A stretch of DNA of 64,000 nt, taken from NCBI RefSeq assembly GCF_000719955.1, contig NZ_JOII01000010.1, positions 62,001 through 126,000 of the forward strand. Direction: 5' to 3'. Positions 1-64,000 of this stretch are shown here, piece after piece. Below the pieces are notes generated by a model. The model worked only from the letters and a program-made list of their open reading frames with translations, searched no databases and had not been told where the DNA came from. This stretch comes from Streptomyces albidoflavus. Lineage in GTDB: Bacteria; Actinomycetota; Actinomycetes; Streptomycetales; Streptomycetaceae. The position numbers and the translations under genes were made by a program. Each line of letters begins with the position of its first letter. The first letter of the stretch is position 1.

Positions 1-786
1 CGCGTCGTCGCCCGCCTCGCCGCGCGCCCTCGGGGAGCGGTCGCGGCGGCCGATCGAGTCGAGCAGCGCCTGGTCGGCCCGCTCCCGTACCGCCTCACCG
101 GCGCGGATACCGGCCGCCGCCCGGTCCTCGTGGGCCCGCTCCAGCCGCTCCACCCAGCCGTCGACGGCGGTCAGCAGGCGGTACTGCTGGTCCACCAGGG
201 ACTGCCACAGCGCCCCGTCGACCAGCAGGTCGGCCGCGGCCTCGGCGGCGAACTCGGCCCCCAGCCGGACACTGCCCGGCGGGACGTCCACCCACAGCAC
301 GTCCTCGTCGGCGGGCCCGGACCCCGCCGCGGGCCCGTCCGCCTGCGGTGCCGCGAACAGCACGGCGAGCCCCCGGCCGAGGCCGAGCCCCACCGCGTGC
401 TCCAGCGGCCCGGCGACCGGCTCGTACCCGGGGTACCCCTCGTACCCCTCGGCCCCCTGCGGCGCGTACAGCTCGCGCAGCGGCAGGCGGCGTACGGCGC
501 AGCGGGAGGAGAGGCGGCCCACCAGGGTGTGGCGGGGGCCCTCGACGGCGCCGAGCAGGAGCGTGCCGGCCTCCAGGCGGCCGAGGTAGTGCCAGTGGCC
601 GTCCTCGGCGGCCGCCACCGCGAAGAGGTCGAGGCTCCCCTCGGTGACCAGCCACAGCGCCGAGGGGCCGCCGAGCGGCAGGGCCGACCCTTCGGCGCCC
701 TCCACCGGTGCGCCGAGTCCGCCGAGCGCCGCCGTCACGGGGTCGGCGGCCGGGGTGGGGTGGGAAGCCTGCTGGGTGCCCGTCAT
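1..786 (-). CDS. NHLP/NHLM-type peptide export ABC transporter, permease-ATPase subunit (partial, N-terminus only)
   Basis: The window holds only the first 262 residues; the gene continues past the left edge. It starts at ATG 786, one base after the TGA of the peptidase-ABC gene (TGAGATG), so the two are translationally coupled. The visible part is a soluble Ala/Gly/Glu-rich region with no membrane segment. In NHLM exporters the second subunit lacks the C39 peptidase and has a long soluble N-terminal region before its membrane and ATPase domains, which fits. The identification rests mostly on position: adaptor, peptidase-ABC, second ABC is the canonical order. It probably forms a heterodimeric exporter with the 788-3085 product. 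No Walker motifs can be checked here. Confidence 0.75.
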   Translation of the reverse strand, partial: MTGTQQASHPTPAADPVTAALGGLGAPVEGAEGSALPLGGPSALWLVTEGSLDLFAVAAAEDGHWHYLGRLEAGTLLLGAVEGPRHTLVGRLSSRCAVRRLPLRELYAPQGAEGYEGYPGYEPVAGPLEHAVGLGLGRGLAVLFAAPQADGPAAGSGPADEDVLWVDVPPGSVRLGAEFAAEAAADLLVDGALWQSLVDQQYRLLTAVDGWVERLERAHEDRAAAGIRAGEAVRERADQALLDSIGRRDRSPRARGEAGDDA

Positions 787-787
787 C

Positions 788-3085
788 TCACTTCTCCTCG
801 ACCAGGGCCGCGTACGCGCCGCCCCGGGCGACCAGTGCGGCGTGGCGCCCGCGTTCCACGACCCGGCCGCCGTCCAGCACCACGATCTCGTCGCTGTCGC
901 GCACGGTGGAGAGGCGGTGCGCGATGATCACGCAGGCGCAGCCGCGCCGCCTGAGCGCCGCCATCACCCGCTGCTCGGTCTCCGCGTCCAGCGCGCTGGT
1001 CACCTCGTCCAGCACCAGCACGCTGGGGCGGCGCACCAGGGCCCGGGCGATCTCCAGCCGCTGCCGCTGGCCGCCGGAGAAGTTCCGCCCGTCCTGCTCG
1101 ACCCGGGCGTGGATGCCGTCGGGGCGGCGGGCGATCACCTCCTCCAGCCCGGCGTCGCGCAGCGCGGTACGGACCGCCTCGTCGGGCAGCGAGGGGTCCC
1201 AGAGCGTGACGTTCTCCCGCACCGTGCCCTCGAAGAGGAAGACGTCCTGGTCGACGAAGGAGACCGAGGCGGCCAGCGCGGAGCGCGGGATCTCGGTGAG
1301 CGGCTGCCCGTCGATGCGGATGGTGCCCTCCCACGGCTGGTACAGGCCCGCGAGCAGCCGGGAGACCGTCGACTTGCCGCTGCCCGACCCGCCGACCAGC
1401 GCCACCTGCCGCCCCGGCCCGACCGTCAGCGAGAACTCCGTCAGCAGCGGCGCGTCCAGCGGGCTGTAACCGAAGGTCAGCCCTTCCAGCTCCACCCGGC
1501 CCGCCAGCCGCCGGGTGTCCGCCTCGCCGCCGCCGGCCCCCTCCCGCCGGTACAGCCCGTCCGCCGGGAACGCCTCGACGTCCCGCAGCCGGGTCACGTC
1601 GGCCGCGAAGTCCTGGATGCGGCCCGCGACGCCGTTGAGCCGGGTCAGCGGCGCGGTGAACCGCACCATCAGCGCCTGGAACGCCACCAGCAGCCCGACC
1701 GACAGATGCCCCTCTACCGCCCGCAGCCCGCCGATCCACAGGATCAGCGCGCTGTTGAAGGTGGCGAGCGCCGGGGCCACCACCGACAGCACCGCCGTCG
1801 GCACCCCGAGCCGCTGCTGCTCCTCCAGCGTCGTCGCGTGCTGCCCCGCCCACCTGCGGAAGAACCCGTCCTCGCCGCCGGTCGCCTTCATCGTCTCGAT
1901 GAGCTGGAGCCCGGTGTACGCGGTGGTGGTGAGCCGCGCGTTGTCGGCCCGCAGCTTCTGCGTCCGGGTGGCCCGCAGGTGGATCACCACCCGCATCGCC
2001 ACGATGTTGAGCAGCGCGATCCCCACCCCGACCACGGTCAGTTGCGGGTCGTACGTCCACAGCAGCAGCGCGTACAGCACCACCACCACCCCGTCGACGG
2101 CGGCGGCCGCCAGGTCGCGGGCGAGGGTCTCGGCCACCGTGTCGTTCGACTGGAGCCGCTGCACCAGGTCGGCGGGGGAGCGCTGGGCGAAGAAGGTCAC
2201 CGGCAGCCGCAGCAGATGGCGCAGGAACCGGGCGCTGCTCAGCGTCGAGGAGATGATCCGCCCGCGCAGCAGATTGGCCTGCTGGAGGGCGGTCAGCGAG
2301 GCGGTCAGCGCCACCAGCGCGCCCATCGCCGCGAAGAGCGGCCCGAGCACCGAGGTCCGCTCCCCGATCAGGAACAGGTCGATGTACGTCCGGCTCAGCG
2401 CGGGCAGCGCCGCGCCCACCACGACCAGCAGCAGGCTGGCCAGGAGCGCGGTCAGCAGGGTGGCGCCGGTGCCGCGCAGCCGGGCCGGCAGCGCGCCGAG
2501 CAGCCCGGGCTTGCGGCCGCCCTTGCGGAACGAGGGGCCCGGCTCCAGGACCAGGGCGACGCCGGTGAACGAGGCGTCGAACTCCTCGGCGCTCACCACC
2601 CGGCGCCCCTTGTCGGGGTCGTTGAGGCGGACCGCGCCGCGCCGCCCGGGACGCCGCAGGAAACCCTCGTGGACGACGTAGTGGTTGAACTCCCAGAACA
2701 GCACGGCGGGGGCCCGCACCTCGCGCAGGGCGGCCGGTTCCATCTGCATGCCCCTGGCGGTCAGGCCGTAACTGCGGGCCGCCTTCAGGACGTTGCTGGC
2801 GCGTGAGCCGTCGCGGGAGACGCCGCAGGCGATTCGCAGCTCCTCCAGCGGGACGTGCCGCCCGTGGTGGGCGAGGACCATGGCGAGACAGGCGGCGCCG
2901 CACTCCACCGCCTCCATCTGCAGGACGGTGGGGGTGCGGACGGGCCGCCGCCGGGGCGTACGGCGCGGGGGCGCGGCGCGGCGGCGGCCGGAGGAGGGGG
3001 CGGCGCGGCGGCCCCGGCGGCCGCCCGGGGTGGGCGGGGCGGTGGAGCCGGTCCCGGCGGCGGGGGCGTCGGCGGGTGCGGTCAC
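788..3085 (-). CDS. NHLP/NHLM-type bacteriocin export ABC transporter with C39 peptidase domain
   Basis: This 765-residue protein cleaves double-glycine leaders and exports the peptide across the membrane. After an Arg/Pro-rich N-terminal stretch (about 1-50), the C39 peptidase carries QMEAVECG with Gln56 and Cys62. His135 (FNHY) and Asp156 (LNDP) complete a plausible catalytic triad. A membrane domain follows from about residue 190. The ATPase has Walker A GGSGSGKST near 560, signature FSGGQRQR and Walker B VLVLDE. The GTG start at 3085 was chosen because it overlaps the adaptor's stop (GTGA); no purine-rich ribosome site precedes it, so translation probably depends on coupling. The substrate is probably the GG-leader peptide at 4086-4301. 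Confidence 0.93.
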   Translation of the reverse strand: MTAPADAPAAGTGSTAPPTPGGRRGRRAAPSSGRRRAAPPRRTPRRRPVRTPTVLQMEAVECGAACLAMVLAHHGRHVPLEELRIACGVSRDGSRASNVLKAARSYGLTARGMQMEPAALREVRAPAVLFWEFNHYVVHEGFLRRPGRRGAVRLNDPDKGRRVVSAEEFDASFTGVALVLEPGPSFRKGGRKPGLLGALPARLRGTGATLLTALLASLLLVVVGAALPALSRTYIDLFLIGERTSVLGPLFAAMGALVALTASLTALQQANLLRGRIISSTLSSARFLRHLLRLPVTFFAQRSPADLVQRLQSNDTVAETLARDLAAAAVDGVVVVLYALLLWTYDPQLTVVGVGIALLNIVAMRVVIHLRATRTQKLRADNARLTTTAYTGLQLIETMKATGGEDGFFRRWAGQHATTLEEQQRLGVPTAVLSVVAPALATFNSALILWIGGLRAVEGHLSVGLLVAFQALMVRFTAPLTRLNGVAGRIQDFAADVTRLRDVEAFPADGLYRREGAGGGEADTRRLAGRVELEGLTFGYSPLDAPLLTEFSLTVGPGRQVALVGGSGSGKSTVSRLLAGLYQPWEGTIRIDGQPLTEIPRSALAASVSFVDQDVFLFEGTVRENVTLWDPSLPDEAVRTALRDAGLEEVIARRPDGIHARVEQDGRNFSGGQRQRLEIARALVRRPSVLVLDEVTSALDAETEQRVMAALRRRGCACVIIAHRLSTVRDSDEIVVLDGGRVVERGRHAALVARGGAYAALVEEK

Positions 3086-3888
3086 GGGAGGAGCCAATCG
3101 GCCGGGCGCTGTTCGTCCAGGTGGACGGCGCCGTCGACGAGGGTGAGGGTGGTGAGCGGCTGCGGCGGGCCGTCGGAGGTCGACCAGGTGTAGCCGCTGC
3201 GGGTGCTCTTCGTGGGGTGCAGCCGGACCTCGACGGCGATCGGCGGCCCGTTCCGGGAGAACTCCTCGCCGAGCTGGGTGGAGCCGAGGTCGGCGGAGAT
3301 CTGCTGCCGGGTCCGGGCGGTGCGGCCGACCGACTTCACGGTGCCGCGCAGCACGCCGTAGCTCTGGGCGGGCACCGACTGCACGGTGAGGTCGACCTCG
3401 GCACCGGGCCGGAGGGAGGCGCCGCTGTCGGCGGGGGCGTAGAGCACCGCGAGGAGGGGGTCGTCCGGGTTCTCCTGGCGCTCGACGGCGGCCAGGTCGG
3501 AGCCGGTGGTGACGACGGCGCCGGTGGCGGCGGCCAGCGCGGTGACCCGCCCGGCGGCCAGCGCGCGGATGGTCACGTCGCCCCGCGCCGTGCGGACGGT
3601 CAGCAGCGGGGTGCCGCGGGCGACGCGGCGGCCCTCGGCGGTGCGGACGGCGGTGACCTGTCCGGAGACGGTGGACTGGACGACGTAGCTGCCCTGGGCG
3701 TGGGTGAGGACGCCGGGCGCGGTGAGGGTGGTGGCGACCGAGCCGGTGACGGCCCACACGCCGCCGGCGGCCATCACGACGAGGGTGACGGCGAGGACCA
3801 GGAGTCCCTGCGGGCGGGCGAACCGCACCGGCAGGTCCAGCTGTTCGGGCGACTGGAGCTTGGTCAGGGCCTGTTGGCGAAAGCGCAC
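3082..3888 (-). CDS. HlyD-family membrane fusion protein of NHLM export system
   Basis: This 268-residue adaptor has one membrane segment near residues 28-47 (hydrophobic run LLVLAVTLVVMAAGGV) followed by an extracytoplasmic lipoyl/barrel-like region (motif VVQSTVSGQVTAV and repeated beta strands). It is short for the HlyD family, as NHLM secretion proteins are. GTG 3888 is preferred over the longer upstream extension because AGGAAG lies about 9 bases before it and the extra N-terminus looks non-coding. The stop overlaps the peptidase-ABC start by four bases. It probably links the ABC pair to the cell exterior. A roughly 200-base gap with two hairpins separates it from the peptide gene. Confidence 0.88.
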   Translation of the reverse strand: MRFRQQALTKLQSPEQLDLPVRFARPQGLLVLAVTLVVMAAGGVWAVTGSVATTLTAPGVLTHAQGSYVVQSTVSGQVTAVRTAEGRRVARGTPLLTVRTARGDVTIRALAAGRVTALAAATGAVVTTGSDLAAVERQENPDDPLLAVLYAPADSGASLRPGAEVDLTVQSVPAQSYGVLRGTVKSVGRTARTRQQISADLGSTQLGEEFSRNGPPIAVEVRLHPTKSTRSGYTWSTSDGPPQPLTTLTLVDGAVHLDEQRPADWLLP

Positions 3889-3992
3889 GGAAGACTTCCT
3901 GGACTGCCGGGCACCGGCCTCTCGGCCGTGCGGCCGGGTGTCGCCGTGGTGCGGGGGGACGCCGCGCGGGCGTCCGGGGAGGACAAAGGAGG

Positions 3993-4035
3993 CGGCCGGT
4001 GCCCCGGAACCCGAGCGGGTCCGGGGCACCGGCCG
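3993..4035 (-). terminator. 16-bp stem hairpin between the peptide gene and the exporter genes
   Basis: Perfect inverted repeat: arm CGGCCGGTGCCCCGGA at 3993-4008, 11-base loop, complementary arm at 4020-4035. It lies downstream of the GG-leader peptide and upstream of the HlyD-like gene on the minus strand. It could attenuate read-through so that peptide mRNA exceeds exporter mRNA. No U-tract is visible, as usual for actinobacterial terminators. Confidence 0.7.
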
Positions 4036-4057
4036 AGCGGTCCGCCTCAGCGGGCCG

Positions 4058-4080
4058 CACGCGTCGTCAGGCGACGCGTG
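4058..4080 (-). terminator. 9-bp stem hairpin immediately after the leader-peptide stop codon
   Basis: Arms CACGCGTCG (4058-4066) and CGACGCGTG (4072-4080) with a five-base loop start six bases after the stop of the peptide gene. With the 3993-4035 stem it makes a tandem hairpin arrangement, probably a partial terminator or an mRNA 3' stabiliser. Confidence 0.6.
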
Positions 4081-4085
4081 GGGTC

Positions 4086-4301
4086 TCAGAGACCGGCGAC
4101 GAGGCCGGTGACCGGGGCGGTGTTCAGACCGGTGGTCTGCTCCACGACGCCGGTGACGGTGCCGAGGGTGTCGGAGACCGGGGCGACCGAGTCGAGGCTG
4201 GAGGTGACCGAGCCGACGAGGCCGTTCACGAGGCCGCCGGAGATGTTGTCCAGCTCGCTGTCGGCGATCTCGGCGGTCTCGACCTGGGGGGTGTAGCTCA
4301 T
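4086..4301 (-). CDS. Double-glycine leader peptide, cysteine-free, candidate substrate of the adjacent NHLM exporter
   Basis: This 71-residue peptide begins MSYTPQVE. Its acidic leader ends in ELDNISGG (Gly22-Gly23), the classic C39 cleavage site. The predicted 48-residue core (24-71) has no cysteine and about 13 Ser/Thr, and is rich in Val, Leu, Thr and Gly. Hydrophobic residues recur every three to four positions, which suggests an amphipathic helix. The ATG at 4301 is preferred because GAAGGGA precedes it and the leader then has normal length. The exporter genes follow downstream on the same strand. Similar leaders occur in class II lanthipeptides, but without Cys no lanthionine can form and no synthetase is present here. 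The product could be an unmodified surface-active peptide or bacteriocin; its function is unknown. Confidence 0.8.
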   Translation of the reverse strand: MSYTPQVETAEIADSELDNISGGLVNGLVGSVTSSLDSVAPVSDTLGTVTGVVEQTTGLNTAPVTGLVAGL

Positions 4302-4494
4302 GGGGGGAGTTCCCTTCGCATCACTGACGGAAATAGTCACCGCGACGCACTCGTGCAGAAGAAGGGGAAAATCTTCTGGCGGCCCCCGGGCGAAAGGCGT
4401 GAACCTTCAGATCCGGGGGCGGTGCCGCAGTGCGATGGATCAAAGCACGACGGTGCGCGGGGCGGCCAATCGGTCAGAGCGGAATTCGGCCGGC

Positions 4495-4547
4495 GGTGCC
4501 GTTCTCCTCACCACCGTGTGCGGAATCGGGCACAGGAGAACGGCACC
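4495..4547. repeat. Inverted repeat with 14-bp perfect arms in the intergenic region
   Basis: Arms GGTGCCGTTCTCCT (4495-4508) and its complement at 4534-4547 enclose a 25-base loop. It lies about 190 bases upstream of the leader-peptide start, away from any gene end, so it is not obviously a terminator. It could be part of a structured RNA or a regulatory site. Confidence 0.55.
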
Positions 4548-4903
4548 ACCTTCACACCGTCCCGCCGCCGTACCAGGTGGGGTCACGCTCGCGTGTACAC
4601 CGCGCCCCTCGCTGTGAAGCCCTGGTGCACGCCGTCGACCTCGGCCGTTCACGCCCGGTGAAGGTATGGGTGGCGGTGACGGAGCTGCGGCACGGCTGTG
4701 CAGATTCACCGCAGGAGAACCCGCTCCGGGGTGCGGCGGATTCGTGTGCGGACGGCTTTGGGAAGGCCATGTTTCCAACATGTGGAGGAATAGCGTCCGC
4801 CGCGAGGAGAAGAAGGAGCGGAAGCGGACTGATTGCCTTCGCCCGGCGAATTCTTGCGCACTGAGAAAAGAGAGCGGAGGGGTAGGGGCGGGAATTGCCC
4901 ACA

Positions 4904-4962
4904 GGGCGCGAAAGGGCGGGGACGGGGAATGCACGCTTCCCCGTCCCCGCCCTTTCGCGCCC
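4904..4962. terminator. 26-bp perfect-stem hairpin after the GNAT gene
   Basis: Perfect arms at 4904-4929 and 4937-4962, containing AAAGGGCGGGGACGGGG and its complement, flank a seven-base loop. It starts 24 bases past the GNAT stop (minus strand), which makes it a strong terminator. The symmetry should block transcription from both sides and insulate the peptide locus. Confidence 0.85.
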
Positions 4963-4985
4963 CGCGCCCTCCTCGGCGCCCGCGC

Positions 4986-5481
4986 TCACACCTCCCGGCG
5001 CATGCAGCAGCGCGGCCACCGGTCCAGTCCGTGCGCCGCCTCGGCCCGCCGGATCTCCCGCAGCCCCGGCGTCAGCTCACGCTCCGCCAGCGGGCGGAAG
5101 CCGCACCGCACGTAGTACGGCGCGTTCCACGGCACCTCGGTGAAGGTGGTGAGCGTCAGCGCCGCGGCCCCCTCGCTCGGCCGCGTGATCCAGCAGGGCC
5201 CGCCCGACACCCCGGCGCGCACTCTCCGGACGCACCGTCACCTGCTCGACGTGAAGGTTGCCGTCGACCCGCTCCGCGACCAGGTACGCCACGGGCCGGT
5301 CCTCCCCGTCGGCCGCCACCCAGGCGAGCCCCGACCGCGCGTACCGCGCCAGCTCCGCCACCGGCGGCGGCTCGTCCTCCGCGATCTCGGCCATGCCGAT
5401 CTCCCGGAACCAGACTCCGGCGGCCCGCTCGATGTCCTGGAGGGCCGTCAGTTCGGCCTGGTGCACGGCTCGGATACGCAT
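4986..5481 (-). pseudogene. GNAT family N-acetyltransferase, interrupted by a single-base frameshift
   Basis: Two frames together encode one GNAT protein. Frame one (from ATG 5481, MRIRAVHQAE) runs through the acetyl-CoA loop ESARRGVGRALLDHAAE. The C-terminal half (AAALTLTTFTEVPWNAPYY, then the GFRPL segment) lies in another frame ending at 4986. The switch falls in a run of five C (five G on the coding strand) near 5168-5172; removing one base gives a continuous 164-residue protein of normal GNAT length. The locus is 496 bases, one more than a multiple of three. This is either a recent loss of function or a homopolymer sequencing error. The substrate is unknown. Confidence 0.85.
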
Positions 5482-5529
5482 GGGGGCATGGTCCGGTGCG
5501 CGAGGGCGGGAGGCAACGGGAAAAGGGGG

Positions 5530-5569
5530 CGGCCCCACCGGACGAAGGGGGGAAAGTCCGGTGGGGCCG
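5530..5569 (-). terminator. Terminator hairpin downstream of the acyl-CoA synthetase
   Basis: Perfect 14-bp arms CGGCCCCACCGGAC (5530-5543) and 5556-5569 with a 12-base purine-rich loop, about 135 bases after the minus-strand stop at 5705. Confidence 0.75.
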
Positions 5570-5704
5570 AGGCAACCTGCCAGGCCAGGGGGAAGGGCCG
5601 TCAGGTCGGTCTGAGGGGCGTGTGCCCGGGGCGGGGGGAGTCATGCCGGCCGGGGGCGGGCAATTCTTCGCGCGGGGTTCTCGCGACCCGGCCCGCACGG
5701 CCGT

Positions 5705-7522
5705 TCAGCGGGCGTACAGGGCCTCGATGACCTCCGCGTAGGTGTCCGTGACGGCGCTGCGGCGGAGTTTGAACGAGGGGGTCATCAGGCCCTCCTGGCG
5801 GGTGAAGTCGACCGGCAGGATCTCGAAGGCCCGGATCGACTCGGCGCGTGAGACCAGGGTGTTGGCCTGGTTGACCGCCCGCTGGAGCTGGGCCCGCAGC
5901 TCCGTGTCGTCCGCCGGGGCCGAGGCGGCCCGGCCGGACGCCCCGCGCAGGCGCTGCCAGTGGGCCAGGGCCTCCTGGTCGACGGTGAGCAGGGCCGCCA
6001 CGTAGGGCCGGTTGTCGCCGACCACCAGGCACTGGGCGATCAGCGGATGGCGGCGCAACTGCTCCTCCAGCAGTTGTGGGGAGACGCTCTTGCCGCCGCT
6101 GGTGATGATGATGTCCTTCTTGCGGCCGGTGATCACCAGGTAGCCGTCCGGGTCGAAGCGGCCGGTGTCCCCGGTGGCCAGCCAGCCGTCGGCGAGCCCC
6201 GGCGGGTCGTGCAGGTAGCCCCGGAAGACCGTGTCCCCGCGTACCCACACCTCGCCGTCGCCGGCGATCCGGACGGTCGAGCCCGGCAGCGGGCGCCCCA
6301 CGGTGCCGAAGCGGACCCGGCCCGGGGGCTGGGCGGTCACCGCCGCCGTGGTCTCGGTCAGCCCGTAGCCGTCGTAGACGGTCACCCCCGCGCCCTGGAA
6401 GAAGAGCCCCAGTTCGCGGCGGAGGGGCGAGCCGCCCGAGACGGCCGAGCGGACCCGTCCGCCGAAGACCGCCCGGACCTTGGCGTAGACGGCCCGCTCG
6501 TAGACGGAGTGCCGCAGCCTGGTGACCGGTCCCGGGCCGTGTCCGGTGCCCGCCGTGTGCTTCTCGCGGGCCTCGGCGTGGGCCACGGCGGCCGCCCGTG
6601 CCTTCTCGAAGATCACCCCGTGCCCGGCGGCCTCGGCCTCCCGGCACGCCTCGTCGAAGATCCGCTCGAAGATGTAGGGGACGGCGAAGAGGAAGGTGGG
6701 CCGGAACGAGGCGAGGGCCGGGAGGAGCACCGCCGGGGCCATCTCCGGCTGGTGGGCGAGGAGATAGCCGCCGCGTACGCAGGTGACCACCACCATCAGG
6801 CCGTAGCAGTGGGCCAGCGGCAGGAAGGCGAGGACCGAGGGCTGTTCGCCGCGGGGGGCCAGCAGGTGGCCCCAGCCCGCGATGAGGGTGTCGCACTCGG
6901 CGGCCAGGTTGGCGTGGCTGATCACGCAGCCCTTGGCGGCGCCGGTGGTGCCCGAGGTGTAACAGATGACGGCGGTCGCCTCCGGCCGGACCGCCGCCCG
7001 CAGCCGCAGCACCTCGTCCTCCGGCACCTCGGCGCCGCGCTCGGCGAGTTCCGCCGTGCAGTCCAGGTCCAGCTGCCAGAGCCCGAGCAGGGCGCCGGGG
7101 TCGGCGCAGGCCGCCGCGATCGTCATCGCCTGCCCGCTGTGCTCCACCACCGCCGCCCGGACGGACGCGTCGGCGAGGACCCAGCGGACCTGCTCGATGG
7201 AGGAGGTGGGGTAGACCGGCACCACCTCGGCGCCCAGCGTCCACAGGGCGTACGCCAGCAGCGTCCACTCGGGCCGGGTACGGGACATCAGCACCACCCG
7301 GTCGCCGGGCCGCACCCCCTCTGCCAGCAGGCCCCGGGCCAGCGCCAGTACCTCGTCGCGGAGCCGGGCCGCCGTGACGGTGCGCCAGGGGCCGCCGGGA
7401 TCCGTGGGTTCCAGGGCCAGCTGGGGGCGCGTCGGGTACGTCGCGGCGGTGTGGAAGACCGAGTCGGCCAGGCCGCCGGAGACCGGCGGGGCGACCAGGC
7501 GCTCCACACTCACTTCCCGCAC
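5705..7522 (-). CDS. Long-chain acyl-CoA synthetase (AMP-forming)
   Basis: This 605-residue adenylate-forming enzyme would activate fatty acids with ATP and CoA. The AMP-binding loop YTSGTTGAAKG sits near residue 187. YDGYGLTETTA is the A5 motif, GDTGRFDPDGYLVITGRKKDIIIT the region around A7-A8 (quoted here only in part as GRKKDIIIT), and a C-terminal lysine-bearing segment SGGKSVSP follows. Its length and the extended C-terminus fit FadD15/FACL types. The start could be GTG 7522 or the GTG about 15 bases inside it, which has GGGAAG upstream. It stands alone with its own terminator. Chain-length preference cannot be read from the sequence. Confidence 0.92.
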   Translation of the reverse strand: MREVSVERLVAPPVSGGLADSVFHTAATYPTRPQLALEPTDPGGPWRTVTAARLRDEVLALARGLLAEGVRPGDRVVLMSRTRPEWTLLAYALWTLGAEVVPVYPTSSIEQVRWVLADASVRAAVVEHSGQAMTIAAACADPGALLGLWQLDLDCTAELAERGAEVPEDEVLRLRAAVRPEATAVICYTSGTTGAAKGCVISHANLAAECDTLIAGWGHLLAPRGEQPSVLAFLPLAHCYGLMVVVTCVRGGYLLAHQPEMAPAVLLPALASFRPTFLFAVPYIFERIFDEACREAEAAGHGVIFEKARAAAVAHAEAREKHTAGTGHGPGPVTRLRHSVYERAVYAKVRAVFGGRVRSAVSGGSPLRRELGLFFQGAGVTVYDGYGLTETTAAVTAQPPGRVRFGTVGRPLPGSTVRIAGDGEVWVRGDTVFRGYLHDPPGLADGWLATGDTGRFDPDGYLVITGRKKDIIITSGGKSVSPQLLEEQLRRHPLIAQCLVVGDNRPYVAALLTVDQEALAHWQRLRGASGRAASAPADDTELRAQLQRAVNQANTLVSRAESIRAFEILPVDFTRQEGLMTPSFKLRRSAVTDTYAEVIEALYAR

Positions 7523-7663
7523 CGGGTACGCCTCCGTTCGTCATCCCGGCCGCGTGCCGCACCAGCGCGGGGCCCGTACCTGACGGATGGCCGGCTCGGC
7601 AACCTACAGCGCCCCGCACGCACTGGCCAGGGGTGACGGGGGAGTTCACCACCGTGCGCCGGG

Positions 7664-7706
7664 GGCGGCTCCGCGCGCCGCCCGGCCGGGGACGCGCGGA
7701 GCCGCC
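7664..7706 (-). terminator. Terminator hairpin after the VWA/membrane protein operon
   Basis: Arms GGCGGCTCCGCGCG (7664-7677) and CGCGCGGAGCCGCC (7693-7706), a perfect 14-bp stem, end six bases from the minus-strand stop at 7713. Confidence 0.8.
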
Positions 7707-7712
7707 GGCCCG

Positions 7713-8612
7713 TCAGACGCCGGGCGGCACCCGGCCGGGACGCCCGTTGCCCCGGGTCAGGGTGTAGCCGAAGACGCCCGCCAGGGCGGCCAGTACGGCA
7801 CCCCCGGCCGTCCACAGCCACCGGTCGGTCCACCAGCCGGAGGACCAGCCGTCCTCGGGCTCGGCGAGCGCCGCCGGACGCGGCGCCTGCTCGGCACCGT
7901 CCTCCTCGGACGTCTCCTCCTCGGCCTGCTCCTCGGCGGAGACCGCCGAGACGCCGGGCGTCAGCGGCTCGGAGAGCCTCCCGCCGACCGCCGTGGAGCC
8001 GCCGGTCTCCCGGGAGTCGACCGCCACCTCGGCCTGGAACGGCCGGCCCAGGTCGTCGGCGGCGAGCCGGGAGACCGTCAGCCGGACGTAGTACGCCCCG
8101 GGCAGCGGGTCGTTGGCCCACGGCTCGGAGTAGGCCCGCACGGTACGGAGCGTGCAGGTCAGCCGCACCTCGGCGGCGTCCTCGGCGGCCCGCCGCTCCT
8201 GGAGGCCGTAGGTGCACGGCTGGCGGCGGCGGAGCCCGTCGTAGACGTCGATCCGCCAGGTGGAGGCGGACTGCCGGGCCTGTTCGGCGGGGAGCGACAC
8301 GGTCGCCCGCACGGTCGGGCGCTGCCCGGTGTCGGCCGGGAAGACCCAGTAGAGGTAGTCACCGGTCGACGCGGAGGCGGTGCCGCGCTGCCCCTGCGCG
8401 AGCCGCGCCGCCGTGCGGAACGCGGTGCCCGCCTCGGTCGGACCGGCCTCGGCCTCCTCGTCCTGCGAGACGGAGGGCGAGGGCGAGGTGTCGGCGAGGG
8501 CCGGCGGCGCGGCCGTGAACAGCGCCGCCGCGGCGAGGGCGGCCCCCACGGCGACGCGCCCGCGCGGGCGCCGGGACGGCACGGACCGGGACCTGCGAAG
8601 AACGGTACGCAT
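7713..8612 (-). CDS. Secreted/membrane-anchored protein of unknown function, partner of the VWA protein
   Basis: This 299-residue protein has an N-terminal signal peptide (Arg-rich start, VAVGAALAAAALFTAAPPALA), a beta-rich extracellular part of about 200 residues, an acidic Glu-rich linker (EEQAEEETSEEDGAEQ), and a C-terminal membrane segment (AGGAVLAALAGVFGYTL) followed by a short basic tail. Two cysteines in the extracellular part (PCTYG and LTCTL) may form a disulphide. The ATG overlaps the stop of the upstream VWA gene by one base (TGATG), so both are probably made together. I do not recognise a named domain; VWA-associated surface complex membership is an inference from coupling. Confidence 0.85.
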   Translation of the reverse strand: MRTVLRRSRSVPSRRPRGRVAVGAALAAAALFTAAPPALADTSPSPSVSQDEEAEAGPTEAGTAFRTAARLAQGQRGTASASTGDYLYWVFPADTGQRPTVRATVSLPAEQARQSASTWRIDVYDGLRRRQPCTYGLQERRAAEDAAEVRLTCTLRTVRAYSEPWANDPLPGAYYVRLTVSRLAADDLGRPFQAEVAVDSRETGGSTAVGGRLSEPLTPGVSAVSAEEQAEEETSEEDGAEQAPRPAALAEPEDGWSSGWWTDRWLWTAGGAVLAALAGVFGYTLTRGNGRPGRVPPGV

Positions 8613-9910
8613 CAGTGGGTCCTCCAGACGGCGAAGCGCCAGCGCGACAGCCAGCCGAAGATCAGGCCGCCGAGGAAACCGGCGAGCACCAGCACGCCCA
8701 GCAGCCACCAGCCACGGCCCAGCCCGAAGGCGGCCGTGTCCGAGGCGTCGGACGGCCCGTCGACCACGTCGACCGTCAGCTCCAGCGGCATACCCGGCGC
8801 CGAGGCGTCGGCGGCCTTGGCGGAGGCCGGGGCGAAGGAGTTGCTGACCTCCAGGCAGACCGGGGTCGCGGCCGGCTTGTCGGTGTCGGCGTCCTCCCGC
8901 TCCCGCTCCGGGTGGCGCAGACCGGACGAGATCACGTCGGTCCGGCCGCTGCCCGCCTCCGAGCCGCGCACCAGCTCGCGGCCGTGCGCGGTCACCGCGC
9001 GCAGCAGCACGCCGTAGTCGTCGGCGAGCGGGCGGTCGGCCGCCACACTCACCGAGGCGCGCAGCTCCTGGCCGGGCAGCACGTCCACCCGGTACCAGCG
9101 GTGGGTGCCGAGCGGCTGGCGGTCGGTGTACAGGCCCGGCTCGATCTTCGGCGCGTCGGCGCAGGCCGCGGCGCCCTCGACCGGCACCGGCGTGACCACC
9201 GGGTCGGCCGCGCGGTCCACCAGCTGCTTCACCTTGTCGGAGAGGTCCTCCTTGTGCTGCACGGCGGTGTAGGTGCCGCCGGTCGCTCCCGCGATGCAGG
9301 AGAGCTGCTGGCGGATCTTGGCGTTGGGCACCAGGCCGAGCGTGTCGATGACCAGGTCGACGCCCTTGGCCGCGATCTCCCGCGCCACCTCGCACGGGTC
9401 GAGGGGCCCGCAGGTGTCCTCCCCGTCACTGATCAGCACGATGCGGCGGCTGCCGCCCTCGTCGCCGTCCAGGTCGTCGGCGGCGCCGAGCAGCGCCGGG
9501 CCTATCGGGGTCCAGCCGGTCGGGCTGAGCGTCGCCACCGCCGTCTTGGCCTCGGTACGGTCGATCGGCCCGACCGGGTAGAGCTGCCGGGTGTCCTTGC
9601 AGCCGCGTGCCTTGTCCTCACCCGGGTAGTCCGCGCCCAGGGTGCGGATGCCGAGCTCGACCTCCTCGGGCACCGCGTCGATGACGTCGTTGAACGCCTG
9701 CTTCGCCGCCGACATGCGGGACTGTCCGTCGATGTCGCGGGTCTTCATGGAACCGCTCACGTCGAGCACCAGCTCGACCTTGGGCACGGGGCGTGCGCTG
9801 GGCCCGTCGGCGGTGGTGGCCGCGGCCGCTGTCGACGCGGCGGGGAGAGCCCCCGCCACCACCGTCAGCAGCGCGGCCACCACAACCGCTGCCCGTCTTG
9901 TTGTGATCAT
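8612..9910 (-). CDS. Membrane-anchored von Willebrand factor A domain protein
   Basis: This 432-residue protein has a signal peptide (residues 1-30), a VWA domain with an intact MIDAS (DVSGS, Asp50-Ser54; SPTGWTPIG threonine loop; LISDGEDTC) and a C-terminal membrane segment (WWLLGVLVLAGFLGGLIFGW) with a basic tail. The VWA domain therefore faces outside. Cys pairs around GCKD, DTCGPLDPC and LSCI suggest disulphides. The second half carries a beta-rich region resembling that in the 7713-8612 protein. Such proteins bind divalent metal and partner proteins; a role in cell-surface assembly is only inference. It is the first gene of a two-gene operon. Confidence 0.9.
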   Translation of the reverse strand: MITTRRAAVVVAALLTVVAGALPAASTAAAATTADGPSARPVPKVELVLDVSGSMKTRDIDGQSRMSAAKQAFNDVIDAVPEEVELGIRTLGADYPGEDKARGCKDTRQLYPVGPIDRTEAKTAVATLSPTGWTPIGPALLGAADDLDGDEGGSRRIVLISDGEDTCGPLDPCEVAREIAAKGVDLVIDTLGLVPNAKIRQQLSCIAGATGGTYTAVQHKEDLSDKVKQLVDRAADPVVTPVPVEGAAACADAPKIEPGLYTDRQPLGTHRWYRVDVLPGQELRASVSVAADRPLADDYGVLLRAVTAHGRELVRGSEAGSGRTDVISSGLRHPEREREDADTDKPAATPVCLEVSNSFAPASAKAADASAPGMPLELTVDVVDGPSDASDTAAFGLGRGWWLLGVLVLAGFLGGLIFGWLSRWRFAVWRTH

Positions 9911-10061
9911 CGGCGGATCTTATTGAAGAAGGTGACGGACCCCCAAAACGTGTCCGGGAGGTCGGGGTTGGGGCCCCGGCGCACGGTTCCCGGAGCTTTC
10001 GGGGCGTGTGCCGCACCTCCGCGCGGGGCCCACCCGGCGCTGCCGACGCCCCGCGTCGATG

Positions 10062-10098
10062 TTGACCTTCACGTTGGTCGAAGCCCAATGATGGCGGC
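10062..10098 (+). promoter_or_regulatory. MerR-type promoter with 19-bp spacer, probably giving a leaderless transcript
   Basis: A -35 TTGACC at 10062-10067 and a -10-like AATGAT at 10087-10092 are separated by 19 bases, the long spacing typical of MerR-controlled promoters. GACC and GGTC (10064-10067, 10076-10079) form an inverted repeat over the -35 and spacer. The GTG start is only six bases past the -10, so the mRNA would be leaderless. Autoregulation by the downstream MerR protein is inferred. Confidence 0.5.
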
Positions 10099-11172
10099 GT
10101 GACCAGATCCGACCTGATGCCGATCGGGGCCTTCGCCCGCCGCACCGGCCTGACCTCCAGCGCCCTGCGGTTCTACGCCGACTCCGGGCTGCTGCCCCCG
10201 GCCGAGGTGGACCCCGTCACCGGCTACCGCTACTACGCCACCGCCCAAGTGGAGCGGGCGCGGGCCCTGCGCCGCCTCCGGGAGATCGCCATGCCGCTCG
10301 CCGGGGTCGAGGCGGTCCTCGACGCCGGGCCCGAGGAGGCCGCACGGCTGCTCGACGCGCATCTCGCCAGGATCGAGGAGGACGCGGCGACGGCACGGCA
10401 GAAGGCCGCGGCCGTCAGGTCCGCGCTCGGCGGCGACCGGGCGGGCCTGCTGATCGCCACGGTGAAGGGCCCCGTACTGGCGGACGCGGTCGAGCAGGTA
10501 CTGACGGCGACCGCGCACGAGCCGGGCATGGCGGTGCTCGGCGGCCTGCACGTCGAGGCGGGCGGCGAGGCGCTCGCCCTCACGGCGACCGACCGCTACC
10601 GGCTCTCCACCCGGACCCTGGCGCCCGCGCGCCCGGCGGAGCAGAGCTGGAGCGGCACGGTCGACGGCGACGACCTGCGGGCCGCCGCCCCCGAGGTCCG
10701 GCGCACCCCGCTGGTCCGCGTCGAAGCGGTGCCGCACGGGATCTGGCTGCGCCTGCCCGGGCGGGAGGACCGCCACTGCCGGACGCTGCCCGAGCGGTTC
10801 CCCGACCACCGGCAACTGCTCGCCTCGCTCGGCGAGGTCACCACCCGCGCGACGGTCCCGAAGGAGCCGCTGCTGCGCGCCCTGGAGGAACACCCGGCCG
10901 ACCACGTCACCCTGCGCGTCTCCGGCCACGCGGTGACCGTCGGGCCCCCGGACGCCCGGCACCCGGGCACCACGGTCGCCGCCATCGTGCGGGGCGAGCC
11001 CCTGGAGATCCGGTTCGCGACGACCACGCTCTACCCCGCCCTGAGCACGGCGATCGGCCCCGACGTGATGCTCGACCTGAGAGGCCGCGACCAGCCCGTC
11101 ACCCTCCGCTCCGCCGACCGCGGCGACCTCACCACCCTGGCCATGCCGGTCGCCCTCGACCATCCGGTCTGA
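10099..11172 (+). CDS. MerR family regulator fused to a DNA polymerase III beta-clamp-like module
   Basis: This 357-residue protein has an N-terminal MerR winged helix-turn-helix (IGAFARRTGLTSSALRFY, GYRYY; residues 8-75) and a helical linker to about 115. From 115 to the end it resembles beta-clamp domains 2 and 3: AVLGGLHVEAGGEALALTAT followed by DRYRLSTRTL matches the clamp's LTATDRYRLA region, and the end (DRGDLTTLAMPV) matches the clamp's terminal LMPV strand. Clamp domain 1 is absent. In MerR proteins the C-terminal module senses a ligand, so the clamp fold may bind a small molecule, a peptide or a replication protein. It is followed after 44 bases by a TPR-like gene, probably in one operon. 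Confidence 0.88.
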   Translation: MTRSDLMPIGAFARRTGLTSSALRFYADSGLLPPAEVDPVTGYRYYATAQVERARALRRLREIAMPLAGVEAVLDAGPEEAARLLDAHLARIEEDAATARQKAAAVRSALGGDRAGLLIATVKGPVLADAVEQVLTATAHEPGMAVLGGLHVEAGGEALALTATDRYRLSTRTLAPARPAEQSWSGTVDGDDLRAAAPEVRRTPLVRVEAVPHGIWLRLPGREDRHCRTLPERFPDHRQLLASLGEVTTRATVPKEPLLRALEEHPADHVTLRVSGHAVTVGPPDARHPGTTVAAIVRGEPLEIRFATTTLYPALSTAIGPDVMLDLRGRDQPVTLRSADRGDLTTLAMPVALDHPV

Positions 11173-11216
11173 CGACGACGCCGCCACCTCCCACGACAAC
11201 GACGAAGAGGAACCTC

Positions 11217-11753
11217 ATGAGCGCGACCACGACCTCGACCACAACCGACACCGCCACCGCCGGTACCGACCCGACCATGGACGCCATAGGCCGAGCCGTC
11301 GTCGCGGGCAGAGCGGGCGAGACCCGTTCCGCCCGCCGTCAGCTCCTGGAGCTCTGGTCCGAGACCGGCGTCACCGGTGACCCGCTGCACCGCTGTTCCC
11401 TTGCCCACTACCTGGCCGATCTCCACGACGATCCCGCTCAGGCCCTCGCCTGGGACGTACGCGCCCTGGACGCCGCCGACGCCGTGACCGAGCAGCGCGT
11501 CCAGGAGCACCACGCCGGCCTCCACATCGCCGGGTTCTACCCGTCCCTCCATCTCAACCTGGCCGACAACTACCGCCGTCTCGGGTCGTTCGACGCGGCC
11601 GCCGAGCACCTCGACCTGGCCCGGACGTACGCCCCCGCCCTCCCGGCCGACGCCTACGGCGACACCCTGCGTACCGCCCTCGACGAGGTGGCGGAGGCCG
11701 TCGCCCGGCGGGACACCACCAGGCGGCCCTCCGCGCCCGGCCCGACCACCTGA
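11217..11753 (+). CDS. TPR-like helical protein of unknown function
   Basis: This 178-residue acidic protein has a Thr-rich, probably disordered N-terminus (1-20) followed by helical repeats of tetratricopeptide type: RSARRQLLELWSET, HRCSLAHYLADLHDDPAQAL and HLNLADNYRRLGSFDAAAEHL. It contains no catalytic motif. The ATG follows a GAAGAGGAA ribosome site. It lies 44 bases after the MerR-clamp gene on the same strand and is probably its target or partner. Small TPR proteins of this kind are common in Streptomyces but uncharacterised. Confidence 0.8.
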   Translation: MSATTTSTTTDTATAGTDPTMDAIGRAVVAGRAGETRSARRQLLELWSETGVTGDPLHRCSLAHYLADLHDDPAQALAWDVRALDAADAVTEQRVQEHHAGLHIAGFYPSLHLNLADNYRRLGSFDAAAEHLDLARTYAPALPADAYGDTLRTALDEVAEAVARRDTTRRPSAPGPTT

Positions 11754-11766
11754 CGGGCCACGGCCG

Positions 11767-12684
11767 TCAGGCCGGCTGAGCGGCGGCGCCCGGCGCCGGC
11801 GACCCGGCCGGACCCGCCCCGGTCTCCGGCTCGCGCGGCTCCCGGGCGTCCCGCGCCGCCGCCCGGCTCAGCGCCACCACGCCCGCCCCGGCGGCCAGCG
11901 CCCCCGCCAGGGCGGGCAGTATCCCGGCCGCCCCGCCGTGGAGCCGTTCGCCGAGGAGGACGAGGCCCACGACCGAGGCGGCCAGCGGGTTGGTCAGGGT
12001 GACGACGGCCAGGGGCGCCCCGAGGCCGGAGCGGTAGGCGGTCTGGGCCAGCAGCAGCCCGGCCGTGGCGAAGGCGGCGACAAGCAGGGCGACCAGGACC
12101 GTCTGGAGGACCGGCGGCGCCGCCTTGCCCGGGGCGGCCAGCGCGACGGTCACAGTCTGGGTCAGTGCCGAGGCGATGCCGGAGGCGATCCCCGAGGCGG
12201 TGGCGTGGCGCAGCCCCGGGGTCCGGCCCCGGCGACCGAGCGCGCCGATCAGCAGCAGGGTCGTGGCGCCGACCGCCAGCGCCTCGGTCAGGGTGAGGCT
12301 GTCCTCGGGGGCGGGCCCGGAGGCCGCGTACATCAGCAGGCCCAGTCCGCCGAGGGTGAGCAGTGCCCCGCGCCATTCGAGCCGGGCCACCCGGCGGCCC
12401 GCGTACCGCGCGCCGAGCGGGACGGCCGCGACCAGGGTGAGCGCGCCCAGCGGCTGGACCAGGGTGAGCGGGCCGAACCGCAGCGCGACCACGTGCAGCA
12501 GGGCCCCGGTGGCGTTGAGGCCGACCGCGCCCCACCAGGCACCGGCGGTTAGCAGCCGGACCAGGCCCCCGGAGCCGTCCGCCGCGGTACGGGCGGCGAG
12601 GCGTTCCTGGGCCACGGCGGCCGCGGCGTAGGCGAGGGCGGAGACCAGGGAGACGGCGATCGCGACGGCCAGGTCGGCGCTCAC
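11767..12684 (-). CDS. DMT-superfamily (EamA-like) membrane transporter
   Basis: This 305-residue protein has about ten hydrophobic segments arranged as two internal halves, typical of the drug/metabolite transporter superfamily (for example AVAIAVSLVSALAYAAAAVA at the start and AVVTLTNPLAASVVGLVLL in the second half). The C-terminal 35 residues are a Pro/Ala/Gly-rich cytoplasmic tail. GTG 12684 overlaps the stop of the PAP2 gene by four bases (GTGA), which decides the start. Substrate unknown. The coupling to a PAP2 protein hints at lipid or lipid-precursor transport, but that is inference. Confidence 0.85.
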   Translation of the reverse strand: MSADLAVAIAVSLVSALAYAAAAVAQERLAARTAADGSGGLVRLLTAGAWWGAVGLNATGALLHVVALRFGPLTLVQPLGALTLVAAVPLGARYAGRRVARLEWRGALLTLGGLGLLMYAASGPAPEDSLTLTEALAVGATTLLLIGALGRRGRTPGLRHATASGIASGIASALTQTVTVALAAPGKAAPPVLQTVLVALLVAAFATAGLLLAQTAYRSGLGAPLAVVTLTNPLAASVVGLVLLGERLHGGAAGILPALAGALAAGAGVVALSRAAARDAREPREPETGAGPAGSPAPGAAAQPA

Positions 12685-13466
12685 CGCCGGCCGCCCGGCA
12701 GCGGTGCGTGGGCGAGCGGGTGGTGGCCCCGGGAGGGCGCCGTCTCCGCGAGCCGGACGCAGGCGAGGGCGGCGGCGAGCAGGCCGGTGGCGGCCAGCGC
12801 GTCGAGCCAGTAGTGGTTGGCGGTGCCGACCACCACGAGCAGGGTCAGCGCGGGATGGAGCAGCCAGAGGTACCGCCACCGGGAGCGGGTCGCCACGATC
12901 AGGCCGACGGCGACCATCAGGGCCCAGCCGAAGTGCAGCGAGGGCATCGCCGCGAACTGGTTGGCCAGCGGATCGGCCTCCGGCGCCGCGCCGTACACCG
13001 TCGGGCCGTAGACCTGCCCGGTGTCGACGAGGCCGACCGCCTCCAGCATCCGGGGCGGTGCGAGCGGGACCAGCAGGTGCAGGACGAGGGCCGCGCCCGT
13101 CAGGACCGCGAGGACGCGCCGGGACCACAGGTAGTGGCGCGGCCTGCGCCGGTAGAGCCAGACCAGGAAGAGCGCGGTGGCCGGGAAGTGGACCGTGGCG
13201 TAGTACGTGTTGGCGATCCGTACCAGGGTGTCGCTGTGCAGCAGCAGGCTCTGCACGGTGGCCTCGTCGGGCAGGCCCAGCGCGCGTTCCGCGTGCCAGA
13301 CGCCGTCGGCGTGGTGGAAGGCGGTGGCGGTCTCGCCGGCGGCGAGCAGGCGGCCGCACTTGTAGACGAGGAAGAGTCCCGCGACGAGGAGGAGTTCGCG
13401 GACGAGCGGCGGCCGGGACGCGAGGTCCGGCCGGTCCTCCGCGGCAGGCGCGGAACGGGCTCTCAT
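12681..13466 (-). CDS. PAP2 superfamily membrane phosphatase/phosphotransferase
   Basis: This 261-residue protein has about six membrane segments. The PAP2 motifs MPSLHFGWAL and ANHYWLDALA provide the two catalytic histidines, and KCGRLLAAG lies early in the protein. The layout matches the PAP2_3 group, which includes inositol-phosphorylceramide synthase-like enzymes, so phospholipid head-group exchange is as likely as simple dephosphorylation. ATG 13466 has AAAGGGG upstream; longer in-frame extensions cross the palindromic promoter and are not credible. It is divergent from a TetR gene and translationally coupled to the EamA transporter. Confidence 0.87.
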   Translation of the reverse strand: MRARSAPAAEDRPDLASRPPLVRELLLVAGLFLVYKCGRLLAAGETATAFHHADGVWHAERALGLPDEATVQSLLLHSDTLVRIANTYYATVHFPATALFLVWLYRRRPRHYLWSRRVLAVLTGAALVLHLLVPLAPPRMLEAVGLVDTGQVYGPTVYGAAPEADPLANQFAAMPSLHFGWALMVAVGLIVATRSRWRYLWLLHPALTLLVVVGTANHYWLDALAATGLLAAALACVRLAETAPSRGHHPLAHAPLPGGRR

Positions 13467-13532
13467 GCCCCGGCCCCTTTGCTGACGGTGTGGATGTGGT
13501 GCGGTCGGCGGATGCGGTCGAACGGCGGCCGG

Positions 13533-13586
13533 ATCGATACGCCAGTGTACCGATACGGCTCCGTATCGGTACACTGGCGTATCGAT
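13533..13586. promoter_or_regulatory. 54-bp perfect inverted repeat, candidate TetR operator between divergent genes
   Basis: Arms of 26 bases (13533-13558 and 13561-13586) are exact complements separated only by CT. Each arm contains two CGATACG half-sites flanking CCAGTGTAC, so four half-sites lie in tandem. It sits between PAP2 (start 13466) and TetR (start 13663) and contains TACACT/AGTGTA -10-like hexamers on both strands. Binding by the adjacent TetR protein, repressing both directions, is the natural inference. Confidence 0.75.
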
Positions 13587-13662
13587 GGGCTGTGTGGCCG
13601 GAAAAGGATCTTCCCGGGCCGTCCGGCGGCCGCCCGCCACCGCGAAGCGAGAGGGTTGGCGC

Positions 13663-14316
13663 ATGACGTCGCAGAGTGAAGAGCGCAGCGGGCTCTCCTC
13701 CCCCCGCTCCAAGATCACCCCCGAGCGCGAGCACGAGCTGTACGAGGCCGTCCTCGACCTGCTCCGCGAAGGCGGCTACGAGGCGCTGACGATGGAGGGT
13801 GTGGCGGCCCGCACCCGGTGCGGCAAGTCGACCCTCTACCGCCAGTGGGGCAGCAAGCCCCAGCTCGTCGCCGCCGCCCTGCGCGCCCAGCGCTGCGTCC
13901 GCTTCTCCGGGATCGACACCGGCTCACTGGCCGGGGACCTCCGCGAGGCCGCGCGTGCCGGGGCCGAGCGCGGCGACCGGGACAGCCTCCTGGTGCAGGC
14001 GCTCGCCCACGCCGTCCTCCAGGACGAGGACCTCCAGCAGGCGCTGCGCGAAGCGCTGATCCACCCCGAGATCAGCATGGTCGACTCCATGCTCGACCGG
14101 GCCGAGGAGCGCGGGGAGATCCCCGTCGGGCACCCCGCCCGGGAGTTCGTCGCCGCGCAGATCTTCGGGGTCCTGCGGGTCCGGCCCGTCCTGGAGGGCC
14201 GCAGGCCCCATCCGGCCGAGGACACCGCGTACCTTCAGCGCTTTGTCGACATCTGTATCCTGCCCGCGCTGGGCCTCGGAGCCCCGGCCGAAGCCGCTGC
14301 GGCGGACGGGAGATGA
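13663..14316 (+). CDS. TetR family transcriptional regulator
   Basis: This 217-residue protein has a TetR helix-turn-helix at about residues 22-70 (LYEAVLDLLREGGYEALTM, then ARTRCGKSTLYRQWGSK) followed by an all-helical ligand domain. ATG 13663 is used because GAGGG lies seven bases upstream and the family alignment starts there. The gene is divergent from the PAP2-EamA operon, with the 54-bp inverted repeat between them. It probably represses both itself and that operon; the inducer is unknown, with a lipid or amphipathic drug likely given the targets. Confidence 0.9.
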   Translation: MTSQSEERSGLSSPRSKITPEREHELYEAVLDLLREGGYEALTMEGVAARTRCGKSTLYRQWGSKPQLVAAALRAQRCVRFSGIDTGSLAGDLREAARAGAERGDRDSLLVQALAHAVLQDEDLQQALREALIHPEISMVDSMLDRAEERGEIPVGHPAREFVAAQIFGVLRVRPVLEGRRPHPAEDTAYLQRFVDICILPALGLGAPAEAAAADGR

Positions 14317-14320
14317 GACG

Positions 14321-14355
14321 GGGCCGCCGTCCTCGCGGATGAGGGACGGCGGCCC
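14321..14355 (+). terminator. Terminator hairpin after the TetR gene
   Basis: Arms GGGCCGCCGTCC (14321-14332) and GGACGGCGGCCC (14344-14355), a perfect 12-bp stem with an 11-base loop, begin five bases after the TetR stop. Confidence 0.85.
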
Positions 14356-14472
14356 GAGGCGCCGCTCCGTGGGGACGGGTGCGGCGCGCCGCGGGACCGG
14401 GTGGGGACTCCTCTGAGCGGAGGGAGCCCCGCCCGGCATCCCGCACACCGGCCTCCGGACGGCACCGCCTCC

Positions 14473-15375
14473 TCAGACCTCGCGGCCGGGCCCCGTCCCC
14501 AGTTCCGCCTTCTGTATCGCCCGGGGTATCTGGTCCAGCGCGGTCGGCTTCGGGGCCTTGGGGTGGTCGTCCAGGCCGAAGCGGACCAGCACCATCAGTT
14601 CCGGCGAGGCCGGCGAGGGGAACGCCAGCGACTGCACGTACCCCTCCACGCCCGAGGCCGTCTCCACCTTCCAGCGCACCAGGTACCCGCGCTGCCCGGC
14701 CACCGTCACCGCCTTCGCCGCCACCTCCTCCTGCGAGGTGATCTTCCCGTACGTCCCCCCGCCGTACGCCTCCTCGGTGTTGGCCTCGATGTCGGCCTCC
14801 GCCGTGGCGCGCGCCGTCTTCTCCTTCAGCCCCACCGCCTGGGCGGGCATCGAGAAGGCCCCGCTGCGCACACAGGTCAGCTCCGGCGAGCCCGGGCACG
14901 GGTACGGACGGGTCGTCACCTGCGCCCCCGCCTCCCCGGACGCGCCGGTCCACCCCTCCAGCACCGGCAGGCTGATCCCGCTCGCCCCGTCGGTCGCCGC
15001 GTCCGCCGCACCCTCGCCGGGCGCCCCGCGCTCCCCGGTGTCCTCCTGGGCGCTCCCGGCCCGGTCGTCCGCGCGGTCCTGGGTCAGCGCGTACACCCCG
15101 CCGCCGATGCCGGCGAGCACAACCAGGCCCACCACCGCCGCGACCACCGTCCTCGCCGTCCGCCGCGACTTCGGCGGCGGGGCGTACGGCTGCCCGTGGG
15201 CCCAGGGGGCCGGGCCGCCCCAGCCGGGCGCGGCCTGGGGCGCGGGCGCCCCGGGCCCGCCCGCCGGGCGGAGGCTGTCCGTCCACCGTCCGCCGTCCCA
15301 CCACCGTTCCTGGCGGGGGCCGTCACCTTCGTGGCCGGGATCGGGGTACCAGCCGGGGGGAGTCACCTGTGTCAT
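14473..15375 (-). CDS. DUF2510 domain membrane protein
   Basis: This 300-residue protein starts with a DUF2510 motif (PPGWYPDPG, then RWWDGGRWTD; residues 5-35). A Pro/Gly/Ala-rich cytoplasmic linker follows, then one membrane segment near 78-98 (VVAAVVGLVVLAGIGGGVYA), an acidic spacer, and an extracellular domain of about 170 residues with two cysteines (PYPCPG, LTCVR). ATG 15375 puts the DUF2510 motif at the N-terminus, as usual. DUF2510 is common in actinobacterial envelope proteins; its function is not established. It is monocistronic and convergent with the TetR gene. Confidence 0.88.
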   Translation of the reverse strand: MTQVTPPGWYPDPGHEGDGPRQERWWDGGRWTDSLRPAGGPGAPAPQAAPGWGGPAPWAHGQPYAPPPKSRRTARTVVAAVVGLVVLAGIGGGVYALTQDRADDRAGSAQEDTGERGAPGEGAADAATDGASGISLPVLEGWTGASGEAGAQVTTRPYPCPGSPELTCVRSGAFSMPAQAVGLKEKTARATAEADIEANTEEAYGGGTYGKITSQEEVAAKAVTVAGQRGYLVRWKVETASGVEGYVQSLAFPSPASPELMVLVRFGLDDHPKAPKPTALDQIPRAIQKAELGTGPGREV

Positions 15376-15640
15376 GGGCGCCACAGTAGGAGCCGGGAGT
15401 GAGGGAGTCATGAGAGGGGGCGGACCCGAACTCGCGCGCCCCGGCGCCGCCTTCGCGTCGCCACCGCCGCCCCGGCGTCCGTAATCGGACGTATCTCCCC
15501 GTTGTCACCCCTGGATTCTCACCCCTCGCACCAGGGAACGCACGGAGTGTGCACCGCGCGGGAGCCGCGTTGGCTACGCTCGGAGCCGCAGCGCAGCCAG
15601 GTCCGGGCGCCGGACCGCGAACTGACGGGGGAGGAGCGGC

Positions 15641-18301
15641 ATGGCACGGGAGAACGCCCAGGCCGTACCGTCCGGAGCACTCTGGGAACGGGACGCGGAA
15701 CTGGCCGCCGTCTCCGCCGCGGTCGACGGACTCTGCGAGGGACACGACACCGGCGGCCTGCTGGTCTTCACCGGCGAGGCGGGCATCGGCAAGACGGCGG
15801 TACTCGGCGAGGTCGAGCGGGTCGCCGCCGGCCGCTGCACCGTGTGGACGGCACGCGGCGGCGAGACCGTCACCTCCGTCCCCTTCCACGTCGTCCGTCA
15901 GCTCCTCCAGCCCGCCCTGGTCTCCCTCGGCCCCGTCGAGGCCCGCGAGTACCTCGGCGACTGGTACGAGATCGCCGGTCCCGCCCTCGGCATCGCCCAG
16001 CCCGGCGGCCGTCAGGTCGACCCGCAGGGCGTCGTCGACGGACTGGTCGCCGCCGTCAGCCGCCTGGTCATGCTCCACTGGCCGCTCATCCTCGTCATCG
16101 ACGACGCCCACTGGGCCGACCAGGAGTCGCTGCGCTGGCTCGCCGCCTTCGCCGAGCGCCTCGACGACCTGCCGGTCCTGCTCGTCGTCGCCCACCGGGA
16201 CGGCGAGGCCACCGGCGACAGCGCCCGCCACCTGGAGACCGTCGGCCGGGCCGCGCGCCCCGGCACCAGCCTCGCCACCCTCACCGCCTTCACCCCCGAC
16301 GCCACCGCCGGCCTGACCCGCGCCACCCTCGGCGAGGGCGCCGACGACCCGTTCTGCCGGGAGGTCTGGGCCGTCACCGGCGGCAACCCGTACGAGACCG
16401 TCGAACTCCTCGCCAAGGTCCGCGCCGCCGGGATGGAACCGGTCGAGTCGACCGCCGGCGCCCTGCGCGAACTCAACGCCAAGGCGCGCGGCCGCGGCCT
16501 GGTCGCCACCCTCGAAGGGCTCGGCACCGACGCCACCAAGCTCGCCTGGTCCGCCGCCGTCCTCGGCACCAACATCACCCTGCGGCTCGCCGCCGAACTC
16601 ACCGGCCTCGGCACGGAGGACGCCGCCCACGGCGCCCGCCTGCTGCGCGAGGCCCGCATCCTCACCGGTGGCGACGACGCCCTGGAGTTCGTCCACCCGC
16701 TCATCGCCACCGCCGTCTACCAGTCCGTCCCCGCGGCCGCCCGCACCGCCCTGCACGGACAGGCCGCCTGGGCCGTCACCCGCTCCGGCCGCAGCGCCGC
16801 CGAAGCCTCCCGCCACCTGCTGGAGGTCCACCCCGACGACGACCCCGAGATCGTCGACCAGTTGCGCCGCGCCGCCCGCGAACACCTCGCCGTCGGCGCC
16901 CCCGAGGCCGCCTACCGCTGCCTGGAACGGGCACTCGCCGAACCCCCGCTCCCCGAGACGCACGCCACCGTCCTCTACGAACTGGGCTGCGCCGCCCTGC
17001 TCACCTCACCCAACGGCACCGTCGCCCACCTGCGCGCCGCCCTCGCCATGGACGGCCTCGAACCCGGCACCCGTACCGACTCCGTCTGCCGCCTCTCCCA
17101 GGCCCTCGTCCACCTCGGCCACGTCAGCGAGGCCGTACAGACCATCGGCCGCGAGGCCGCCCGCCTGGAACCGGGACCCGACCGGATGCGGCTCCAGGCC
17201 GTCCACTACATGTGGGAGGGCATCCACACCGGCGAGGCCGACGCCCTCGAACGCTCCCGCGTGCTCCGTGAGATCGCCCAGCCCCTCACCGGCCGCGACA
17301 ACTCCGAGCGGGCCCTGCTCATCCTGCGCGCCTTCGACGCCATGACGCGCGGCGAGAACGCCGAACTCGTCGTGGAACTCTGCGACCGCGCCCTCGTCAA
17401 CGGCCGGCTCGCACCCGGACTCGGCTGGACCGACACCGAGTGGAGCTTCGAACTCCTCATCATGCTCGGCGGCAGCTACCTCTTCGCCGACCGCCTCGAC
17501 CGCGCCGAGGCACTCTTCGCCGAGGCCCTGCGCATCTACGAGATCTCCGGCTGGAGCGGCGGCCACCTCGCCATCGCCCACGCCTTCGTCGGCTACGTCC
17601 ACCGCAGGCGCGGACGGCTGGTCGAGGCCGAGGGCTATCTGCGCGAGAGCCTCCGGCTCGCCGACCGCGTCGGCGAGGAACTGCCCATGCACTGGGACGC
17701 CGCCTGCATGCTCATCGACACGCTGCTCTGCCGCGGCCACCTCGGCAGGGCCCAGGAGATCGCCGACCGCTACCACTTCGGCCCGCCCTACCCGTCGATC
17801 CTGATCCTCCCCGACGCCCAGTCCGTCCGCGGCCGCCTCCTCCTCGCCCAGGGCCGTACCAAGGAAGCCATCGACGAGCTCGAATCCGCCTCCCACGCCG
17901 CCGCCGAGACCGACCGCTACAACACGGTCCTCGCTCCCTGGCAGCACCTCCTCGCCCGCGCCGTCGCCCCACGCGACCCCCGCCGCGCCGCAGAACTCGC
18001 CGCCGACGCCCGCCGCCAGGCCGAACGCTTCGGCACCGACACCGCCATAGGAGAGGCCCTGCGGTGTGCCGCCGCCCTGGAGACGGGGCAGCGGGCCACG
18101 AGCCTGCTGGCCCGGGCGGTCGCCTACCTGGAGTCGTCGCCGTGTGCGTACGAGCATGCGGAGGCGCGGGTGGCGTACGGGATCGCGGCCCGGGACGCGG
18201 GGGAGCTGACTCGGGGTCTGACGCTGGCGAGGGCCTGCGGGGCGGACACGTTGGCGGCCAGGGCGCGGGATGTGCTGCGGGAGGGGCGGGGGTGGGGGTG
18301 A
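15641..18301 (+). CDS. Large AAA-type ATPase with TPR-like repeats, LAL regulator-like but lacking a LuxR HTH
   Basis: This 886-residue protein has Walker A GEAGIGKTAV (about 44-53), Walker B LILVIDDAHWAD (about 149-160), sensor-like LLVVAHRDGE, and a long alpha-helical repeat region from about 400. This is the architecture of LAL-type (MalT-like) regulators, which normally end in a LuxR-type DNA-binding domain. Here the protein stops at RARDVLREGRGWG with no helix-turn-helix, and the 170 bases after the stop hold no remnant of one. Codons in the last 55-60 positions shift from C-ending to G-ending. A strong ribosome site (GGGGGAGGAG) precedes ATG 15641. It is either an HTH-free signalling ATPase or a truncated regulator. 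Confidence 0.88.
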   Translation: MARENAQAVPSGALWERDAELAAVSAAVDGLCEGHDTGGLLVFTGEAGIGKTAVLGEVERVAAGRCTVWTARGGETVTSVPFHVVRQLLQPALVSLGPVEAREYLGDWYEIAGPALGIAQPGGRQVDPQGVVDGLVAAVSRLVMLHWPLILVIDDAHWADQESLRWLAAFAERLDDLPVLLVVAHRDGEATGDSARHLETVGRAARPGTSLATLTAFTPDATAGLTRATLGEGADDPFCREVWAVTGGNPYETVELLAKVRAAGMEPVESTAGALRELNAKARGRGLVATLEGLGTDATKLAWSAAVLGTNITLRLAAELTGLGTEDAAHGARLLREARILTGGDDALEFVHPLIATAVYQSVPAAARTALHGQAAWAVTRSGRSAAEASRHLLEVHPDDDPEIVDQLRRAAREHLAVGAPEAAYRCLERALAEPPLPETHATVLYELGCAALLTSPNGTVAHLRAALAMDGLEPGTRTDSVCRLSQALVHLGHVSEAVQTIGREAARLEPGPDRMRLQAVHYMWEGIHTGEADALERSRVLREIAQPLTGRDNSERALLILRAFDAMTRGENAELVVELCDRALVNGRLAPGLGWTDTEWSFELLIMLGGSYLFADRLDRAEALFAEALRIYEISGWSGGHLAIAHAFVGYVHRRRGRLVEAEGYLRESLRLADRVGEELPMHWDAACMLIDTLLCRGHLGRAQEIADRYHFGPPYPSILILPDAQSVRGRLLLAQGRTKEAIDELESASHAAAETDRYNTVLAPWQHLLARAVAPRDPRRAAELAADARRQAERFGTDTAIGEALRCAAALETGQRATSLLARAVAYLESSPCAYEHAEARVAYGIAARDAGELTRGLTLARACGADTLAARARDVLREGRGWG

Positions 18302-18472
18302 CTCCCGGCCCGTCGTGACGAGCCTGCCTCCTCCCGCGCGGCGCCGACAGGTCGACCCCCTTCACGAGTGCGCCCCCCACGCCCCCACGCACCCCCCTGA
18401 CCGGCACTTCTGCGCGGCCATCCGAACACCTAGGGTGGAGTCGATCACTGCTGAGCGGGAGAGGGGACGGCG

Positions 18473-19528
18473 ATGACCGAGGAAGCGGTACGCGTGCGGG
18501 TCGAGGGGCGGGTCGGGCGGATCACCCTGAACCGGCCGCGTGCTCTCAACGCCCTCAATCACGTTATGGTGGAGCGGATCGCCGAGGCGCTGGACGCCTG
18601 GGAGCACGATCCGGCCGTCACCACCGTCGTCGTGGAGGGTGCGGGGGAGCGGGGGCTCTGTGCGGGCGGTGACGTGCGGGCCATCCGGGAGGACGCCCTG
18701 CGCGGCGAACTGGACGCCCCGCTCGCCTTCTGGCGCGACGAGTACACGCTGAACGCCCGGATCGCCCGGTACCCGAAGCCGTACGTCGCGCTGATGGACG
18801 GCATCGTCATGGGCGGCGGGGTCGGGATCTCGGCCCACGGGAGCGTCCGTGTCGTCACCGAGAGGTCGCTGGTGGCCATGCCGGAGACCGGGATCGGGTT
18901 CGTGCCGGACGTCGGCGGGACCTACCTGCTCTCCCGTGCTCCCGGCGAACTCGGCACCCACCTCGCCCTCACCGGCCGGCCGGTCGGCGCCGGTGACGCG
19001 CTGCTCTGCGGGCTCGCCGACCACTACGTCCCGTCGGCCGGACTCCCCGCCCTGGTCGAGGCGCTGGCCCAGGCCCCGGAGGGTGAGGACGCCGCCGCGA
19101 CCGTCGCCCGCCTGGCACACCCCGCCCCTGAGGGCGAACTCGCCGCCCAGCGTGGGTGGATCGACGCCTGCTGGTCCGCGCCCACCGTGGAGGAGGCGCT
19201 GGAGCGGCTCCAGGAGTCGGGCGAACCGGCCGCCAAGGAGACCGCCGAGACGGTCCGGGGGCGCTCGCCGCTGGCCCTCAAGACCACCCTGGCCGCCGTG
19301 CGCAGGGCCCGTGCGCTGACCAGCCTCGAAGCCGTCCTCGACCAGGAGTACCGGGTCTCCGCCCATGCGCTGACCTGGCCCGACCTCTCCGAGGGCGTCC
19401 GGGCCCAGGTGGTCGACAAGGACCGGGCGCCCAAGTGGGTGCCCGCGACGCTGGACGCGGTGACGGACGAGGCGGTGGCCGAGGCTTTCGTGCCGCTGGG
19501 CGAGGGCCGGGAACTGGGCCTCGCCTGA
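18473..19528 (+). CDS. 3-hydroxyisobutyryl-CoA hydrolase (enoyl-CoA hydratase/isomerase family)
   Basis: This 351-residue protein is longer than enoyl-CoA hydratases, as hydrolases of valine degradation are. The oxyanion-hole segments GGDVRAIRED and GIVMGGGVGIS are present, and PETGIGFVPDVGGTYLLS carries the Glu and Asp pair of the HIBCH subgroup. It would hydrolyse 3-hydroxyisobutyryl-CoA to the free acid and CoA. GAGAGGGGA lies upstream of ATG 18473, and a TAGGGT -10-like hexamer lies at 18431. No other valine-degradation gene is adjacent; it may instead act on a related acyl-CoA. Confidence 0.9.
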   Translation: MTEEAVRVRVEGRVGRITLNRPRALNALNHVMVERIAEALDAWEHDPAVTTVVVEGAGERGLCAGGDVRAIREDALRGELDAPLAFWRDEYTLNARIARYPKPYVALMDGIVMGGGVGISAHGSVRVVTERSLVAMPETGIGFVPDVGGTYLLSRAPGELGTHLALTGRPVGAGDALLCGLADHYVPSAGLPALVEALAQAPEGEDAAATVARLAHPAPEGELAAQRGWIDACWSAPTVEEALERLQESGEPAAKETAETVRGRSPLALKTTLAAVRRARALTSLEAVLDQEYRVSAHALTWPDLSEGVRAQVVDKDRAPKWVPATLDAVTDEAVAEAFVPLGEGRELGLA

Positions 19529-19537
19529 CGGGACCGG

Positions 19538-20605
19538 TCAGCCGGACTCGCCGAGTACCGCGCCCAGGTCGTACCGGACCGGCTCCGCGAGCTGCGCGTA
19601 CGTGCAGCTCTCCGGGGTGCGGTCCGGGCGCCAGCGCTTGAACTGGGTGGTGTGGCGGAAGCGGGTGCCCTCCATGTGGTCGTACCCGACCTCGCAGACG
19701 CGTTCCGGGCGCAGCGGTACCCACGACAGGTCCTTCGTGCCCGACCAGCGGCTCGGCGCGCCCGGCAGCCGGGCCTCCTCGTGGGCGGCCGCCTCGCCCC
19801 ACGCCGCCCACGGGTGGTCGGCCACCGACTCCAGCCGCAGCGGCTCCAGTTCGGCGATCAGCTCGGTGCGCCGGCGGGCGGTGAAGGCGGCGCAGACGCC
19901 GACGTGCTGGAGGGTGCCCGCGTCGTCGTAGAGGCCCAGCAGCAGGGAGCCGACGCCGGTGCCGCCCCGGTGGGTGCGGTAGCCGGCCACCACGCAGTCG
20001 GCGGTGCGGCCGTGCTTGATCTTGTACATGACGCGTTCGTTCGGCCGGTAGCCGAGGTTCAGCGGCTTGGCCACCACGCCGTCCAGCCCCGCCCCCTCGA
20101 ACTGGTCGAACCACCGTTCCGCCAGCTCGGGATCGCGGGTGGCCGGAGCCACGTGGAGCGGCGGAGCGGCCTCGCCCAGCTCCTCCTCCAGCAGCGCCCG
20201 CCGTGCGGTGAGGGGGCGGGTGGTCAGGTCCTCGTCGCCGAGGGCCAGCAGGTCGAAGGCGACGAAGGAGGCCGGGTTCCTCTCCGCCAGCATCCGCACC
20301 CGGGAGGCGGCCGGGTGGATGCGCTCGGAGAGCAGCTCGAAGTCGAGCCGCCCGTCGCGCGCCATCACGATCTCCCCGTCCACCACGCACCGCTCGGGCA
20401 GCCGCTCCAGCAGCGCCGCCACCAGCTCCGGGAAGTACCGGGTGAGCGTCTTGCCGGTGCGGCTGCCCAGCTCCAGCTCCGGCCCGTCCCGGAAGACCAG
20501 GGCCCGGAAGCCGTCCCACTTCGCCTCGTACTGCATCCCCGGCGGAATCCGTGCCACGGACTTGGCGAGCATCGGCTTCACAGGGGGCATCACCGGCAGG
20601 TCCAT
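19538..20605 (-). CDS. ATP-dependent DNA ligase (LigC type)
   Basis: This 355-residue ligase has the adenylation motif YEAKWDGFR with catalytic Lys29, VVDGEIV (motif III), FVAFDLLALG (IIIa), DGVVAK (IV) and YKIKHGRTADCVV (V), followed by an OB-fold domain. It has no polymerase or nuclease domain, matching stand-alone LigC-type ligases of bacterial end joining or repair. ATG 20605 is used because the next upstream codons would intrude into the shared promoter. It is divergent from a LigD-type polymerase gene across 53 bases, so both are probably co-regulated. No Ku gene lies in the window. Confidence 0.92.
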   Translation of the reverse strand: MDLPVMPPVKPMLAKSVARIPPGMQYEAKWDGFRALVFRDGPELELGSRTGKTLTRYFPELVAALLERLPERCVVDGEIVMARDGRLDFELLSERIHPAASRVRMLAERNPASFVAFDLLALGDEDLTTRPLTARRALLEEELGEAAPPLHVAPATRDPELAERWFDQFEGAGLDGVVAKPLNLGYRPNERVMYKIKHGRTADCVVAGYRTHRGGTGVGSLLLGLYDDAGTLQHVGVCAAFTARRRTELIAELEPLRLESVADHPWAAWGEAAAHEEARLPGAPSRWSGTKDLSWVPLRPERVCEVGYDHMEGTRFRHTTQFKRWRPDRTPESCTYAQLAEPVRYDLGAVLGESG

Positions 20606-20620
20606 ACCCCGAGTCTGCCC

Positions 20621-20635
20621 GATATGCGGCATATC
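20621..20635. promoter_or_regulatory. Palindrome in the shared ligase/polymerase promoter
   Basis: GATATGC-G-GCATATC is a perfect 7-bp inverted repeat with a one-base centre, an AT-rich site inside a 53-base divergent promoter. A TACGGT -10-like hexamer at 20647-20652 would start transcription at or next to ATG 20659, giving a leaderless mRNA. Confidence 0.5.
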
Positions 20636-20658
20636 CGCTGGCGGCCTACGGTGGCCGC

Positions 20659-21687
20659 ATGGGATCGGAAGCGGTGCAACTCGAGGTCGACGGGCACAGC
20701 GTGCGGCTCTCCCACCCGGACAAGGTGTGGTTCCCCGAGCGCGGCTTCACCAAGCTGGACGTCGCCCAGTACTTCCTCGCCGTCCAGGGCGGCGTCACCC
20801 GCGCCCTGCGCCGGCGGCCCACCACCCTCCAGCGCTTCCCCGACGGCGTGGACGGCGAGTTCTTCTACCAGAAGCGCGCGCCGAAGAACAAGCCCGACTG
20901 GCTGGAGACCGCCCGCATCTCCTTCCCCAGCGGCCGCCACGCCGACGAGATCTGCCCCGACTCCCCGGCCGCCGTCCTGTGGGCCGTCAACCTCGGCTGC
21001 CTCACCTTCCACCCCTGGCCGGTGCGGGCCCCGGACACCGAGCACCCCGACGAGCTGCGCGTCGACCTCGACCCGCAGCCCGGCACGGACTTCCGCGACG
21101 CCGTCGCCGCCGCCCAGACCCTGCGCGAGATCCTCGACGAGTACGGCCTGCGCGGCTGGCCCAAGACCTCCGGCGGGCGCGGCCTGCACGTCTTCATCCC
21201 GATCGAGCCGGTCGAGCCCTTCGTGGAGGTCCGCAGGGCCGCCATCGCGCTGGCCCGCGAGATCGAGCGCCGTATGCCCGAGCGGGTCACCACGGCCTGG
21301 TGGAAGGAGGAGCGCGGCGAGCGCATCTTCGTCGACTACAACCAGACCGCCCGCGACCGCACCATCGCCGGTGCCTACTCCGTCCGCGGCAAGCCCCACG
21401 CCCCGGTCTCCGCCCCGCTGCGCTGGGACGAACTGGACGACGCCGACCCCCGCGACTTCGACCTCCTCACCATGCAGGCCCGCTACGCCGCCCTCGGCGA
21501 CGTGCACGCCGACATCGACGACCACGCCTACCGCCTCGACCCCCTCCTGGAACTGGCCGCCCGCGACGCGGCCGAACACGGCCTGGAGGACCTGCCCTAC
21601 CCGCCGGACCACCCCAAGATGCCGGGTGAACCCCCCCGCGTACAGCCGAGCAGGGCCCGCCGCGACCCCGGCGACTCCGGAGACTGA
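20659..21687 (+). CDS. LigD-type DNA polymerase/primase domain protein (non-homologous end joining)
   Basis: This 342-residue protein is a stand-alone archaeo-eukaryotic-primase-like polymerase (LigD PolDom). Visible motifs are LSHPDKVWFPERG near the N-terminus, EFFYQKRAPKNKPDW, the catalytic DLDPQPG (two Asp), TSGGRGLHVFIP and VDYNQTARDRTIAGAYSVRG (quoted here up to the 20-residue limit). It would fill or extend ends during double-strand break repair with the divergent ligase. The C-terminal 30 residues are Pro/Arg-rich. Separate polymerase and ligase genes, rather than a fused LigD, are usual in Streptomyces. Confidence 0.93.
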   Translation: MGSEAVQLEVDGHSVRLSHPDKVWFPERGFTKLDVAQYFLAVQGGVTRALRRRPTTLQRFPDGVDGEFFYQKRAPKNKPDWLETARISFPSGRHADEICPDSPAAVLWAVNLGCLTFHPWPVRAPDTEHPDELRVDLDPQPGTDFRDAVAAAQTLREILDEYGLRGWPKTSGGRGLHVFIPIEPVEPFVEVRRAAIALAREIERRMPERVTTAWWKEERGERIFVDYNQTARDRTIAGAYSVRGKPHAPVSAPLRWDELDDADPRDFDLLTMQARYAALGDVHADIDDHAYRLDPLLELAARDAAEHGLEDLPYPPDHPKMPGEPPRVQPSRARRDPGDSGD

Positions 21688-21716
21688 GGCGGGCCCGGGA
21701 CCGTACGTCCCCGCGC

Positions 21717-21989
21717 CTACGCCCCCGGCCCCTGCGGCGCCGAACCGTCGGCCCGGCCGTAGCGGCGCTCGAACTGGGCGACGCGGCCCTCGGTGTCCAC
21801 CGTGCGGGCCTTGCCGGTGTAGAAGGGGTGGCTCTCGGAGGAGATCTCGACGTCGATCACCGGGTAGGTGTTGCCGTCGTCCCAGTCGATCGTCCGGTCG
21901 CTGGTCGCCGTCGACCGGGTCAGGAACGCGTACCCGGCCGACTTGTCACGGAAGACGACGGGACCGTACGCGGGATCGTTCTGCTTCAT
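21717..21989 (-). CDS. rpmE2: Type B 50S ribosomal protein L31 (zinc-independent paralogue)
   Basis: This 90-residue protein opens [15 protein letters not shown], carries [11 protein letters not shown], and ends with [16 protein letters not shown], the features of type B L31. The zinc-binding cysteines of type A L31 are absent, so this form works without zinc. In Streptomyces such paralogues are often induced by zinc limitation through Zur, but I see no AT-rich Zur-like palindrome in the 100 bases upstream. ATG 21989 gives the conserved family start. It lies alone, convergent with the polymerase gene. Confidence 0.95.
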
Positions 21990-22088
21990 ACCGGCGCTCC
22001 TCGGATTCGGCCGTACGGGCGCCGGAGGCCCGGTGCCCACCCTCTCCAGCCTGAGGGCCCGGGCGGATGCCCGCCAGCGCACGCCGTC

Positions 22089-23710
22089 CTACGGGCGAGC
22101 GGGCTCGTCGGCCGGGGGAACCAGGTGCCTTACCTCGGGCTCGCGCTCGGCCAGGTCGCGGGCGGTCGTCAGCAGCTCCGCGTCGTAGCCGGTGAGGCGG
22201 GCGCCGTGCTGGCGCAGGTGCTCGGACCAGGAGGCGACCTCGAAGACCTCCACCCAGCGGCGGGGGTCGGCCGCGTCCTGGTAGAGGTTCCAGCGCAGGG
22301 CGCCGGTGCGCCGCCGGGAGACGGCCGCCTCGGCCATCGCCGCACGGAACCGCTCCGCCCGGTCCTCAGGCACCTCGTAGGCGACCTCGACCAGGACCGG
22401 GCCGTCGTCGGGATCGACGGGAAGGGCCAGCGCCGGTTCCGGCCAGGGGCCACGATGGTCCGGTCGAGTGTGCCGGTCCGCTCGCGCAGCGGCAGCCAGG
22501 TCAGCGAGGCCGCCGACGCCAGCAGCAGCCCCGCCGACACGAGCAGCGTCTCGGCGGTGCCGATGCCGTCGGCGAGCAGGCCCCACAGGAGCGTGCCGAT
22601 GCCCTGGCCGCCCATGAAGACCATGAGGTAGACGGCGAGGCCGCGCGCCCGCACCCAGCCGGGCAGGGCCAGTTGCAGAGTGGCGTTGAGGGTCGAGAGC
22701 GCGTACAGCCAGCCCACGCCCGCCACCACCAGGACCACCGCCACCGGCACCGGCTGCCGCAGTACGGCGGCGGCCAGCGTGCCCGCCGCGAACGCCACCG
22801 TGCTGACGGCCAGCAGCACGTTGCGCCCGAGCCGCTCGCGCACCCGCCCGATGGTGACGGCCCCGACGATGGCCCCCGCCCCGAGCGCCCCCAGCAGCAG
22901 CCCGTACCCGCCCGAGCCCAGCCCCAGGCGCCGCTCGGCGACGACCGGCAGCAGGCCCCAGAGCGCCGAGGCCGGGACGACGAAGAGGCCCGAGCGCAGC
23001 AGCACCCGGCGTACACCCGGCGCGTTGCGCACGTAGCGGGTGCCGGAGGCCAGGGCGGGGCGCATCCGCTCCCGGTCGCCCGCACCGTGGCGGGCCCGGT
23101 GCCAGCCGAGCAGGGCGGCGAGGACGCCGAGGAAGGAGACGGCGTTGAGGGCGAAGACGACGTCGGGCCCGGTCGCGGCGACCAGCAGCCCGGCCACCGC
23201 CGGGCCGATCGCCCGGGCCACGTTGACGTTGAGGCTGCCCAGCGCCGCCGCGGCCGGGATCTGCTCACGCGGCACCAGCTCCGGCTGGATCGCCTGCCAC
23301 CCCGGGCTCATCAGCGCCTGGCCGCAGCCGATCAGGAAGGTCAGGGCGATCAGGACGGCCGGTGTGGTCAGCCCCGCCGCCGTCAGCGCGGCCAGGGCCG
23401 CGCAGAGCGCCGCCATCACCCCGGAGAGCGTCATCAGCAGCGCCCGCCGGTCCAGCACGTCGGCGAGGACGCCGGCGGGCAGCGACAGGAAGAGCACCGG
23501 CAGCAGGGAGGCCGCCTGCACCGCGGCGGTCAGGGTGGGCGCGTTGGGCTGCTGGACCAGCATCCACTGCGCCCCGACGGTCTGCATCCAGGTCCCCACG
23601 TTGGAGCCGAGCTGCGCGCTCCACAGCACCCGGAAGGTACGCCCGCGCAGCGGTGCCCAGGAGGACGGGCCGTTCTCCCGGGCACCGCCGTCGTGCTTCT
23701 GCTGCGTCAT
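22089..23710 (-). pseudogene. MFS transporter with C-terminal ABM-like domain, interrupted by a one-base frameshift
   Basis: ATG 23710 (MTQQKHDGG) begins an MFS exporter of about 420 residues with 12 membrane segments (WSAQLGSNVGTWMQTVGAQW, LGALGAGAIVGAVTIG, FMGGQGIGTLLWG). After ERTGTLDRTIV the reading frame breaks near 22447-22452, at GGCCCC on the coding strand. The next frame continues WPEPALALPVDPDDGPVL and an ABM-like domain (RRTGALRWNLYQDAADP, WSEHLRQH) to 22089. Restoring one base gives about 540 residues, the usual size for this MFS-plus-monooxygenase-like family. This is either a real frameshift or a sequencing error. As it stands the product would end in an unrelated tail. The substrate is unknown. 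Confidence 0.82.
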
Positions 23711-23819
23711 GACCGCTCTCCCGCCGCGAGGCCGGTGTCCGTCACCCGGCAGAGCCACGCTGACCGACATCGGCGCGCCCCGCACCCGCGGGCACCCGTA
23801 CGGCCCCCGGCACGACGGA

Positions 23820-23851
23820 GGGGGCCGCCGGCGCGAACGCCGACGGCCCCC
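23820..23851 (-). terminator. Terminator hairpin after the cupredoxin-DUF1080 gene
   Basis: A 14-base stem with a single mismatch (23820-23833 with 23838-23851) closed by a CGAA tetraloop, 17 bases beyond the minus-strand stop at 23869. It ends the two-gene oxidative operon. Confidence 0.85.
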
Positions 23852-23868
23852 GGTACCCGTGGTGCGGG

Positions 23869-26091
23869 CTACAGCTCCTTGATGCGGACGTCGCGGTACG
23901 AGACGACGTCGGTGACGCCGTGGACCTGGAGGCCGATGTAGCCGGAGGCGTAGCGCCGGCCGTCGGTGCCCGGGTCGTCGTCCCGCGGCGGGTTGAAGGA
24001 CTGCCCGCCGGTGTTGTCGAACTCGTTGATCAGGGTGCCGTTTCGGTAGATCTCGTAGTGCTGCCCGGTCACCTTGATCTCGTAGTCGTTCCAGGTGCCC
24101 TTCGGGGTCACCCCGGCGCCGCCGAGGCCGACCCGGTCGAAGCCGTAGACCGAGCCCGACTTGTACATGTCGCCGTCGGGGCGGTCCAGGATCTGGAGTT
24201 CATGGCCGTACTTGATGGCCACCCACTCCGGGCGGGACTCCTCCGGGTGGTCGTAGGGGTGGGGGAAGCGGGCGAAGACACCCGCGTTGGCGTTGCCGCC
24301 CTCGGGCGCGTCGTCCCGCCACTGGAGCTTCAGCGAGAAGTCGTCGTACTTGCGCTCGGGGAACCACAGCATCCCCATGCCCTCGACCTCGGTGGAGCTG
24401 GTCATCGAGCCGTCCTCGTTCAGGACGAAGGCGCCGCCGCCGGCCTGCTCCCACTGGGCGAAGGACTTCTCGGTGCCGTCGAAGAGCTTGCGGTAGCCCT
24501 CGGTCTGGCCGGGCTTGCCGATGCCGGAGGCCTTGGCGGCCTGCCGGATCTGGCGGGTCTCCCGCTTGTCGATGACGCCTTCCTTGCCGAGCGCGGTCAG
24601 GACCGTCTCGACGTGCTTGAGGAAGAGGGCGTTGGAGGACCACTCACGCTCGTCCTCGATCCGCTCGTTGATCCGGCAGCGGTTGTTGGTGATCCGGTTG
24701 GGGACGCCGCTGTCCTCGTCGCCGACGAAGACGGTCTCCCGCTCGTCCAGCTCCGCGCACGGCGGGGCCGGGACGTCGCCGCCGATCACCGAGAACGACA
24801 CCTGGCGGGCCTCGGAGGTGTTGCCCGCCTTGTCGCTCGCCCGGTAGGCGACGGTGTGCCGGCCGACCCGGTCGACGACGACCGCGTCCGCGTAGGCGAG
24901 GTAGGGCCCGCCGTCCAGCGAGTACTCGACCTTGTCGACGCCCGACTCCTCGTCGGTCGCCTTCACCGTGACCGTGGCCTTGCCGAGGTAGGCCCCGGCG
25001 GAGTTGCGGTCGCCGGTCAGGGCGGCCGAGACCTCCGGCGCCGTGGTGTCCTCGGCCGGCTGCTCCACCACGGTGAACTCGGTGGTCTGCGCCTCGGAGC
25101 GGTTGCCCGCCTTGTCGGTGGCGCGGTAGCGGAACTGGTGCTCGCCCACCTCGTGCACCATCACGGGCGCCTCGTACGCCTGCCAGGCGCCGTCCGCGCC
25201 CAGCGCGTACTCGATGGTGTTGACGCCCGAGCCGGTGTCGGAGGCGGTCACGGTGACCGTCGCCATGCCGACGTAGGCGCCGTCCGCGTCCTGGTCCCCG
25301 GCGACGGTCGCCGAGGTCTCGGGCGGGTCGGTGTCGTCGGTGTCCGGAGCGGCCACCGTGAACTCGGCGCTCTTCTCCTCCGACTGGTTGCCGGCCTTGT
25401 CGGTGGCGCGGTAGCGGATCACGTGGTCGCCGACCTCGTTCACCACGACCGGCTCCGCGTACGGCTCCCAGGCGCCGTCGGCGCCCCGGGCGAACTCGAC
25501 CGTGTCGACGCCCGAGCCCTCGTCCTTCGCGTCCAGCGAGACGGTGGCGCTGCCGACGTAGTCCCCGTCGGCGTTCTGCTGGCCGTCGACCGAGGCGGTG
25601 ACCTCGGGGGCGGTGGTGTCGTCCCCGCCGCCGCCGTCCTCGCTCACCACGAGGGTGCCCTGCATCTGCCCGTGGCCGGGAATGGTGCAGTGGTAGCGGT
25701 AGGTGCCCGGGGTGAGCACCACCTCGGCGGTGTGCTTGCCGCCGTTGGCGTCGGAGGGGTTGGCGAGGATGTTGAGCTGGACGTCGCTGTTGTAGTCCGG
25801 GTTGCCGGTGTCGAAGGTCAGCGTGTGCGGCATCGACGTGGTGTTGCCGGTCGCCTCGCTGTTCTCGAAGACGATCGTGGTGGGCCCGGGGGCCGCGGTG
25901 GTGGGCGCCGACGCGTACTTGTCGATGTCGTTGCCCGCGGTCCAGGTGAGCGTCTGCTCGGCCGCCGCCTTCGGGTCGCCGCCGCCGATCTCGCCGGCCG
26001 CCGCCGGGGCGGTCAGCCCCAGCAGCATCAGCAGCGCCGCGATCAGCGCGGTGCCCACGCGCGGGGGTCCGCCCCGCCGTGTCCTTCTCAT
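23869..26091 (-). CDS. Secreted multidomain protein: cupredoxin, three Ig-like repeats, DUF1080 (3-keto-disaccharide hydrolase) domain
   Basis: This 740-residue exported protein has a signal peptide (MRRTRRGG, then TALIAALLMLLGLTAPAAAG). Next is a blue-copper domain with ligands MPHTLTF (His) and YHCTIPGHGQMQG (Cys, His, Met; about 85-155). Three near-identical Ig-like repeats follow, each with SGVDTVEF-, SGVNTIEY- or SGVDKVEY-type strands and YRATDKAGN. A helical segment with two cysteines comes next, then a DUF1080 lectin-like domain (KLFDGTEKSFAQW, then SGYIGLQVHG). DUF1080 members act on 3-keto-glycosides. The ATG overlaps the upstream stop (TGATG). I infer an electron-carrying copper domain tethered to a sugar-processing domain. 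Confidence 0.9.
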   Translation of the reverse strand: MRRTRRGGPPRVGTALIAALLMLLGLTAPAAAGEIGGGDPKAAAEQTLTWTAGNDIDKYASAPTTAAPGPTTIVFENSEATGNTTSMPHTLTFDTGNPDYNSDVQLNILANPSDANGGKHTAEVVLTPGTYRYHCTIPGHGQMQGTLVVSEDGGGGDDTTAPEVTASVDGQQNADGDYVGSATVSLDAKDEGSGVDTVEFARGADGAWEPYAEPVVVNEVGDHVIRYRATDKAGNQSEEKSAEFTVAAPDTDDTDPPETSATVAGDQDADGAYVGMATVTVTASDTGSGVNTIEYALGADGAWQAYEAPVMVHEVGEHQFRYRATDKAGNRSEAQTTEFTVVEQPAEDTTAPEVSAALTGDRNSAGAYLGKATVTVKATDEESGVDKVEYSLDGGPYLAYADAVVVDRVGRHTVAYRASDKAGNTSEARQVSFSVIGGDVPAPPCAELDERETVFVGDEDSGVPNRITNNRCRINERIEDEREWSSNALFLKHVETVLTALGKEGVIDKRETRQIRQAAKASGIGKPGQTEGYRKLFDGTEKSFAQWEQAGGGAFVLNEDGSMTSSTEVEGMGMLWFPERKYDDFSLKLQWRDDAPEGGNANAGVFARFPHPYDHPEESRPEWVAIKYGHELQILDRPDGDMYKSGSVYGFDRVGLGGAGVTPKGTWNDYEIKVTGQHYEIYRNGTLINEFDNTGGQSFNPPRDDDPGTDGRRYASGYIGLQVHGVTDVVSYRDVRIKEL

Positions 26092-28628
26092 CACTTCCCC
26101 TTCCCGGCCAGGTCGCCGGCGGCCGGGGTGGGCCCGCCGCCGGTGTAGGTCACGCGCCACAGCGCCGACTTGTCGTCCGAGGTGAAGAAGCCGCGGCCGT
26201 AGTCGAGGACGTACAGGGCACCGTCCGGACCGAACTTCCAGTCCATGAGGTTCCTGATGCCGTTCTCCCCGACGGGCACGATCTTCTTCAGCGACTCGGC
26301 GTGCACCGGCAGTCCGCCCTTGCCGACCGTCTTCGGGTCGGTGAGCACGGCGTGCCGCGGCTGGTCGGCGTCGTAGAGGTCGCCGACGAACCACTTGCCG
26401 TCCCAGTACGCGGGCCACTTGACGTCCGAGTCGCTGTCGGCGTCGAAGCGGTAGAGCGGGCCGTTCATCGCGGCCTGCCCGCCGCCCTTGAGCCAGGGCA
26501 GCCGGAAGAACTGCTCGTCCTTGTCGTAGGAGGGCACCCCGTTCTCGTCACGCGGGAAGTCGGGGCCGCCGCCGTCGGGCGAGTACCAGATGGTGTTGCC
26601 CGTCACCGGCGGCAGGTTGACCAGGCCGTCGTTGTTGGGCGACTCGTTCTTCGGGGCGTCGCAGTCGTACCAGTCGAGCGGCTTGGTCGGGTCGGGCAGG
26701 TTGCGGTCCCGGTAGGGCTGCTTGTTGCCCATGCAGTACGGCCAGCCGTGGTTGCCGGGGCCGGTGATGGCGGCGAAGGTGTCGTACTTGGCCGGGCCCC
26801 AGGTGGTGGAGGGCGCGCCGGCGTCCGGGCCGACCCAGCCCGCGTAGAGCGTGTCGGTCTTCTTGTCGATCGCGATCCGGGCCGGGTTGCGCACGCCCAT
26901 CACGTAGATCTCGCCGCGCGTCTTGCCGCCGCCCTCGTCCGGCTCGTCACCCGTGAAGAGGTTGCCCTTGGGCAGCGAGTACGTGCCGTCGTCCTCGGGG
27001 TGGATGCGGAGGATCTTGCCGTTGAGGTTGTTGGTGTTGCCCGAGGTGCGGCGGGCGTCGGCGAAGGAGAGGCCCTTGAAGTTCGGCTCCGGGTTGTTGC
27101 CCGAGTAACCGTCGGTGAACTGGCTGGAGTTGGTGTCACCGGTGGCGATATACAGGTTGTCGTCCGAGTCCCAGGCCATGCCGCCGCCCGCGTGGCAGCA
27201 GCTGTGGATCTGGACGGGCCAGTCCAGCAGCACCTTCTCGGAGTCGAGGTCCAGCTTGCCGGTGGACTCGTCGAAGGTGAAGCGCGAGACGCGCCGCTCG
27301 CCGACGTGCTTGTCCCGGTCGATCTCCGAGTGCGGGGTGTAGTGCAGGTAGACCCAGCCGTTGTCCTCGAACTTCGGGTCCAGCTCGATGCCGAGCAGCC
27401 CCTCCTCGTTCTTGACCAGTTCCTCGCCGCCGCCCTTGTTGCCGAAGACGGTCAGCGAGGCGGCGAGGCTCACCTCGTCGGTCTTCGGGTCCCAGACGTG
27501 GACCTGTCCCTGGCCCTTGCCGACGTTCGGGTCGTTCCAGTCGGTGACGACAGGCTGCGAGGAGTCGGCGCCGCCGCGGCCGATGTAGAAGACCCGGCCG
27601 TCCTTGGCGGTGACCAGGCCGTGCGGCTCGCCGATCTGGTCGTTCTTCCCGGGCTGGTTGGGCTCGGTGAGCCGTTCGGCCTTGTAGTTGGCGTCGATGG
27701 ACGCCTTGCAGTCGGCCTGGGTCAGGCGCGCGGTCCACATCAGGGCGCCGCGCAGGTGGTCGCGGAAGTCCGCCTCGGCGAAGCTCTCGGCGGTACCGCC
27801 CATCGCGGTGTAGAAGGAGCGTCCGCCGTCGTAGTCGCGGCACCAGGAGACCGGGTGGTCGGCGCCGTTGGCCCCCTCACCGGGGGTGTAGGTGGCCTCC
27901 CGGACCCGGGCGATCGTGTGGACCTTGCCCGAAGGGTTCTCCTTCCAGTTCAGCCACTTGTCGGGACGCTTCCACTCCAGCGGCAGGCTCTTGGTCGCCG
28001 GGTGGACGCGGTCGCCGACCTCCACGGTGGCCCGCTGCGCCTTGGCGCCGCTGCCCGCGGTGGGCCGCGCGCCGATCAGCTCGCCGAACCACGAGGAGTA
28101 CGGCTCGGTGCGGGCCGCGTCGTGGATGCCGAGGAAGCCGCCGCCCGCCTCGACGTACGCCTCCAGGCCCGCCTCCTGCTCCGCGTCGAGGATGTCCCCG
28201 CCACCGGTGAGGAAGACGATGGCGTGGTAGCGGCCGAGCTTGCGCTCGTTGGTGAAGACCGAGGCGTTCGAGCTGGCCTCGGTGGTGAAGCGCTCCTCGG
28301 CCGGGCCGGAGTTGCCGATCTTCTCGATGGCCTCGATGCCCGCGTCCACGTTGGGCGCCTCGGCGCCGGTGGAGCCGTGGAAGACCAGGACACGCGTCTC
28401 GGCTCCGCCCGGCGGGGACGGCAGCGACATCGTTGTCCCCGCCGGCTCGTCGGGGAACGGCCGCGCGCTGGCCGTCCCGCCGGAGAGCATGCCGGTCAGC
28501 AGCGCGCCCGAGACCACGGCCACGGCCGCGGTACGGCCGGCGGCGGATCTGCCGGCCCGTGCTCCGGAGCCCCGTGGCTCCGGTGTCCCGCCTGGTGTGC
28601 CGGGTCGCCGATGCGGTAGCAACCGCAT
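26091..28628 (-). CDS. Secreted ThuA domain fused to PQQ-type sugar dehydrogenase (glucose/sorbosone dehydrogenase-like)
   Basis: This 845-residue protein has a long Arg-rich signal peptide (membrane core [19 protein letters not shown]). A ThuA-like domain (about 75-290: [29 protein letters not shown]) is followed by a six-bladed beta-propeller dehydrogenase (about 310-840: [32 protein letters not shown] with the probable catalytic His, [22 protein letters not shown]). ThuA belongs to a family linked to 3-keto-trehalose metabolism; the propeller would oxidise a sugar outside the cell using PQQ. ATG 28628 is preferred over GTG 28640 because GAGGGG then lies at a usable distance. It is the first gene of the operon, divergent from the laccase. 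Confidence 0.9.
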
Positions 28629-28839
28629 GTGTTCACCCACCCCTCATCGGTCACAGGAAACAGCGCGGATGAAGCTAGACCTCTTTTCGCGAGTCGCCAA
28701 GGTCTATAACCGGAATCGATCGAACTTTGTCCTGAGTGTGGATAAACCAAGGGCGCGCCGATACCGTGTGGCCGTCGTCGGAGCCCCAGACGCACCGTCG
28801 GCCCGCCCAACACCCCCACGTTTCCGAGGAGTTCAGGCG

Positions 28840-29934
28840 ATGAGCGAGGCGAACGGGTCCATCGGCAGGCGTGGCTTCCACCGCGGCCTCCTGGCAGGAG
28901 GAGCGGTCCTCGCCACCGGTGGTCTGACATCGATGTCGCAGTCCTCGGCCGCGGCGGACACCCCGCCGAAGACCGCACCGGCCGGCGGCGAGGTCAAGCA
29001 CCTCACCATGTACTGCGAGAAGATGGCCGACGGCATGACCGGCTACGGCCTGGAGAAGGGCAAGCCCTCCATCCCCGGCCCGCTGATCGAGCTGAACGAG
29101 GGCGACACCCTCCACATCGAGTTCCACAACCTCCTCGACGTGGACGCCAGCCTCCACGCGCACGGCGTCGACTACGAGATCAGCAGCGACGGCACCCGTC
29201 AGAGCAACAGCCACGTGGAACCGGGCGGCAGCCGCACCTACACCTGGCGCACCCACGCCCCGGGCCGCCGCAAGGACGGCACCTGGCGGCCCGGCAGCGC
29301 CGGTTACTGGAACTACCACGACCACGTCGTCGGCACCGACCACGGCACCGGCGGTCTGCGGCAGGGGCTCTACGGCGGGCTCATCGTCCGGCGCAAGGGC
29401 GACATCCTGCCCGACAAGACCTTCCAGATCGTCTTCAACGACATGACGGTCAACAACAAGCCCGGCCACGAGAGCCCCAACTTCGAGGCCACGGTGGGCG
29501 ACCGGATCGAGGTCCTGTCGATCACGCACGGCGAGTTCTACCACACCTTCCACATGCACGGTCACCGCTGGGCCGACAACCGCACCGGCCTGCTGACCGG
29601 CCCCGACGACCCCAGCCCGGTCATCGACAACAAGATCACCGGACCCGCCGACTCCTTCGGCTTCCAGTTCATCGCCGGCGAGGGCGTCGGCGCGGGCGCC
29701 TGGATGTACCACTGCCACGTCCAGAGCCACTCCGACATGGGCATGGCCGGCCTCTTCCTCATCGCCAAGGCCGACGGCACCATCCCCGGCTACGACCCGG
29801 ACGCGCCCCACCACACGGCGCCGAAGAAGTCCTCCAAGGAAGCCGCCGAGGAGAAGAAGGCCGCCGAGAAGAAGGGCGAGGCCCAGTCCGGCAAGAGCAG
29901 CCAGGCGGAGTCCGGCGACCACGCGCACCACTGA
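28840..29934 (+). CDS. Two-domain small laccase (multicopper oxidase), Tat-exported
   Basis: This 364-residue enzyme starts with a Tat signal ([17 protein letters not shown]). All copper-ligand motifs are present: [24 protein letters not shown] and [12 protein letters not shown] (type 1 Cys, His and Met). The two-cupredoxin size matches the Streptomyces small laccase that works as a trimer. It would oxidise phenols or another electron donor and reduce O2 to water. The C-terminus has a Lys/Glu/Ala-rich tail followed by a His-rich end (DHAHH). GAGGAG precedes ATG 28840. Its divergence from the PQQ-dehydrogenase operon suggests a shared extracellular redox role, which is inferred. Confidence 0.94.
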
Positions 29935-30012
29935 CCCGGCCCCCTTCCTGGGCACGCGGCGTACGCTGACCGGCGAACCTCTCCCGTCCGCCGTCCCGCA
30001 GGAGCGCCCGCC

Positions 30013-31059
30013 GTGCCCGTACCGCCCGCCACCCCCCGCCCGACCCTGGAGGCCGTCGCGGCCCGGGCGGGGGTGAGCCGGGCGACCGTCTCCCGCGTCG
30101 TCAACGGCGGCGCGGGCGTCACGGAGCAGCTCGCCGCCCGGGTCCGGCGGGCGGTGGACGAACTGGGCTACGTCCCCAACCGGGCCGCCCGCGCCCTGGT
30201 GACCCGGCGCCACGACGCCGTCGCCGTCGTCATCGCCGAGCCGGAGACCCGGGTCTTCACCGACCCGTTCTTCGCCCTCCAGTTGCGCGGCATCAGTGAG
30301 GAGCTGACGGCGCGCGACGCTCAGTTGGTCCTCATGCTGACCCGTGGCGACGAGGACAGCGAACGGGTCGGCCGCTACCTGGCCGGCGGCCACGTCGACG
30401 GCGCCCTGGTCTTCTCCGTCCACCTCGACGACCCGCTGCCCGGCCTGGTCCGCCGCACGGGGCTGCCCGCCGTCTTCGGCGGCCGTCCGGGCGACCCGGC
30501 CGCCACCCCGTACGTGGACTGCGACAACCGGGGCGGGGCGCGCGCCGCCGTCCGCCACCTGGCCTCGCTCGGGCGGCGCCGGATCGCCCACATCAGCGGG
30601 CCCCTCGACCAGACCTCGGCGGTCGACCGGCTCGACGGCTGGCGGGACATCACCGGGGCGGCGGGGGCGGGTCTCGACAACGCCCCCGACCTGCTCGCCT
30701 CCGGCGACTTCACCCCCGAGGGCGGGGCCCGGGCGATGAGCACCCTGCTGGAGCGCCGCCCCGACCTGGACGCGGTCTTCGCCGCCTCCGACCTGACCGC
30801 CTCGGGGGCGCTGTGGACCCTGCGCGGCGCCGGGCTCCGGGTGCCCGAGGACGTCGCGGTGGTCGGCTTCGACGATCTGCGCACCGTCGCGCAGCACACC
30901 GACCCGCCGCTGACCACGGTCCGTCAGGACATCGAGGAGATGGGCCGGCTGATGGCGCGCAGCCTGCTGGACGCCGGTGAGGGCGTGGACCGCCCCGACA
31001 GCGCCGCCCCGGACGGGATCGTCCTGCCCACCACCCTGGTCCGGCGCGCCAGCGCGTGA
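30013..31059 (+). CDS. LacI family transcriptional regulator
   Basis: This 348-residue protein has the LacI headpiece (TLEAVAARAGVSRATVSRVV, residues 11-30; then VPNRAARALV hinge) and a periplasmic-binding-protein-like sugar-sensing domain (FTDPFFALQLRGI, VVGFDDLRTVAQHTDPPLTTV). The GTG start at 30013 has AGGAGCG upstream. It follows the laccase gene by 78 bases and converges on the GH64 glucanase gene. A LacI-type palindrome lies upstream of that glucanase gene (32476-32489), so repression of glucan degradation with an oligosaccharide inducer is a reasonable inference. Confidence 0.93.
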   Translation: MPVPPATPRPTLEAVAARAGVSRATVSRVVNGGAGVTEQLAARVRRAVDELGYVPNRAARALVTRRHDAVAVVIAEPETRVFTDPFFALQLRGISEELTARDAQLVLMLTRGDEDSERVGRYLAGGHVDGALVFSVHLDDPLPGLVRRTGLPAVFGGRPGDPAATPYVDCDNRGGARAAVRHLASLGRRRIAHISGPLDQTSAVDRLDGWRDITGAAGAGLDNAPDLLASGDFTPEGGARAMSTLLERRPDLDAVFAASDLTASGALWTLRGAGLRVPEDVAVVGFDDLRTVAQHTDPPLTTVRQDIEEMGRLMARSLLDAGEGVDRPDSAAPDGIVLPTTLVRRASA

Positions 31060-31092
31060 GCGCCCGGGCGCGGCCACCTCGAAGAGGGACCG

Positions 31093-31109
31093 CACCCGGG
31101 CGCCGGGTG
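31093..31109. terminator. Short hairpin between convergent LacI and GH64 genes
   Basis: CACCCGG-GCG-CCGGGTG forms a 7-bp stem in the 62-base gap between two converging genes; it could terminate both directions. Confidence 0.45.
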
Positions 31110-31121
31110 GTACCGCAGGGC

Positions 31122-32354
31122 TCAGGCGCCGACCCGCACGGTGAACCGCACCGGGTTGTCGTCGTGCGCCGCGCCGGAGACGTCGGGCTCCCCGTCCGGG
31201 CGCACGTCGTCGTAGGGGAAGGCGTACCCGATGGGGGAGTTGGCGTGGACCACGCGCGACCAGTGGTTGGTGACCGGGTCGCGGTAGTAGTCGTCCGCGC
31301 CGCCGCCCGGCTGGTCCGGGTGGGTCAGCAGGGTGCTGCGGTTGAAGCCGGCGGCGAGCCGGGCCAGCAGCCCCTTCTTCTCGTCCGAGTCGTTCGGGTC
31401 GTTGGTGAACGGGCCGTGGTCGCAGGTGAAGATGTCCCGCGAGACGGGCCGGACGAACTCGTGGCCGCCGTTGAAGGTCAGCACGTCACCCTGGACCCGG
31501 CCGGTGAAGACACCCCGGCCGCCCTGGAGGTCGATCTTCAGGTCCTCGTTCGCGTACTTCTCCCAGACCTGGTCGATGTACGGCTCCCAGACGTCCTTGA
31601 ACGGCATCTTGTCCGGCTCGCCGAACCACGGCGCCATGATGGCCTGCGGCGAGACCACCCGGAGCACCTTGCCGTCGTCGCCGCGGATGACCAGCTGGTC
31701 CCAGGGCTGTCCGTCGGCCTGGGCCTGCGCCTCCAGGTCGGCGGCGATCCGGTCCACGGCGCCGTCGGGCATCGGGGCGACGTCGTGCGTCCCGTCGCCC
31801 TCCAGGGTGATGCCGATCGGCAGGGCGGTGACCAGGTCGACGTAGCTGATGTTCGAGTAGAGCTGCGTGGTGTTGAAGGTGAACTCGCAGAACGACCAGA
31901 TACGCCCGTAGTTCGGGTCGTCCGGCGAGGCGAAGGCGGGCTCCACCAGGGACGGGCCCGGGTTGAGGTAGAAGTCCAGGGTGTCGTCGCGGACGAAGTA
32001 CACCCGGGAGCCGTACATCTGCGGCAGCGTCAGCACCAGCGGGTCGGAGCCGGCGGACGGCAGCGGGATCGCGCAGTCGGCGGGCAGCGGGGTGTTGGGC
32101 TCGGCGGGGGAGTCCGGGCGGAAGACGCTGCCGTCGGCGCGGAGGATGATCCAGCGGTCCGTGGCCAGCTCGCGCCCGGTCACGTAGGCGTTGACCTGGC
32201 CGGACAACGAGGTGTTCTCCAGTGCCAGTTCGCAGGTCTCCGGCGCCGCGGCCCCGGACCGGGTGGTGGCGGAGGAGAGCTGCGGGACACCGATGACGGC
32301 GGCGGCTCCGGCCGCGCCCGCGACACCGGTGAGGAACACTCTGCGTGAGATCAC
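31122..32354 (-). CDS. Secreted glycoside hydrolase family 64 beta-1,3-glucanase
   Basis: This 410-residue exported enzyme has a Tat-like signal (ISRRVFLTGVAGAAGAAAVIG). The rest matches the GH64 laminaripentaose-producing beta-1,3-glucanases, with a thaumatin-like beta barrel: VNAYVTGRELATDRWIILRA, then QMYGSRVYFVRDDTL, FCEFTFNTTQLYSNISYVD, FNGGHEFVRPVSRDIFTCDH (each fragment within 20 residues). It would cut fungal or algal beta-1,3-glucan. GTG 32354 follows a full AGGAGG site at ideal spacing, which settles the start. Only the catalytic domain is present; no carbohydrate-binding module is seen. A LacI-type palindrome lies 122-135 bases upstream. Confidence 0.93.
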   Translation of the reverse strand: MISRRVFLTGVAGAAGAAAVIGVPQLSSATTRSGAAAPETCELALENTSLSGQVNAYVTGRELATDRWIILRADGSVFRPDSPAEPNTPLPADCAIPLPSAGSDPLVLTLPQMYGSRVYFVRDDTLDFYLNPGPSLVEPAFASPDDPNYGRIWSFCEFTFNTTQLYSNISYVDLVTALPIGITLEGDGTHDVAPMPDGAVDRIAADLEAQAQADGQPWDQLVIRGDDGKVLRVVSPQAIMAPWFGEPDKMPFKDVWEPYIDQVWEKYANEDLKIDLQGGRGVFTGRVQGDVLTFNGGHEFVRPVSRDIFTCDHGPFTNDPNDSDEKKGLLARLAAGFNRSTLLTHPDQPGGGADDYYRDPVTNHWSRVVHANSPIGYAFPYDDVRPDGEPDVSGAAHDDNPVRFTVRVGA

Positions 32355-32475
32355 GGAAGCCTCCTGGCTCTGTGCGTGTGGGGGTACGCCGCAGGGCCGT
32401 GGGAGGAGTGGGGGGTGGCCGCTGCGGCTGGCCCCCACTGTTGCGGGGTGGAATGAACGCGTCAAGGGATGGGGT

Positions 32476-32489
32476 TGAGAGCGCTCTCA
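32476..32489. promoter_or_regulatory. LacI-family operator-like palindrome upstream of the GH64 glucanase gene
   Basis: TGAGAGCGCTCTCA is a perfect 14-bp palindrome with the central CG step and GAGCGCTC core seen in Streptomyces LacI/CebR-type operators. It is the only such site I noticed in the window. The LacI regulator encoded at 30013-31059 is the likely binder. Confidence 0.7.
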
Positions 32490-32705
32490 GATTTTCCGAA
32501 CGGCTGAAAGTTGTTGGTGCGCGGGAAGGGGGAGGCGCGGGGGCCGACGCTGTCCGGAGGGCCCGCCCCGGGCCCGGGGCGGGTTCCGCGCCCGGGGCGG
32601 GCGGGCGTCCGCCACGCGCCCTCACGGCGGCCCGCGCGGCGGTGGCTTCCGGGCCGGGGCGCCGCTCGCGTCCCCTTTGCCCACACCCTCTGGCCCGGCG
32701 CTGCC

Positions 32706-33144
32706 TCAGGAGGCCCCGGCGGGCTCAACTCCCGGCGTGAGCAGGCGTTTCAGGTGTGCGCCGGAGGTGTCCCAGGTCCCGGAACGCCCGGCCCGGTGCC
32801 GCCCTTGCCGGCCCGTCGACGCGCCCTGTGCGGTGGTCGGCACCCGCACCACCGCCGCCGCGATCGCGTCGACGTCCCGGCCGTCGACGACGATGCCCGT
32901 GCGGCCGTCGAGCACCGCGTCCGGGGCCCCACCGGAGTCGCCGACGACCACGGGCAGGCCGCTCGCCGCCGCCTCCCGACAGTCGATTCCCGGCCCTTCG
33001 GCCTCCGGGCCGGCGCGGCGGGTGCGGCAGGGCATGGTGAAGGCGTCGCGGCCGCGTGGAAATCGGGTGTCCATGCGTGCGCGACCCGCCCACGAAGACC
33101 ACCGAGCCTCGCTGAACACGCTCTGGCTGCCCGTCCCCGTCCAC
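32706..33144 (-). pseudogene. Relic of a family 4 glycosyltransferase (mannosyltransferase-like), truncated and frameshifted
   Basis: Three frames read in succession give a GT4 C-terminal half. The first is VVFVG, the second GRVAHAWTPDFHAAA, and the third DAFTMPCRTRRAGPEAEG, then EAAASGLPVVVGDSGGAPDA and TGIVVDGRDVDAIAAAVV, ending near WDTSGAHLKRLLTPG. At least two single-base shifts separate these frames (near 33080 and 33040), and the N-terminal acceptor domain is missing. Family 4 enzymes carry MPCRTR and E-x7-E-like segments in this region; here the second segment is altered (IDCREAAASG). It has no plausible start, so it is a decayed gene. The original may have been a PimB-like mannosyltransferase. 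Confidence 0.8.
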
Positions 33145-33285
33145 CTGCGCGGCGAGCGGGACCGAGCGGCCCGCTCCCGTTCGGCGCCTCCCGGGCGGCG
33201 TCCTCGGCGCCCCGGTGCCAGACTCGCACCAGGACCACGCGAGGGGCCCGGTGACGACGGAGGGGCCCGACGAAGGAGCTCATCC

Positions 33286-34089
33286 ATGCTCACCACCCGC
33301 TATGTCGACGGAGCGCCGAACTGGCTCGACCTCGGCACCCCCGACCCCGGCGCGGCGACCTACTTCTACAGCGCCCTGTTCGGCTGGACCTTCCGCCCCT
33401 CGGAGCGGCCGGAGGCGAGCGGCTACGGCTTTTTCGAGCTGGACGGCCGGGTCGTCGCCGGTGCCATGCACATCTCCGTCGAGCAGGCGTCGCCCTCCTG
33501 GACCGTCTACTTCCGCACCTCCGACGCCGACGCCACCGCCGACGCGGTCCGCGCCGCCGGCGGCCACGTCGGCTTCCGGCCCATGGCCGTCTACGACCAG
33601 GGCCGCCTCGCCCTCTTCAGCGACCGCTCCGGCGCCTCCTTCGGCTGCTGGCAGCCCGGCGCCACCGAGGGCCTCGGCGTGGTCGGCGAGGACAACTCGC
33701 TGTGCTGGGTGGAGCACTACGGGCCGACCGTCGAGGACGCCGTCGACTTCTACCGCGCGGTCTACGGCTGGAACGTCTACGAGGTCCCGGCCCCGGGCGG
33801 CAGCTACACCACGCTGGGCCCCGCCGGGGAGGGCGAGGACCGCATGTTCGGCGGCGCCATCGACCTCGCCGAGCGGATCGAGCGCGGCTCCGCCGCCCAC
33901 TGGCTGCCGTATTTCGCCGTCGACGACCCCGACGCGGTGTGCCGCCGTGCGCGGGAGCAGGGTGGCAGCGTACGAATGGAGCCGACCGACCTGGAGGGGG
34001 TGGGCCGGCTGGCCAAACTGGGGGACCCGTGGGGTGCCCGGTTCGCCGTGCTGAAGCCGCTTCCGCCGGAGTCCCGCCCCGACATGTAG
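33286..34089 (+). CDS. VOC (glyoxalase/bleomycin resistance-like) family protein with two domains
   Basis: This 267-residue protein has two tandem VOC domains. The first (about 8-125) has WLDLGTPDPGAATYFYSALF and FGWTF; the second (about 140-260) has CWVEHYGPTVEDAVDFYRAV and YGWNVY, then PYFAVDDPDAVCRRAREQGG. Domains of this layout occur in hydroxylase-like or ligand-binding proteins such as the Streptomyces CFP32/27-kDa antigen group. No specific substrate can be named. AAGGAG lies seven bases before ATG 33286. It stands alone between the glycosyltransferase relic and the WhiB-like gene. Confidence 0.88.
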   Translation: MLTTRYVDGAPNWLDLGTPDPGAATYFYSALFGWTFRPSERPEASGYGFFELDGRVVAGAMHISVEQASPSWTVYFRTSDADATADAVRAAGGHVGFRPMAVYDQGRLALFSDRSGASFGCWQPGATEGLGVVGEDNSLCWVEHYGPTVEDAVDFYRAVYGWNVYEVPAPGGSYTTLGPAGEGEDRMFGGAIDLAERIERGSAAHWLPYFAVDDPDAVCRRAREQGGSVRMEPTDLEGVGRLAKLGDPWGARFAVLKPLPPESRPDM

Positions 34090-34103
34090 GGCGCCGGGGG
34101 CGG

Positions 34104-34129
34104 CGTTGATCAGACGTTGATGAGACGTT
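34104..34129 (+). promoter_or_regulatory. Tandem 11-bp direct repeats upstream of the WhiB-like gene
   Basis: CGTTGATCAGA (34104-34114) is followed directly by CGTTGATGAGA (34115-34125) and a partial third copy CGTT. An 11-base period puts each unit on the same face of the helix, as in response-regulator or SARP binding sites. It lies 30-50 bases before ATG 34155. Confidence 0.6.
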
Positions 34130-34154
34130 TTTCCGTGCCCGTCATCATCACTCC

Positions 34155-34400
34155 ATGCGGATCGACAGTACGGCCGCGCACGATCTCGCCTGGCAGGAGC
34201 AGGCGCTGTGCGCACAGACCGGATCAGAGTTCTTCTTCCCCGAGCCGGGCAGCTCGGTGCGTGAGGCCAAGCTCATCTGCGAGGCCTGCGACATGCGGGC
34301 GGCCTGCCTCTCCTACGCCCTCGCCCACGACGAGCGCTTCGGCGTGTGGGGCGGGCTCTCCGAGAAGGAGCGCGAACGGATGCGGCGCGACAGACGCTGA
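34155..34400 (+). CDS. WhiB-like iron-sulphur transcription factor
   Basis: This 81-residue protein has the four cluster cysteines Cys19, Cys42, Cys45 and Cys51 (ALCAQTG, ICEACDMRAAC) and the Wbl turn GVWGGLSEKERERMRR with its basic C-terminal tail. It would bind a [4Fe-4S] cluster and act with the principal sigma factor. The REAK segment and GVWGGLS resemble WhiB itself more than WblC or WhiD, but it is probably a paralogue rather than whiB, whose usual neighbours are absent. The promoter carries 11-bp tandem repeats, and a hairpin follows the stop. Confidence 0.93.
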   Translation: MRIDSTAAHDLAWQEQALCAQTGSEFFFPEPGSSVREAKLICEACDMRAACLSYALAHDERFGVWGGLSEKERERMRRDRR

Positions 34401-34428
34401 CCGCCCGCCGCCCCCGACGCCGCCCGCC

Positions 34429-34459
34429 CCGCCCGTACCGGCCGTAGCCGTACGGGCGG
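34429..34459. terminator. Hairpin between convergent WhiB-like and desaturase genes
   Basis: Arms CCGCCCGTAC (34429-34438) and GTACGGGCGG (34450-34459) form a perfect 10-bp stem, about 29 bases past the WhiB-like stop and 31 bases past the desaturase stop. Confidence 0.7.
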
Positions 34460-34489
34460 TGGCTTTCCCTCCGGGCCCGGGCGGTCCGC

Positions 34490-35467
34490 TCAGCCCTTGG
34501 TGGCGCGGGCCTGCATGCGCGCCTTGCGGGCGGCGAGGCGTTCGTCGAACTTGGCGGCCTCGGCGTCCAGCCCGCCCATGTACAGGCCCAGTTCCTCCTG
34601 GGCCTTCACGCCCTCCGGGCCGAGCCCGTCGATCTGCATGACCTTCAGGAACCGCAGCACCGGCTGGATCACGTCGTCGTGGTGGATGCGCAGGTTGTAG
34701 ACCTCGCCTATGGCCATCTGCGCCGCCGCCCGCTCGAAGCCGGGCATGCCGTGGCCGGGCATCCGGAAGTTGACCACCACGTCGCGGACGGCCTGCATGG
34801 TCAGGTCGGGCGCCAGCTCGAAGGCGGCGCCCAGCAGGTTCCGGTAGAAGACCATGTGCAGGTTCTCGTCGGTGGCGATCCGCGCCAGCATCCGGTCACA
34901 GACCGGGTCGCCCGACTGGTGGCCGGTGTTGCGGTGCGAGATGCGGGTGGCCAGCTCCTGGAAGGCGACGTACGCCACCGAGTGGAGCATCGAGTGCCGG
35001 TTGTCGGACTCGAACCCCTCGCTCATGTGGACCATCCGGAACCGCTCCAGCTCGTCCGGGTCGACGGCCCGCGAGGTCAGCAGGTAGTCCCGCATCACGA
35101 TGCCGTGCCGGCCCTCCTCGGCGGTCCAGCGGTGCACCCAGGTGCCCCAGGCGCCGTCGCGGCCGAAAAGCGAGGCGATCTCGTGGTGGTAGCTCGGCAG
35201 ATTGTCCTCCGTGAGGAGGTTGACGATCAGCGCGGTGCGGCCGATCGGCGTCACCTTCGACTGCTCCTTCTCCCACGCCTCGCCGTCCTCGAAGAAGCCG
35301 GGGAAGTTGCGGCCGTCGGACCAGGGCACGTACTCGTGCGGCATCCAGTCCTTGGCCACCTTGAGGTGACGGTTGAGTTCCTTCTCCACGACCTCCTCCA
35401 GCGCGTGCAGCAACTGGGCGTCGGTCCATCCGCCGGACGTGGCGAGGTGGGGTGTGGTGACGGTCAT
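34490..35467 (-). CDS. Acyl-ACP desaturase (soluble diiron stearoyl-ACP desaturase family)
   Basis: This 325-residue protein has the two diiron-binding sets of the family: TEDNLPSYHHEI and EEGRHG in the first half, and ATDENLHMVFY later. The mostly helical length fits DesA-type soluble desaturases. It would introduce a double bond into ACP-bound fatty acids, changing membrane fluidity. AGGAG precedes ATG 35467. A cluster of direct and inverted repeats 42-75 bases upstream (35509-35541) suggests transcriptional control by a lipid-responsive repressor. Redox partners are not encoded nearby. Confidence 0.92.
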   Translation of the reverse strand: MTVTTPHLATSGGWTDAQLLHALEEVVEKELNRHLKVAKDWMPHEYVPWSDGRNFPGFFEDGEAWEKEQSKVTPIGRTALIVNLLTEDNLPSYHHEIASLFGRDGAWGTWVHRWTAEEGRHGIVMRDYLLTSRAVDPDELERFRMVHMSEGFESDNRHSMLHSVAYVAFQELATRISHRNTGHQSGDPVCDRMLARIATDENLHMVFYRNLLGAAFELAPDLTMQAVRDVVVNFRMPGHGMPGFERAAAQMAIGEVYNLRIHHDDVIQPVLRFLKVMQIDGLGPEGVKAQEELGLYMGGLDAEAAKFDERLAARKARMQARATKG

Positions 35468-35508
35468 GCGGGACTCCTGGGGACGGGGAGTTCTTGCGAT
35501 GATGCAAC

Positions 35509-35541
35509 TTACGGGAACGTAGGTTACGAACCCGTAGGTTA
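35509..35541. promoter_or_regulatory. Repeat cluster in the desaturase promoter, candidate operator
   Basis: CGTAGGTTA occurs twice (35518-35526 and 35533-35541), spaced 15 bases start to start. An inverted pair TACGGG/CCCGTA lies at 35510-35515 and 35531-35536. AACCTACG-type half-sites resemble those of TetR-family fatty-acid regulators, but the regulator is not in this window. Confidence 0.55.
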
Positions 35542-35612
35542 AGGCCGCAGTAAAGAGCGACCGAAAGCGGGGTCGCGCAAACGTCTGTTTTCAGCCGAAC
35601 GCCGGTGCGAAA

Positions 35613-35650
35613 AGGGCTCGTGACCCCCGATTCCGGGGGCCACGAGCCCT
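35613..35650 (-). terminator. Terminator hairpin after the ABC-F gene
   Basis: AGGGCTCGTG (35613-35622) pairs with 35641-35650, extended inside by CCCCC/GGGGG around a six-base loop, about 15 pairs with one internal mismatch. It begins 24 bases past the minus-strand stop at 35674. Confidence 0.85.
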
Positions 35651-35673
35651 GTGTCACGCCCTTCCGGCCCGTC

Positions 35674-37359
35674 TCAGCCCGTCAGCGCCTCCTCCACCTC
35701 CTCGGGTGCCGCCTCGCGCAGCTCGCCGTCGAGCAGCAGCCAGCGGGTGATCCCGAGCGAGCGCAGGAACGGCAGGTCGTGGCCGGCGACCAGCAGCGCC
35801 CCCCGGTACGCGGCCAGGGCCGAGGTGAGCTGCCGGACGCTCGCCAGGTCGAGGTTGTTGGTCGGCTCGTCCAACATCAGCAGCTGCGGGGCCGGCTCCG
35901 CCAGCATCAGGGAGGCCAGCGCCGCCCGGAACCGTTCACCGCCGGAGAGGGTGCCCGCGAGCTGGTCGGCGCGGGCCCCCCGGAAGAGGAACCGGGCCAG
36001 CCGTGCCCGTACCTCGTTGCGGTCGCTGCCGGGAGCGGCCCGGGCCACGTTCCCGGCGACGCTCAGCCCCTCGTCGAGCACGTCCAGGCGCTGTGGGAGG
36101 AAACGCAGCGGGACCTCGACGCGCACCTCGCCCTCCAGCGGCGCCAGCTGGCCGGCGAGGGTGCGCAGGAGCGTCGTCTTGCCCGCCCCGTTCCGCCCCA
36201 CCAGCGCGATCCGCTCCGGTCCCCGCACCTCGAAGGTGCGCTCGGCCCGCGCCCCGTGCCGCAGCCGCAGCTTGCTCAGGGTCAGCACGGTCCGCCCGGC
36301 CGGGAGGGCGGTGGCGGGCAGGTCGACGCGGATCACGTCGTCGTCCCGGACCGCCTCCTCGGCCGCGTCGAGGCGCTGCCGGGCGGTGGCCAGCCGGTCC
36401 TCGTGCAGGGCGCGGTGCTTGCCCGCCGAGACCTGGGCGGCGCGCTTGCGGGCGTTCATGACGATCTTCGGTTCGCGCTTGGTGTCGTTCATCTTCTGCC
36501 CGTACCGCCGGCGGCGGGCCAGCGTGGCCTGGGCGCCGGCCAGTTCGCGCCGTTGGCGCCGGACGTCGTTCCCGGCCGCCCGTACGGCCCGTCCGGCGGC
36601 CTCCTGCTCGGCGGCGACCGCCTCCTGGTAGGCGTCGTAGTTGCCGCCGTACCAGGTGACCTCGCCGTCGCGCAGCTCCGCGATGCGGTCGACGCGTGCC
36701 AGCAGCTCCCGGTCGTGGCTGACCACGACGAGGACGCCGGGGAAGGACTCGACGGCCGCGTAGAGGCGGTGGCGGGCCGCCAGGTCGAGGTTGTTGGTGG
36801 GCTCGTCCAGGAGCAGCACGCCCGGCCGGGCCAGCAGCAGCGCGGTCAGCCGCAGCAGCACCGACTCACCACCCGACACCTCGCCGACGGTGCGGTCGAG
36901 GCCGATGTGGCCGAGGCCGAGCGAGCCGAGGAGGGCCAGGGCGCGTTCCTCCACGTCCCAGTCGTCGCCGACGGTGGCGAAGTGGTCCTCGGTGGCGTGG
37001 CCCGCCTCGATGGCGTGCAGCGCGGCCCGGACCTCGCGGATACCGAGCGCCTCGTCGACCCTCAGGGAGGTGTCCAGCGTGACGTGCTGCGGCAGGTGGG
37101 CCAGTTCGCCGAAGACCTGGACGGTGCCGGAGGAGGGCGTCAGCTCCCCGGCGGCGAGCTTGAGCAGGGTGGACTTCCCGCAGCCGTTGTCACCGGTCAG
37201 GCCGGTGCGGCCGGGGCCGAAGGTGAGCTGGAGGCCGTCCAGCACGCGGGTGCCGTCGGGCCAGGAGAAACTGAGGTCGGCGCAGGTGAGCGCGGTGGTT
37301 GACAGGAGAGCCTCGCGGTTGCTGACGCGTCGTCGTACGACGCGGAGGGAAGGGGGCAA
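35674..37359 (-). CDS. ABC-F family ATPase (two tandem ABC domains, no membrane segments)
   Basis: Up to 561 residues with two ATPase domains: Walker A GDNGCGKSTLL and GRNGAGKTTLL, signatures VSGGESVLL and LSGGERFRA, and Walker B LLLDEPTNNLDL and LMLDEPTNNLDL. A charged helical linker (RRRYGQKMNDTKREPK) lies between them, typical of ABC-F proteins that act on the ribosome; some protect it from antibiotics. No membrane segment exists. The start is uncertain: no ATG or GTG suits the N-terminus, leaving TTG 37359 or a CTG near 37300 (with GAGG upstream) just before TTALTCADLSF. About 300 bases upstream lack a gene and could hold an attenuator leader. Confidence 0.9.
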   Translation of the reverse strand: MPPSLRVVRRRVSNREALLSTTALTCADLSFSWPDGTRVLDGLQLTFGPGRTGLTGDNGCGKSTLLKLAAGELTPSSGTVQVFGELAHLPQHVTLDTSLRVDEALGIREVRAALHAIEAGHATEDHFATVGDDWDVEERALALLGSLGLGHIGLDRTVGEVSGGESVLLRLTALLLARPGVLLLDEPTNNLDLAARHRLYAAVESFPGVLVVVSHDRELLARVDRIAELRDGEVTWYGGNYDAYQEAVAAEQEAAGRAVRAAGNDVRRQRRELAGAQATLARRRRYGQKMNDTKREPKIVMNARKRAAQVSAGKHRALHEDRLATARQRLDAAEEAVRDDDVIRVDLPATALPAGRTVLTLSKLRLRHGARAERTFEVRGPERIALVGRNGAGKTTLLRTLAGQLAPLEGEVRVEVPLRFLPQRLDVLDEGLSVAGNVARAAPGSDRNEVRARLARFLFRGARADQLAGTLSGGERFRAALASLMLAEPAPQLLMLDEPTNNLDLASVRQLTSALAAYRGALLVAGHDLPFLRSLGITRWLLLDGELREAAPEEVEEALTG

Positions 37360-37616
37360 CGCGGAGGACAGCGCGGGCCGGTGGACCGGGAGCGCGCGCC
37401 GCGGCGGCCGTCAGGGCCGCGGGGCGGTCACGCGGGAAGGGCCGGACGAGCGGTCAGCTCGAACGCCGAGGTCACACGCGGCACGACGCACGCCGGCAAC
37501 GGGCGTACGGGCGGTGTCCAGGACCTCAGACGTACAACGGCCTACTCCGATCGGCGGCTACAGAAGCGCTCACGACGGTACGAGCGGGCGCGGGGGAGCG
37601 TCAACGGCTTTTCCCG

Positions 37617-37640
37617 CCGGGGCGCGGCCGGGCGCCCCGG
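37617..37640 (-). terminator. Terminator hairpin after the SsgA-like gene
   Basis: CCGGGGCGC (37617-37625) and GCGCCCCGG (37632-37640) form a perfect 9-bp stem with a six-base loop, 18 bases past the minus-strand stop at 37659. The rest of 37360-37658 shows nothing else I can support. Confidence 0.7.
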
Positions 37641-37658
37641 CGGTGGGGAAGGCGCGGC

Positions 37659-38075
37659 TCAGCGCATGCCACGGATGAGCAGGGCGAGATCCCGGTCGAG
37701 GTCGAGGTGGAGGTACTCGCGGCCCGGCGGCACCAGGGCGATGGTGCGGGCCGCGAACCGGCGCAGCTCCTCGGCGCGTACCCGCACCACGGCGGTGCCC
37801 TCGGGCGCGTGGAACTCCATCACCACCTGGTCCTCGCCGTGCGGCCGCAGCCGGACGTCGCCCATCCCGGCCTCGCCGGTCAGCCCCGCGGTGAGCAGGT
37901 CCCGGGCGAACGACCAGGTCACCTCGACCCCTTCCAGCGTCGAGCGCGCCGGAAAGGTCATGGTGACGGCGAACGGTTCGGTGCGGTCGTACCGCAGCCG
38001 CGCCGGAATGGTCGCCATACGTGGCGAGGCGGCGACGAGCTGCGCCTCGACGGACTGCTGGATGACGGTCTCCAT
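37659..38075 (-). CDS. SsgA-like sporulation and cell division protein
   Basis: This 138-residue protein has the typical SsgA-like size and features: METVIQQSVEAQLV at the start, RYDRTEPFAVTMTFP, VTWSFARDLLTAGL and YLHLDLDRDLALLIRG near the end. Family members steer septum placement, peptidoglycan maturation and spore formation in sporulating actinobacteria. Which paralogue (SsgA to SsgG) this is cannot be decided by eye. It sits alone, with a hairpin after it. The presence of this family is the strongest single sign that the host is a sporulating streptomycete or close relative. Confidence 0.93.
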   Translation of the reverse strand: METVIQQSVEAQLVAASPRMATIPARLRYDRTEPFAVTMTFPARSTLEGVEVTWSFARDLLTAGLTGEAGMGDVRLRPHGEDQVVMEFHAPEGTAVVRVRAEELRRFAARTIALVPPGREYLHLDLDRDLALLIRGMR

Positions 38076-38183
38076 GGTCCCCCCTGGGTCCTGTGGCCGT
38101 TGGGGCGGTCAGGCCCCGGCAGTCGGCTAGACGGTGGAACAGGGGGGCCCGTGCACCGGGAGGAGCGTGAGGTGCGTCACGTC

Positions 38184-38223
38184 CCGGTGGCGGGGCGGGC
38201 GTACGGCCCTGCCCCGCCACCGG
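38184..38223 (-). terminator. Terminator hairpin after secDF
   Basis: CCGGTGGCGGGGC (38184-38196) pairs perfectly with 38211-38223, a 13-bp stem with a 14-base loop, 13 bases from the minus-strand stop at 38236. Confidence 0.85.
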
Positions 38224-38235
38224 GGTGGCGGCCCG

Positions 38236-40536
38236 TCAGACCACGGCCCCGGTTCCCTCCCGCACGCGCTTGCGCGGGCGTTCGGGCGAGGCCGAGGCGC
38301 CGCGGCGCCGCTCCAGCCGTACCGCCAGCGGCATCGCGGTGAAGATGGTCGAGCCGATGCCCACCGTGATGCCGGCCAGGAGGGCCACCGCGAAGTCGGT
38401 CAGGGTGCCGCCGCCCGAGAGGGCCAGCGCCAGCAGGACGAAGACCGCGCCCAGGCCGGTGTTGACGGTACGCGGCAGCGTCTGGCCCACCGCCAGGTCG
38501 CCCAGCGTCTCCCAGGGCACGCCGGGACGGAGCCGGCGCAGCTCCCGCAGCCGGTCGAAGACGACCACGGTGTCGTTGACCGAGTAGCCGACCACGGTCA
38601 GCAGCGCCGCCAGGAAGACGCTGTCCACCGGCTTGCCCAGCCAGGCGAAGAGCCCCACCACCAGCAGCACGTCCTGCACCATCGCGACCACGGCGGCCAG
38701 CGCCAGCGTCCCCCGGAACCGCACGGTGAGGTAGACGAGCTGGGCCCCGACCGCCACCGCCAGCGCCAGGACGGCCTTGTCGCGCAGCTCCTGCCCGAGG
38801 CTCGGGCCGACCAGGTCGTCCCGTTCGACGGTCACCTCGCCGCCGTGCTCGGCGAGGGCGGCCCGCACCCGCCGCTCCTCGGCGTCCTCCAGCGGCCCGG
38901 TGCGCACCGTCACCAGTGAGGCGCCGTCCTGGTCGGCGCGCTGCACCACCGCCTCGGGGAAGCCCGCCGCGCTCACGGCGGCCCGCGCGGTCTCGGCGTC
39001 CACCGGGCGTTCGGTGGCGTACTGGGTCTGGCGGCCGCCGGTGAACTCCACGCCCAGCTCCAGCCCGCGCACCCCCACACCGGCCAGCGCCACCAGCAGC
39101 AGCCCGCCGGAGAGGAGCAGCCAGCGGCTGCCGGAGCGCATCAGCCTCGGCGGGCGCTGCTCCAGCCGAGTCCGCAGCCGCCCCTTCCCCGCCATCCCGG
39201 TGGCCTGCGGCCGGCGCCGCACCAGGCCCCGGCCCAGCGCCCAGTCGGCGAGGACCCGGGTGATGACCAGCGCCGAGACCATCGAGGCGAGCACACCGAC
39301 GGCCAGCGTCACCCCGAATCCCTTGACCGGGCCGCTCGCCAGGGCGAAGAGCAGCCCGGCGGCGATCAGCGTGGTGACGTTGGAGTCGAGGACCGCGCTC
39401 CACGCCTTGGCGAAGCCGCGCGCCAGCGGCCGCCGCAGGTCCTTGGGCCGGCGGGACGCCTGGCCGTACTCCTCCCTGGCCCGCTCGAAGACGAGCACGT
39501 TGGCGTCGACCGCCATGCCGACGGCCAGCACGAACCCGGCGATCCCCGGCATGGTCAGCGTCGCGCCGAGCGCCACGATCGCGGCGTACGAGATCAGCCC
39601 GTAGAGGGAGAGCGCGACCGTGGCGAGCAGGCCGAGGAGGCGGTAGACGGCGGTGATGAAGACGGCGGTGCAGGCCAGGCCGATCAGGGCCGCCCAGGCG
39701 CCCGCCCGGATGGCGTCCGCGCCGAGCGAGGGGCCGACGGTCGACTGCTCGACGACCTCCACCGGCAGCGGCAGCGCGCCGCCCTTGACCAGCGCGGCCA
39801 GTTCGCGGGCGCCCTCGGCGTCGAAGCCGCCGGTGATCTGGGTGGAGCCGCCGGTGATCCCGGTGCCGCAGGGGACCGTCTCGCGCATCCCGGGGGCCGA
39901 GACGACCCGGTCGTCCAGGACGATCGCGACCCGGCGCCCCGGATCGCCGGGCGCGGCGCAGGCCGCCTCACCGGTGAGCCTGGTCCATGCGCCGGCCGCC
40001 TTCTTCTCGAAGGAGAGGGTGACCGCCCACCCCTCGCCCGAGGCGGCGTCGAAGTCCGGGCGGGCGTCGCTGACGCCCTCCCCGGTGAGGGCGGTCGGGC
40101 CCAGTTCCAGGAAGGCGTCGGGCCGGTCCGGGTCGGCGAGGGCGCGGGAGCCGTCCTCGGCCTGGGGCGCGGCCTTCTCGGCCTCGCCCCGCACGGGGTG
40201 GAAGGTGAGCTGGGCGGTGCGGCCGATCACCTCGGCGGCCTCGCGGGGGTCCTGGACCCCGGGCAGCTCCACCACGATGCGGTCGGAACCGGAGCGGACC
40301 AGTTGCGGTTCGGCGACGCCGAGCGCGTCGACCCGCTGCCGCAGCACCTCCAGGGCCCGGTCGGTCGACTCGGCGTCAGGGGTGCGGCCCTGTGCCTCCT
40401 GGGCCTGCAGGACGATCCGGGTGCCGCCGCTCAGGTCGAGGCCGAGGCGGGCGGGGGTGGTCAGGGCGAGGAAGAGGGACACGGCGACGACGGCGAACGC
40501 GATCAGCGCACGCCAGGCCGTGGCACGTCGGGACAT
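38236..40536 (-). CDS. secDF: Fused protein translocase subunit SecDF
   Basis: This 766-residue protein joins SecD and SecF in one chain with about 12 membrane segments. The SecD half starts after MSRRATAWRALIAFAVVAVS and shows LGLDLSGGTRIVLQ and GMAVDANVLVFERAREEYG. The SecF half begins near residue 470 (VGVRGLELGVEFTGGRQTQY) and ends with VVGYSVNDTVVVFDRLRE. Large extracytoplasmic domains lie between the first and second segments of each half. It uses proton motive force to help pull proteins out of the Sec channel. Streptomyces commonly carry this fusion besides separate secD and secF genes. ATG 40536 gives a normal N-terminus. It is a single-gene unit. Confidence 0.95.
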   Translation of the reverse strand: MSRRATAWRALIAFAVVAVSLFLALTTPARLGLDLSGGTRIVLQAQEAQGRTPDAESTDRALEVLRQRVDALGVAEPQLVRSGSDRIVVELPGVQDPREAAEVIGRTAQLTFHPVRGEAEKAAPQAEDGSRALADPDRPDAFLELGPTALTGEGVSDARPDFDAASGEGWAVTLSFEKKAAGAWTRLTGEAACAAPGDPGRRVAIVLDDRVVSAPGMRETVPCGTGITGGSTQITGGFDAEGARELAALVKGGALPLPVEVVEQSTVGPSLGADAIRAGAWAALIGLACTAVFITAVYRLLGLLATVALSLYGLISYAAIVALGATLTMPGIAGFVLAVGMAVDANVLVFERAREEYGQASRRPKDLRRPLARGFAKAWSAVLDSNVTTLIAAGLLFALASGPVKGFGVTLAVGVLASMVSALVITRVLADWALGRGLVRRRPQATGMAGKGRLRTRLEQRPPRLMRSGSRWLLLSGGLLLVALAGVGVRGLELGVEFTGGRQTQYATERPVDAETARAAVSAAGFPEAVVQRADQDGASLVTVRTGPLEDAEERRVRAALAEHGGEVTVERDDLVGPSLGQELRDKAVLALAVAVGAQLVYLTVRFRGTLALAAVVAMVQDVLLVVGLFAWLGKPVDSVFLAALLTVVGYSVNDTVVVFDRLRELRRLRPGVPWETLGDLAVGQTLPRTVNTGLGAVFVLLALALSGGGTLTDFAVALLAGITVGIGSTIFTAMPLAVRLERRRGASASPERPRKRVREGTGAVV

Positions 40537-40680
40537 GAGGGCTCCACGGACGGCCCGCGCCACCCGGGGACCCCTCGGTCCTGCGTCCGGGCACGCAAGC
40601 ATCGGTCAACGGCGGGACGGCGCGCGTCCGGTGAACCCGCGTACCGCGCGGGTACGGGGATCAGGGCGCGAGCCGGGTCG

Positions 40681-41154
40681 TCAACTGCTCCGTGCGAAGG
40701 GCGGGCCCCGGGCCGACCAGGGGCCCGGCGCGGTACCGGGCGGCGCCCGTTCCTGGCGCGGCCGGTCCAGCAGGCGGCCGGGCGCCAGAGCCCGCTCCGG
40801 ACCGCCGGACGGTGCCACCGCGAGGGCCGGGAGCTGGGCCTTGCCCGGGTCCGGCGGCGCCGCGGGGGCGAGTTCGGCGTGCCCGGCAGCGTACCCGTCG
40901 GCCCGCTCCCGTGCGGGGGCGTGCGCCCGTACCCACGCCGGGGTGTGGACGGCGCGTGGTGCGGGGAGGGCGCGTTCGGGGACGGCCGAGGGCGCGGGGG
41001 CGGCCTCCGGGCCGTGGCTCGCGGCGGGGGCCGAGGCCCCGGCCACGGAGAGGACCGCCGTCCAGACGGCGCAGACCAGCGCCAGCACGATCCGGGAGAC
41101 GGCGGCAGGCGGACCGGGAAGCGGGACGCCGTGGCGCGCGGACGGTTCCGCCAT
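40681..41154 (-). CDS. Hypothetical membrane-anchored Pro/Ala-rich protein
   Basis: A possible 157-residue protein with a single hydrophobic segment near residues 20-42 (AVSRIVLALVCAVWTAVLSVAG) and a long Pro/Ala/Arg-rich, low-complexity extracellular tail. No domain is recognised. ATG 41154 is chosen because it gives a sensible signal-anchor; upstream extension is possible. Support comes from the membrane segment and G/C third positions; composition alone could generate such a frame, so this remains moderate. Confidence 0.55.
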   Translation of the reverse strand: MAEPSARHGVPLPGPPAAVSRIVLALVCAVWTAVLSVAGASAPAASHGPEAAPAPSAVPERALPAPRAVHTPAWVRAHAPARERADGYAAGHAELAPAAPPDPGKAQLPALAVAPSGGPERALAPGRLLDRPRQERAPPGTAPGPWSARGPPFARSS

Positions 41155-41285
41155 GTGCGCCACCCCCGTCCCCGCCTCGGCCGAAACGCTCACCCTAGCC
41201 GACCCGCGAACCCGGCCCGCGACCTCCACACTTCCACCCCGGCAGCCACCGGGTCACGGGGCCTGAACCATGTCAGCATCGGGGC

Positions 41286-42092
41286 ATGGTGGCACTGAGT
41301 GAGCTGATTCCCCCGGAGGCGATCCGGCTGGACGTGGCGGCCCCCGACTGGCGGGCCGCCGTCCGCGCGGCGGGCGACCTGCTGGTGGCGGACGGGACGA
41401 GCACGGACGCGTACACCGACGAGATGATCCAGAACGTCGTCGACAACGGTCCCTACATCGTCATCGCCCCCGGCTTCGCCTTCGCCCACGCGCGCCCCTC
41501 GCCCGCCGTCCGCAGAACGGGCATGTCGTGGGTGCGGCTGGCCGAGCCGGTGGAGTTCGGGCACGACGCCAACGACCCTGTCGACCTGGTCGTCGCCCTC
41601 GCCGCCCAGGACAGCGCCGCCCACACCGACGCGATGGCCGCCCTGGCCCGGCTGCTCGCCGACCCCGAGCAGCACGACCGGCTCCAGTCGGCCGCCACCC
41701 CGGCCGCGCTTCACGCCCTGCTGCGGTCCCACGACGGCGTGGAGGAACCGGCGGCCGCGCCGGAGCCCGCCTCGGCGGCCCCGGACGCCGGGCGTACTGG
41801 GACCGAACAGCACAAGATCCTCACCGTCTGCGGCAACGGTGTCGGCACCAGCCTCTTCCTGAAGAACACCCTGGAGCAGGTGCTCGGCCGGTGGGGCTGG
41901 GACCGGCAGGTGTCGGTGGAGGCGACCGACACCATCTCGGCCAAGGGGAAGGCGTCCGAGGCGGTCGCCATCCTCACCTCCCGGGAGATCGCCCGGACCC
42001 TCGGCGACGTCGGCATCCCGGTGAAGGTGGTCCAGGACTTCACCAGCACCGACGAGGTCGACCACGTCCTCCGTGACACCTACGACGTATAA
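41286..42092 (+). CDS. PTS ascorbate-type EIIAB fusion protein
   Basis: This 268-residue cytoplasmic protein joins an EIIA domain (1-150; phospho-accepting His68 in FAFAHARP) to an EIIB domain (about 175-265; phospho-Cys182 in TVCGNGVGTSLF), connected by a Pro/Ala/Glu linker. The pairing with the UlaA-like EIIC downstream makes this an ascorbate/sugar-acid-family PTS, passing phosphate from HPr to the incoming sugar. The stop lies 17 bases before the EIIC start, so it is the first gene of a two-gene operon. The true substrate could be another sugar; no metabolic enzymes flank the pair. Confidence 0.92.
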   Translation: MVALSELIPPEAIRLDVAAPDWRAAVRAAGDLLVADGTSTDAYTDEMIQNVVDNGPYIVIAPGFAFAHARPSPAVRRTGMSWVRLAEPVEFGHDANDPVDLVVALAAQDSAAHTDAMAALARLLADPEQHDRLQSAATPAALHALLRSHDGVEEPAAAPEPASAAPDAGRTGTEQHKILTVCGNGVGTSLFLKNTLEQVLGRWGWDRQVSVEATDTISAKGKASEAVAILTSREIARTLGDVGIPVKVVQDFTSTDEVDHVLRDTYDV

Positions 42093-42109
42093 GGGAGGCG
42101 GCGAACCCC

Positions 42110-43708
42110 GTGGACTGGCTCGTATCCTTCGCGAAGTTCCTGGTCAACGAGATCCTCAGTGAACCCGCGTACCTGATCGGCATCATCACCGCCGTCGGCC
42201 TGACCGCGCTGCGCAAGAGCGTCGGGCAGATCCTCGGCGGCGCCATCAAGGCGACCCTGGGCTTCCTGCTCATCGGCGCCGGCGCCACCCTGGTCGTCGC
42301 CGCGCTCGCCCCGCTCGGCGACATGATCCAGGGCGCGACCGGCGCCCAGGGCGTCATCCCCACCAACGAGGCCATCGTCGGCATCGCCCAGGCGGAGTAC
42401 GGCTCCCGGGTGGCGTGGCTGATGATCCTCGGCTTCGCCGTCGGCCTGCTGCTCGCCCGCTTCACCCCGCTGCGGTACGTCTTCCTCACCGGTCACCACA
42501 TGCTCTTCATGGCGACCCTGCTGACCATCGTGCTCGCCACCGCCGGGCAGCCGTCCTGGCTGGTCGTGGTCGTCGGCGGCGTGCTGCTCGGCATCATGCT
42601 GGTCGCGATGCCCGCGCTGGCCCACCCCTGGACCAAGCGGGTGACCGGCAACAACACCGTCGCCATCGGCCACTTCGGCACCGCCGGCTACATCGCGGCG
42701 GGCGCCACCGGCCAGCTCGTCGGCAGGCGCAGCCGCAGCACCGAGGACATGAACCTCCCCGAGGGGCTGCGCTTCCTGCGCGACTCGATGGTGGCCACCG
42801 CCCTGTCGATGGTCCTCATCTACCTCGTCGTGGCCGTCCTCTACCTGATCAAGGCCGGCAAGGAGACCGCGTACGCCGTCTTCGGCACCGGGGGCGGCGA
42901 GCCGGCGGCGGGCATCGGCGAGTACCTCATGCAGTCCGTCATGCAGGGCCTCCAGTTCGGCATCGCCGTCGCCGTGATCCTCTTCGGCGTCCGCACCATC
43001 CTCGGCGAACTGGTCCCCGCCTTCCAGGGCATCGCCAAGAAGATCGTCCCCGGCGCCGTCCCCGCCCTGGACGCGCCGATCGTCTTCCCCTACGCGCAGA
43101 ACGCCGTGCTGGTCGGCTTCATCTCCAGCTTCGTCGGCGGCCTGGTCAGCCTCGCCCTGCTCGCCTGGGTCTTCGAACCCGCCTTCGGCCTCGCCCTGGT
43201 CCTGCCGGGCCTCGTGCCGCACTTCTTCACCGGCGGCGCGGCCGGGGTCTACGGCAACGCCACCGGCGGGCGGCGCGGCGCGGTCCTCGGCGCCTTCGTC
43301 AACGGCATCCTCATCACCTTCCTCCCCGCCCTGCTGCTGAAGGTCCTGGGCGCCTTCGGCGAGGAGAACACCACCTTCGGCGACGCCGACTTCGGCTGGT
43401 TCGGCGTGGTCGTCGGCAACGCCGCCAAGCTCGGCTCCACCCCCGGCCTCATCGTGATGCTCGCCTTCGGCGCGGTCATCCTGGCCGGGGCCATCCTCGT
43501 CCAGAAGCGCGTGGTGGAGACCGGCTGGGACCCGGGCGCCCGCCGCGACGCCCTCCTGCCGCCCTCCGAGACCGCCGGCGACGACCCGATGGGCGGCGTC
43601 GACAGCGCCCGCGAGGGCGTCGGCGACGGCGGCCCGGTCCGCACCCGGGCCCGCATCGCCCCGCCCCGGGGCGCGCCCAAGCCGCCCCCGCCGCCGGGGG
43701 AGGGGTGA
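42110..43708 (+). CDS. ulaA: PTS ascorbate-type transporter subunit EIIC (UlaA-like)
   Basis: This 532-residue membrane protein has about ten to eleven hydrophobic segments. Family features include TNEAIVGIAQAEYG, NNTVAIGHFGTAGYIAAG, and FPYAQNAVLVGFISSF, with GLVPHFFTGGAAGVYGNATG in the second half (each within 20 residues). It forms the membrane channel for uptake with phosphorylation. The start is GTG 42110 with GGGAGG about 11 bases upstream. A basic, Pro-rich cytoplasmic tail of about 50 residues is longer than usual. It partners with the EIIAB fusion immediately upstream. Confidence 0.93.
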   Translation: MDWLVSFAKFLVNEILSEPAYLIGIITAVGLTALRKSVGQILGGAIKATLGFLLIGAGATLVVAALAPLGDMIQGATGAQGVIPTNEAIVGIAQAEYGSRVAWLMILGFAVGLLLARFTPLRYVFLTGHHMLFMATLLTIVLATAGQPSWLVVVVGGVLLGIMLVAMPALAHPWTKRVTGNNTVAIGHFGTAGYIAAGATGQLVGRRSRSTEDMNLPEGLRFLRDSMVATALSMVLIYLVVAVLYLIKAGKETAYAVFGTGGGEPAAGIGEYLMQSVMQGLQFGIAVAVILFGVRTILGELVPAFQGIAKKIVPGAVPALDAPIVFPYAQNAVLVGFISSFVGGLVSLALLAWVFEPAFGLALVLPGLVPHFFTGGAAGVYGNATGGRRGAVLGAFVNGILITFLPALLLKVLGAFGEENTTFGDADFGWFGVVVGNAAKLGSTPGLIVMLAFGAVILAGAILVQKRVVETGWDPGARRDALLPPSETAGDDPMGGVDSAREGVGDGGPVRTRARIAPPRGAPKPPPPPGEG

Positions 43709-43793
43709 CGCTTCCCCGCCACCACCTCCTGGGCACCGGTGCCGCGGTCGAGGATCGTGCCGGCGTACCCGCGGTGCCCGCCGGACGAGGCTC

Positions 43794-44081
43794 TCATCCG
43801 CTCCCGCCCCCGCCCCCGCCTCCGCGCCGAGCGCCGATCCCGCTCGCGCGATGCCGCAGCGCGGCGCCCAGCAGCAGGCGTACCGCCCCGGTGGAGGCGG
43901 CCAGCGCGAGCGAGTCCCAGGACGGTTCGCCCGCCAGCCGGATCAGTCCGGCCGCGAGCAGGAAGTCCGCCAGCAGAGCCACCACCGGCTGCACCTGTCG
44001 CAGGTGGATTGCGGCACACACCGCGCTGATCAGTCCGAACGCGGCCACCCAGAGGGCCGCCTGCCCCAGCAGAGCTGTCAT
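43794..44081 (-). CDS. Small membrane protein of unknown function
   Basis: This 95-residue protein has two to three hydrophobic segments (LWVAAFGLISAVCAAI, VVALLADFLLAAGLIRLAG, STGAVRLLLGAAL) and a Gly-rich tail. Its ATG overlaps the stop of the DUF1622 gene by four bases (ATGA), so it is translationally coupled to that membrane protein. No named domain is visible; I assume it is a partner of the DUF1622 protein. Confidence 0.75.
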   Translation of the reverse strand: MTALLGQAALWVAAFGLISAVCAAIHLRQVQPVVALLADFLLAAGLIRLAGEPSWDSLALAASTGAVRLLLGAALRHRASGIGARRGGGGGGGSG

Positions 44082-44506
44082 GGCGCGGGAGCTGTGGCAC
44101 CGCCGCGGTCATGAGCCGACAGCCTCTCCACCTCCCGGCGCTCCGCCTCGATCTCCCGGCCGAGGAAGAAGTTCAGTCCTGTGCGGATCGCCGCGATGGC
44201 GGCCAGTTGCCCGATCTGGTCGAAACTCGGGGCGATCGCCGTGCGCAGCACGTCCCCGGCCAGCTGGAACTCCAGCCCCAGAGCCAGGAATCGGCCCAAG
44301 GACAGCCGGATACGGTTGAAGCCGGCAATCGGACGGGCATTCCGGGGACGCCGTCGGCGTACACCGAGGAGCAGGAACTGGACGAACGCCCACACGGCCC
44401 CGATGAAGATCACCGCGGCGCCGCCGAACTCCACCAGACGCACGGTCAGGTCGACCGCCCTGTGCAAGGCCGATTCCGGCAGCAGATCCCAGTCCATACC
44501 GGACAT
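44078..44506 (-). CDS. DUF1622 family membrane protein
   Basis: This 142-residue protein has two clear membrane segments: VEFGGAAVIFIGAVWAFVQF and FLALGLEFQLAGDVLRTAI, followed by a conserved-looking cytoplasmic RTGLNFFLGREIEAERREVE. This layout matches DUF1622, small inner-membrane proteins of unknown function. ATG 44506 gives the usual short N-terminus (MSGMDWDLL). It is first in a two-gene unit with the 95-residue membrane protein. Confidence 0.85.
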   Translation of the reverse strand: MSGMDWDLLPESALHRAVDLTVRLVEFGGAAVIFIGAVWAFVQFLLLGVRRRRPRNARPIAGFNRIRLSLGRFLALGLEFQLAGDVLRTAIAPSFDQIGQLAAIAAIRTGLNFFLGREIEAERREVERLSAHDRGGATAPAP

Positions 44507-44655
44507 TATCTGCCTGCCGCGAAGCCCGCACGGGGCTCGCCACCCCCGACGACCCGTCAATCAGCCGGGGAAAAGCATCATGCCGTGGCGCCGGAACGAG
44601 CCGCACCGAGATGTGTGGAGCCCGGCCCCGGCCGCTCGCGGAACCGAACCACAGC

Positions 44656-46050
44656 TCAGTCCGCCTCCCACACCGTCGTCACGTTGCAGAACTCGCGGAT
44701 GCCCTCGGCGGCCAGCTCCCGGCCGTACCCGGAGCGCTTGATGCCGCCGAAGGGGAGCCCGGGGTGCGAGGCGGTCATGCCGTTGACGAAGACGCCGCCC
44801 GCCTGCAGGTCCCGCACGCAGCGGTCGATGTCGTGCCGGTCGCGGGTCCAGACGTTGGAACTCAGCCCGAAGGAGCTGTCGTTGGCCAGCTCCACCGCCT
44901 CGTCCAGGCTGCCCACCCGGTACACCGTCGCCACCGGGCCGAACGCCTCCTCGCGGTGGATGCGCATCGAGGAGTCGACCCCGGCCAGCACCGTCGGCGC
45001 GTAGAACCAGCCCCGGTCCTCGTACCCGTCGGGGCGGCGGCCGCCGCACAGCACCGCCGCTCCCTGGTCCACCGCGTCGTCGACCAGTTCGGCGAGGTCG
45101 CTGCGGCCCTGCTCGCTGGAGAGCGGGCCGACGTCGGTGGTGTCGTCCATCGGGTCGCCCACCCGCAGAGCCCGCATCCCCTCGGCGAAGCGCTGCGTGA
45201 ACGCGTCGTACACCTCGGTGTGCACGATGAACCGCTTGGCGGCGATGCAGGACTGGCCGTTGTTCTGCACCCGCGCCGTCACCGCCGTCTTCGCCGCCCG
45301 CTCGACGTCGGCCGAGGGCAGCACCAGGTACGGGTCGCTGCCGCCCAGCTCCAGCACCGTCTTCTTGATCTCGTCGCCCGCCACCGAGGCCACCGACCGC
45401 CCGGCCGGCTCACTGCCGGTCAGGGTCGCCGCCACCACCCGCGGGTCGCGCAGGACCGCCTCGACCGCGCCGGAGCCGATCAGCAGCGTCTGGAAGCAGC
45501 CCTCCGGGTACCCGGCCCGGCGGAAGAGGGCCTCCAGGTAGAGCGCGGTCTGCGGCACGTTCGACGCGTGCTTCAGCAGCCCCACGTTGCCCGCCATCAG
45601 CGCGGGCGCGGCGAACCGGATCACCTGCCACAGCGGGAAGTTCCACGGCATCACCGCCAGCACCGGACCCAGCGGCCGGTACACCACCCGGGCCCGTGCC
45701 GCCCCCGAGTCCGCCACGTCGGCCTGGTCCGGGTGCTCGTCGGCGAGCAGCCCCTCGGCCCGGTCGGCGTACCAGCGCATCGCCTTCACGCACTTGGCCG
45801 CCTCCGCCCGGGCGGAGGCCACCGTCTTGCCCATCTCCAGGGTCATGGTGCGGGCGATCTCCGGGATGTCCTCCTCCAGCAGATCCGCCGCCCGGTGCAG
45901 CAGCCGCGCCCGGTCCGCGAAGGAGGTCAGCCGGTGCTCCCGGTACGCCTCCTCGGCCCGCGCCAGCCGCTTCTCGATCTCCTCGGACGTCAGCGCCTCG
46001 AACGTCCTCAGGGTCTCCCCGGTCGCCGGGTTCACCGTCGCGATCGCCAT
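44656..46050 (-). CDS. NADP-dependent succinate-semialdehyde dehydrogenase-like aldehyde dehydrogenase
   Basis: This 464-residue enzyme has the aldehyde dehydrogenase signatures: VMPWNFPLWQ, LTGSEPAGRSVA, catalytic Glu in VLELGGSDPY, catalytic Cys in NNGQSCIAAKRF, and EEAFGPVATVYRV. The closest subgroup by motif is the single-protein succinate-semialdehyde dehydrogenase of actinobacteria, which oxidises the semialdehyde to succinate in GABA breakdown. ATG 46050 (MAIATVNPATG) is the normal family start; longer frames extend into the NUDIX-proximal region without support. It has no operon partner and its substrate range is not certain. Confidence 0.9.
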   Translation of the reverse strand: MAIATVNPATGETLRTFEALTSEEIEKRLARAEEAYREHRLTSFADRARLLHRAADLLEEDIPEIARTMTLEMGKTVASARAEAAKCVKAMRWYADRAEGLLADEHPDQADVADSGAARARVVYRPLGPVLAVMPWNFPLWQVIRFAAPALMAGNVGLLKHASNVPQTALYLEALFRRAGYPEGCFQTLLIGSGAVEAVLRDPRVVAATLTGSEPAGRSVASVAGDEIKKTVLELGGSDPYLVLPSADVERAAKTAVTARVQNNGQSCIAAKRFIVHTEVYDAFTQRFAEGMRALRVGDPMDDTTDVGPLSSEQGRSDLAELVDDAVDQGAAVLCGGRRPDGYEDRGWFYAPTVLAGVDSSMRIHREEAFGPVATVYRVGSLDEAVELANDSSFGLSSNVWTRDRHDIDRCVRDLQAGGVFVNGMTASHPGLPFGGIKRSGYGRELAAEGIREFCNVTTVWEAD

Positions 46051-46194
46051 GCCCACACCTCTCGCTCCGGTACGCCGCGATCTGGGCGCGGCGTACGTCC
46101 ACTCCAACCTGCCGCCCGCCCACGGACCCCGCAAACGGACACGGGGGCCGCGCACCGCGACCCCCGCCCAGCCCCGTGCCCCCGCCCCCGGCCT

Positions 46195-46683
46195 CTACAC
46201 CCCGGCCACGCCCTCCTCCTCGGCGAGCCCCGCCACCAGCCGCTCCACGAAGGCCCGCTGCGCCACCACCAGCAGTGCCCGGGCCCGTCCCGGCGGCCAC
46301 CACGCGACCCGGTCCAGCTCCGGGAACTCCCGAGTGCGGCCCGAGCCGCGCGGCCACTCCAGGGTGAAGGTGCCCGGAACCACCGTCTCCGGGTCGAGGT
46401 CCGCCTCCACCGCCCAGGCCGTCACCGTCTTGCCCCCGCTCTGCCGCACCTCGCCCAGCTCCCGCACCGGCCCCTCCGGCGGCGCCAGCCCCAGCTCCTC
46501 CCGGAACTCCCGCCGCGCCGCGTGCCAGGCGTCCTCGTCCTCGGCGTACTCGCCCTTCGGCACCGTCCAGGCGCCGGTGTCCTGGCGCGCCCAGTACGGC
46601 CCGCCCATGTGCCCGAGCAGGACCTCGATGCCGTCCGGCACCCGCCGGTACAGCAGCAGACCCGCACTGCGCCGTCCACCCAT
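46195..46683 (-). CDS. NUDIX hydrolase
   Basis: This 162-residue protein starts with RRSAGLLLYRR and carries a complete NUDIX box: GEYAEDEDAWHAARREF, then REELGLAPP, which binds metal and cleaves nucleoside diphosphate derivatives. The WTVPKG strand leads into it. Substrates of such enzymes range from oxidised nucleotides to sugar nucleotides; this one cannot be assigned. ATG 46683 lies 61 bases from the divergent endonuclease V start, so the two DNA/nucleotide-care genes share a promoter region. Confidence 0.92.
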   Translation of the reverse strand: MGGRRSAGLLLYRRVPDGIEVLLGHMGGPYWARQDTGAWTVPKGEYAEDEDAWHAARREFREELGLAPPEGPVRELGEVRQSGGKTVTAWAVEADLDPETVVPGTFTLEWPRGSGRTREFPELDRVAWWPPGRARALLVVAQRAFVERLVAGLAEEEGVAGV

Positions 46684-46744
46684 CCGCCCAGTCTGGCCGA
46701 CCCGCCGCCACCTCGCCCGCCCGCACCGCGTACCCTCACCGCCC

Positions 46745-47470
46745 ATGCGCGCCCGCCCCGCCCCCGCCGCCGTCACGGTCCCCGCCGACTGGCCCGCCAC
46801 CGAGGCCGAGGCCCGGTCCGTGCAGGACACCCTGCGCGCCCGCGTCGACCTGACCGGGCCCGGCCCCGAGGTGGGCACCGGCACCGCCACCGGGGTGGAC
46901 GTGGCCTACGACGACGTGCGCGGCCTGGTCGCCGCGGCCGCCGTCGTCCTGGACGCCGCCACCCTGGAGGTGGTCGAGGAGGCCACCGCCGTCGGCCCGG
47001 TCTCCTTCCCGTACGTCCCCGGGCTCCTCGCCTTCCGCGAACTGCCCGCCGTCCTCGCCGCCCTGGCCGCCCTCACCGCCCCGCCCGGCCTCGTCGTCTG
47101 CGACGGCTACGGCGTGGCCCACCCGCGCCGCTTCGGCCTCGCCAGCCACCTCGGCGTCCTGACCGGCCTCCCGGCCGTCGGCGTCGCCAAGAACCCCTTC
47201 ACCTTCACCTACGAGTCACCCGGCGAACGGCGCGGCGACCAGACCCCGCTCACCGACGGCAGCGAGGAGGTCGGCCGCGCGCTCCGCACGCGCACCGCCG
47301 TCAAACCCGTCTACGTCTCCGCCGGCCACGGCGTCCCCCTCGACCGCGCCGTCGCCCACACCCTCCACCTCGCCCCCGCCTACCGCCTCCCCGAGACCAC
47401 CCGCCACGCCGACGCCCTCTGCCGCGCCGCGCTCAAGGCCGCCGTGACCGGGGAAGCGGACCAGGGCTGA
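46745..47470 (+). CDS. nfi: Endonuclease V (deoxyinosine-specific)
   Basis: This 241-residue protein matches endonuclease V: GVDVAYDDVRG with the first metal Asp, FPYVPGLLAFRELPAVLAAL (the wedge-bearing PYVPG), VVCDGYGVAHPRRFGLASHL, and GVAKN later. It nicks DNA one base 3' of deoxyinosine. ATG 46745 is chosen over a very long in-frame upstream extension that is the reverse of the aldehyde dehydrogenase gene. It is divergent from the NUDIX gene. Confidence 0.94.
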   Translation: MRARPAPAAVTVPADWPATEAEARSVQDTLRARVDLTGPGPEVGTGTATGVDVAYDDVRGLVAAAAVVLDAATLEVVEEATAVGPVSFPYVPGLLAFRELPAVLAALAALTAPPGLVVCDGYGVAHPRRFGLASHLGVLTGLPAVGVAKNPFTFTYESPGERRGDQTPLTDGSEEVGRALRTRTAVKPVYVSAGHGVPLDRAVAHTLHLAPAYRLPETTRHADALCRAALKAAVTGEADQG

Positions 47471-47490
47471 GCCCCGGGCTCCCGCCCGCC

Positions 47491-47958
47491 TCAGACCCCG
47501 GGCGCCCGCCGCACCGCGATCCCGTTCCGCTCCAGCAGCGCCGCCGTCACCCCGTCCCCGGGCACCAGCACCCCCCGGAACTCCCCGTCGTACACCTCAC
47601 CCCGCCCGCACGAGGGACTCCGCGGCATCAGCACCGCCTCCGCACACCCGGCCCGCCGCGCGGCCGCAAGCGCCCGCCGCGCCCCCGCCACGAACGCCTC
47701 GGTGACATCCACCCCGTTCACATCCACAACCCGGGCCCGCCCGTCCAGCACGTCGTACCCGTCCCCGCCCACCAATTCGGCAGCAGCCCGAGGCGTGCCA
47801 AGCCCACCCGCCTGCTCCGGACAGAACGCCACCACCTCCCGCCCCGCCAACGCCTCGTCGACCCCCCGCACCGCCTTGTCCCGCCCGTCGAACCGACAGG
47901 GAACACCCCGCAGACAGGCACTGACCAGCACGGGAGGGGCCACCGGTTCATCAGTCAC
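47491..47958 (-). CDS. DUF523/TudS family protein (possible thiouracil desulfurase)
   Basis: This 155-residue protein has LVSACLRGVPCRFDG at the start, VAFCPEQAGGLGTPR in the middle and MPRSPSCGRGEVYDG later. In TudS desulfurases, cysteines at these positions bind a [4Fe-4S] cluster that removes sulphur from thiouracil. The family was formerly DUF523. It is convergent with endonuclease V, with only 20 bases between the stops. Function beyond family membership is not shown here. Confidence 0.88.
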   Translation of the reverse strand: MTDEPVAPPVLVSACLRGVPCRFDGRDKAVRGVDEALAGREVVAFCPEQAGGLGTPRAAAELVGGDGYDVLDGRARVVDVNGVDVTEAFVAGARRALAAARRAGCAEAVLMPRSPSCGRGEVYDGEFRGVLVPGDGVTAALLERNGIAVRRAPGV

Positions 47959-48080
47959 CGGTCCAGCCTAGGGCCAGGAGACAGCCCGGCCGGCGCCTGA
48001 GGCCGTCCGGGCAGCTCCCGGAATTGAGCTGAGCGCTTGCTTTCCGGGGGCTTGTGGCCCGGGCTCCCCGTCCATAACAT

Positions 48081-48092
48081 CGACACTGTTAC
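48081..48092. promoter_or_regulatory. Candidate MerR half-site upstream of the fatty-acid degradation operon
   Basis: CGACACTGTTAC (minus-strand reading GTAACAGTGTCG) lies 45 bases before the first gene of the operon. A close match, GCAACAGTATTG, lies upstream of the MerR gene at 54782-54793. Eight or nine of 12 bases agree. An inverted ACTG-N6-CAGT surrounds it (48085-48098). Confidence 0.45.
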
Positions 48093-48136
48093 ATCAGTTG
48101 TGTCACAAGGTCGGCGCGCGACGGAGCGAGGAAGAC

Positions 48137-49252
48137 ATGACGGACACGGCCACGACGGGCCCCCTGCACGGCGTCCGGGTGGTGGAACTGGCGGGCATAG
48201 GCCCGGGCCCGTTCGCCGCGATGCTCCTCGCCGACCTCGGCGCCGACGTGGTCCGCGTCGACCGCCCCGGCGGCGCCGGCCTCGGCATCGACCCGGCCCT
48301 GGACCTCACCAACCGCAACAAGCGCTCCGTCCTGGTCGACCTCAAGGCCGAGGACGGCGCCGCCCGCGTCCTGGACCTGGTGGAGCGCGCCGACATCCTC
48401 GTCGAGGGATACCGCCCCGGCGTCGCCGAACGCCTTGGCGTCGGCCCCGACGCCTGCCTCGCCCGCAACCCGCGCCTGGTCTACGGCCGGATGACCGGCT
48501 GGGGCCAGGAAGGCCCGCTCGCCGACCGCGCCGGACACGACATCGGCTACATCGCCGTCACCGGTGCCCTCGGCCTGGTCGGCGAGCCCGACGCACCCCC
48601 GGCCGTCCCCGCCAACCTGGTCGGCGACTACGCGGGCGGCTCCCTCTACCTCGTCACCGGCGTCCTCGCCGCCCTCCACCACGCCCGCGCCCACGGCACC
48701 GGCCAGGTGGTCGACGCCGCCATCGTGGACGGCACGGCCCACCTCACCACGATGATCCACGCCATGTTCGGCGCGGGCGTCTGGCAGGACCGCCGCCGCA
48801 GCAACCTCCTCGACGGCGGCGCCCCCTTCTACGGCTGCTACGCCACCGCCGACGGCGGCCACATGGCCGTGGGCGCCCTGGAGCCCCGCTTCTACGCCGA
48901 GTTCGCCCGCGTCCTCGGCCTGCCCGAGGAGACCCCGGACCAGTTCGACCTGGCCCGGTGGGACGAACTGCGCGAGGCGGTCACCGCCCGCTTCGCCTCC
49001 CGCACCCGAGAGGAGTGGACCGGGCTGTTCGCCGGCACCGACGCCTGCGTCGCCCCCGTCCTCTCTCTCGCCGAGGCCGCGAGTCACCCGCACCTCGCCG
49101 CCCGGGAGACCTTCACCACCCACGAGGGCCGCGTCCAGCCCGCCCCGGCCCCCCGCTTCTCCGCCACCCCGACCGCCGTCCGCACCGGCCCCGCGCTCCC
49201 CGGCGCCGACACCGCCGAGGTCGCCCGCGACTGGGGCCTCGGCCCCCGCTGA
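48137..49252 (+). CDS. Alpha-methylacyl-CoA racemase (CaiB/BaiF family)
   Basis: This 371-residue enzyme matches methylacyl-CoA racemases rather than formyl-CoA transferases. The pattern GHDIGYIAVTGALGLVG carries the catalytic His and GDYAGGSLYLVTGVLAAL the catalytic Asp. It would interconvert (R)- and (S)-2-methylacyl-CoA so branched chains can enter beta-oxidation, fitting a host whose lipids are iso- and anteiso-branched. GAGGAAG precedes ATG 48137. It is the first gene of a four-gene plus-strand operon. Confidence 0.92.
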   Translation: MTDTATTGPLHGVRVVELAGIGPGPFAAMLLADLGADVVRVDRPGGAGLGIDPALDLTNRNKRSVLVDLKAEDGAARVLDLVERADILVEGYRPGVAERLGVGPDACLARNPRLVYGRMTGWGQEGPLADRAGHDIGYIAVTGALGLVGEPDAPPAVPANLVGDYAGGSLYLVTGVLAALHHARAHGTGQVVDAAIVDGTAHLTTMIHAMFGAGVWQDRRRSNLLDGGAPFYGCYATADGGHMAVGALEPRFYAEFARVLGLPEETPDQFDLARWDELREAVTARFASRTREEWTGLFAGTDACVAPVLSLAEAASHPHLAARETFTTHEGRVQPAPAPRFSATPTAVRTGPALPGADTAEVARDWGLGPR

Positions 49253-49326
49253 CGTACCGGCACCGCCGCACACCGACCCGCACGGCGGGATTCGACCCGC
49301 GACCCCGCGCCCAGGAGGCACCGAGC

Positions 49327-50469
<1,143 letters not shown>

Positions 50470-50507
50470 CCGGCCCGCCGCTCCGCACTCCCCGAAAGGC
50501 TCCAGTC

Positions 50508-51722
50508 TTGACCACCGAAGCGTACGTCTACGACGCGATCCGCACCCCGCGCGGTCGCGGCAAGGCCAACGGCTCCCTGCACGGCACCAAGCCGATCGAC
50601 CTCGTCGTCGGCCTCATCCACGAGATCCGCGCCCGGTTCCCCGACCTCGACCCGGCCGCCGTGGACGACATCGTCCTCGGCGTGGTCAGCCCCATCGGAG
50701 ACCAGGGCTCCGACATCGCCCGGATCGCGGCCATCGCCGCCGGGCTGCCGGACACCGTCGCGGGCGTCCAGGAGAACCGCTTCTGCGCCTCCGGCCTGGA
50801 GGCCGTCAACCTGGCCGCCGCCAAGGTCCGCTCCGGCTGGGAGGACCTGGTCCTGGCGGGCGGCGTCGAGTCGATGTCCCGCGTCTCCATGGGCTCGGAC
50901 GGCGGCGCCTGGGCGATGGACCCGATGACCAGCTTCGAGACCGGCTTCGCCCCCCAGGGCATCGGCGCCGACCTCATCGCCACCATCGAGGGGTTCAGCC
51001 GCCGCGACGTGGACGAGTACGCCGCCCTCTCCCAGGAGCGGGCCGCCACCGCCTGGAAGGAGGGCCGGTTCGCCCGCTCGGTCGTGCCCGTCCGCGACCG
51101 CAACGGCCTGACCGTCCTCGACCACGACGAGCACCTGCGGCCCGGCACCACCGCCGACTCCCTCGCCGCCCTCAAGCCGTCCTTCGCGGGCATCGGCGAC
51201 CTCGGCGGCTTCGACGCCGTGGCGCTCCAGAAGTACCACTGGGTCGAGAAGATCGACCACGTCCACCACGCGGGCAACTCCTCCGGCATCGTCGACGGCG
51301 CCTCCCTGGTCGCCGTCGGCAGCCGCGAGACCGGCGAGCGGTACGGCCTGACCCCGCGCGCCCGGATCGTCTCGGCCGCCGTCTCCGGCTCCGAGCCCAC
51401 CATCATGCTGACCGGCCCCGCCCCCGCCACCCGCAAGGCGCTGGCCAAGGCCGGGCTGACCATCGACGACATCGACCTCGTCGAGATCAACGAGGCCTTC
51501 GCCGGTGTGGTGCTGCGCTTCGTCAAGGACATGGGGCTCAGCCTGGACAAGGTCAACGTCAACGGCGGCGCCATCGCGCTCGGCCACCCCCTCGGCGCCA
51601 CCGGCGCGATGATCCTCGGCACCCTCATCGACGAACTGGAGCGGCAGGACAAGCGGTACGGCCTCGCCACCCTCTGCGTCGGCGGCGGCATGGGCGTCGC
51701 CACCATCGTCGAACGCCTCTGA
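50508..51722 (+). CDS. Acetyl-CoA C-acyltransferase (thiolase)
   Basis: This 404-residue enzyme cleaves 3-ketoacyl-CoA. The nucleophile Cys93 is in [14 protein letters not shown], with [15 protein letters not shown] carrying the His and [15 protein letters not shown] the second Cys. The TTG at 50508 is the likely start: GAAAGG lies eight bases upstream and the protein then begins [16 protein letters not shown]. It is third in the operon, between the dehydrogenase and FadB, and probably forms a complex with the FadB-like protein. Confidence 0.93.
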
Positions 51723-51770
51723 TCCGCCCGCGCCCCCGCCCTTCCGCCCGCCCACACGGAGCAGCCACAC

Positions 51771-53951
51771 ATGAGTGAGTCCACCACCGCGTCGACCATC
51801 CGCTGGGAGCAGGACGACACCGGCGTCGTCACGCTCGTCCTCGACGACCCGGCCCAGTCCGCCAACACCATGAACGCGGCCTTCATCCGCTCGATCGGCG
51901 AGATCGCCGACCGCGCGGAGGCTGAGAAGGACACCATCCGCGGGATCATCGTCACCTCCGCGAAGAAGACCTTCTTCGCCGGCGGCGACCTCAAGGACAT
52001 GATCCAGGCCACCCCCGACCAGGCCCAGGAGATTTTCGAGCGCGGCCTCGCCATCAAGAAGGCGCTGCGCCGCATCGAGACCCTCGGCAAGCCGGTCGTC
52101 GCCGCCATCAACGGCGCGGCCCTCGGCGGCGGCTACGAGATCGCCCTCGCCTGCCACCACCGCATCGCCCTGGACGCCCCCGGCTCCAAGATCGGCCTGC
52201 CCGAGGTCACCCTCGGCCTGCTGCCCGCCGGCGGCGGCGTCACCCGCACCGTGCGGCTGCTCGGTGTCACCGACGCGCTGCTCAAGCTGCTCCTCCAGGG
52301 CACCCAGTACAGCCCCCGCCGCGCCCTCGACAACGGCCTGGTGCACGCGGTCGCCGAGACGCCCGAGCAGATGCTGGTGGACGCCCGCGCCTTCATCGAC
52401 GCCCACCCGGAGTCGGTCCAGCCCTGGGACGTCAAGGGCTACCGCATCCCGGGCGGCACCCCGGCCCACCCCAAGTTCGCCGCCAACCTCCCGGCGTTCC
52501 CGGCCAACCTCAAGAAGCAGACCTCCGGCGCCCCCTACCCGGCCCCGCGCAACATCCTCGCGGCCGCCGTCGAGGGCTCCCAGGTCGACTTCGAGACGGC
52601 CCAGGTCATCGAGGCCCGCTACTTCACCGAGCTGGTCACCGGGCAGATCGCCAAGAACATGATCCAGGCGTTCTTCTTCGACCTCCAGGCCGTCAACTCC
52701 GGCGCCAACCGGCCCAAGGACGTGGAGCGCTCCACCGTCCGCAAGGTCGCCGTCCTCGGCGCCGGGATGATGGGCGCCGGCATCGCCTACTCCTGCGCCC
52801 GCGCCGGCATCGAGGTCCTCCTCAAGGATGTCACCCCCGAGGCCGCCGCCAAGGGCAAGGCGTACTCCGAGAAGCTGTGCGACAAGGCCGTCTCCCGGGG
52901 CCGTACCACCCGGGAGAAGGCGGACCAGGTGCTCGCCCGGATCACGCCGACCGCCGAGGCCGCCGACCTCGCCGGGTGCGACGCGGTGATCGAGGCGGTC
53001 TTCGAGGACACCTCGCTCAAGCACAAGGTCTTCCAGGAGATCCAGGACGTCGTCGCCCCCGACGCGCTGCTCTGCTCCAACACCTCCACCCTGCCCATCA
53101 CCGCACTCGCCGAGGGCGTGGAGCGGCAGGAGGACTTCATCGGCCTGCACTTCTTCTCGCCGGTCGACAAGATGCCGCTGGTGGAGATCATCAAGGGCGA
53201 GCGGACCGGCGACGTGGCGCTGGCCCGCGCCTTCGACCTGGTCCGGCAGATCAAGAAGACCCCGATCGTGGTCAACGACTCCCGGGGCTTCTTCACCTCC
53301 CGGGTGATCGGCCACTTCATCAACGAGGGCGTCGCCATGGTCGGCGAGGGGCTCGACCCGGTCTCCGTGGAGCAGGCCGCCGCCCAGGCCGGCTACCCGG
53401 CCAAGGTCCTCTCCCTGGTCGACGAGCTGACGCTCACCCTGCCGCGCAAGATCCGCAACGAGACGAAGAAGGCGATCGAGGAGGCCGGCGGCACCTGGCC
53501 CGACCACCCGGCCGACGCGGTGGTGGACCGCATGGTCGACGAGTTCGGCCGCACCGGCCGCAGCGGCGGCGCCGGCTTCTACGACTACGCCGAGGACGGC
53601 TCCCGCGCCGGGCTCTGGCCGGGGCTGCGCGAGCACTTCACCCGGCCGGGCACCACCATCCCGTTCCGGGACATGCAGGAGCGGATGCTTTTCTCGGAGG
53701 CGCTGGACACCGTCCGCCTCGTCGAGGAAGGCGTCCTCACCTCGGTCGCCGACGCCAACATCGGCTCCATCATGGGCATCGGCTTCCCCGCCTGGACCGG
53801 CGGCATCCTCCAGTACATCAACGGCTACGAGGGCGGCCTGCTCGGCTTCGTGGCCCGCGCCGAGGAGCTGGCCGCCACCTACGGCGAGCGGTTCACGCCC
53901 CCGGCGCTGCTGGTGGCCAAGGCCGAGAAGGGCGAGCGGTTCACCGACTGA
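51771..53951 (+). CDS. FadB-like 3-hydroxyacyl-CoA dehydrogenase/enoyl-CoA hydratase fusion
   Basis: This 726-residue protein has an N-terminal enoyl-CoA hydratase domain (1-200: AKKTFFAGGDLKDMI, AINGAALGGGYEIALA, GLPEVTLGLLPAGGG) and a C-terminal NAD-binding 3-hydroxyacyl-CoA dehydrogenase (about 320-720: VAVLGAGMMGAGIAY, FIGLHFFSPVDKMPLVEIIK). It carries out the hydration and second oxidation of beta-oxidation. The spacing of 48 bases after the thiolase gene completes a full degradation operon. ATG 51771 follows GGAGCAG. A strong terminator ends the operon. Confidence 0.95.
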   Translation: MSESTTASTIRWEQDDTGVVTLVLDDPAQSANTMNAAFIRSIGEIADRAEAEKDTIRGIIVTSAKKTFFAGGDLKDMIQATPDQAQEIFERGLAIKKALRRIETLGKPVVAAINGAALGGGYEIALACHHRIALDAPGSKIGLPEVTLGLLPAGGGVTRTVRLLGVTDALLKLLLQGTQYSPRRALDNGLVHAVAETPEQMLVDARAFIDAHPESVQPWDVKGYRIPGGTPAHPKFAANLPAFPANLKKQTSGAPYPAPRNILAAAVEGSQVDFETAQVIEARYFTELVTGQIAKNMIQAFFFDLQAVNSGANRPKDVERSTVRKVAVLGAGMMGAGIAYSCARAGIEVLLKDVTPEAAAKGKAYSEKLCDKAVSRGRTTREKADQVLARITPTAEAADLAGCDAVIEAVFEDTSLKHKVFQEIQDVVAPDALLCSNTSTLPITALAEGVERQEDFIGLHFFSPVDKMPLVEIIKGERTGDVALARAFDLVRQIKKTPIVVNDSRGFFTSRVIGHFINEGVAMVGEGLDPVSVEQAAAQAGYPAKVLSLVDELTLTLPRKIRNETKKAIEEAGGTWPDHPADAVVDRMVDEFGRTGRSGGAGFYDYAEDGSRAGLWPGLREHFTRPGTTIPFRDMQERMLFSEALDTVRLVEEGVLTSVADANIGSIMGIGFPAWTGGILQYINGYEGGLLGFVARAEELAATYGERFTPPALLVAKAEKGERFTD

Positions 53952-53972
53952 CCCGCTCCCTCCCGCACCGGG

Positions 53973-54005
53973 GCCCCCGTCCGCCTGCCGCAGGCGGACG
54001 GGGGC
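53973..54005. terminator. Bidirectional terminator between FadB and MerR genes
   Basis: A perfect 15-bp stem (GCCCCCGTCCGCCTG at 53973-53987, complement at 53991-54005) with a three-base loop lies between two converging genes. Confidence 0.9.
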
Positions 54006-54023
54006 ACCGTCGTACGGGCCGCC

Positions 54024-54761
54024 CTACTCCTTGTCCGCGCCCGCCGGCAGCCAGCTGCGCAGCTCGTCCCTGAGCGAGCGCTGGAACGTCGCCACCAGGG
54101 CCTGCACCACCAGCGGCTGCATGTGCGCCGAGAGCGACTTGATCCGCTCCACCTCGCCGGGATCGCCGGCCGCCCCGGCGTTCTCCCACACCTCGTCCTT
54201 GAAGAGCCGCGACAGTTCCGCCGCGGCCGAGCGGGCGTGCTCCATGAGGATGGCCCGCGCCGCGAGGATCGCCTCGTGCGAGATCGGTACGTCCAGCAGT
54301 TGCAGGCCGAGCCGGAGCATCGCCGGGTCGACCAGGAAGGCGTCCGGCTCGGCGGTGGCCGCCAGCGCGCCCATCGCGGTCAGCCGCGCCACGTCCTGCC
54401 CGGTCAGCGGCCGCCCGGCCCGCCGTTCCAGCTCCGCCCGGGAGGTCTCCTCCGCGGCGTCCGGCACCCAGGCGGCGACCAGCGCCCGGTGCAGGGCGAG
54501 GTCCTGGTCGCTCAGGTCGGCGGGGAGCCGCTCCAGGTACCGCTCGATCGCTGCCAGGGTCAGACCCTGGTGCTGGAGGTCCTCGATCAGCGCCAGCCGC
54601 GACAGGTGCGCGGGGCCGTAGTGGCCCACCCGGCGCGGGCCGATGGCCGGGGGCGGCAGCAGGCCGCGGGTGGAGTAGAAGCGGATGGTGCGGACGGTGA
54701 CCCCCGTCCGGGCGGCCAGCTCGTCGATCGTGAGCGTCGGCTCGCCGGTCTCCGTCGTCAT
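54024..54761 (-). CDS. MerR family transcriptional regulator, probable controller of the fatty-acid degradation operon
   Basis: This 245-residue protein has an N-terminal MerR HTH (TIDELAARTGVTVRTIRFYS, residues 11-30; GLLPPPAIGPRRVGHYG) and a long helical C-terminal domain (about 100-245) without metal-binding cysteines. A full GGAGG ribosome site precedes ATG 54761. It converges on the beta-oxidation operon. A half-site-like sequence AACAGT(A/G)T appears both before this gene and before the first gene of that operon. I infer an acyl-CoA-responsive regulator of fatty-acid breakdown and of itself. Confidence 0.9.
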   Translation of the reverse strand: MTTETGEPTLTIDELAARTGVTVRTIRFYSTRGLLPPPAIGPRRVGHYGPAHLSRLALIEDLQHQGLTLAAIERYLERLPADLSDQDLALHRALVAAWVPDAAEETSRAELERRAGRPLTGQDVARLTAMGALAATAEPDAFLVDPAMLRLGLQLLDVPISHEAILAARAILMEHARSAAAELSRLFKDEVWENAGAAGDPGEVERIKSLSAHMQPLVVQALVATFQRSLRDELRSWLPAGADKE

Positions 54762-54781
54762 GTCAGCGCCTCCTCTGGAGT

Positions 54782-54793
54782 GCAACAGTATTG
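54782..54793. promoter_or_regulatory. Candidate MerR operator upstream of the MerR gene
   Basis: GCAACAGTATTG, followed by CTGT, forms ACAG-TATTG-CTGT (a short inverted repeat) 21-32 bases before the MerR start. It resembles the site at 48081-48092 upstream of the fatty-acid operon. Confidence 0.45.
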
Positions 54794-54862
54794 CTGTCTC
54801 ACCGGTGTGGTGAAAGTGGCCACGGCGGCCGGTGAGGCGGAATCGGAGCTTCCGTCAGGGAG

Positions 54863-54882
54863 GAACCGGACATGTCCGGTTC
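54863..54882. promoter_or_regulatory. 20-bp perfect palindrome upstream of the BCCT transporter gene
   Basis: GAACCGGACATGTCCGGTTC is self-complementary over all 20 bases with no spacer. It lies about 280 bases before the BCCT start and 100 bases from the MerR start. It looks like a dimeric-repressor site; the protein that binds it is not evident. Confidence 0.65.
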
Positions 54883-55161
54883 TGCGCTTCACGCGACCGG
54901 AACCGGGCGTCGGCATGCGCACACAATCCCCGCTTTTGACAGGTGCAAGGTGCGCGGGTCTGGGCAGGGGCGAAGTGCTGTGGCCCCCATGGGCCCGTGC
55001 CCGCCCAGGTCCCCCGGCCGGCAGGCCGGACGTTCCGCCTGACGGCGGGAACCGTTCGACACCGGCTCTCACCGGCCTGTCCGGGGGCGGCTCTGTGGTA
55101 GGCGTCAGCGGATACATGTCCCTTTGTCCCCCATCCACGTCCACCCCGAAAGGTGCCGCCT

Positions 55162-56937
55162 GTGACGCGCGAAGAGCACACACCAGGGGCCGGCGACGGC
55201 CCGAAGCTCGCGCCGGACACCCCACCCGGCGGCCCCGCCGAACGCAGCGGGCCCACCACCGACCGCATCGTGTTCGGTGTGACCGCGGCCCTCACCCTGG
55301 CCTTCGTCCTGTGGGGCGCGCTCGCCACCGACGCGCTGGAGTCCGCCTCCAGCACGATGCTGAACTGGCTCATCCACAACGGCGGCTGGGCCTTCATGCT
55401 CGCCGCCACCGGCTTCGTCGTCTTCGCCCTCTGGCTGGCGATGAGTCGTTACGGCAAGATCACCCTGGGCGCCGAGGGGGAGGGGCCGGAGTTCCGGACC
55501 GTCTCCTGGATCGCCATGATGTTCAGCGCCGGCATGGGCATCGGCCTGATGTTCTTCGGCGTCAGCGAGCCGCTCGCCCACTTCGCCGACCCGCCGCCCG
55601 GCACCGACCCGGCCGACGCCGGCGAGGCCATGCAGACCGCGATGGCGACCACCCTCTTCCACTGGACGCTCCACCCGTGGGCGATCTACGCCGTGGTCGG
55701 CCTCGCCATCGCCTACAGCACGTTCCGCAGGCGGCGCCGCCAGACCATCAGCGCGGTCTTCGAGCCGCTCATCGGTGAGAAGCGCTCCCGGGGCGTCCTG
55801 GGCCGCGTCATCGACATCATCGCGATCTTCGCGACCCTCTTCGGCTCCGCCGCCTCGCTCGGCCTCGGCGCCCTGCAGATCGGCAGCGGCATCGAGGAGC
55901 TGGACTGGCTCTCGGTCGCCGGGACCGGTCTGCTGGTCGTCATCATCGCCGTACTGACCGTGGCCTTCGTCGCCTCCGCCGTCTCCGGCGTGGAACGCGG
56001 CATCCAGTGGCTCTCCAACATCAACATGGTGCTGGCGCTGCTGCTCGCGCTCTTCGTCTTCATCGCCGGGCCGACCGTCATCATGCTCGACATGCTGCCG
56101 ACCTCCATCGGCGCCTACCTCCAGGACCTCCCGCAGCTCATCGGCCGCACCGAGGCCGCGGCGGGCAAGGACGTCGGCGACTGGCTCGGCTCCTGGACGG
56201 TCTTCTACTGGGCCTGGTGGATCTCCTGGACGCCCTTCGTCGGCATGTTCATCGCCCGGATCAGCCGGGGCCGCACCATCCGCCAGTTCGTCGGCGGCGT
56301 CATCCTGGTGCCCAGCACGGTCAGCCTCATCTGGTTCGCCATCTTCGGCACCAGCGCGATGAGCCTCGCCGAGGAGGGCCGGCTCGCCGCCGACGCCTCC
56401 CAGGAGGCGCAGCTCTTCGGCGTCCTCGCCGAGTACCCGATCGCCACCGTCACCAGCATCCTGGTGATGGTCCTGGTCGGTATCTTCTTCGTCTCCGGTG
56501 CCGACGCGGCCTCCATCGTGATGGGCACCCTCTCGCAGAAGGGCCGCCTGGAGCCGGGCCGGTTCGTCGTCATCTTCTGGGGTGTCGTCACCGGAGCCGT
56601 CGCCGCGATCATGCTGCTCATCGGTGGCGGTGAGGACGACGCGCTGACGGGCCTCCAGAACCTCACCATCCTGGTGGCCGCGCCGTTCGTCGTGGTGATG
56701 ATCGGCATGTGCGTCGCCCTCATGCGCGACCTGCGCCGCGACCCGCTCATCGTGCGCGGCGTGATGGGCAACGAGGCCGTCGAGATGGCGGTCGTCGCCG
56801 GTCACGAGAAGTACGACGGCGACTTCGAGATCCGCATCGGCCCCGGCCAGGGGCCCGAGAGCGCCGGTGACCCGGTCGGTATCACCGGTCCCGAGGACGA
56901 CGGGGAGGGCGGGGAGCGCATCCACGTCAAGTCCTGA
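55162..56937 (+). CDS. BCCT family transporter (betaine/carnitine/choline type)
   Basis: This 591-residue membrane protein has 12 membrane segments. The BCCT motifs MMFSAGMGIGLMFFGVSEPL and the Trp-rich FYWAWWISWTPFVGMFIARI are present. It would import glycine betaine, choline or a similar solute, driven by Na+ or H+, and helps with osmotic stress. GTG 55162 has GAAAGG eight bases upstream and is preferred over GTG 55153, which overlaps that site. The C-terminal 50 residues are acidic and cytoplasmic, as in osmosensing members. A 20-bp palindrome lies upstream. Confidence 0.95.
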   Translation: MTREEHTPGAGDGPKLAPDTPPGGPAERSGPTTDRIVFGVTAALTLAFVLWGALATDALESASSTMLNWLIHNGGWAFMLAATGFVVFALWLAMSRYGKITLGAEGEGPEFRTVSWIAMMFSAGMGIGLMFFGVSEPLAHFADPPPGTDPADAGEAMQTAMATTLFHWTLHPWAIYAVVGLAIAYSTFRRRRRQTISAVFEPLIGEKRSRGVLGRVIDIIAIFATLFGSAASLGLGALQIGSGIEELDWLSVAGTGLLVVIIAVLTVAFVASAVSGVERGIQWLSNINMVLALLLALFVFIAGPTVIMLDMLPTSIGAYLQDLPQLIGRTEAAAGKDVGDWLGSWTVFYWAWWISWTPFVGMFIARISRGRTIRQFVGGVILVPSTVSLIWFAIFGTSAMSLAEEGRLAADASQEAQLFGVLAEYPIATVTSILVMVLVGIFFVSGADAASIVMGTLSQKGRLEPGRFVVIFWGVVTGAVAAIMLLIGGGEDDALTGLQNLTILVAAPFVVVMIGMCVALMRDLRRDPLIVRGVMGNEAVEMAVVAGHEKYDGDFEIRIGPGQGPESAGDPVGITGPEDDGEGGERIHVKS

Positions 56938-56955
56938 CCCCCCACCACCGAGCCT

Positions 56956-56988
56956 GTGCCCGCCCCGCCTTCCCGGCGCGGCGGGCAC
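56956..56988. terminator. Hairpin between convergent BCCT and flavoprotein genes
   Basis: GTGCCCGCC (56956-56964) and GGCGGGCAC (56980-56988), a perfect 9-bp stem with a 15-base loop, lie 18 bases past the BCCT stop. Confidence 0.7.
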
Positions 56989-57019
56989 CGGCGTCCCGGG
57001 GGCCGGTACGCCCGTCCCG

Positions 57020-57967
57020 TCACACGTCCAGCAGCGCCGCCACCTCGTCGGCGCATCCCCAGGCCACGGTCACTCCGGCCCCGCCGTGCCCGTAGTTGTG
57101 CACCAGCACGCCGCCGCCGGGCAGTTCCTCGCGCTCCAGCCGGACCCCGCCGGCCCGCTCGGGCCGCAGCCCCACCCGGTGGCCGAGCACCCGGGCGCCG
57201 GCGATCTCCGGCCGCAGCCCGGCGCAGCGCGCCACGATCTCCCGCGCCGTCACCGGGTCGGGCTCCAGGGAGTCCGCCCCGGCCTCGGCGGTCCCGCCCA
57301 GCAGCAGCCGCCCCGGCTGCGGGATGAAGTACGTCGACTCGGAGCCCGTGCCGGTGTGGGTGAACCAGGTGTCCACCCCCGGGTTCTCCACCACGACCAG
57401 CTGCCCGCGCACCGGCCGCATCCCGGCGTCGGGGACCAGGTGGGCCGCGCCCAGCCCGGTGCAGTTGACCACCGCCCGGGCGCCTTCGGCGGCCTCGGCC
57501 AGCGACGTGACCGTCCGTCGCTCGACCCGGCCCCCGGCCGCCTCCAGCCGCCCCAGCAGCCAGGTCAGATGCGCCGGCATGTCCAGCACCGGCAGCCGGG
57601 CCCACAGCCCGTCGCCGGGCGTGTACTCCGCCTCGGTCGCCGCCCGCAGCCCGTCCACCTCGGCGGCCCAGGCGCCGAGCCCGTCGAGGGGGGTCGCCGC
57701 GTGCACCCCGGAGACCAGGCGCGCGCCGGTCTCCTCGGGCCGGTCCAGCAGCCCCGCGTAGACCTCCAGCGAGCGCAGCGCCCAGGCGCCGACCCGCTCC
57801 TCCGGTTCGATGCGGTACGGCCACCACAGGCCGCCCGCCACCGCCGAGGTCGTCGCCCCCGGCTCCCCGGGGCTCCACAGCCGGACCCGGTGACCCGCTT
57901 CCGCGAGCACCACCGCCGAGGTCAGCCCGATGACTCCGCCGCCCACCACGATCGTTTCGCCGTTCAT
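57020..57967 (-). CDS. D-amino-acid oxidase-like FAD-dependent oxidoreductase
   Basis: This 315-residue flavoprotein has the N-terminal dinucleotide fold VVGGGVIGLTSAVVLAEAGH and the later segments AVVNCTGLGAAHLV, MRPVRGQLVVVENPG and NYGHGGAGVTVAWGCA, the layout of D-amino-acid oxidases. It would oxidise a D-amino acid to the keto acid, ammonia and H2O2. ATG 57967 gives the normal short N-terminus. It is a single gene, convergent with the BCCT transporter and divergent from the MoxR operon. The exact amino acid is unknown. Confidence 0.88.
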   Translation of the reverse strand: MNGETIVVGGGVIGLTSAVVLAEAGHRVRLWSPGEPGATTSAVAGGLWWPYRIEPEERVGAWALRSLEVYAGLLDRPEETGARLVSGVHAATPLDGLGAWAAEVDGLRAATEAEYTPGDGLWARLPVLDMPAHLTWLLGRLEAAGGRVERRTVTSLAEAAEGARAVVNCTGLGAAHLVPDAGMRPVRGQLVVVENPGVDTWFTHTGTGSESTYFIPQPGRLLLGGTAEAGADSLEPDPVTAREIVARCAGLRPEIAGARVLGHRVGLRPERAGGVRLEREELPGGGVLVHNYGHGGAGVTVAWGCADEVAALLDV

Positions 57968-58064
57968 GGCCGGACCGTAACGGAGGGGCCGTCCACGGGG
58001 CCAGGGCGGGGTCGGCGGCCGGTCTGTGTGACCATGGCGGCCGGTCGAGGGGGAGGAGCCGGGG

Positions 58065-59279
58065 ATGGCGGAACGCCAGGAGCAGGGGACGTTCGAGCAG
58101 GACACGGCGGAGCGGCTGCGGGCCGTCTGCGGGGAGCTGGCGGAGCGCTTCCACGAACGGGCCGACGCGGTGCGCACCCTCTGGGCCACGCTGCTGGCCG
58201 GCCAGCACTCGCTGCTGCTCGGCCCGCCCGGGACGGCCAAGTCGGAACTGGCCCGGGAGGTCACCGGCCGCGTGGAGGGTGCCGCGTACTGGGAGATCCT
58301 GCTCTCCAAGTTCACCGCGCCGACGCGGATGTTCGGGCCGGTCGACGTCGGGGCGCTGGCCCGGGGCGAGTACCGGCAGGTCTTCGAAGGCCGGGCCACC
58401 ACCGCGCACATCGCCTTCGTCGACGAGATCTTCAAGTGCTCCACCGCCGCGCTCAACGAGACCCTCGGCTTCCTCAACGAACGGCTCTACCACCCCGAGA
58501 ACGGCGGCGAGCCCATCCGCTGCCCCCTGATCGGCGCCATCACCGCCAGCAACGAACTCCCCTCCGGCGAGGAGAGCGCCGCCGTCTACGACCGGCTGCT
58601 GGTGCGGATCGAGGTCGGCTACCTCGCCGACCCCTCGAACTTCGCCGCCCTGATCCGCTCCGCCGTCACCCCGCCCGCCCCGCCGAGGCGCACCACCGTC
58701 ACCCTGGCCGCGCTCCAGCACGCGGTGACCGAGGAGGTGCCGGCCGTCCCCGTCCCCGACGCGGTGGTGGACGCGCTGTGCACCCTGCGGGCCGCCCTGC
58801 GCCGCAAGGAACTGATCGCCTCCGACCGCCGCTGGCGCCAGTCGGTACGCCTCCTCCAGGCCTCCGCCTACCTCGACGGCCGCCCCGAAGTCGCCGAGAC
58901 GGACCTCTCCGTCCTCACCCACGTGCTGTGGGACTCGCCCGCCCAGCGGCCGACGGTCGAGCGCGAGGTGCTCCAGCTGGTCAACCCCGACGCCCGGGAG
59001 GCGCTCGACCTCGCCGACACCATCGAGGAGCTGGAGGCGCAGCTCGACTCGATGGCCGGGCAGTCCCGGGAGGCGCTCAGCGAGTGGGTCATCAAGAACG
59101 CCCACCAGAAGCTGGCCCTGGCCGGTACGCGCCTGGAGAGGCTGCGCGAGGAGGCGGCCGCCGCAGGACGCTCCACCGCCGCCATCGAACGCGTCACCGG
59201 CCGTCAGCGAGCGGTACGCGCCCGCGTCCTCACCGAGGCACTGGGCGTGGACGCCAGCACGGTGCAGGCGCGGCTCTGA
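58065..59279 (+). CDS. MoxR/RavA-type AAA+ ATPase
   Basis: This 404-residue ATPase has Walker A GPPGTAKSELAR (about 51-62), Walker B HIAFVDEIFKCST (about 124-136), sensor 1 ITASNELPSGEE and an arginine-finger segment YDRLLVRIEV. The C-terminal third is helical and charged. Motifs and pairing with a VWA protein resemble the RavA-ViaA chaperone system, which helps mature metal-containing proteins. It is first in a three-gene plus-strand operon, with the VWA gene 17 bases after its stop. Its client is unknown. Confidence 0.93.
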   Translation: MAERQEQGTFEQDTAERLRAVCGELAERFHERADAVRTLWATLLAGQHSLLLGPPGTAKSELAREVTGRVEGAAYWEILLSKFTAPTRMFGPVDVGALARGEYRQVFEGRATTAHIAFVDEIFKCSTAALNETLGFLNERLYHPENGGEPIRCPLIGAITASNELPSGEESAAVYDRLLVRIEVGYLADPSNFAALIRSAVTPPAPPRRTTVTLAALQHAVTEEVPAVPVPDAVVDALCTLRAALRRKELIASDRRWRQSVRLLQASAYLDGRPEVAETDLSVLTHVLWDSPAQRPTVEREVLQLVNPDAREALDLADTIEELEAQLDSMAGQSREALSEWVIKNAHQKLALAGTRLERLREEAAAAGRSTAAIERVTGRQRAVRARVLTEALGVDASTVQARL

Positions 59280-59296
59280 GGCCGGGGGAGCCCGCC

Positions 59297-60871
59297 GTGG
59301 CGGACAGCACAGGGCAGGAGCCCACCGAACCGGGGCACACCGGCGCGGTGGCCGCCGACCCGTACGACCGGATCGCCTGGCGCGACCTCTACGCCCGGTC
59401 GGCCGCGCTGCGGGAACTCGCCGCCGAACTGGCGGCCCGCCACGCCCACACCACCGACCTGCTCGCCGACGCCTTCCTCGCCGCCTACCTGGCCGCGCCC
59501 CGGGTGCGCGAGGCGGCCGAGATGGCCCCCTCCCGGCGCTTCAACCGCGAGGTCGTCGCGGAACTGGCCGCCTCCCCGGGCTTCGCCGCCCTGCGCCGCG
59601 AGACGGCCGGCGACCCGTACGCGGCCGCCCTGGCCGTACTGGCCGAGGCCCCGGCCCTGCGGCTGCTGCTGGACCGCACCGAGCCGGTCCGGGAGGCGGC
59701 CGACCGCGCGGCCGAGTCCCGCCGGAGCGCCGGCCGCCCGGCCCGGACGGCGGGGGAGACGGCCCGGCAGGCCGGAGCCACCGCCGGCGCCCTCGGAGCC
59801 GGGGCGACCTCGGCCGACGGCGCGGCGGGACCCGCCTCCGCGCCCGCCGCCCCGGCCGGGCAGGCGGCCTCCCGGGCCGAGGCGGCGGCCCGTCAGGCCC
59901 TGGAAGCGGCAACCCCCGGCATCCGCGCCGCCGCCCGCACCGCCACCGCGCAGGCCGTGCGGGTCACCCGCGAGGAGGCCGCGCTGATGCGGGCCTGGGG
60001 CGTGGGCCACGGCGAACTGGAACGGATGCCCTACGAGGAGCGCGCCCGTCTCGCCGAACGGCTGCGTACCGGCCGCCTGGCACGGTGGGCCGAACTGATC
60101 GGCCGCTTCCGGCAGATGGCCGACGGCGAGCGCGCCCGCAAGGTCGAGAACGCCACCGGCGAACTGATCGGCGTCACCCTCGGCGACGACCTCTCCCGCG
60201 TCCTCCCCTCGGAACTGGCCCACCTCGGACTCCCGGAACTGCGCGCGGTCTTCGCCGCCCGGTACGCGGCCGGGGAACTCATGCTCTACGACAGCCGGGG
60301 CGAGCAGACGACGGGCCAGGGCGCCGTCATCGCCTGCGTGGACACCTCCCACTCCATGTACGAAGAAGGGCCCGGCGGCATCACCCGCGAGGCCTGGTCC
60401 AAGGCGTGCGCCCTGGCCCTGCTCGACCAGGCCCGCCACGCCCGGCGCGACTTCGTCGGCATCCTCTTCTCCGCCGCCGACAAGCTCCAGGTCTTCCGCT
60501 TCCCGGCCGACCGGCCCGCCCCGGTCGAGCGGGTCCTGGAGTTCGCGGAGACCTTCCTCGGCGGCGGCACCAGCTACCAGCGCCCCCTGTCGGCCGCCGC
60601 CGCCCTCCTCGCGGAGGAGTTCGACACGGCCGCACGCGGACGCGGCGACATCGTGCTCATCACCGACGACGAGTGCGGCGTCACCGAACAGTGGACCCGC
60701 GAGTGGCAGGAAGCCAGACACCGCCTCGGCTTCCGCCTCTTCGGCCTCGCCGTCGGCGCCCCCACGGCCACCGCCTCCGGCTCGGTCCTGGAGGCCCTGT
60801 GCGACAACCTCCGCCCGATCGAGGACCTGACGGACGTGCGGGCGGCGGCGGACCTCTTCCGGCTGATCTGA
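59297..60871 (+). CDS. VWA domain protein, ViaA-like partner of the MoxR ATPase
   Basis: This 524-residue protein has a helical N-terminal half with an Ala/Gly-rich low-complexity stretch (about 150-215) and a C-terminal VWA domain (about 340-524) with MIDAS DTSHS, GGGTSYQRPL and ITDDECG. It lacks any signal peptide, so it works in the cytoplasm. It probably delivers the partner ATPase to a client. GTG 59297 has GGGGGAG at ideal spacing; upstream in-frame sequence belongs to the reverse of other genes. The following methyltransferase gene starts 18 bases after its stop. Confidence 0.92.
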   Translation: MADSTGQEPTEPGHTGAVAADPYDRIAWRDLYARSAALRELAAELAARHAHTTDLLADAFLAAYLAAPRVREAAEMAPSRRFNREVVAELAASPGFAALRRETAGDPYAAALAVLAEAPALRLLLDRTEPVREAADRAAESRRSAGRPARTAGETARQAGATAGALGAGATSADGAAGPASAPAAPAGQAASRAEAAARQALEAATPGIRAAARTATAQAVRVTREEAALMRAWGVGHGELERMPYEERARLAERLRTGRLARWAELIGRFRQMADGERARKVENATGELIGVTLGDDLSRVLPSELAHLGLPELRAVFAARYAAGELMLYDSRGEQTTGQGAVIACVDTSHSMYEEGPGGITREAWSKACALALLDQARHARRDFVGILFSAADKLQVFRFPADRPAPVERVLEFAETFLGGGTSYQRPLSAAAALLAEEFDTAARGRGDIVLITDDECGVTEQWTREWQEARHRLGFRLFGLAVGAPTATASGSVLEALCDNLRPIEDLTDVRAAADLFRLI

Positions 60872-60888
60872 CGGGGAGGGGGCGGCCG

Positions 60889-61623
60889 GTGAACAGGCGT
60901 CCGGAGCCGGCCACCCGTCGGGCCTCCGACATGCCGGCCACCCCGGACCTCTGGCACCACTACGGCCGTGCCCGTGCCAGCCGCGACCGTGCCGTGCCCC
61001 GTGCCTTCCGCTGGGACTGGGCCCAGGCGGGCGGGCCGGGCGCCGAGGTGCTGGGCGGCCTTGGTGGGCGTGTCGTCGGAGAACTCGGAGCCGGGGCAGG
61101 GCGGCATGCCGCGCACCTGGTCGCGTACCACGCGCCGGCCGAGGTGCTGGCGGTCGACGCCTCACCGGCCCAGCACGCCCTGACCGTCGGCCTGTACGGA
61201 CATCTGGCGCCCCGTCTGCGTTGCGTGCACGCGGGGGCCGTGGAGCATCTGCGGGTCAGGGCGGGCGCCTACGACGTGCTCTACAGCGTCTTCGGCGCCG
61301 TCGACTTCACCGAGCCCCGCGCTCTTCTCCCCGCCGCGTGTGCCGCGCTGCGGCCGGGCGGGCGGCTGGTGTTCTCCACCCTGGCCCACCACGTGGGAGG
61401 CGCGCCCGCCCGGCCGGAGGTGACGGCCACCGAGATCCCGGCGAGGACGCCGGACGGGGTGGTGGCGTCCATGCGTCGCTGGGTGCTGACTGCGTCGGTG
61501 TGGGCGAACGCCCTGGAGTGGGCCGGGTTCGCCGGCGTCCGCGCGGACGTGCTCCCGGCCGCCGGGGACCGGGAGCACGCGGTCGCCACGCTGTTGGTCA
61601 GGGCCTTCCGCCCGGCAGGCTGA
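60889..61623 (+). CDS. Class I SAM-dependent methyltransferase
   Basis: This 244-residue protein has the SAM-binding motif VVGELGAGAGRHAAHLVAY (about 62-80), VLAVDASPAQ (motif II) and YDVLYSVFGAVDF (post-II). The methyl acceptor is not recognisable. GTG 60889 follows GGGGAGGGGG. It is the last gene of the MoxR-VWA operon; its position suggests, without proof, that it modifies the same client or an associated small molecule. It ends 11 bases from the convergent amidohydrolase stop. Confidence 0.9.
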   Translation: MNRRPEPATRRASDMPATPDLWHHYGRARASRDRAVPRAFRWDWAQAGGPGAEVLGGLGGRVVGELGAGAGRHAAHLVAYHAPAEVLAVDASPAQHALTVGLYGHLAPRLRCVHAGAVEHLRVRAGAYDVLYSVFGAVDFTEPRALLPAACAALRPGGRLVFSTLAHHVGGAPARPEVTATEIPARTPDGVVASMRRWVLTASVWANALEWAGFAGVRADVLPAAGDREHAVATLLVRAFRPAG

Positions 61624-61634
61624 GGGGCGGCCTC

Positions 61635-62945
61635 TCAGCGCCCGGTCAGTTCCCCGTCCCGGGCCACGACGCGCCCCGCGCGGACCACCAGGTCCCGCTG
61701 GGGGAGGTCCACCAGGATCTGCGGCAGGCACTCCCCGCGTACGAGGAGGAAGTCGGCCGGAGAGCCGGGCTTCAGGTCGGTCTCCGGGAGGCCCAGGAGG
61801 CGGGCCCCGCCGTCGGCGCCCGCGCGGAAGGCGGCCTCCAGCTCCTCGTCGAGGCGGGCGTCGCCCACCCAGGCGAGCAGGTGCGCGCGGTGCAGCATGT
61901 CGGCATTGCCGAAGGGGCTCCAGGAGTCCCGGACGCCGTCCGAGCCGAGGCCGACCTCGACCCCGTGTGCGCGCAGCCGGTCGATCGGGAGGACCAGGTC
62001 GGAGCTGGGCGCGACGGTGGTGAGGGAGATTCCGGCGTCCGCGAGTTCCGCCGCCAGCTGGTCCAGCTCGCGTCCGGGCAGGCCGGGGACGCAGAAGACG
62101 TGGCTGACCGTCACCTTCCCCTGCAGGGAGAGGGCCCGGGTGCGGGCGATGATCGCGCGCAGCGACTCCAGCCCCGTCGCGGCCCGCTCGTGCAGATGGA
62201 TGTCGACGCCCACGCCGTGCCGGTCGGCGATGCCGAAGACCAAGTCGAGCTGCTCGTCGAGGGCCTCGTCGAAGCCGATCGGGTCGATGCCGCCGACCCG
62301 GTCGACCGCCCCCGTACGGGCCGCCTCCTCCAGCAGCTCCCGGGTGCCTGGCGTGCGGATCACCCCGTGCTGGGGGAATGCCACGATCTCCACGTCGAGC
62401 GCGTGCCGCAGGTTCCGGCGCGCCGAGCCGACGCCCTCGACACCCGCCAGGTCGAAGGCCGGGGCGACGTCGGCGTGGGCGCGCATCGCCCGTGTGCCCC
62501 GGGTGACCGCGTGGCCCATCAGCCGCTCCGCCCGTTCCTTCAGGGGCGTCCGCAGAGCGCGGTAGAGCTTCACGTCCTCCTCGGCGTACTCGGCGATGGA
62601 ACCGGCCGGGTTCCGGCTCACCCAGGGCTCGCCCCACGCCGTCTTGTCGGGGTGGATGTGGGCGTCGACCAGGGTCGGCAGCGCGATCCGGCCCCCGCCG
62701 TCGACCACCTCGGCGCCGTGCGGGGCGGGGCCGGAGGTGAGGAGGCCGTCGACGGCCACGAGGTCGGTGGGCCGCTTCGCCCCGTAGGGCCGGACGTTCC
62801 TGAAGACCGTGGCGCGGGCCGGGCGGCCCGGGGCGGCCTCGGCCGCCGGGGCGGTGGCGGTCGCGGCGGCGCCCGCGAAGGCGGCGGTGCCGACCAGCAC
62901 GCCGCGCCGGGTCAGGCCGGTGGCGGCGGGGGAGTGGGGGTGCAT
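61635..62945 (-). CDS. Exported amidohydrolase, cytosine-deaminase-like
   Basis: This 436-residue protein has a Tat-like signal (TRRGVLVGTAAFAGAAATAT) and an amidohydrolase barrel: metal ligands DAHIHPDKT, VDIHLHERAA, TVSHVFCVPG, and SDGVRDSWSPFGN with the catalytic Asp. The cytosine deaminase-like subgroup acts on cyclic amides, so an aminohydrolase or N-acyl amidase is plausible; export is unusual for a nucleobase deaminase. ATG 62945 is used rather than the adjacent GTG 62948 because AAGGAG lies six bases before it. It follows the partial amidohydrolase gene by 25 bases, probably as one operon. Confidence 0.87.
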   Translation of the reverse strand: MHPHSPAATGLTRRGVLVGTAAFAGAAATATAPAAEAAPGRPARATVFRNVRPYGAKRPTDLVAVDGLLTSGPAPHGAEVVDGGGRIALPTLVDAHIHPDKTAWGEPWVSRNPAGSIAEYAEEDVKLYRALRTPLKERAERLMGHAVTRGTRAMRAHADVAPAFDLAGVEGVGSARRNLRHALDVEIVAFPQHGVIRTPGTRELLEEAARTGAVDRVGGIDPIGFDEALDEQLDLVFGIADRHGVGVDIHLHERAATGLESLRAIIARTRALSLQGKVTVSHVFCVPGLPGRELDQLAAELADAGISLTTVAPSSDLVLPIDRLRAHGVEVGLGSDGVRDSWSPFGNADMLHRAHLLAWVGDARLDEELEAAFRAGADGGARLLGLPETDLKPGSPADFLLVRGECLPQILVDLPQRDLVVRAGRVVARDGELTGR

Positions 62946-62970
62946 CACAAGCTCCTTCGGAGGCGGGGGA

Positions 62971-64000
62971 TCAAGCGGCCTGGACCTGGAACCCGGCGCG
63001 CACGACGTGGGCCGGGCGGGTCAGCACACCGGGGTCGGCCAGCGGGTCACCGTCCACCACGAGGACGTCCCCCGCGTAACCCCGGGCGAGGCGGCCGACC
63101 GTGGAGCCGAGGCCGAGGAGCTGGGCGGCGCCGGTGGTCGCCGTGCGGAGGGCGTCGAGGGCGGGCAGTCCGGCCGCGTGCATGAGGACCACCTCGCCGC
63201 CGACCGGGTCGACCGCGCCGCCCGAGGAGTCGGTCCCGGCGGCGAGCGGTACGCCCAGCTCGTGCGCGGCCAGCACGGCCCGCTTCAGGACCGGCAGGTA
63301 GGTGCGGCCCCGCTCGGCCAGCACCGGGTCCGGGGAGTCGGCGAGCCCCGCGATGGCGGTGAGCGTCGGCGTGAAGTACGTACCCCGGTGGCGCATCTCG
63401 TGCAGGGTGCGCTCACCGACGAAGGCGCCGTGCTCCAGGGAGCGGATGCCCGCCGTCACCGCGTCGTGGCACCCCTTCTCGCTGTAGCTGTGGCAGAGCA
63501 CGCCCTTGCCGCCGCGCCGGGCCGCCGCGACGATCGCGGAGAGCTGCTCGTGGTCGTAGACCTGGGTGAGCGGGTCCTGCTCCGGCAGCCCGGCGCGCTC
63601 GTTCACCCGGGTCTTGACCGTGTCGGCGCCGCGGGTGAGGTTCACCTCCACCACGCGCCGCAGCGCCTCGGGCGAGCGCACCCCGTCGCGGAGCCGGGCC
63701 AGCGGGGCGAGTTCCGGGTCGGCGAGGAGGGTGTCGCCGAGGTCCGGCGTGACGAAGACGCCCGCCGCGCGGAGCCGGGGTGCCTGCTCGGGGACCTGGC
63801 GGGCCAGTTCGCGTACGGCGATGTCCTGGAAGAAGTTGGTAGAGCCGCTGCGCGCGCTGGTCGCGCCCTTGCGGACGGCGTCCCGCGCCTCTGCGGCCGT
63901 GTTGAGGTGGATGTGCGCGTCCACCAGGCCGGGCAGGACCCACCGGCCGTGCGCCCGCAGCACCGGCACGCCGGACGGGACGCGGTTGCCGAGCCGGGCC
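62971..64000 (-). CDS. Amidohydrolase family protein, imidazolonepropionase-like (partial, 5' end beyond window)
   Basis: The last 343 residues are visible; the gene starts beyond the right edge. Metal-binding motifs are VDAHIHLNT, CHSYSEKG and RSLEHGAFVG, then AAGTDSSGG with the catalytic Asp, and GYAGDVLVVDGDPLADP near the end. This matches the imidazolonepropionase/Xaa-Pro-dipeptidase-like amidohydrolases, which hydrolyse peptides, amides or carbamates. VKTRVNERAG carries the possible bridging lysine. It is upstream of and 25 bases from the second amidohydrolase. Whether it has a signal peptide cannot be seen. Confidence 0.88.
   Translation of the reverse strand, partial: ARLGNRVPSGVPVLRAHGRWVLPGLVDAHIHLNTAAEARDAVRKGATSARSGSTNFFQDIAVRELARQVPEQAPRLRAAGVFVTPDLGDTLLADPELAPLARLRDGVRSPEALRRVVEVNLTRGADTVKTRVNERAGLPEQDPLTQVYDHEQLSAIVAAARRGGKGVLCHSYSEKGCHDAVTAGIRSLEHGAFVGERTLHEMRHRGTYFTPTLTAIAGLADSPDPVLAERGRTYLPVLKRAVLAAHELGVPLAAGTDSSGGAVDPVGGEVVLMHAAGLPALDALRTATTGAAQLLGLGSTVGRLARGYAGDVLVVDGDPLADPGVLTRPAHVVRAGFQVQAA

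What the first reader, a model, noticed from the sequence alone, without database searches (positions are those of the whole stretch)
23869..29934. Possible extracellular 3-keto-sugar oxidation system: ThuA-PQQ dehydrogenase, cupredoxin-DUF1080 and small laccase
ThuA and DUF1080 are both linked to 3-keto-glycosides, the PQQ-type propeller oxidises sugars, and the cupredoxin is a ready electron acceptor. The divergent laccase could return electrons to O2. Together they could oxidise a glycoside at C3 and then split it outside the cell without a classical hydrolase. Such an assembled chain has not, to my knowledge, been described in Streptomyces.
Basis: inference. Interest (0 to 1): 0.72.

Follow-up and report, generated by a model that had tools for sequence, protein, structure and literature searches.

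The report
Small laccase wedded to sugar-oxidation genes
A much-studied secreted bacterial laccase whose natural job is unclear sits, in nearly every genome checked here, beside genes for a secreted sugar dehydrogenase, a copper electron carrier and a domain of the family that cleaves 3-keto-sugars, which points to one shared oxidative sugar-processing system outside the cell.

Summary
Window 23869-29934 encodes ThuA-GSDH (P0002), a cupredoxin/Ig/DUF1080 protein (P0001, overlapping it as TGATG) and a divergently transcribed canonical two-domain laccase, SLAC (P0003). Among 296 genomes of the class, 41 of 42 with SLAC have the dehydrogenase and 41 of 41 with the dehydrogenase have SLAC, adjacent, in four families. 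Outside the genus DUF1080 is fused to ThuA-GSDH and the cupredoxin is separate: modules reshuffled, partners kept. The divergent intergenic region holds AACTTTGT in 53 of 53 loci. Type-1 copper ligands and the propeller's His and Arg-Asn are invariant. So the modules very probably form one secreted system. The electron route (sugar, propeller, cupredoxin, SLAC, O2) and 3-keto chemistry remain inference. Against: no pqqE over cut-off in this genome, and ThuA/GSDH/DUF1080 paralogues exist without SLAC. Value: SLAC's unclear role becomes testable.

The parts
26091..28640 (-). ThuA-GSDH protein (P0002), secreted-type leader; likelier start ATG 28628
27732..28394 (-). ThuA domain (P0002 residues 83-303)
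26118..27509 (-). GSDH propeller region (about P0002 residues 378-841; Pfam match 408-645, NCBIfam 378-640, paralogue alignments to 841)
27192..27206 (-). H-S-C-C-H, P0002 residues 479-483; H483 aligns with the sGDH catalytic His (role recalled)
26886..26891 (-). Arg584-Asn585, aligned with the PQQ-contacting Arg-Asn of sGDH (role recalled)
23869..26091 (-). Cupredoxin / three Ig-like repeats / DUF1080 protein (P0001)
25636..25971 (-). Cupredoxin domain (P0001 residues 41-152), type-1 ligands H89 C135 H140 M143
24772..25614 (-). Three OmpL47/Ig-type repeats (P0001 residues about 160-440)
23878..24498 (-). DUF1080 / 3-keto-disaccharide hydrolase domain (P0001 residues 532-738)
28840..29934 (+). 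SLAC two-domain laccase (P0003)
28672..28700 (-). Promoter-like TTGGCG-N17-TAGCTT pointing to P0002 (exact in 46 of 53 loci, spacing 17 in 52 of 53); promoter role inferred, strict consensus scan found none
28723..28732 (+). AACTTTGTCC, conserved operator-like element (AACTTTGT 53 of 53, AACTTTGTCC 48 of 53 loci)
28738..28767 (+). Promoter-like GTGGAT-N18-TACCGT pointing to SLAC; TAC[CG]GT 39 bp from the start of AACTTTGT in 44 of 53 loci; role inferred

Best explanation
The locus encodes one secreted redox system. SHOWN by comparison: SLAC, a ThuA-GSDH protein, a type-1 cupredoxin and a DUF1080 domain are inherited together and kept adjacent across several actinomycete families; in the genus they share one conserved divergent intergenic region. 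INFERRED: the GSDH propeller, with PQQ taken from the surroundings (or another cofactor), oxidises a hydroxyl of a glycoside outside the cell; the cupredoxin, on its Ig-repeat arm, takes the electrons one at a time and hands them to SLAC's type-1 copper; SLAC reduces O2 to water and so acts as terminal oxidase of an extracellular chain; DUF1080 (with ThuA, exact role unknown) then splits the 3-keto-glycoside by elimination and hydration. My odds: one functional system about 0.9; C3-keto chemistry about 0.5; electrons through cupredoxin to SLAC about 0.4. The figure given is for the whole statement.
For: Adjacency: SLAC divergent to ThuA-GSDH in 35 of 35 loci found with P0002 and 17 of 17 found with SLAC; cupredoxin in 52 of 52, DUF1080 in 51 of 52; 80 of 80 named loci (at least 9 overlap the unnamed ones). 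Flanking genes are far less kept. Class level: SLAC in 42 of 296, dehydrogenase in 41 of 296, 41 shared, gap under 2 kb in all 41 by the coordinates. Fusion: ThuA-GSDH-DUF1080 is one frame in 14 of 15 other-family loci with the dehydrogenase, the 15th cut by its contig end, so DUF1080 has changed partner within the set. A cupredoxin protein stands beside two SLACs without dehydrogenase in three loci, which fits a direct cupredoxin-SLAC link. Conserved region: AACTTTGT 53 of 53, 78 of 80 named, the extended motif once in the genome; as conserved as coding sequence and more than downstream controls. Ligands: H, C, H, M invariant in 53 of 53 and 17 of 17; propeller H483, R584, N585 in 53 of 53 and 15 of 15. 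Cupredoxin's best solved relatives are the electron carriers auracyanin A and plastocyanin. DUF1080's top fold row is a 3-keto-glycoside eliminase/hydratase.
Against: No catalytic step was tested. pqqE passes its cut-off in 5 of 36 carriers and 7 of 25 non-carriers, and not in this genome. GSDH/ThuA/DUF1080 paralogues without a cupredoxin domain are in the same genome, and relatives occur in genomes without close SLAC, e.g. G004 and G015. H483, R584 and N585 are also kept in those paralogues (5 of 5), so they do not mark this subfamily. The rest of the PQQ pocket could not be aligned; the P0002 model has pLDDT 59. Lectins and CBM66 score nearly as high as the 3-keto enzymes against the DUF1080 fold. 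In a related two-domain oxidase the type-1 copper faces a central tunnel (PMC13151041, passages), which may hinder docking of a protein donor. AACTTTGT is absent near SLAC in the f19 and f28 loci.
Confidence: 0.38

Rival explanations
1. Phenolic-glycoside system. Dehydrogenase and DUF1080 release phenolic aglycones from plant aryl-glycosides; SLAC oxidises the freed phenols; the quinones or radicals re-oxidise the dehydrogenase, as recalled for fungal laccases with sugar dehydrogenases. The cupredoxin is a side acceptor or serves copper handling.
For: SLAC oxidises many plant phenolics (12 of 23 tested; PMC3918160, passages). A SilA laccase mutant of S. ipomoeae was compared with wild type on wheat-straw lignin (PMC5675413, passages). 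Same genomic evidence as the best explanation.
Against: Does not by itself explain why the cupredoxin's copper ligands are invariant in 70 of 70, nor cupredoxin beside SLAC without dehydrogenase in three loci.
Confidence: 0.27
2. Copper link. The cupredoxin stores or delivers copper to SLAC (or protects against copper); the sugar genes share the site because all are secreted at the same growth stage, not because electrons pass between them.
For: Cupredoxin beside two SLACs without dehydrogenase in L126-L128. Copper homeostasis is among the proposed roles of bacterial laccases (PMC5675413, PMC13151041, passages).
Against: Does not explain the fusion of the cupredoxin to DUF1080 or 41 of 41 dehydrogenase genomes having SLAC. 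Closest solved relatives of the cupredoxin are electron carriers.
Confidence: 0.14
3. Binding rather than chemistry. The propeller lacks its cofactor and the DUF1080 and Ig domains only bind polysaccharide, anchoring SLAC activity on plant material.
For: No pqqE in this genome; DUF1080 fold resembles lectins and CBM66 nearly as well as enzymes; Hedgehog-interacting protein is among the weak propeller matches.
Against: Propeller H483, R584, N585 invariant in 68 of 68; DUF1080 belongs clearly to PF06439 (8.3e-34), whose member BT2157 is described as a 3-ketotrehalose hydrolase (PMC9007349, passages).
Confidence: 0.13
4. Mere neighbours: an old chance arrangement carried along by descent.
For: Sampled species are related, so the counts and Fisher values are not independent.
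Against: Flanking genes are not kept (in 35 loci MFS 1, LacI 13, g31056 2). Orientation and domain fusions differ between families while the partners stay. G048 looks as if one deletion removed most of the block.
Confidence: 0.04

Closest known systems
SLAC-type (type B) two-domain laccases, e.g. S. coelicolor SCO6712 and S. griseus EpoA (names from PMC3918160, PMC12705666)
   Same: P0003 is a plain member: full-length match to solved two-domain laccases
   Different: Nothing in the enzyme itself; new is its fixed gene company, which I did not find described
3-keto-glycoside eliminase/hydratase, DUF1080/PF06439 (BT2157; Caulobacter CCNA_01705)
   Different: Here DUF1080 is carried on a cupredoxin arm, or on the dehydrogenase itself in other families; the dehydrogenase is a GSDH propeller, not LacABC
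Soluble PQQ sugar dehydrogenases (sGDH, Asd-type; 1c9u, 2ism, 3a9g)
   Same: GSDH Pfam family; His and Arg-Asn aligned and invariant
   Different: Fused to ThuA; vicinal cysteines before the His; host has no pqqE over cut-off
Auracyanin/plastocyanin-type cupredoxins
   Same: Full type-1 ligand set; best solved relatives by sequence. Recalled precedent: copper nitrite reductase, a related two-domain fold, is fed by cupredoxins
   Different: Here tethered to Ig repeats and, in this genus, DUF1080; proposed partner is an O2-reducing laccase

Membership tests
SLAC-type two-domain laccase | Two multicopper-oxidase domains and full-length similarity to solved two-domain laccases | tested here: met
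   (best E 1.1e-166)
[quoted passage not shown]
   no structure or assay; copper motifs present by eye
PQQ-dependent GSDH sugar dehydrogenase | GSDH sequence family | tested here: met
   PF07995 88.0 bits over cut-off 25; NCBIfam TIGR03606 46.5 bits, far below its cut-off 434.55
PQQ-dependent GSDH sugar dehydrogenase | Catalytic His and PQQ-contacting Arg-Asn (roles recalled) | tested here: met
   H483, R584, N585 aligned and invariant in 53 of 53 and 15 of 15
PQQ-dependent GSDH sugar dehydrogenase | Remaining PQQ and calcium site | tested here: inconclusive
   alignments break off before the C-terminal contacts; model too poor
PQQ-dependent GSDH sugar dehydrogenase | PQQ made by the host (supporting, not defining) | tested here: not met
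   pqqE TIGR02109: no match over cut-off in own genome; 12 of 61 genus genomes, 5 of 36 carriers; other pqq genes not searched
3-keto-glycoside eliminase/hydratase (PF06439) | PF06439 sequence family | tested here: met
   117.7 bits over cut-off 26.8
3-keto-glycoside eliminase/hydratase (PF06439) | Fold of the solved eliminase/hydratases | tested here: met
3-keto-glycoside eliminase/hydratase (PF06439) | Cleaves 3-keto-glycosides | not testable with these tools
   needs assay
Type-1 cupredoxin electron carrier | Cys-His-His-Met copper ligands | tested here: met
   H89, C135, H140, M143 in 53 of 53 and 17 of 17
Type-1 cupredoxin electron carrier | Accepts and donates electrons to named partners | not testable with these tools
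   needs assay
LacABC-type 3-dehydrogenase pathway | LacA, LacB and LacC dehydrogenase parts | not tested
   not searched for; the dehydrogenase here is a GSDH propeller

The most novel reading that the evidence does not exclude
SLAC's native work is not phenol oxidation: it is the terminal oxidase of a secreted electron chain (glycoside, quinoprotein-type propeller, tethered cupredoxin, laccase, O2) that drives non-hydrolytic 3-keto cleavage of glycosides outside the actinomycete cell.
Probability: 0.33. Interest if true: 0.88.

Novelty: new variant of a known kind. Interest (0 to 1): 0.7.

Why it matters
The physiological roles of two-domain laccases were still called poorly understood in 2026 (PMC13151041, passages). 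This comparison gives SLAC, a much-studied bacterial laccase, a fixed set of partners and a conserved shared regulatory region, so its role can be tested by single deletions and by mixing three purified proteins. If the electron route holds, it would be an oxygen-reducing electron chain outside any membrane, and a route to oxidative glycoside cleavage in soil bacteria that decompose plants.

Tried and rejected
PQQ synthesis as support: rejected, pqqE does not track the locus (5 of 36 carriers, 7 of 25 non-carriers). LacI (30013-31059) as universal regulator: weak, seen within the fetched flanks in 13 of 35, 9 of 17 and 36 of 80 loci while the intergenic element stays. MFS gene (22169-23710) as part of the system: rejected, 1 of 35 and 1 of 17 loci, at 31% and 27% identity. 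P0002 structure model: pLDDT 59, not used for a fold search. Fold search of P0001: the VIA rows cover mainly residues 528-740, so the cupredoxin and Ig parts were barely tested. Pfam names the cupredoxin in only 5 of 8 cupredoxin proteins and not in the one; the others rest on similarity to P0001 and its ligands. S. scabiei suberin-induced 'glucose/sorbosone dehydrogenase' (PMC4098958, PMC4567563, passages): a lead only, I could not tell whether it is this protein. Literature on the link: DUF1080 with 3-keto-glycoside, with ThuA and SCO6711/6713/6714, my guess at neighbours of SCO6712, gave 0 papers; the combined search gave two (listing only). The ThuA whole-word search was swamped by unrelated words. 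Most subscription papers are not held. Before the co-occurrence counts I dropped weak matches: P0002 relatives at 48% identity or less (43 of 61 genomes have some match) and other multicopper oxidases at 40% or less (51 of 61 have some match). One search printed nothing because of a column error in my script; one search is the corrected run. One search counted the motif in 77 of 80 loci with a wrong slice for L180; one search gives 78 of 80.
Full report
OBSERVATION. P0002 (26091-28640, minus) is ThuA plus a GSDH propeller. P0001 (23869-26091, minus) is a cupredoxin, three Ig-like repeats and DUF1080; its ATG overlaps P0002's stop (TGATG). P0003 (28840-29934, plus) is a two-domain laccase that matches solved SLAC-type enzymes. 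All three begin with secretion-type leaders by eye; P0003 has an RRGF Tat-like motif.

CONSERVATION IN THE GENUS. P0002 was searched in 61 genomes of the genus. 43 have some match; 36, the window's own included, have a near-full-length orthologue (66% identity or more). I fetched the 35 other loci. SLAC is divergently adjacent in 35 of 35, the cupredoxin is present in 35 of 35 and DUF1080 in 34 of 35; in G037 the cupredoxin protein is short and no DUF1080 was found at the locus. Flanking genes are far less kept: MFS 1, LacI 13, g31056 2 of 35. From the SLAC side, 51 of 61 genomes have some match and 38 a close one (60% identity or more): the same 36, plus G058 (a SLAC without partners in the 17.9 kb fetched) and G048 (a remnant with stops, whose SLAC and DUF1080 fragments abut, as if one deletion had removed what lay between). 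A second set, 17 further genus loci found with SLAC at class level, has all four modules in 17 of 17. A third, 80 named loci (79 Streptomyces, one Actinacidiphila), has ThuA-GSDH divergent in 80 of 80 and cupredoxin and DUF1080 in 78 of 80; in the other two the contig ends inside ThuA-GSDH. This third set overlaps the others: at least nine of its contigs have the same length as one of the unnamed contigs.

CO-OCCURRENCE IN THE CLASS. In 296 genomes of the class SLAC is found in 42 (E 1e-30 or better) and the dehydrogenase, sought with the GSDH part of an other-family protein, in 41 (E 1e-120 or better). The 41 are a subset of the 42; the exception is G076. By the coordinates of the two calls a SLAC lies less than 2 kb from the GSDH segment in all 41. 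22 of them lie outside the genus, in three other families: 17 same strand, 5 divergent. Fisher's test gives 1.2e-49 for all and 2.4e-31 outside the genus, with no correction for shared ancestry.

DOMAIN RESHUFFLING. I fetched 20 loci from outside the genus. 15 have the dehydrogenase next to SLAC. In 14 of these ThuA, GSDH and DUF1080 lie in one frame (10, 4; about 1350-1400 aa), and a cupredoxin protein in another frame follows; in the 15th, L131, the contig ends before DUF1080. The four such proteins scanned with Pfam (L123, L132, L139, L141) also carry PKD and an F5/8-type domain. The other five loci: L126, L127 and L128 have a cupredoxin protein beside two SLACs and no dehydrogenase there; L129 and L140 have SLAC without the partners. 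Pfam itself lists Copper-bind in 5 of the 8 proteins (one of which is the ThuA fusion and one of which, L123's, is a cupredoxin protein without the hit) and not in L125's; elsewhere the identification rests on similarity to P0001's cupredoxin. A Micromonospora protein (P0125) has the cupredoxin-Ig-DUF1080 layout of this genus (cupredoxin by eye; Pfam lists DUF1080). So DUF1080 sits on the dehydrogenase in some families and on the cupredoxin protein in others, while the set stays beside SLAC.

SHARED REGULATORY REGION. In 53 loci (own, 35, 17) the intergenic stretch holds AACTTTGT in 53 and AACTTTGTCC in 48. In the 80 named loci it is 78 and 74; the two without have a one-mismatch form. Towards P0002, TTGGCG-N17-TAGCTT is exact in 46 of 53 and the spacing is 17 in 52. 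Towards SLAC, TACCGT or TACGGT lies 39 bp from the start of AACTTTGT in 44 of 53. A strict sigma-70 scan found nothing, so calling these promoters is inference. Controls: the most widely shared 10-mer is in 48 of 53 here, 14 of 50 downstream of SLAC, 22 of 52 downstream of DUF1080 and 50 of 53 inside the GSDH coding region. The extended motif occurs once in the 7.08 Mb genome with up to three mismatches; its reversed control not at all. Outside the genus AACTTTGT lies between the divergent genes in L123-L125 and between cupredoxin and SLAC in L127, but not in L126 or L128, and not near SLAC in the f19 and f28 loci (one stray in L138).

WHAT SPEAKS AGAINST. pqqE passes its cut-off in 12 of 61 genomes: 5 of 36 carriers, 7 of 25 non-carriers, not in this genome. 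PQQ is scavenged, or the cofactor differs. Paralogues in this genome, GSDH-PKD-CBM6-ThuA-DUF1080 on the same contig about 63 kb away and ThuA-GSDH-PKD-CBM6 on C8, show no cupredoxin domain. In G004 and G015, which have no SLAC match, GSDH and DUF1080 share one frame of 1246-1249 aa. So the chemistry does not need SLAC in general; the link belongs to this subfamily. A related two-domain oxidase has its type-1 copper facing a tunnel (PMC13151041, passages).

MECHANISM. Best reading: a secreted chain in which the propeller oxidises a glycoside, the tethered cupredoxin carries electrons to SLAC, SLAC reduces O2, and DUF1080 cleaves the keto-glycoside. Conservation and co-retention are shown; every catalytic step is inferred. 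The main rival keeps the parts but has SLAC act on released phenols that shuttle electrons back. Both predict that the genes act together; they differ in the need for the cupredoxin and for a phenol.

NOVELTY. My searches of an open-licence library (listings also) showed no paper that ties SLAC to ThuA, GSDH, this cupredoxin or DUF1080; I read passages of eleven papers, none whole. The kinds of parts are known; their fixed assembly around SLAC appears to be undescribed.

Noticed in passing
window 27192-27206, minus (P0002 residues 479-483): H-S-C-C-H: two neighbouring cysteines directly before the putative catalytic His, S-C-C-H invariant in 68 of 68 SLAC-linked proteins and the cysteines in 1 of 5 paralogues. 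Vicinal cysteines near PQQ recall methanol dehydrogenase (recalled); meaning unknown.
   Followed up: partly
L037:2715-6770 (G000:C10, about 63 kb from the locus) and L039:5823-9374 (G000:C8): Paralogues: one protein GSDH-PKD-CBM6-ThuA-DUF1080, another ThuA-GSDH-PKD-CBM6, both without a cupredoxin domain.
   Followed up: partly
L038:3600-6596 (G000:C2): Third DUF1080 protein of the genome: PA14, DUF7133, CBM35, DUF1080.
   Followed up: no
L126:5394-9871, L127:1-3594, L128:8580-13038: Cupredoxin-Ig protein divergent from two tandem SLAC genes, no dehydrogenase at the locus.
   Followed up: partly
L120:5291-6067 (G048) and L122:6568-6711 (G036): Remnants: in G048 fragments of SLAC (with stops) and DUF1080 abut; in G036 only the last 45 residues of DUF1080 match.
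   Followed up: no
L121:7983-9119 (G058): SLAC without the partner genes in the fetched stretch; its genome does have pqqE over cut-off.
   Followed up: partly
window 30013-31059 and 31056-32348, plus: LacI-type regulator and a 430-aa frame without Pfam match next to SLAC; LacI is kept in 13 of 35, 9 of 17 and 36 of 80 loci, the second in 2 of 35 and 1 of 17.
   Followed up: partly
window 22169-23710, minus: MFS_3-type transporter downstream of P0001; not kept at the locus.
   Followed up: yes
window 34490-35467, minus: Fatty acid desaturase (PF03405 2.3e-71), no known link to the finding.
   Followed up: no
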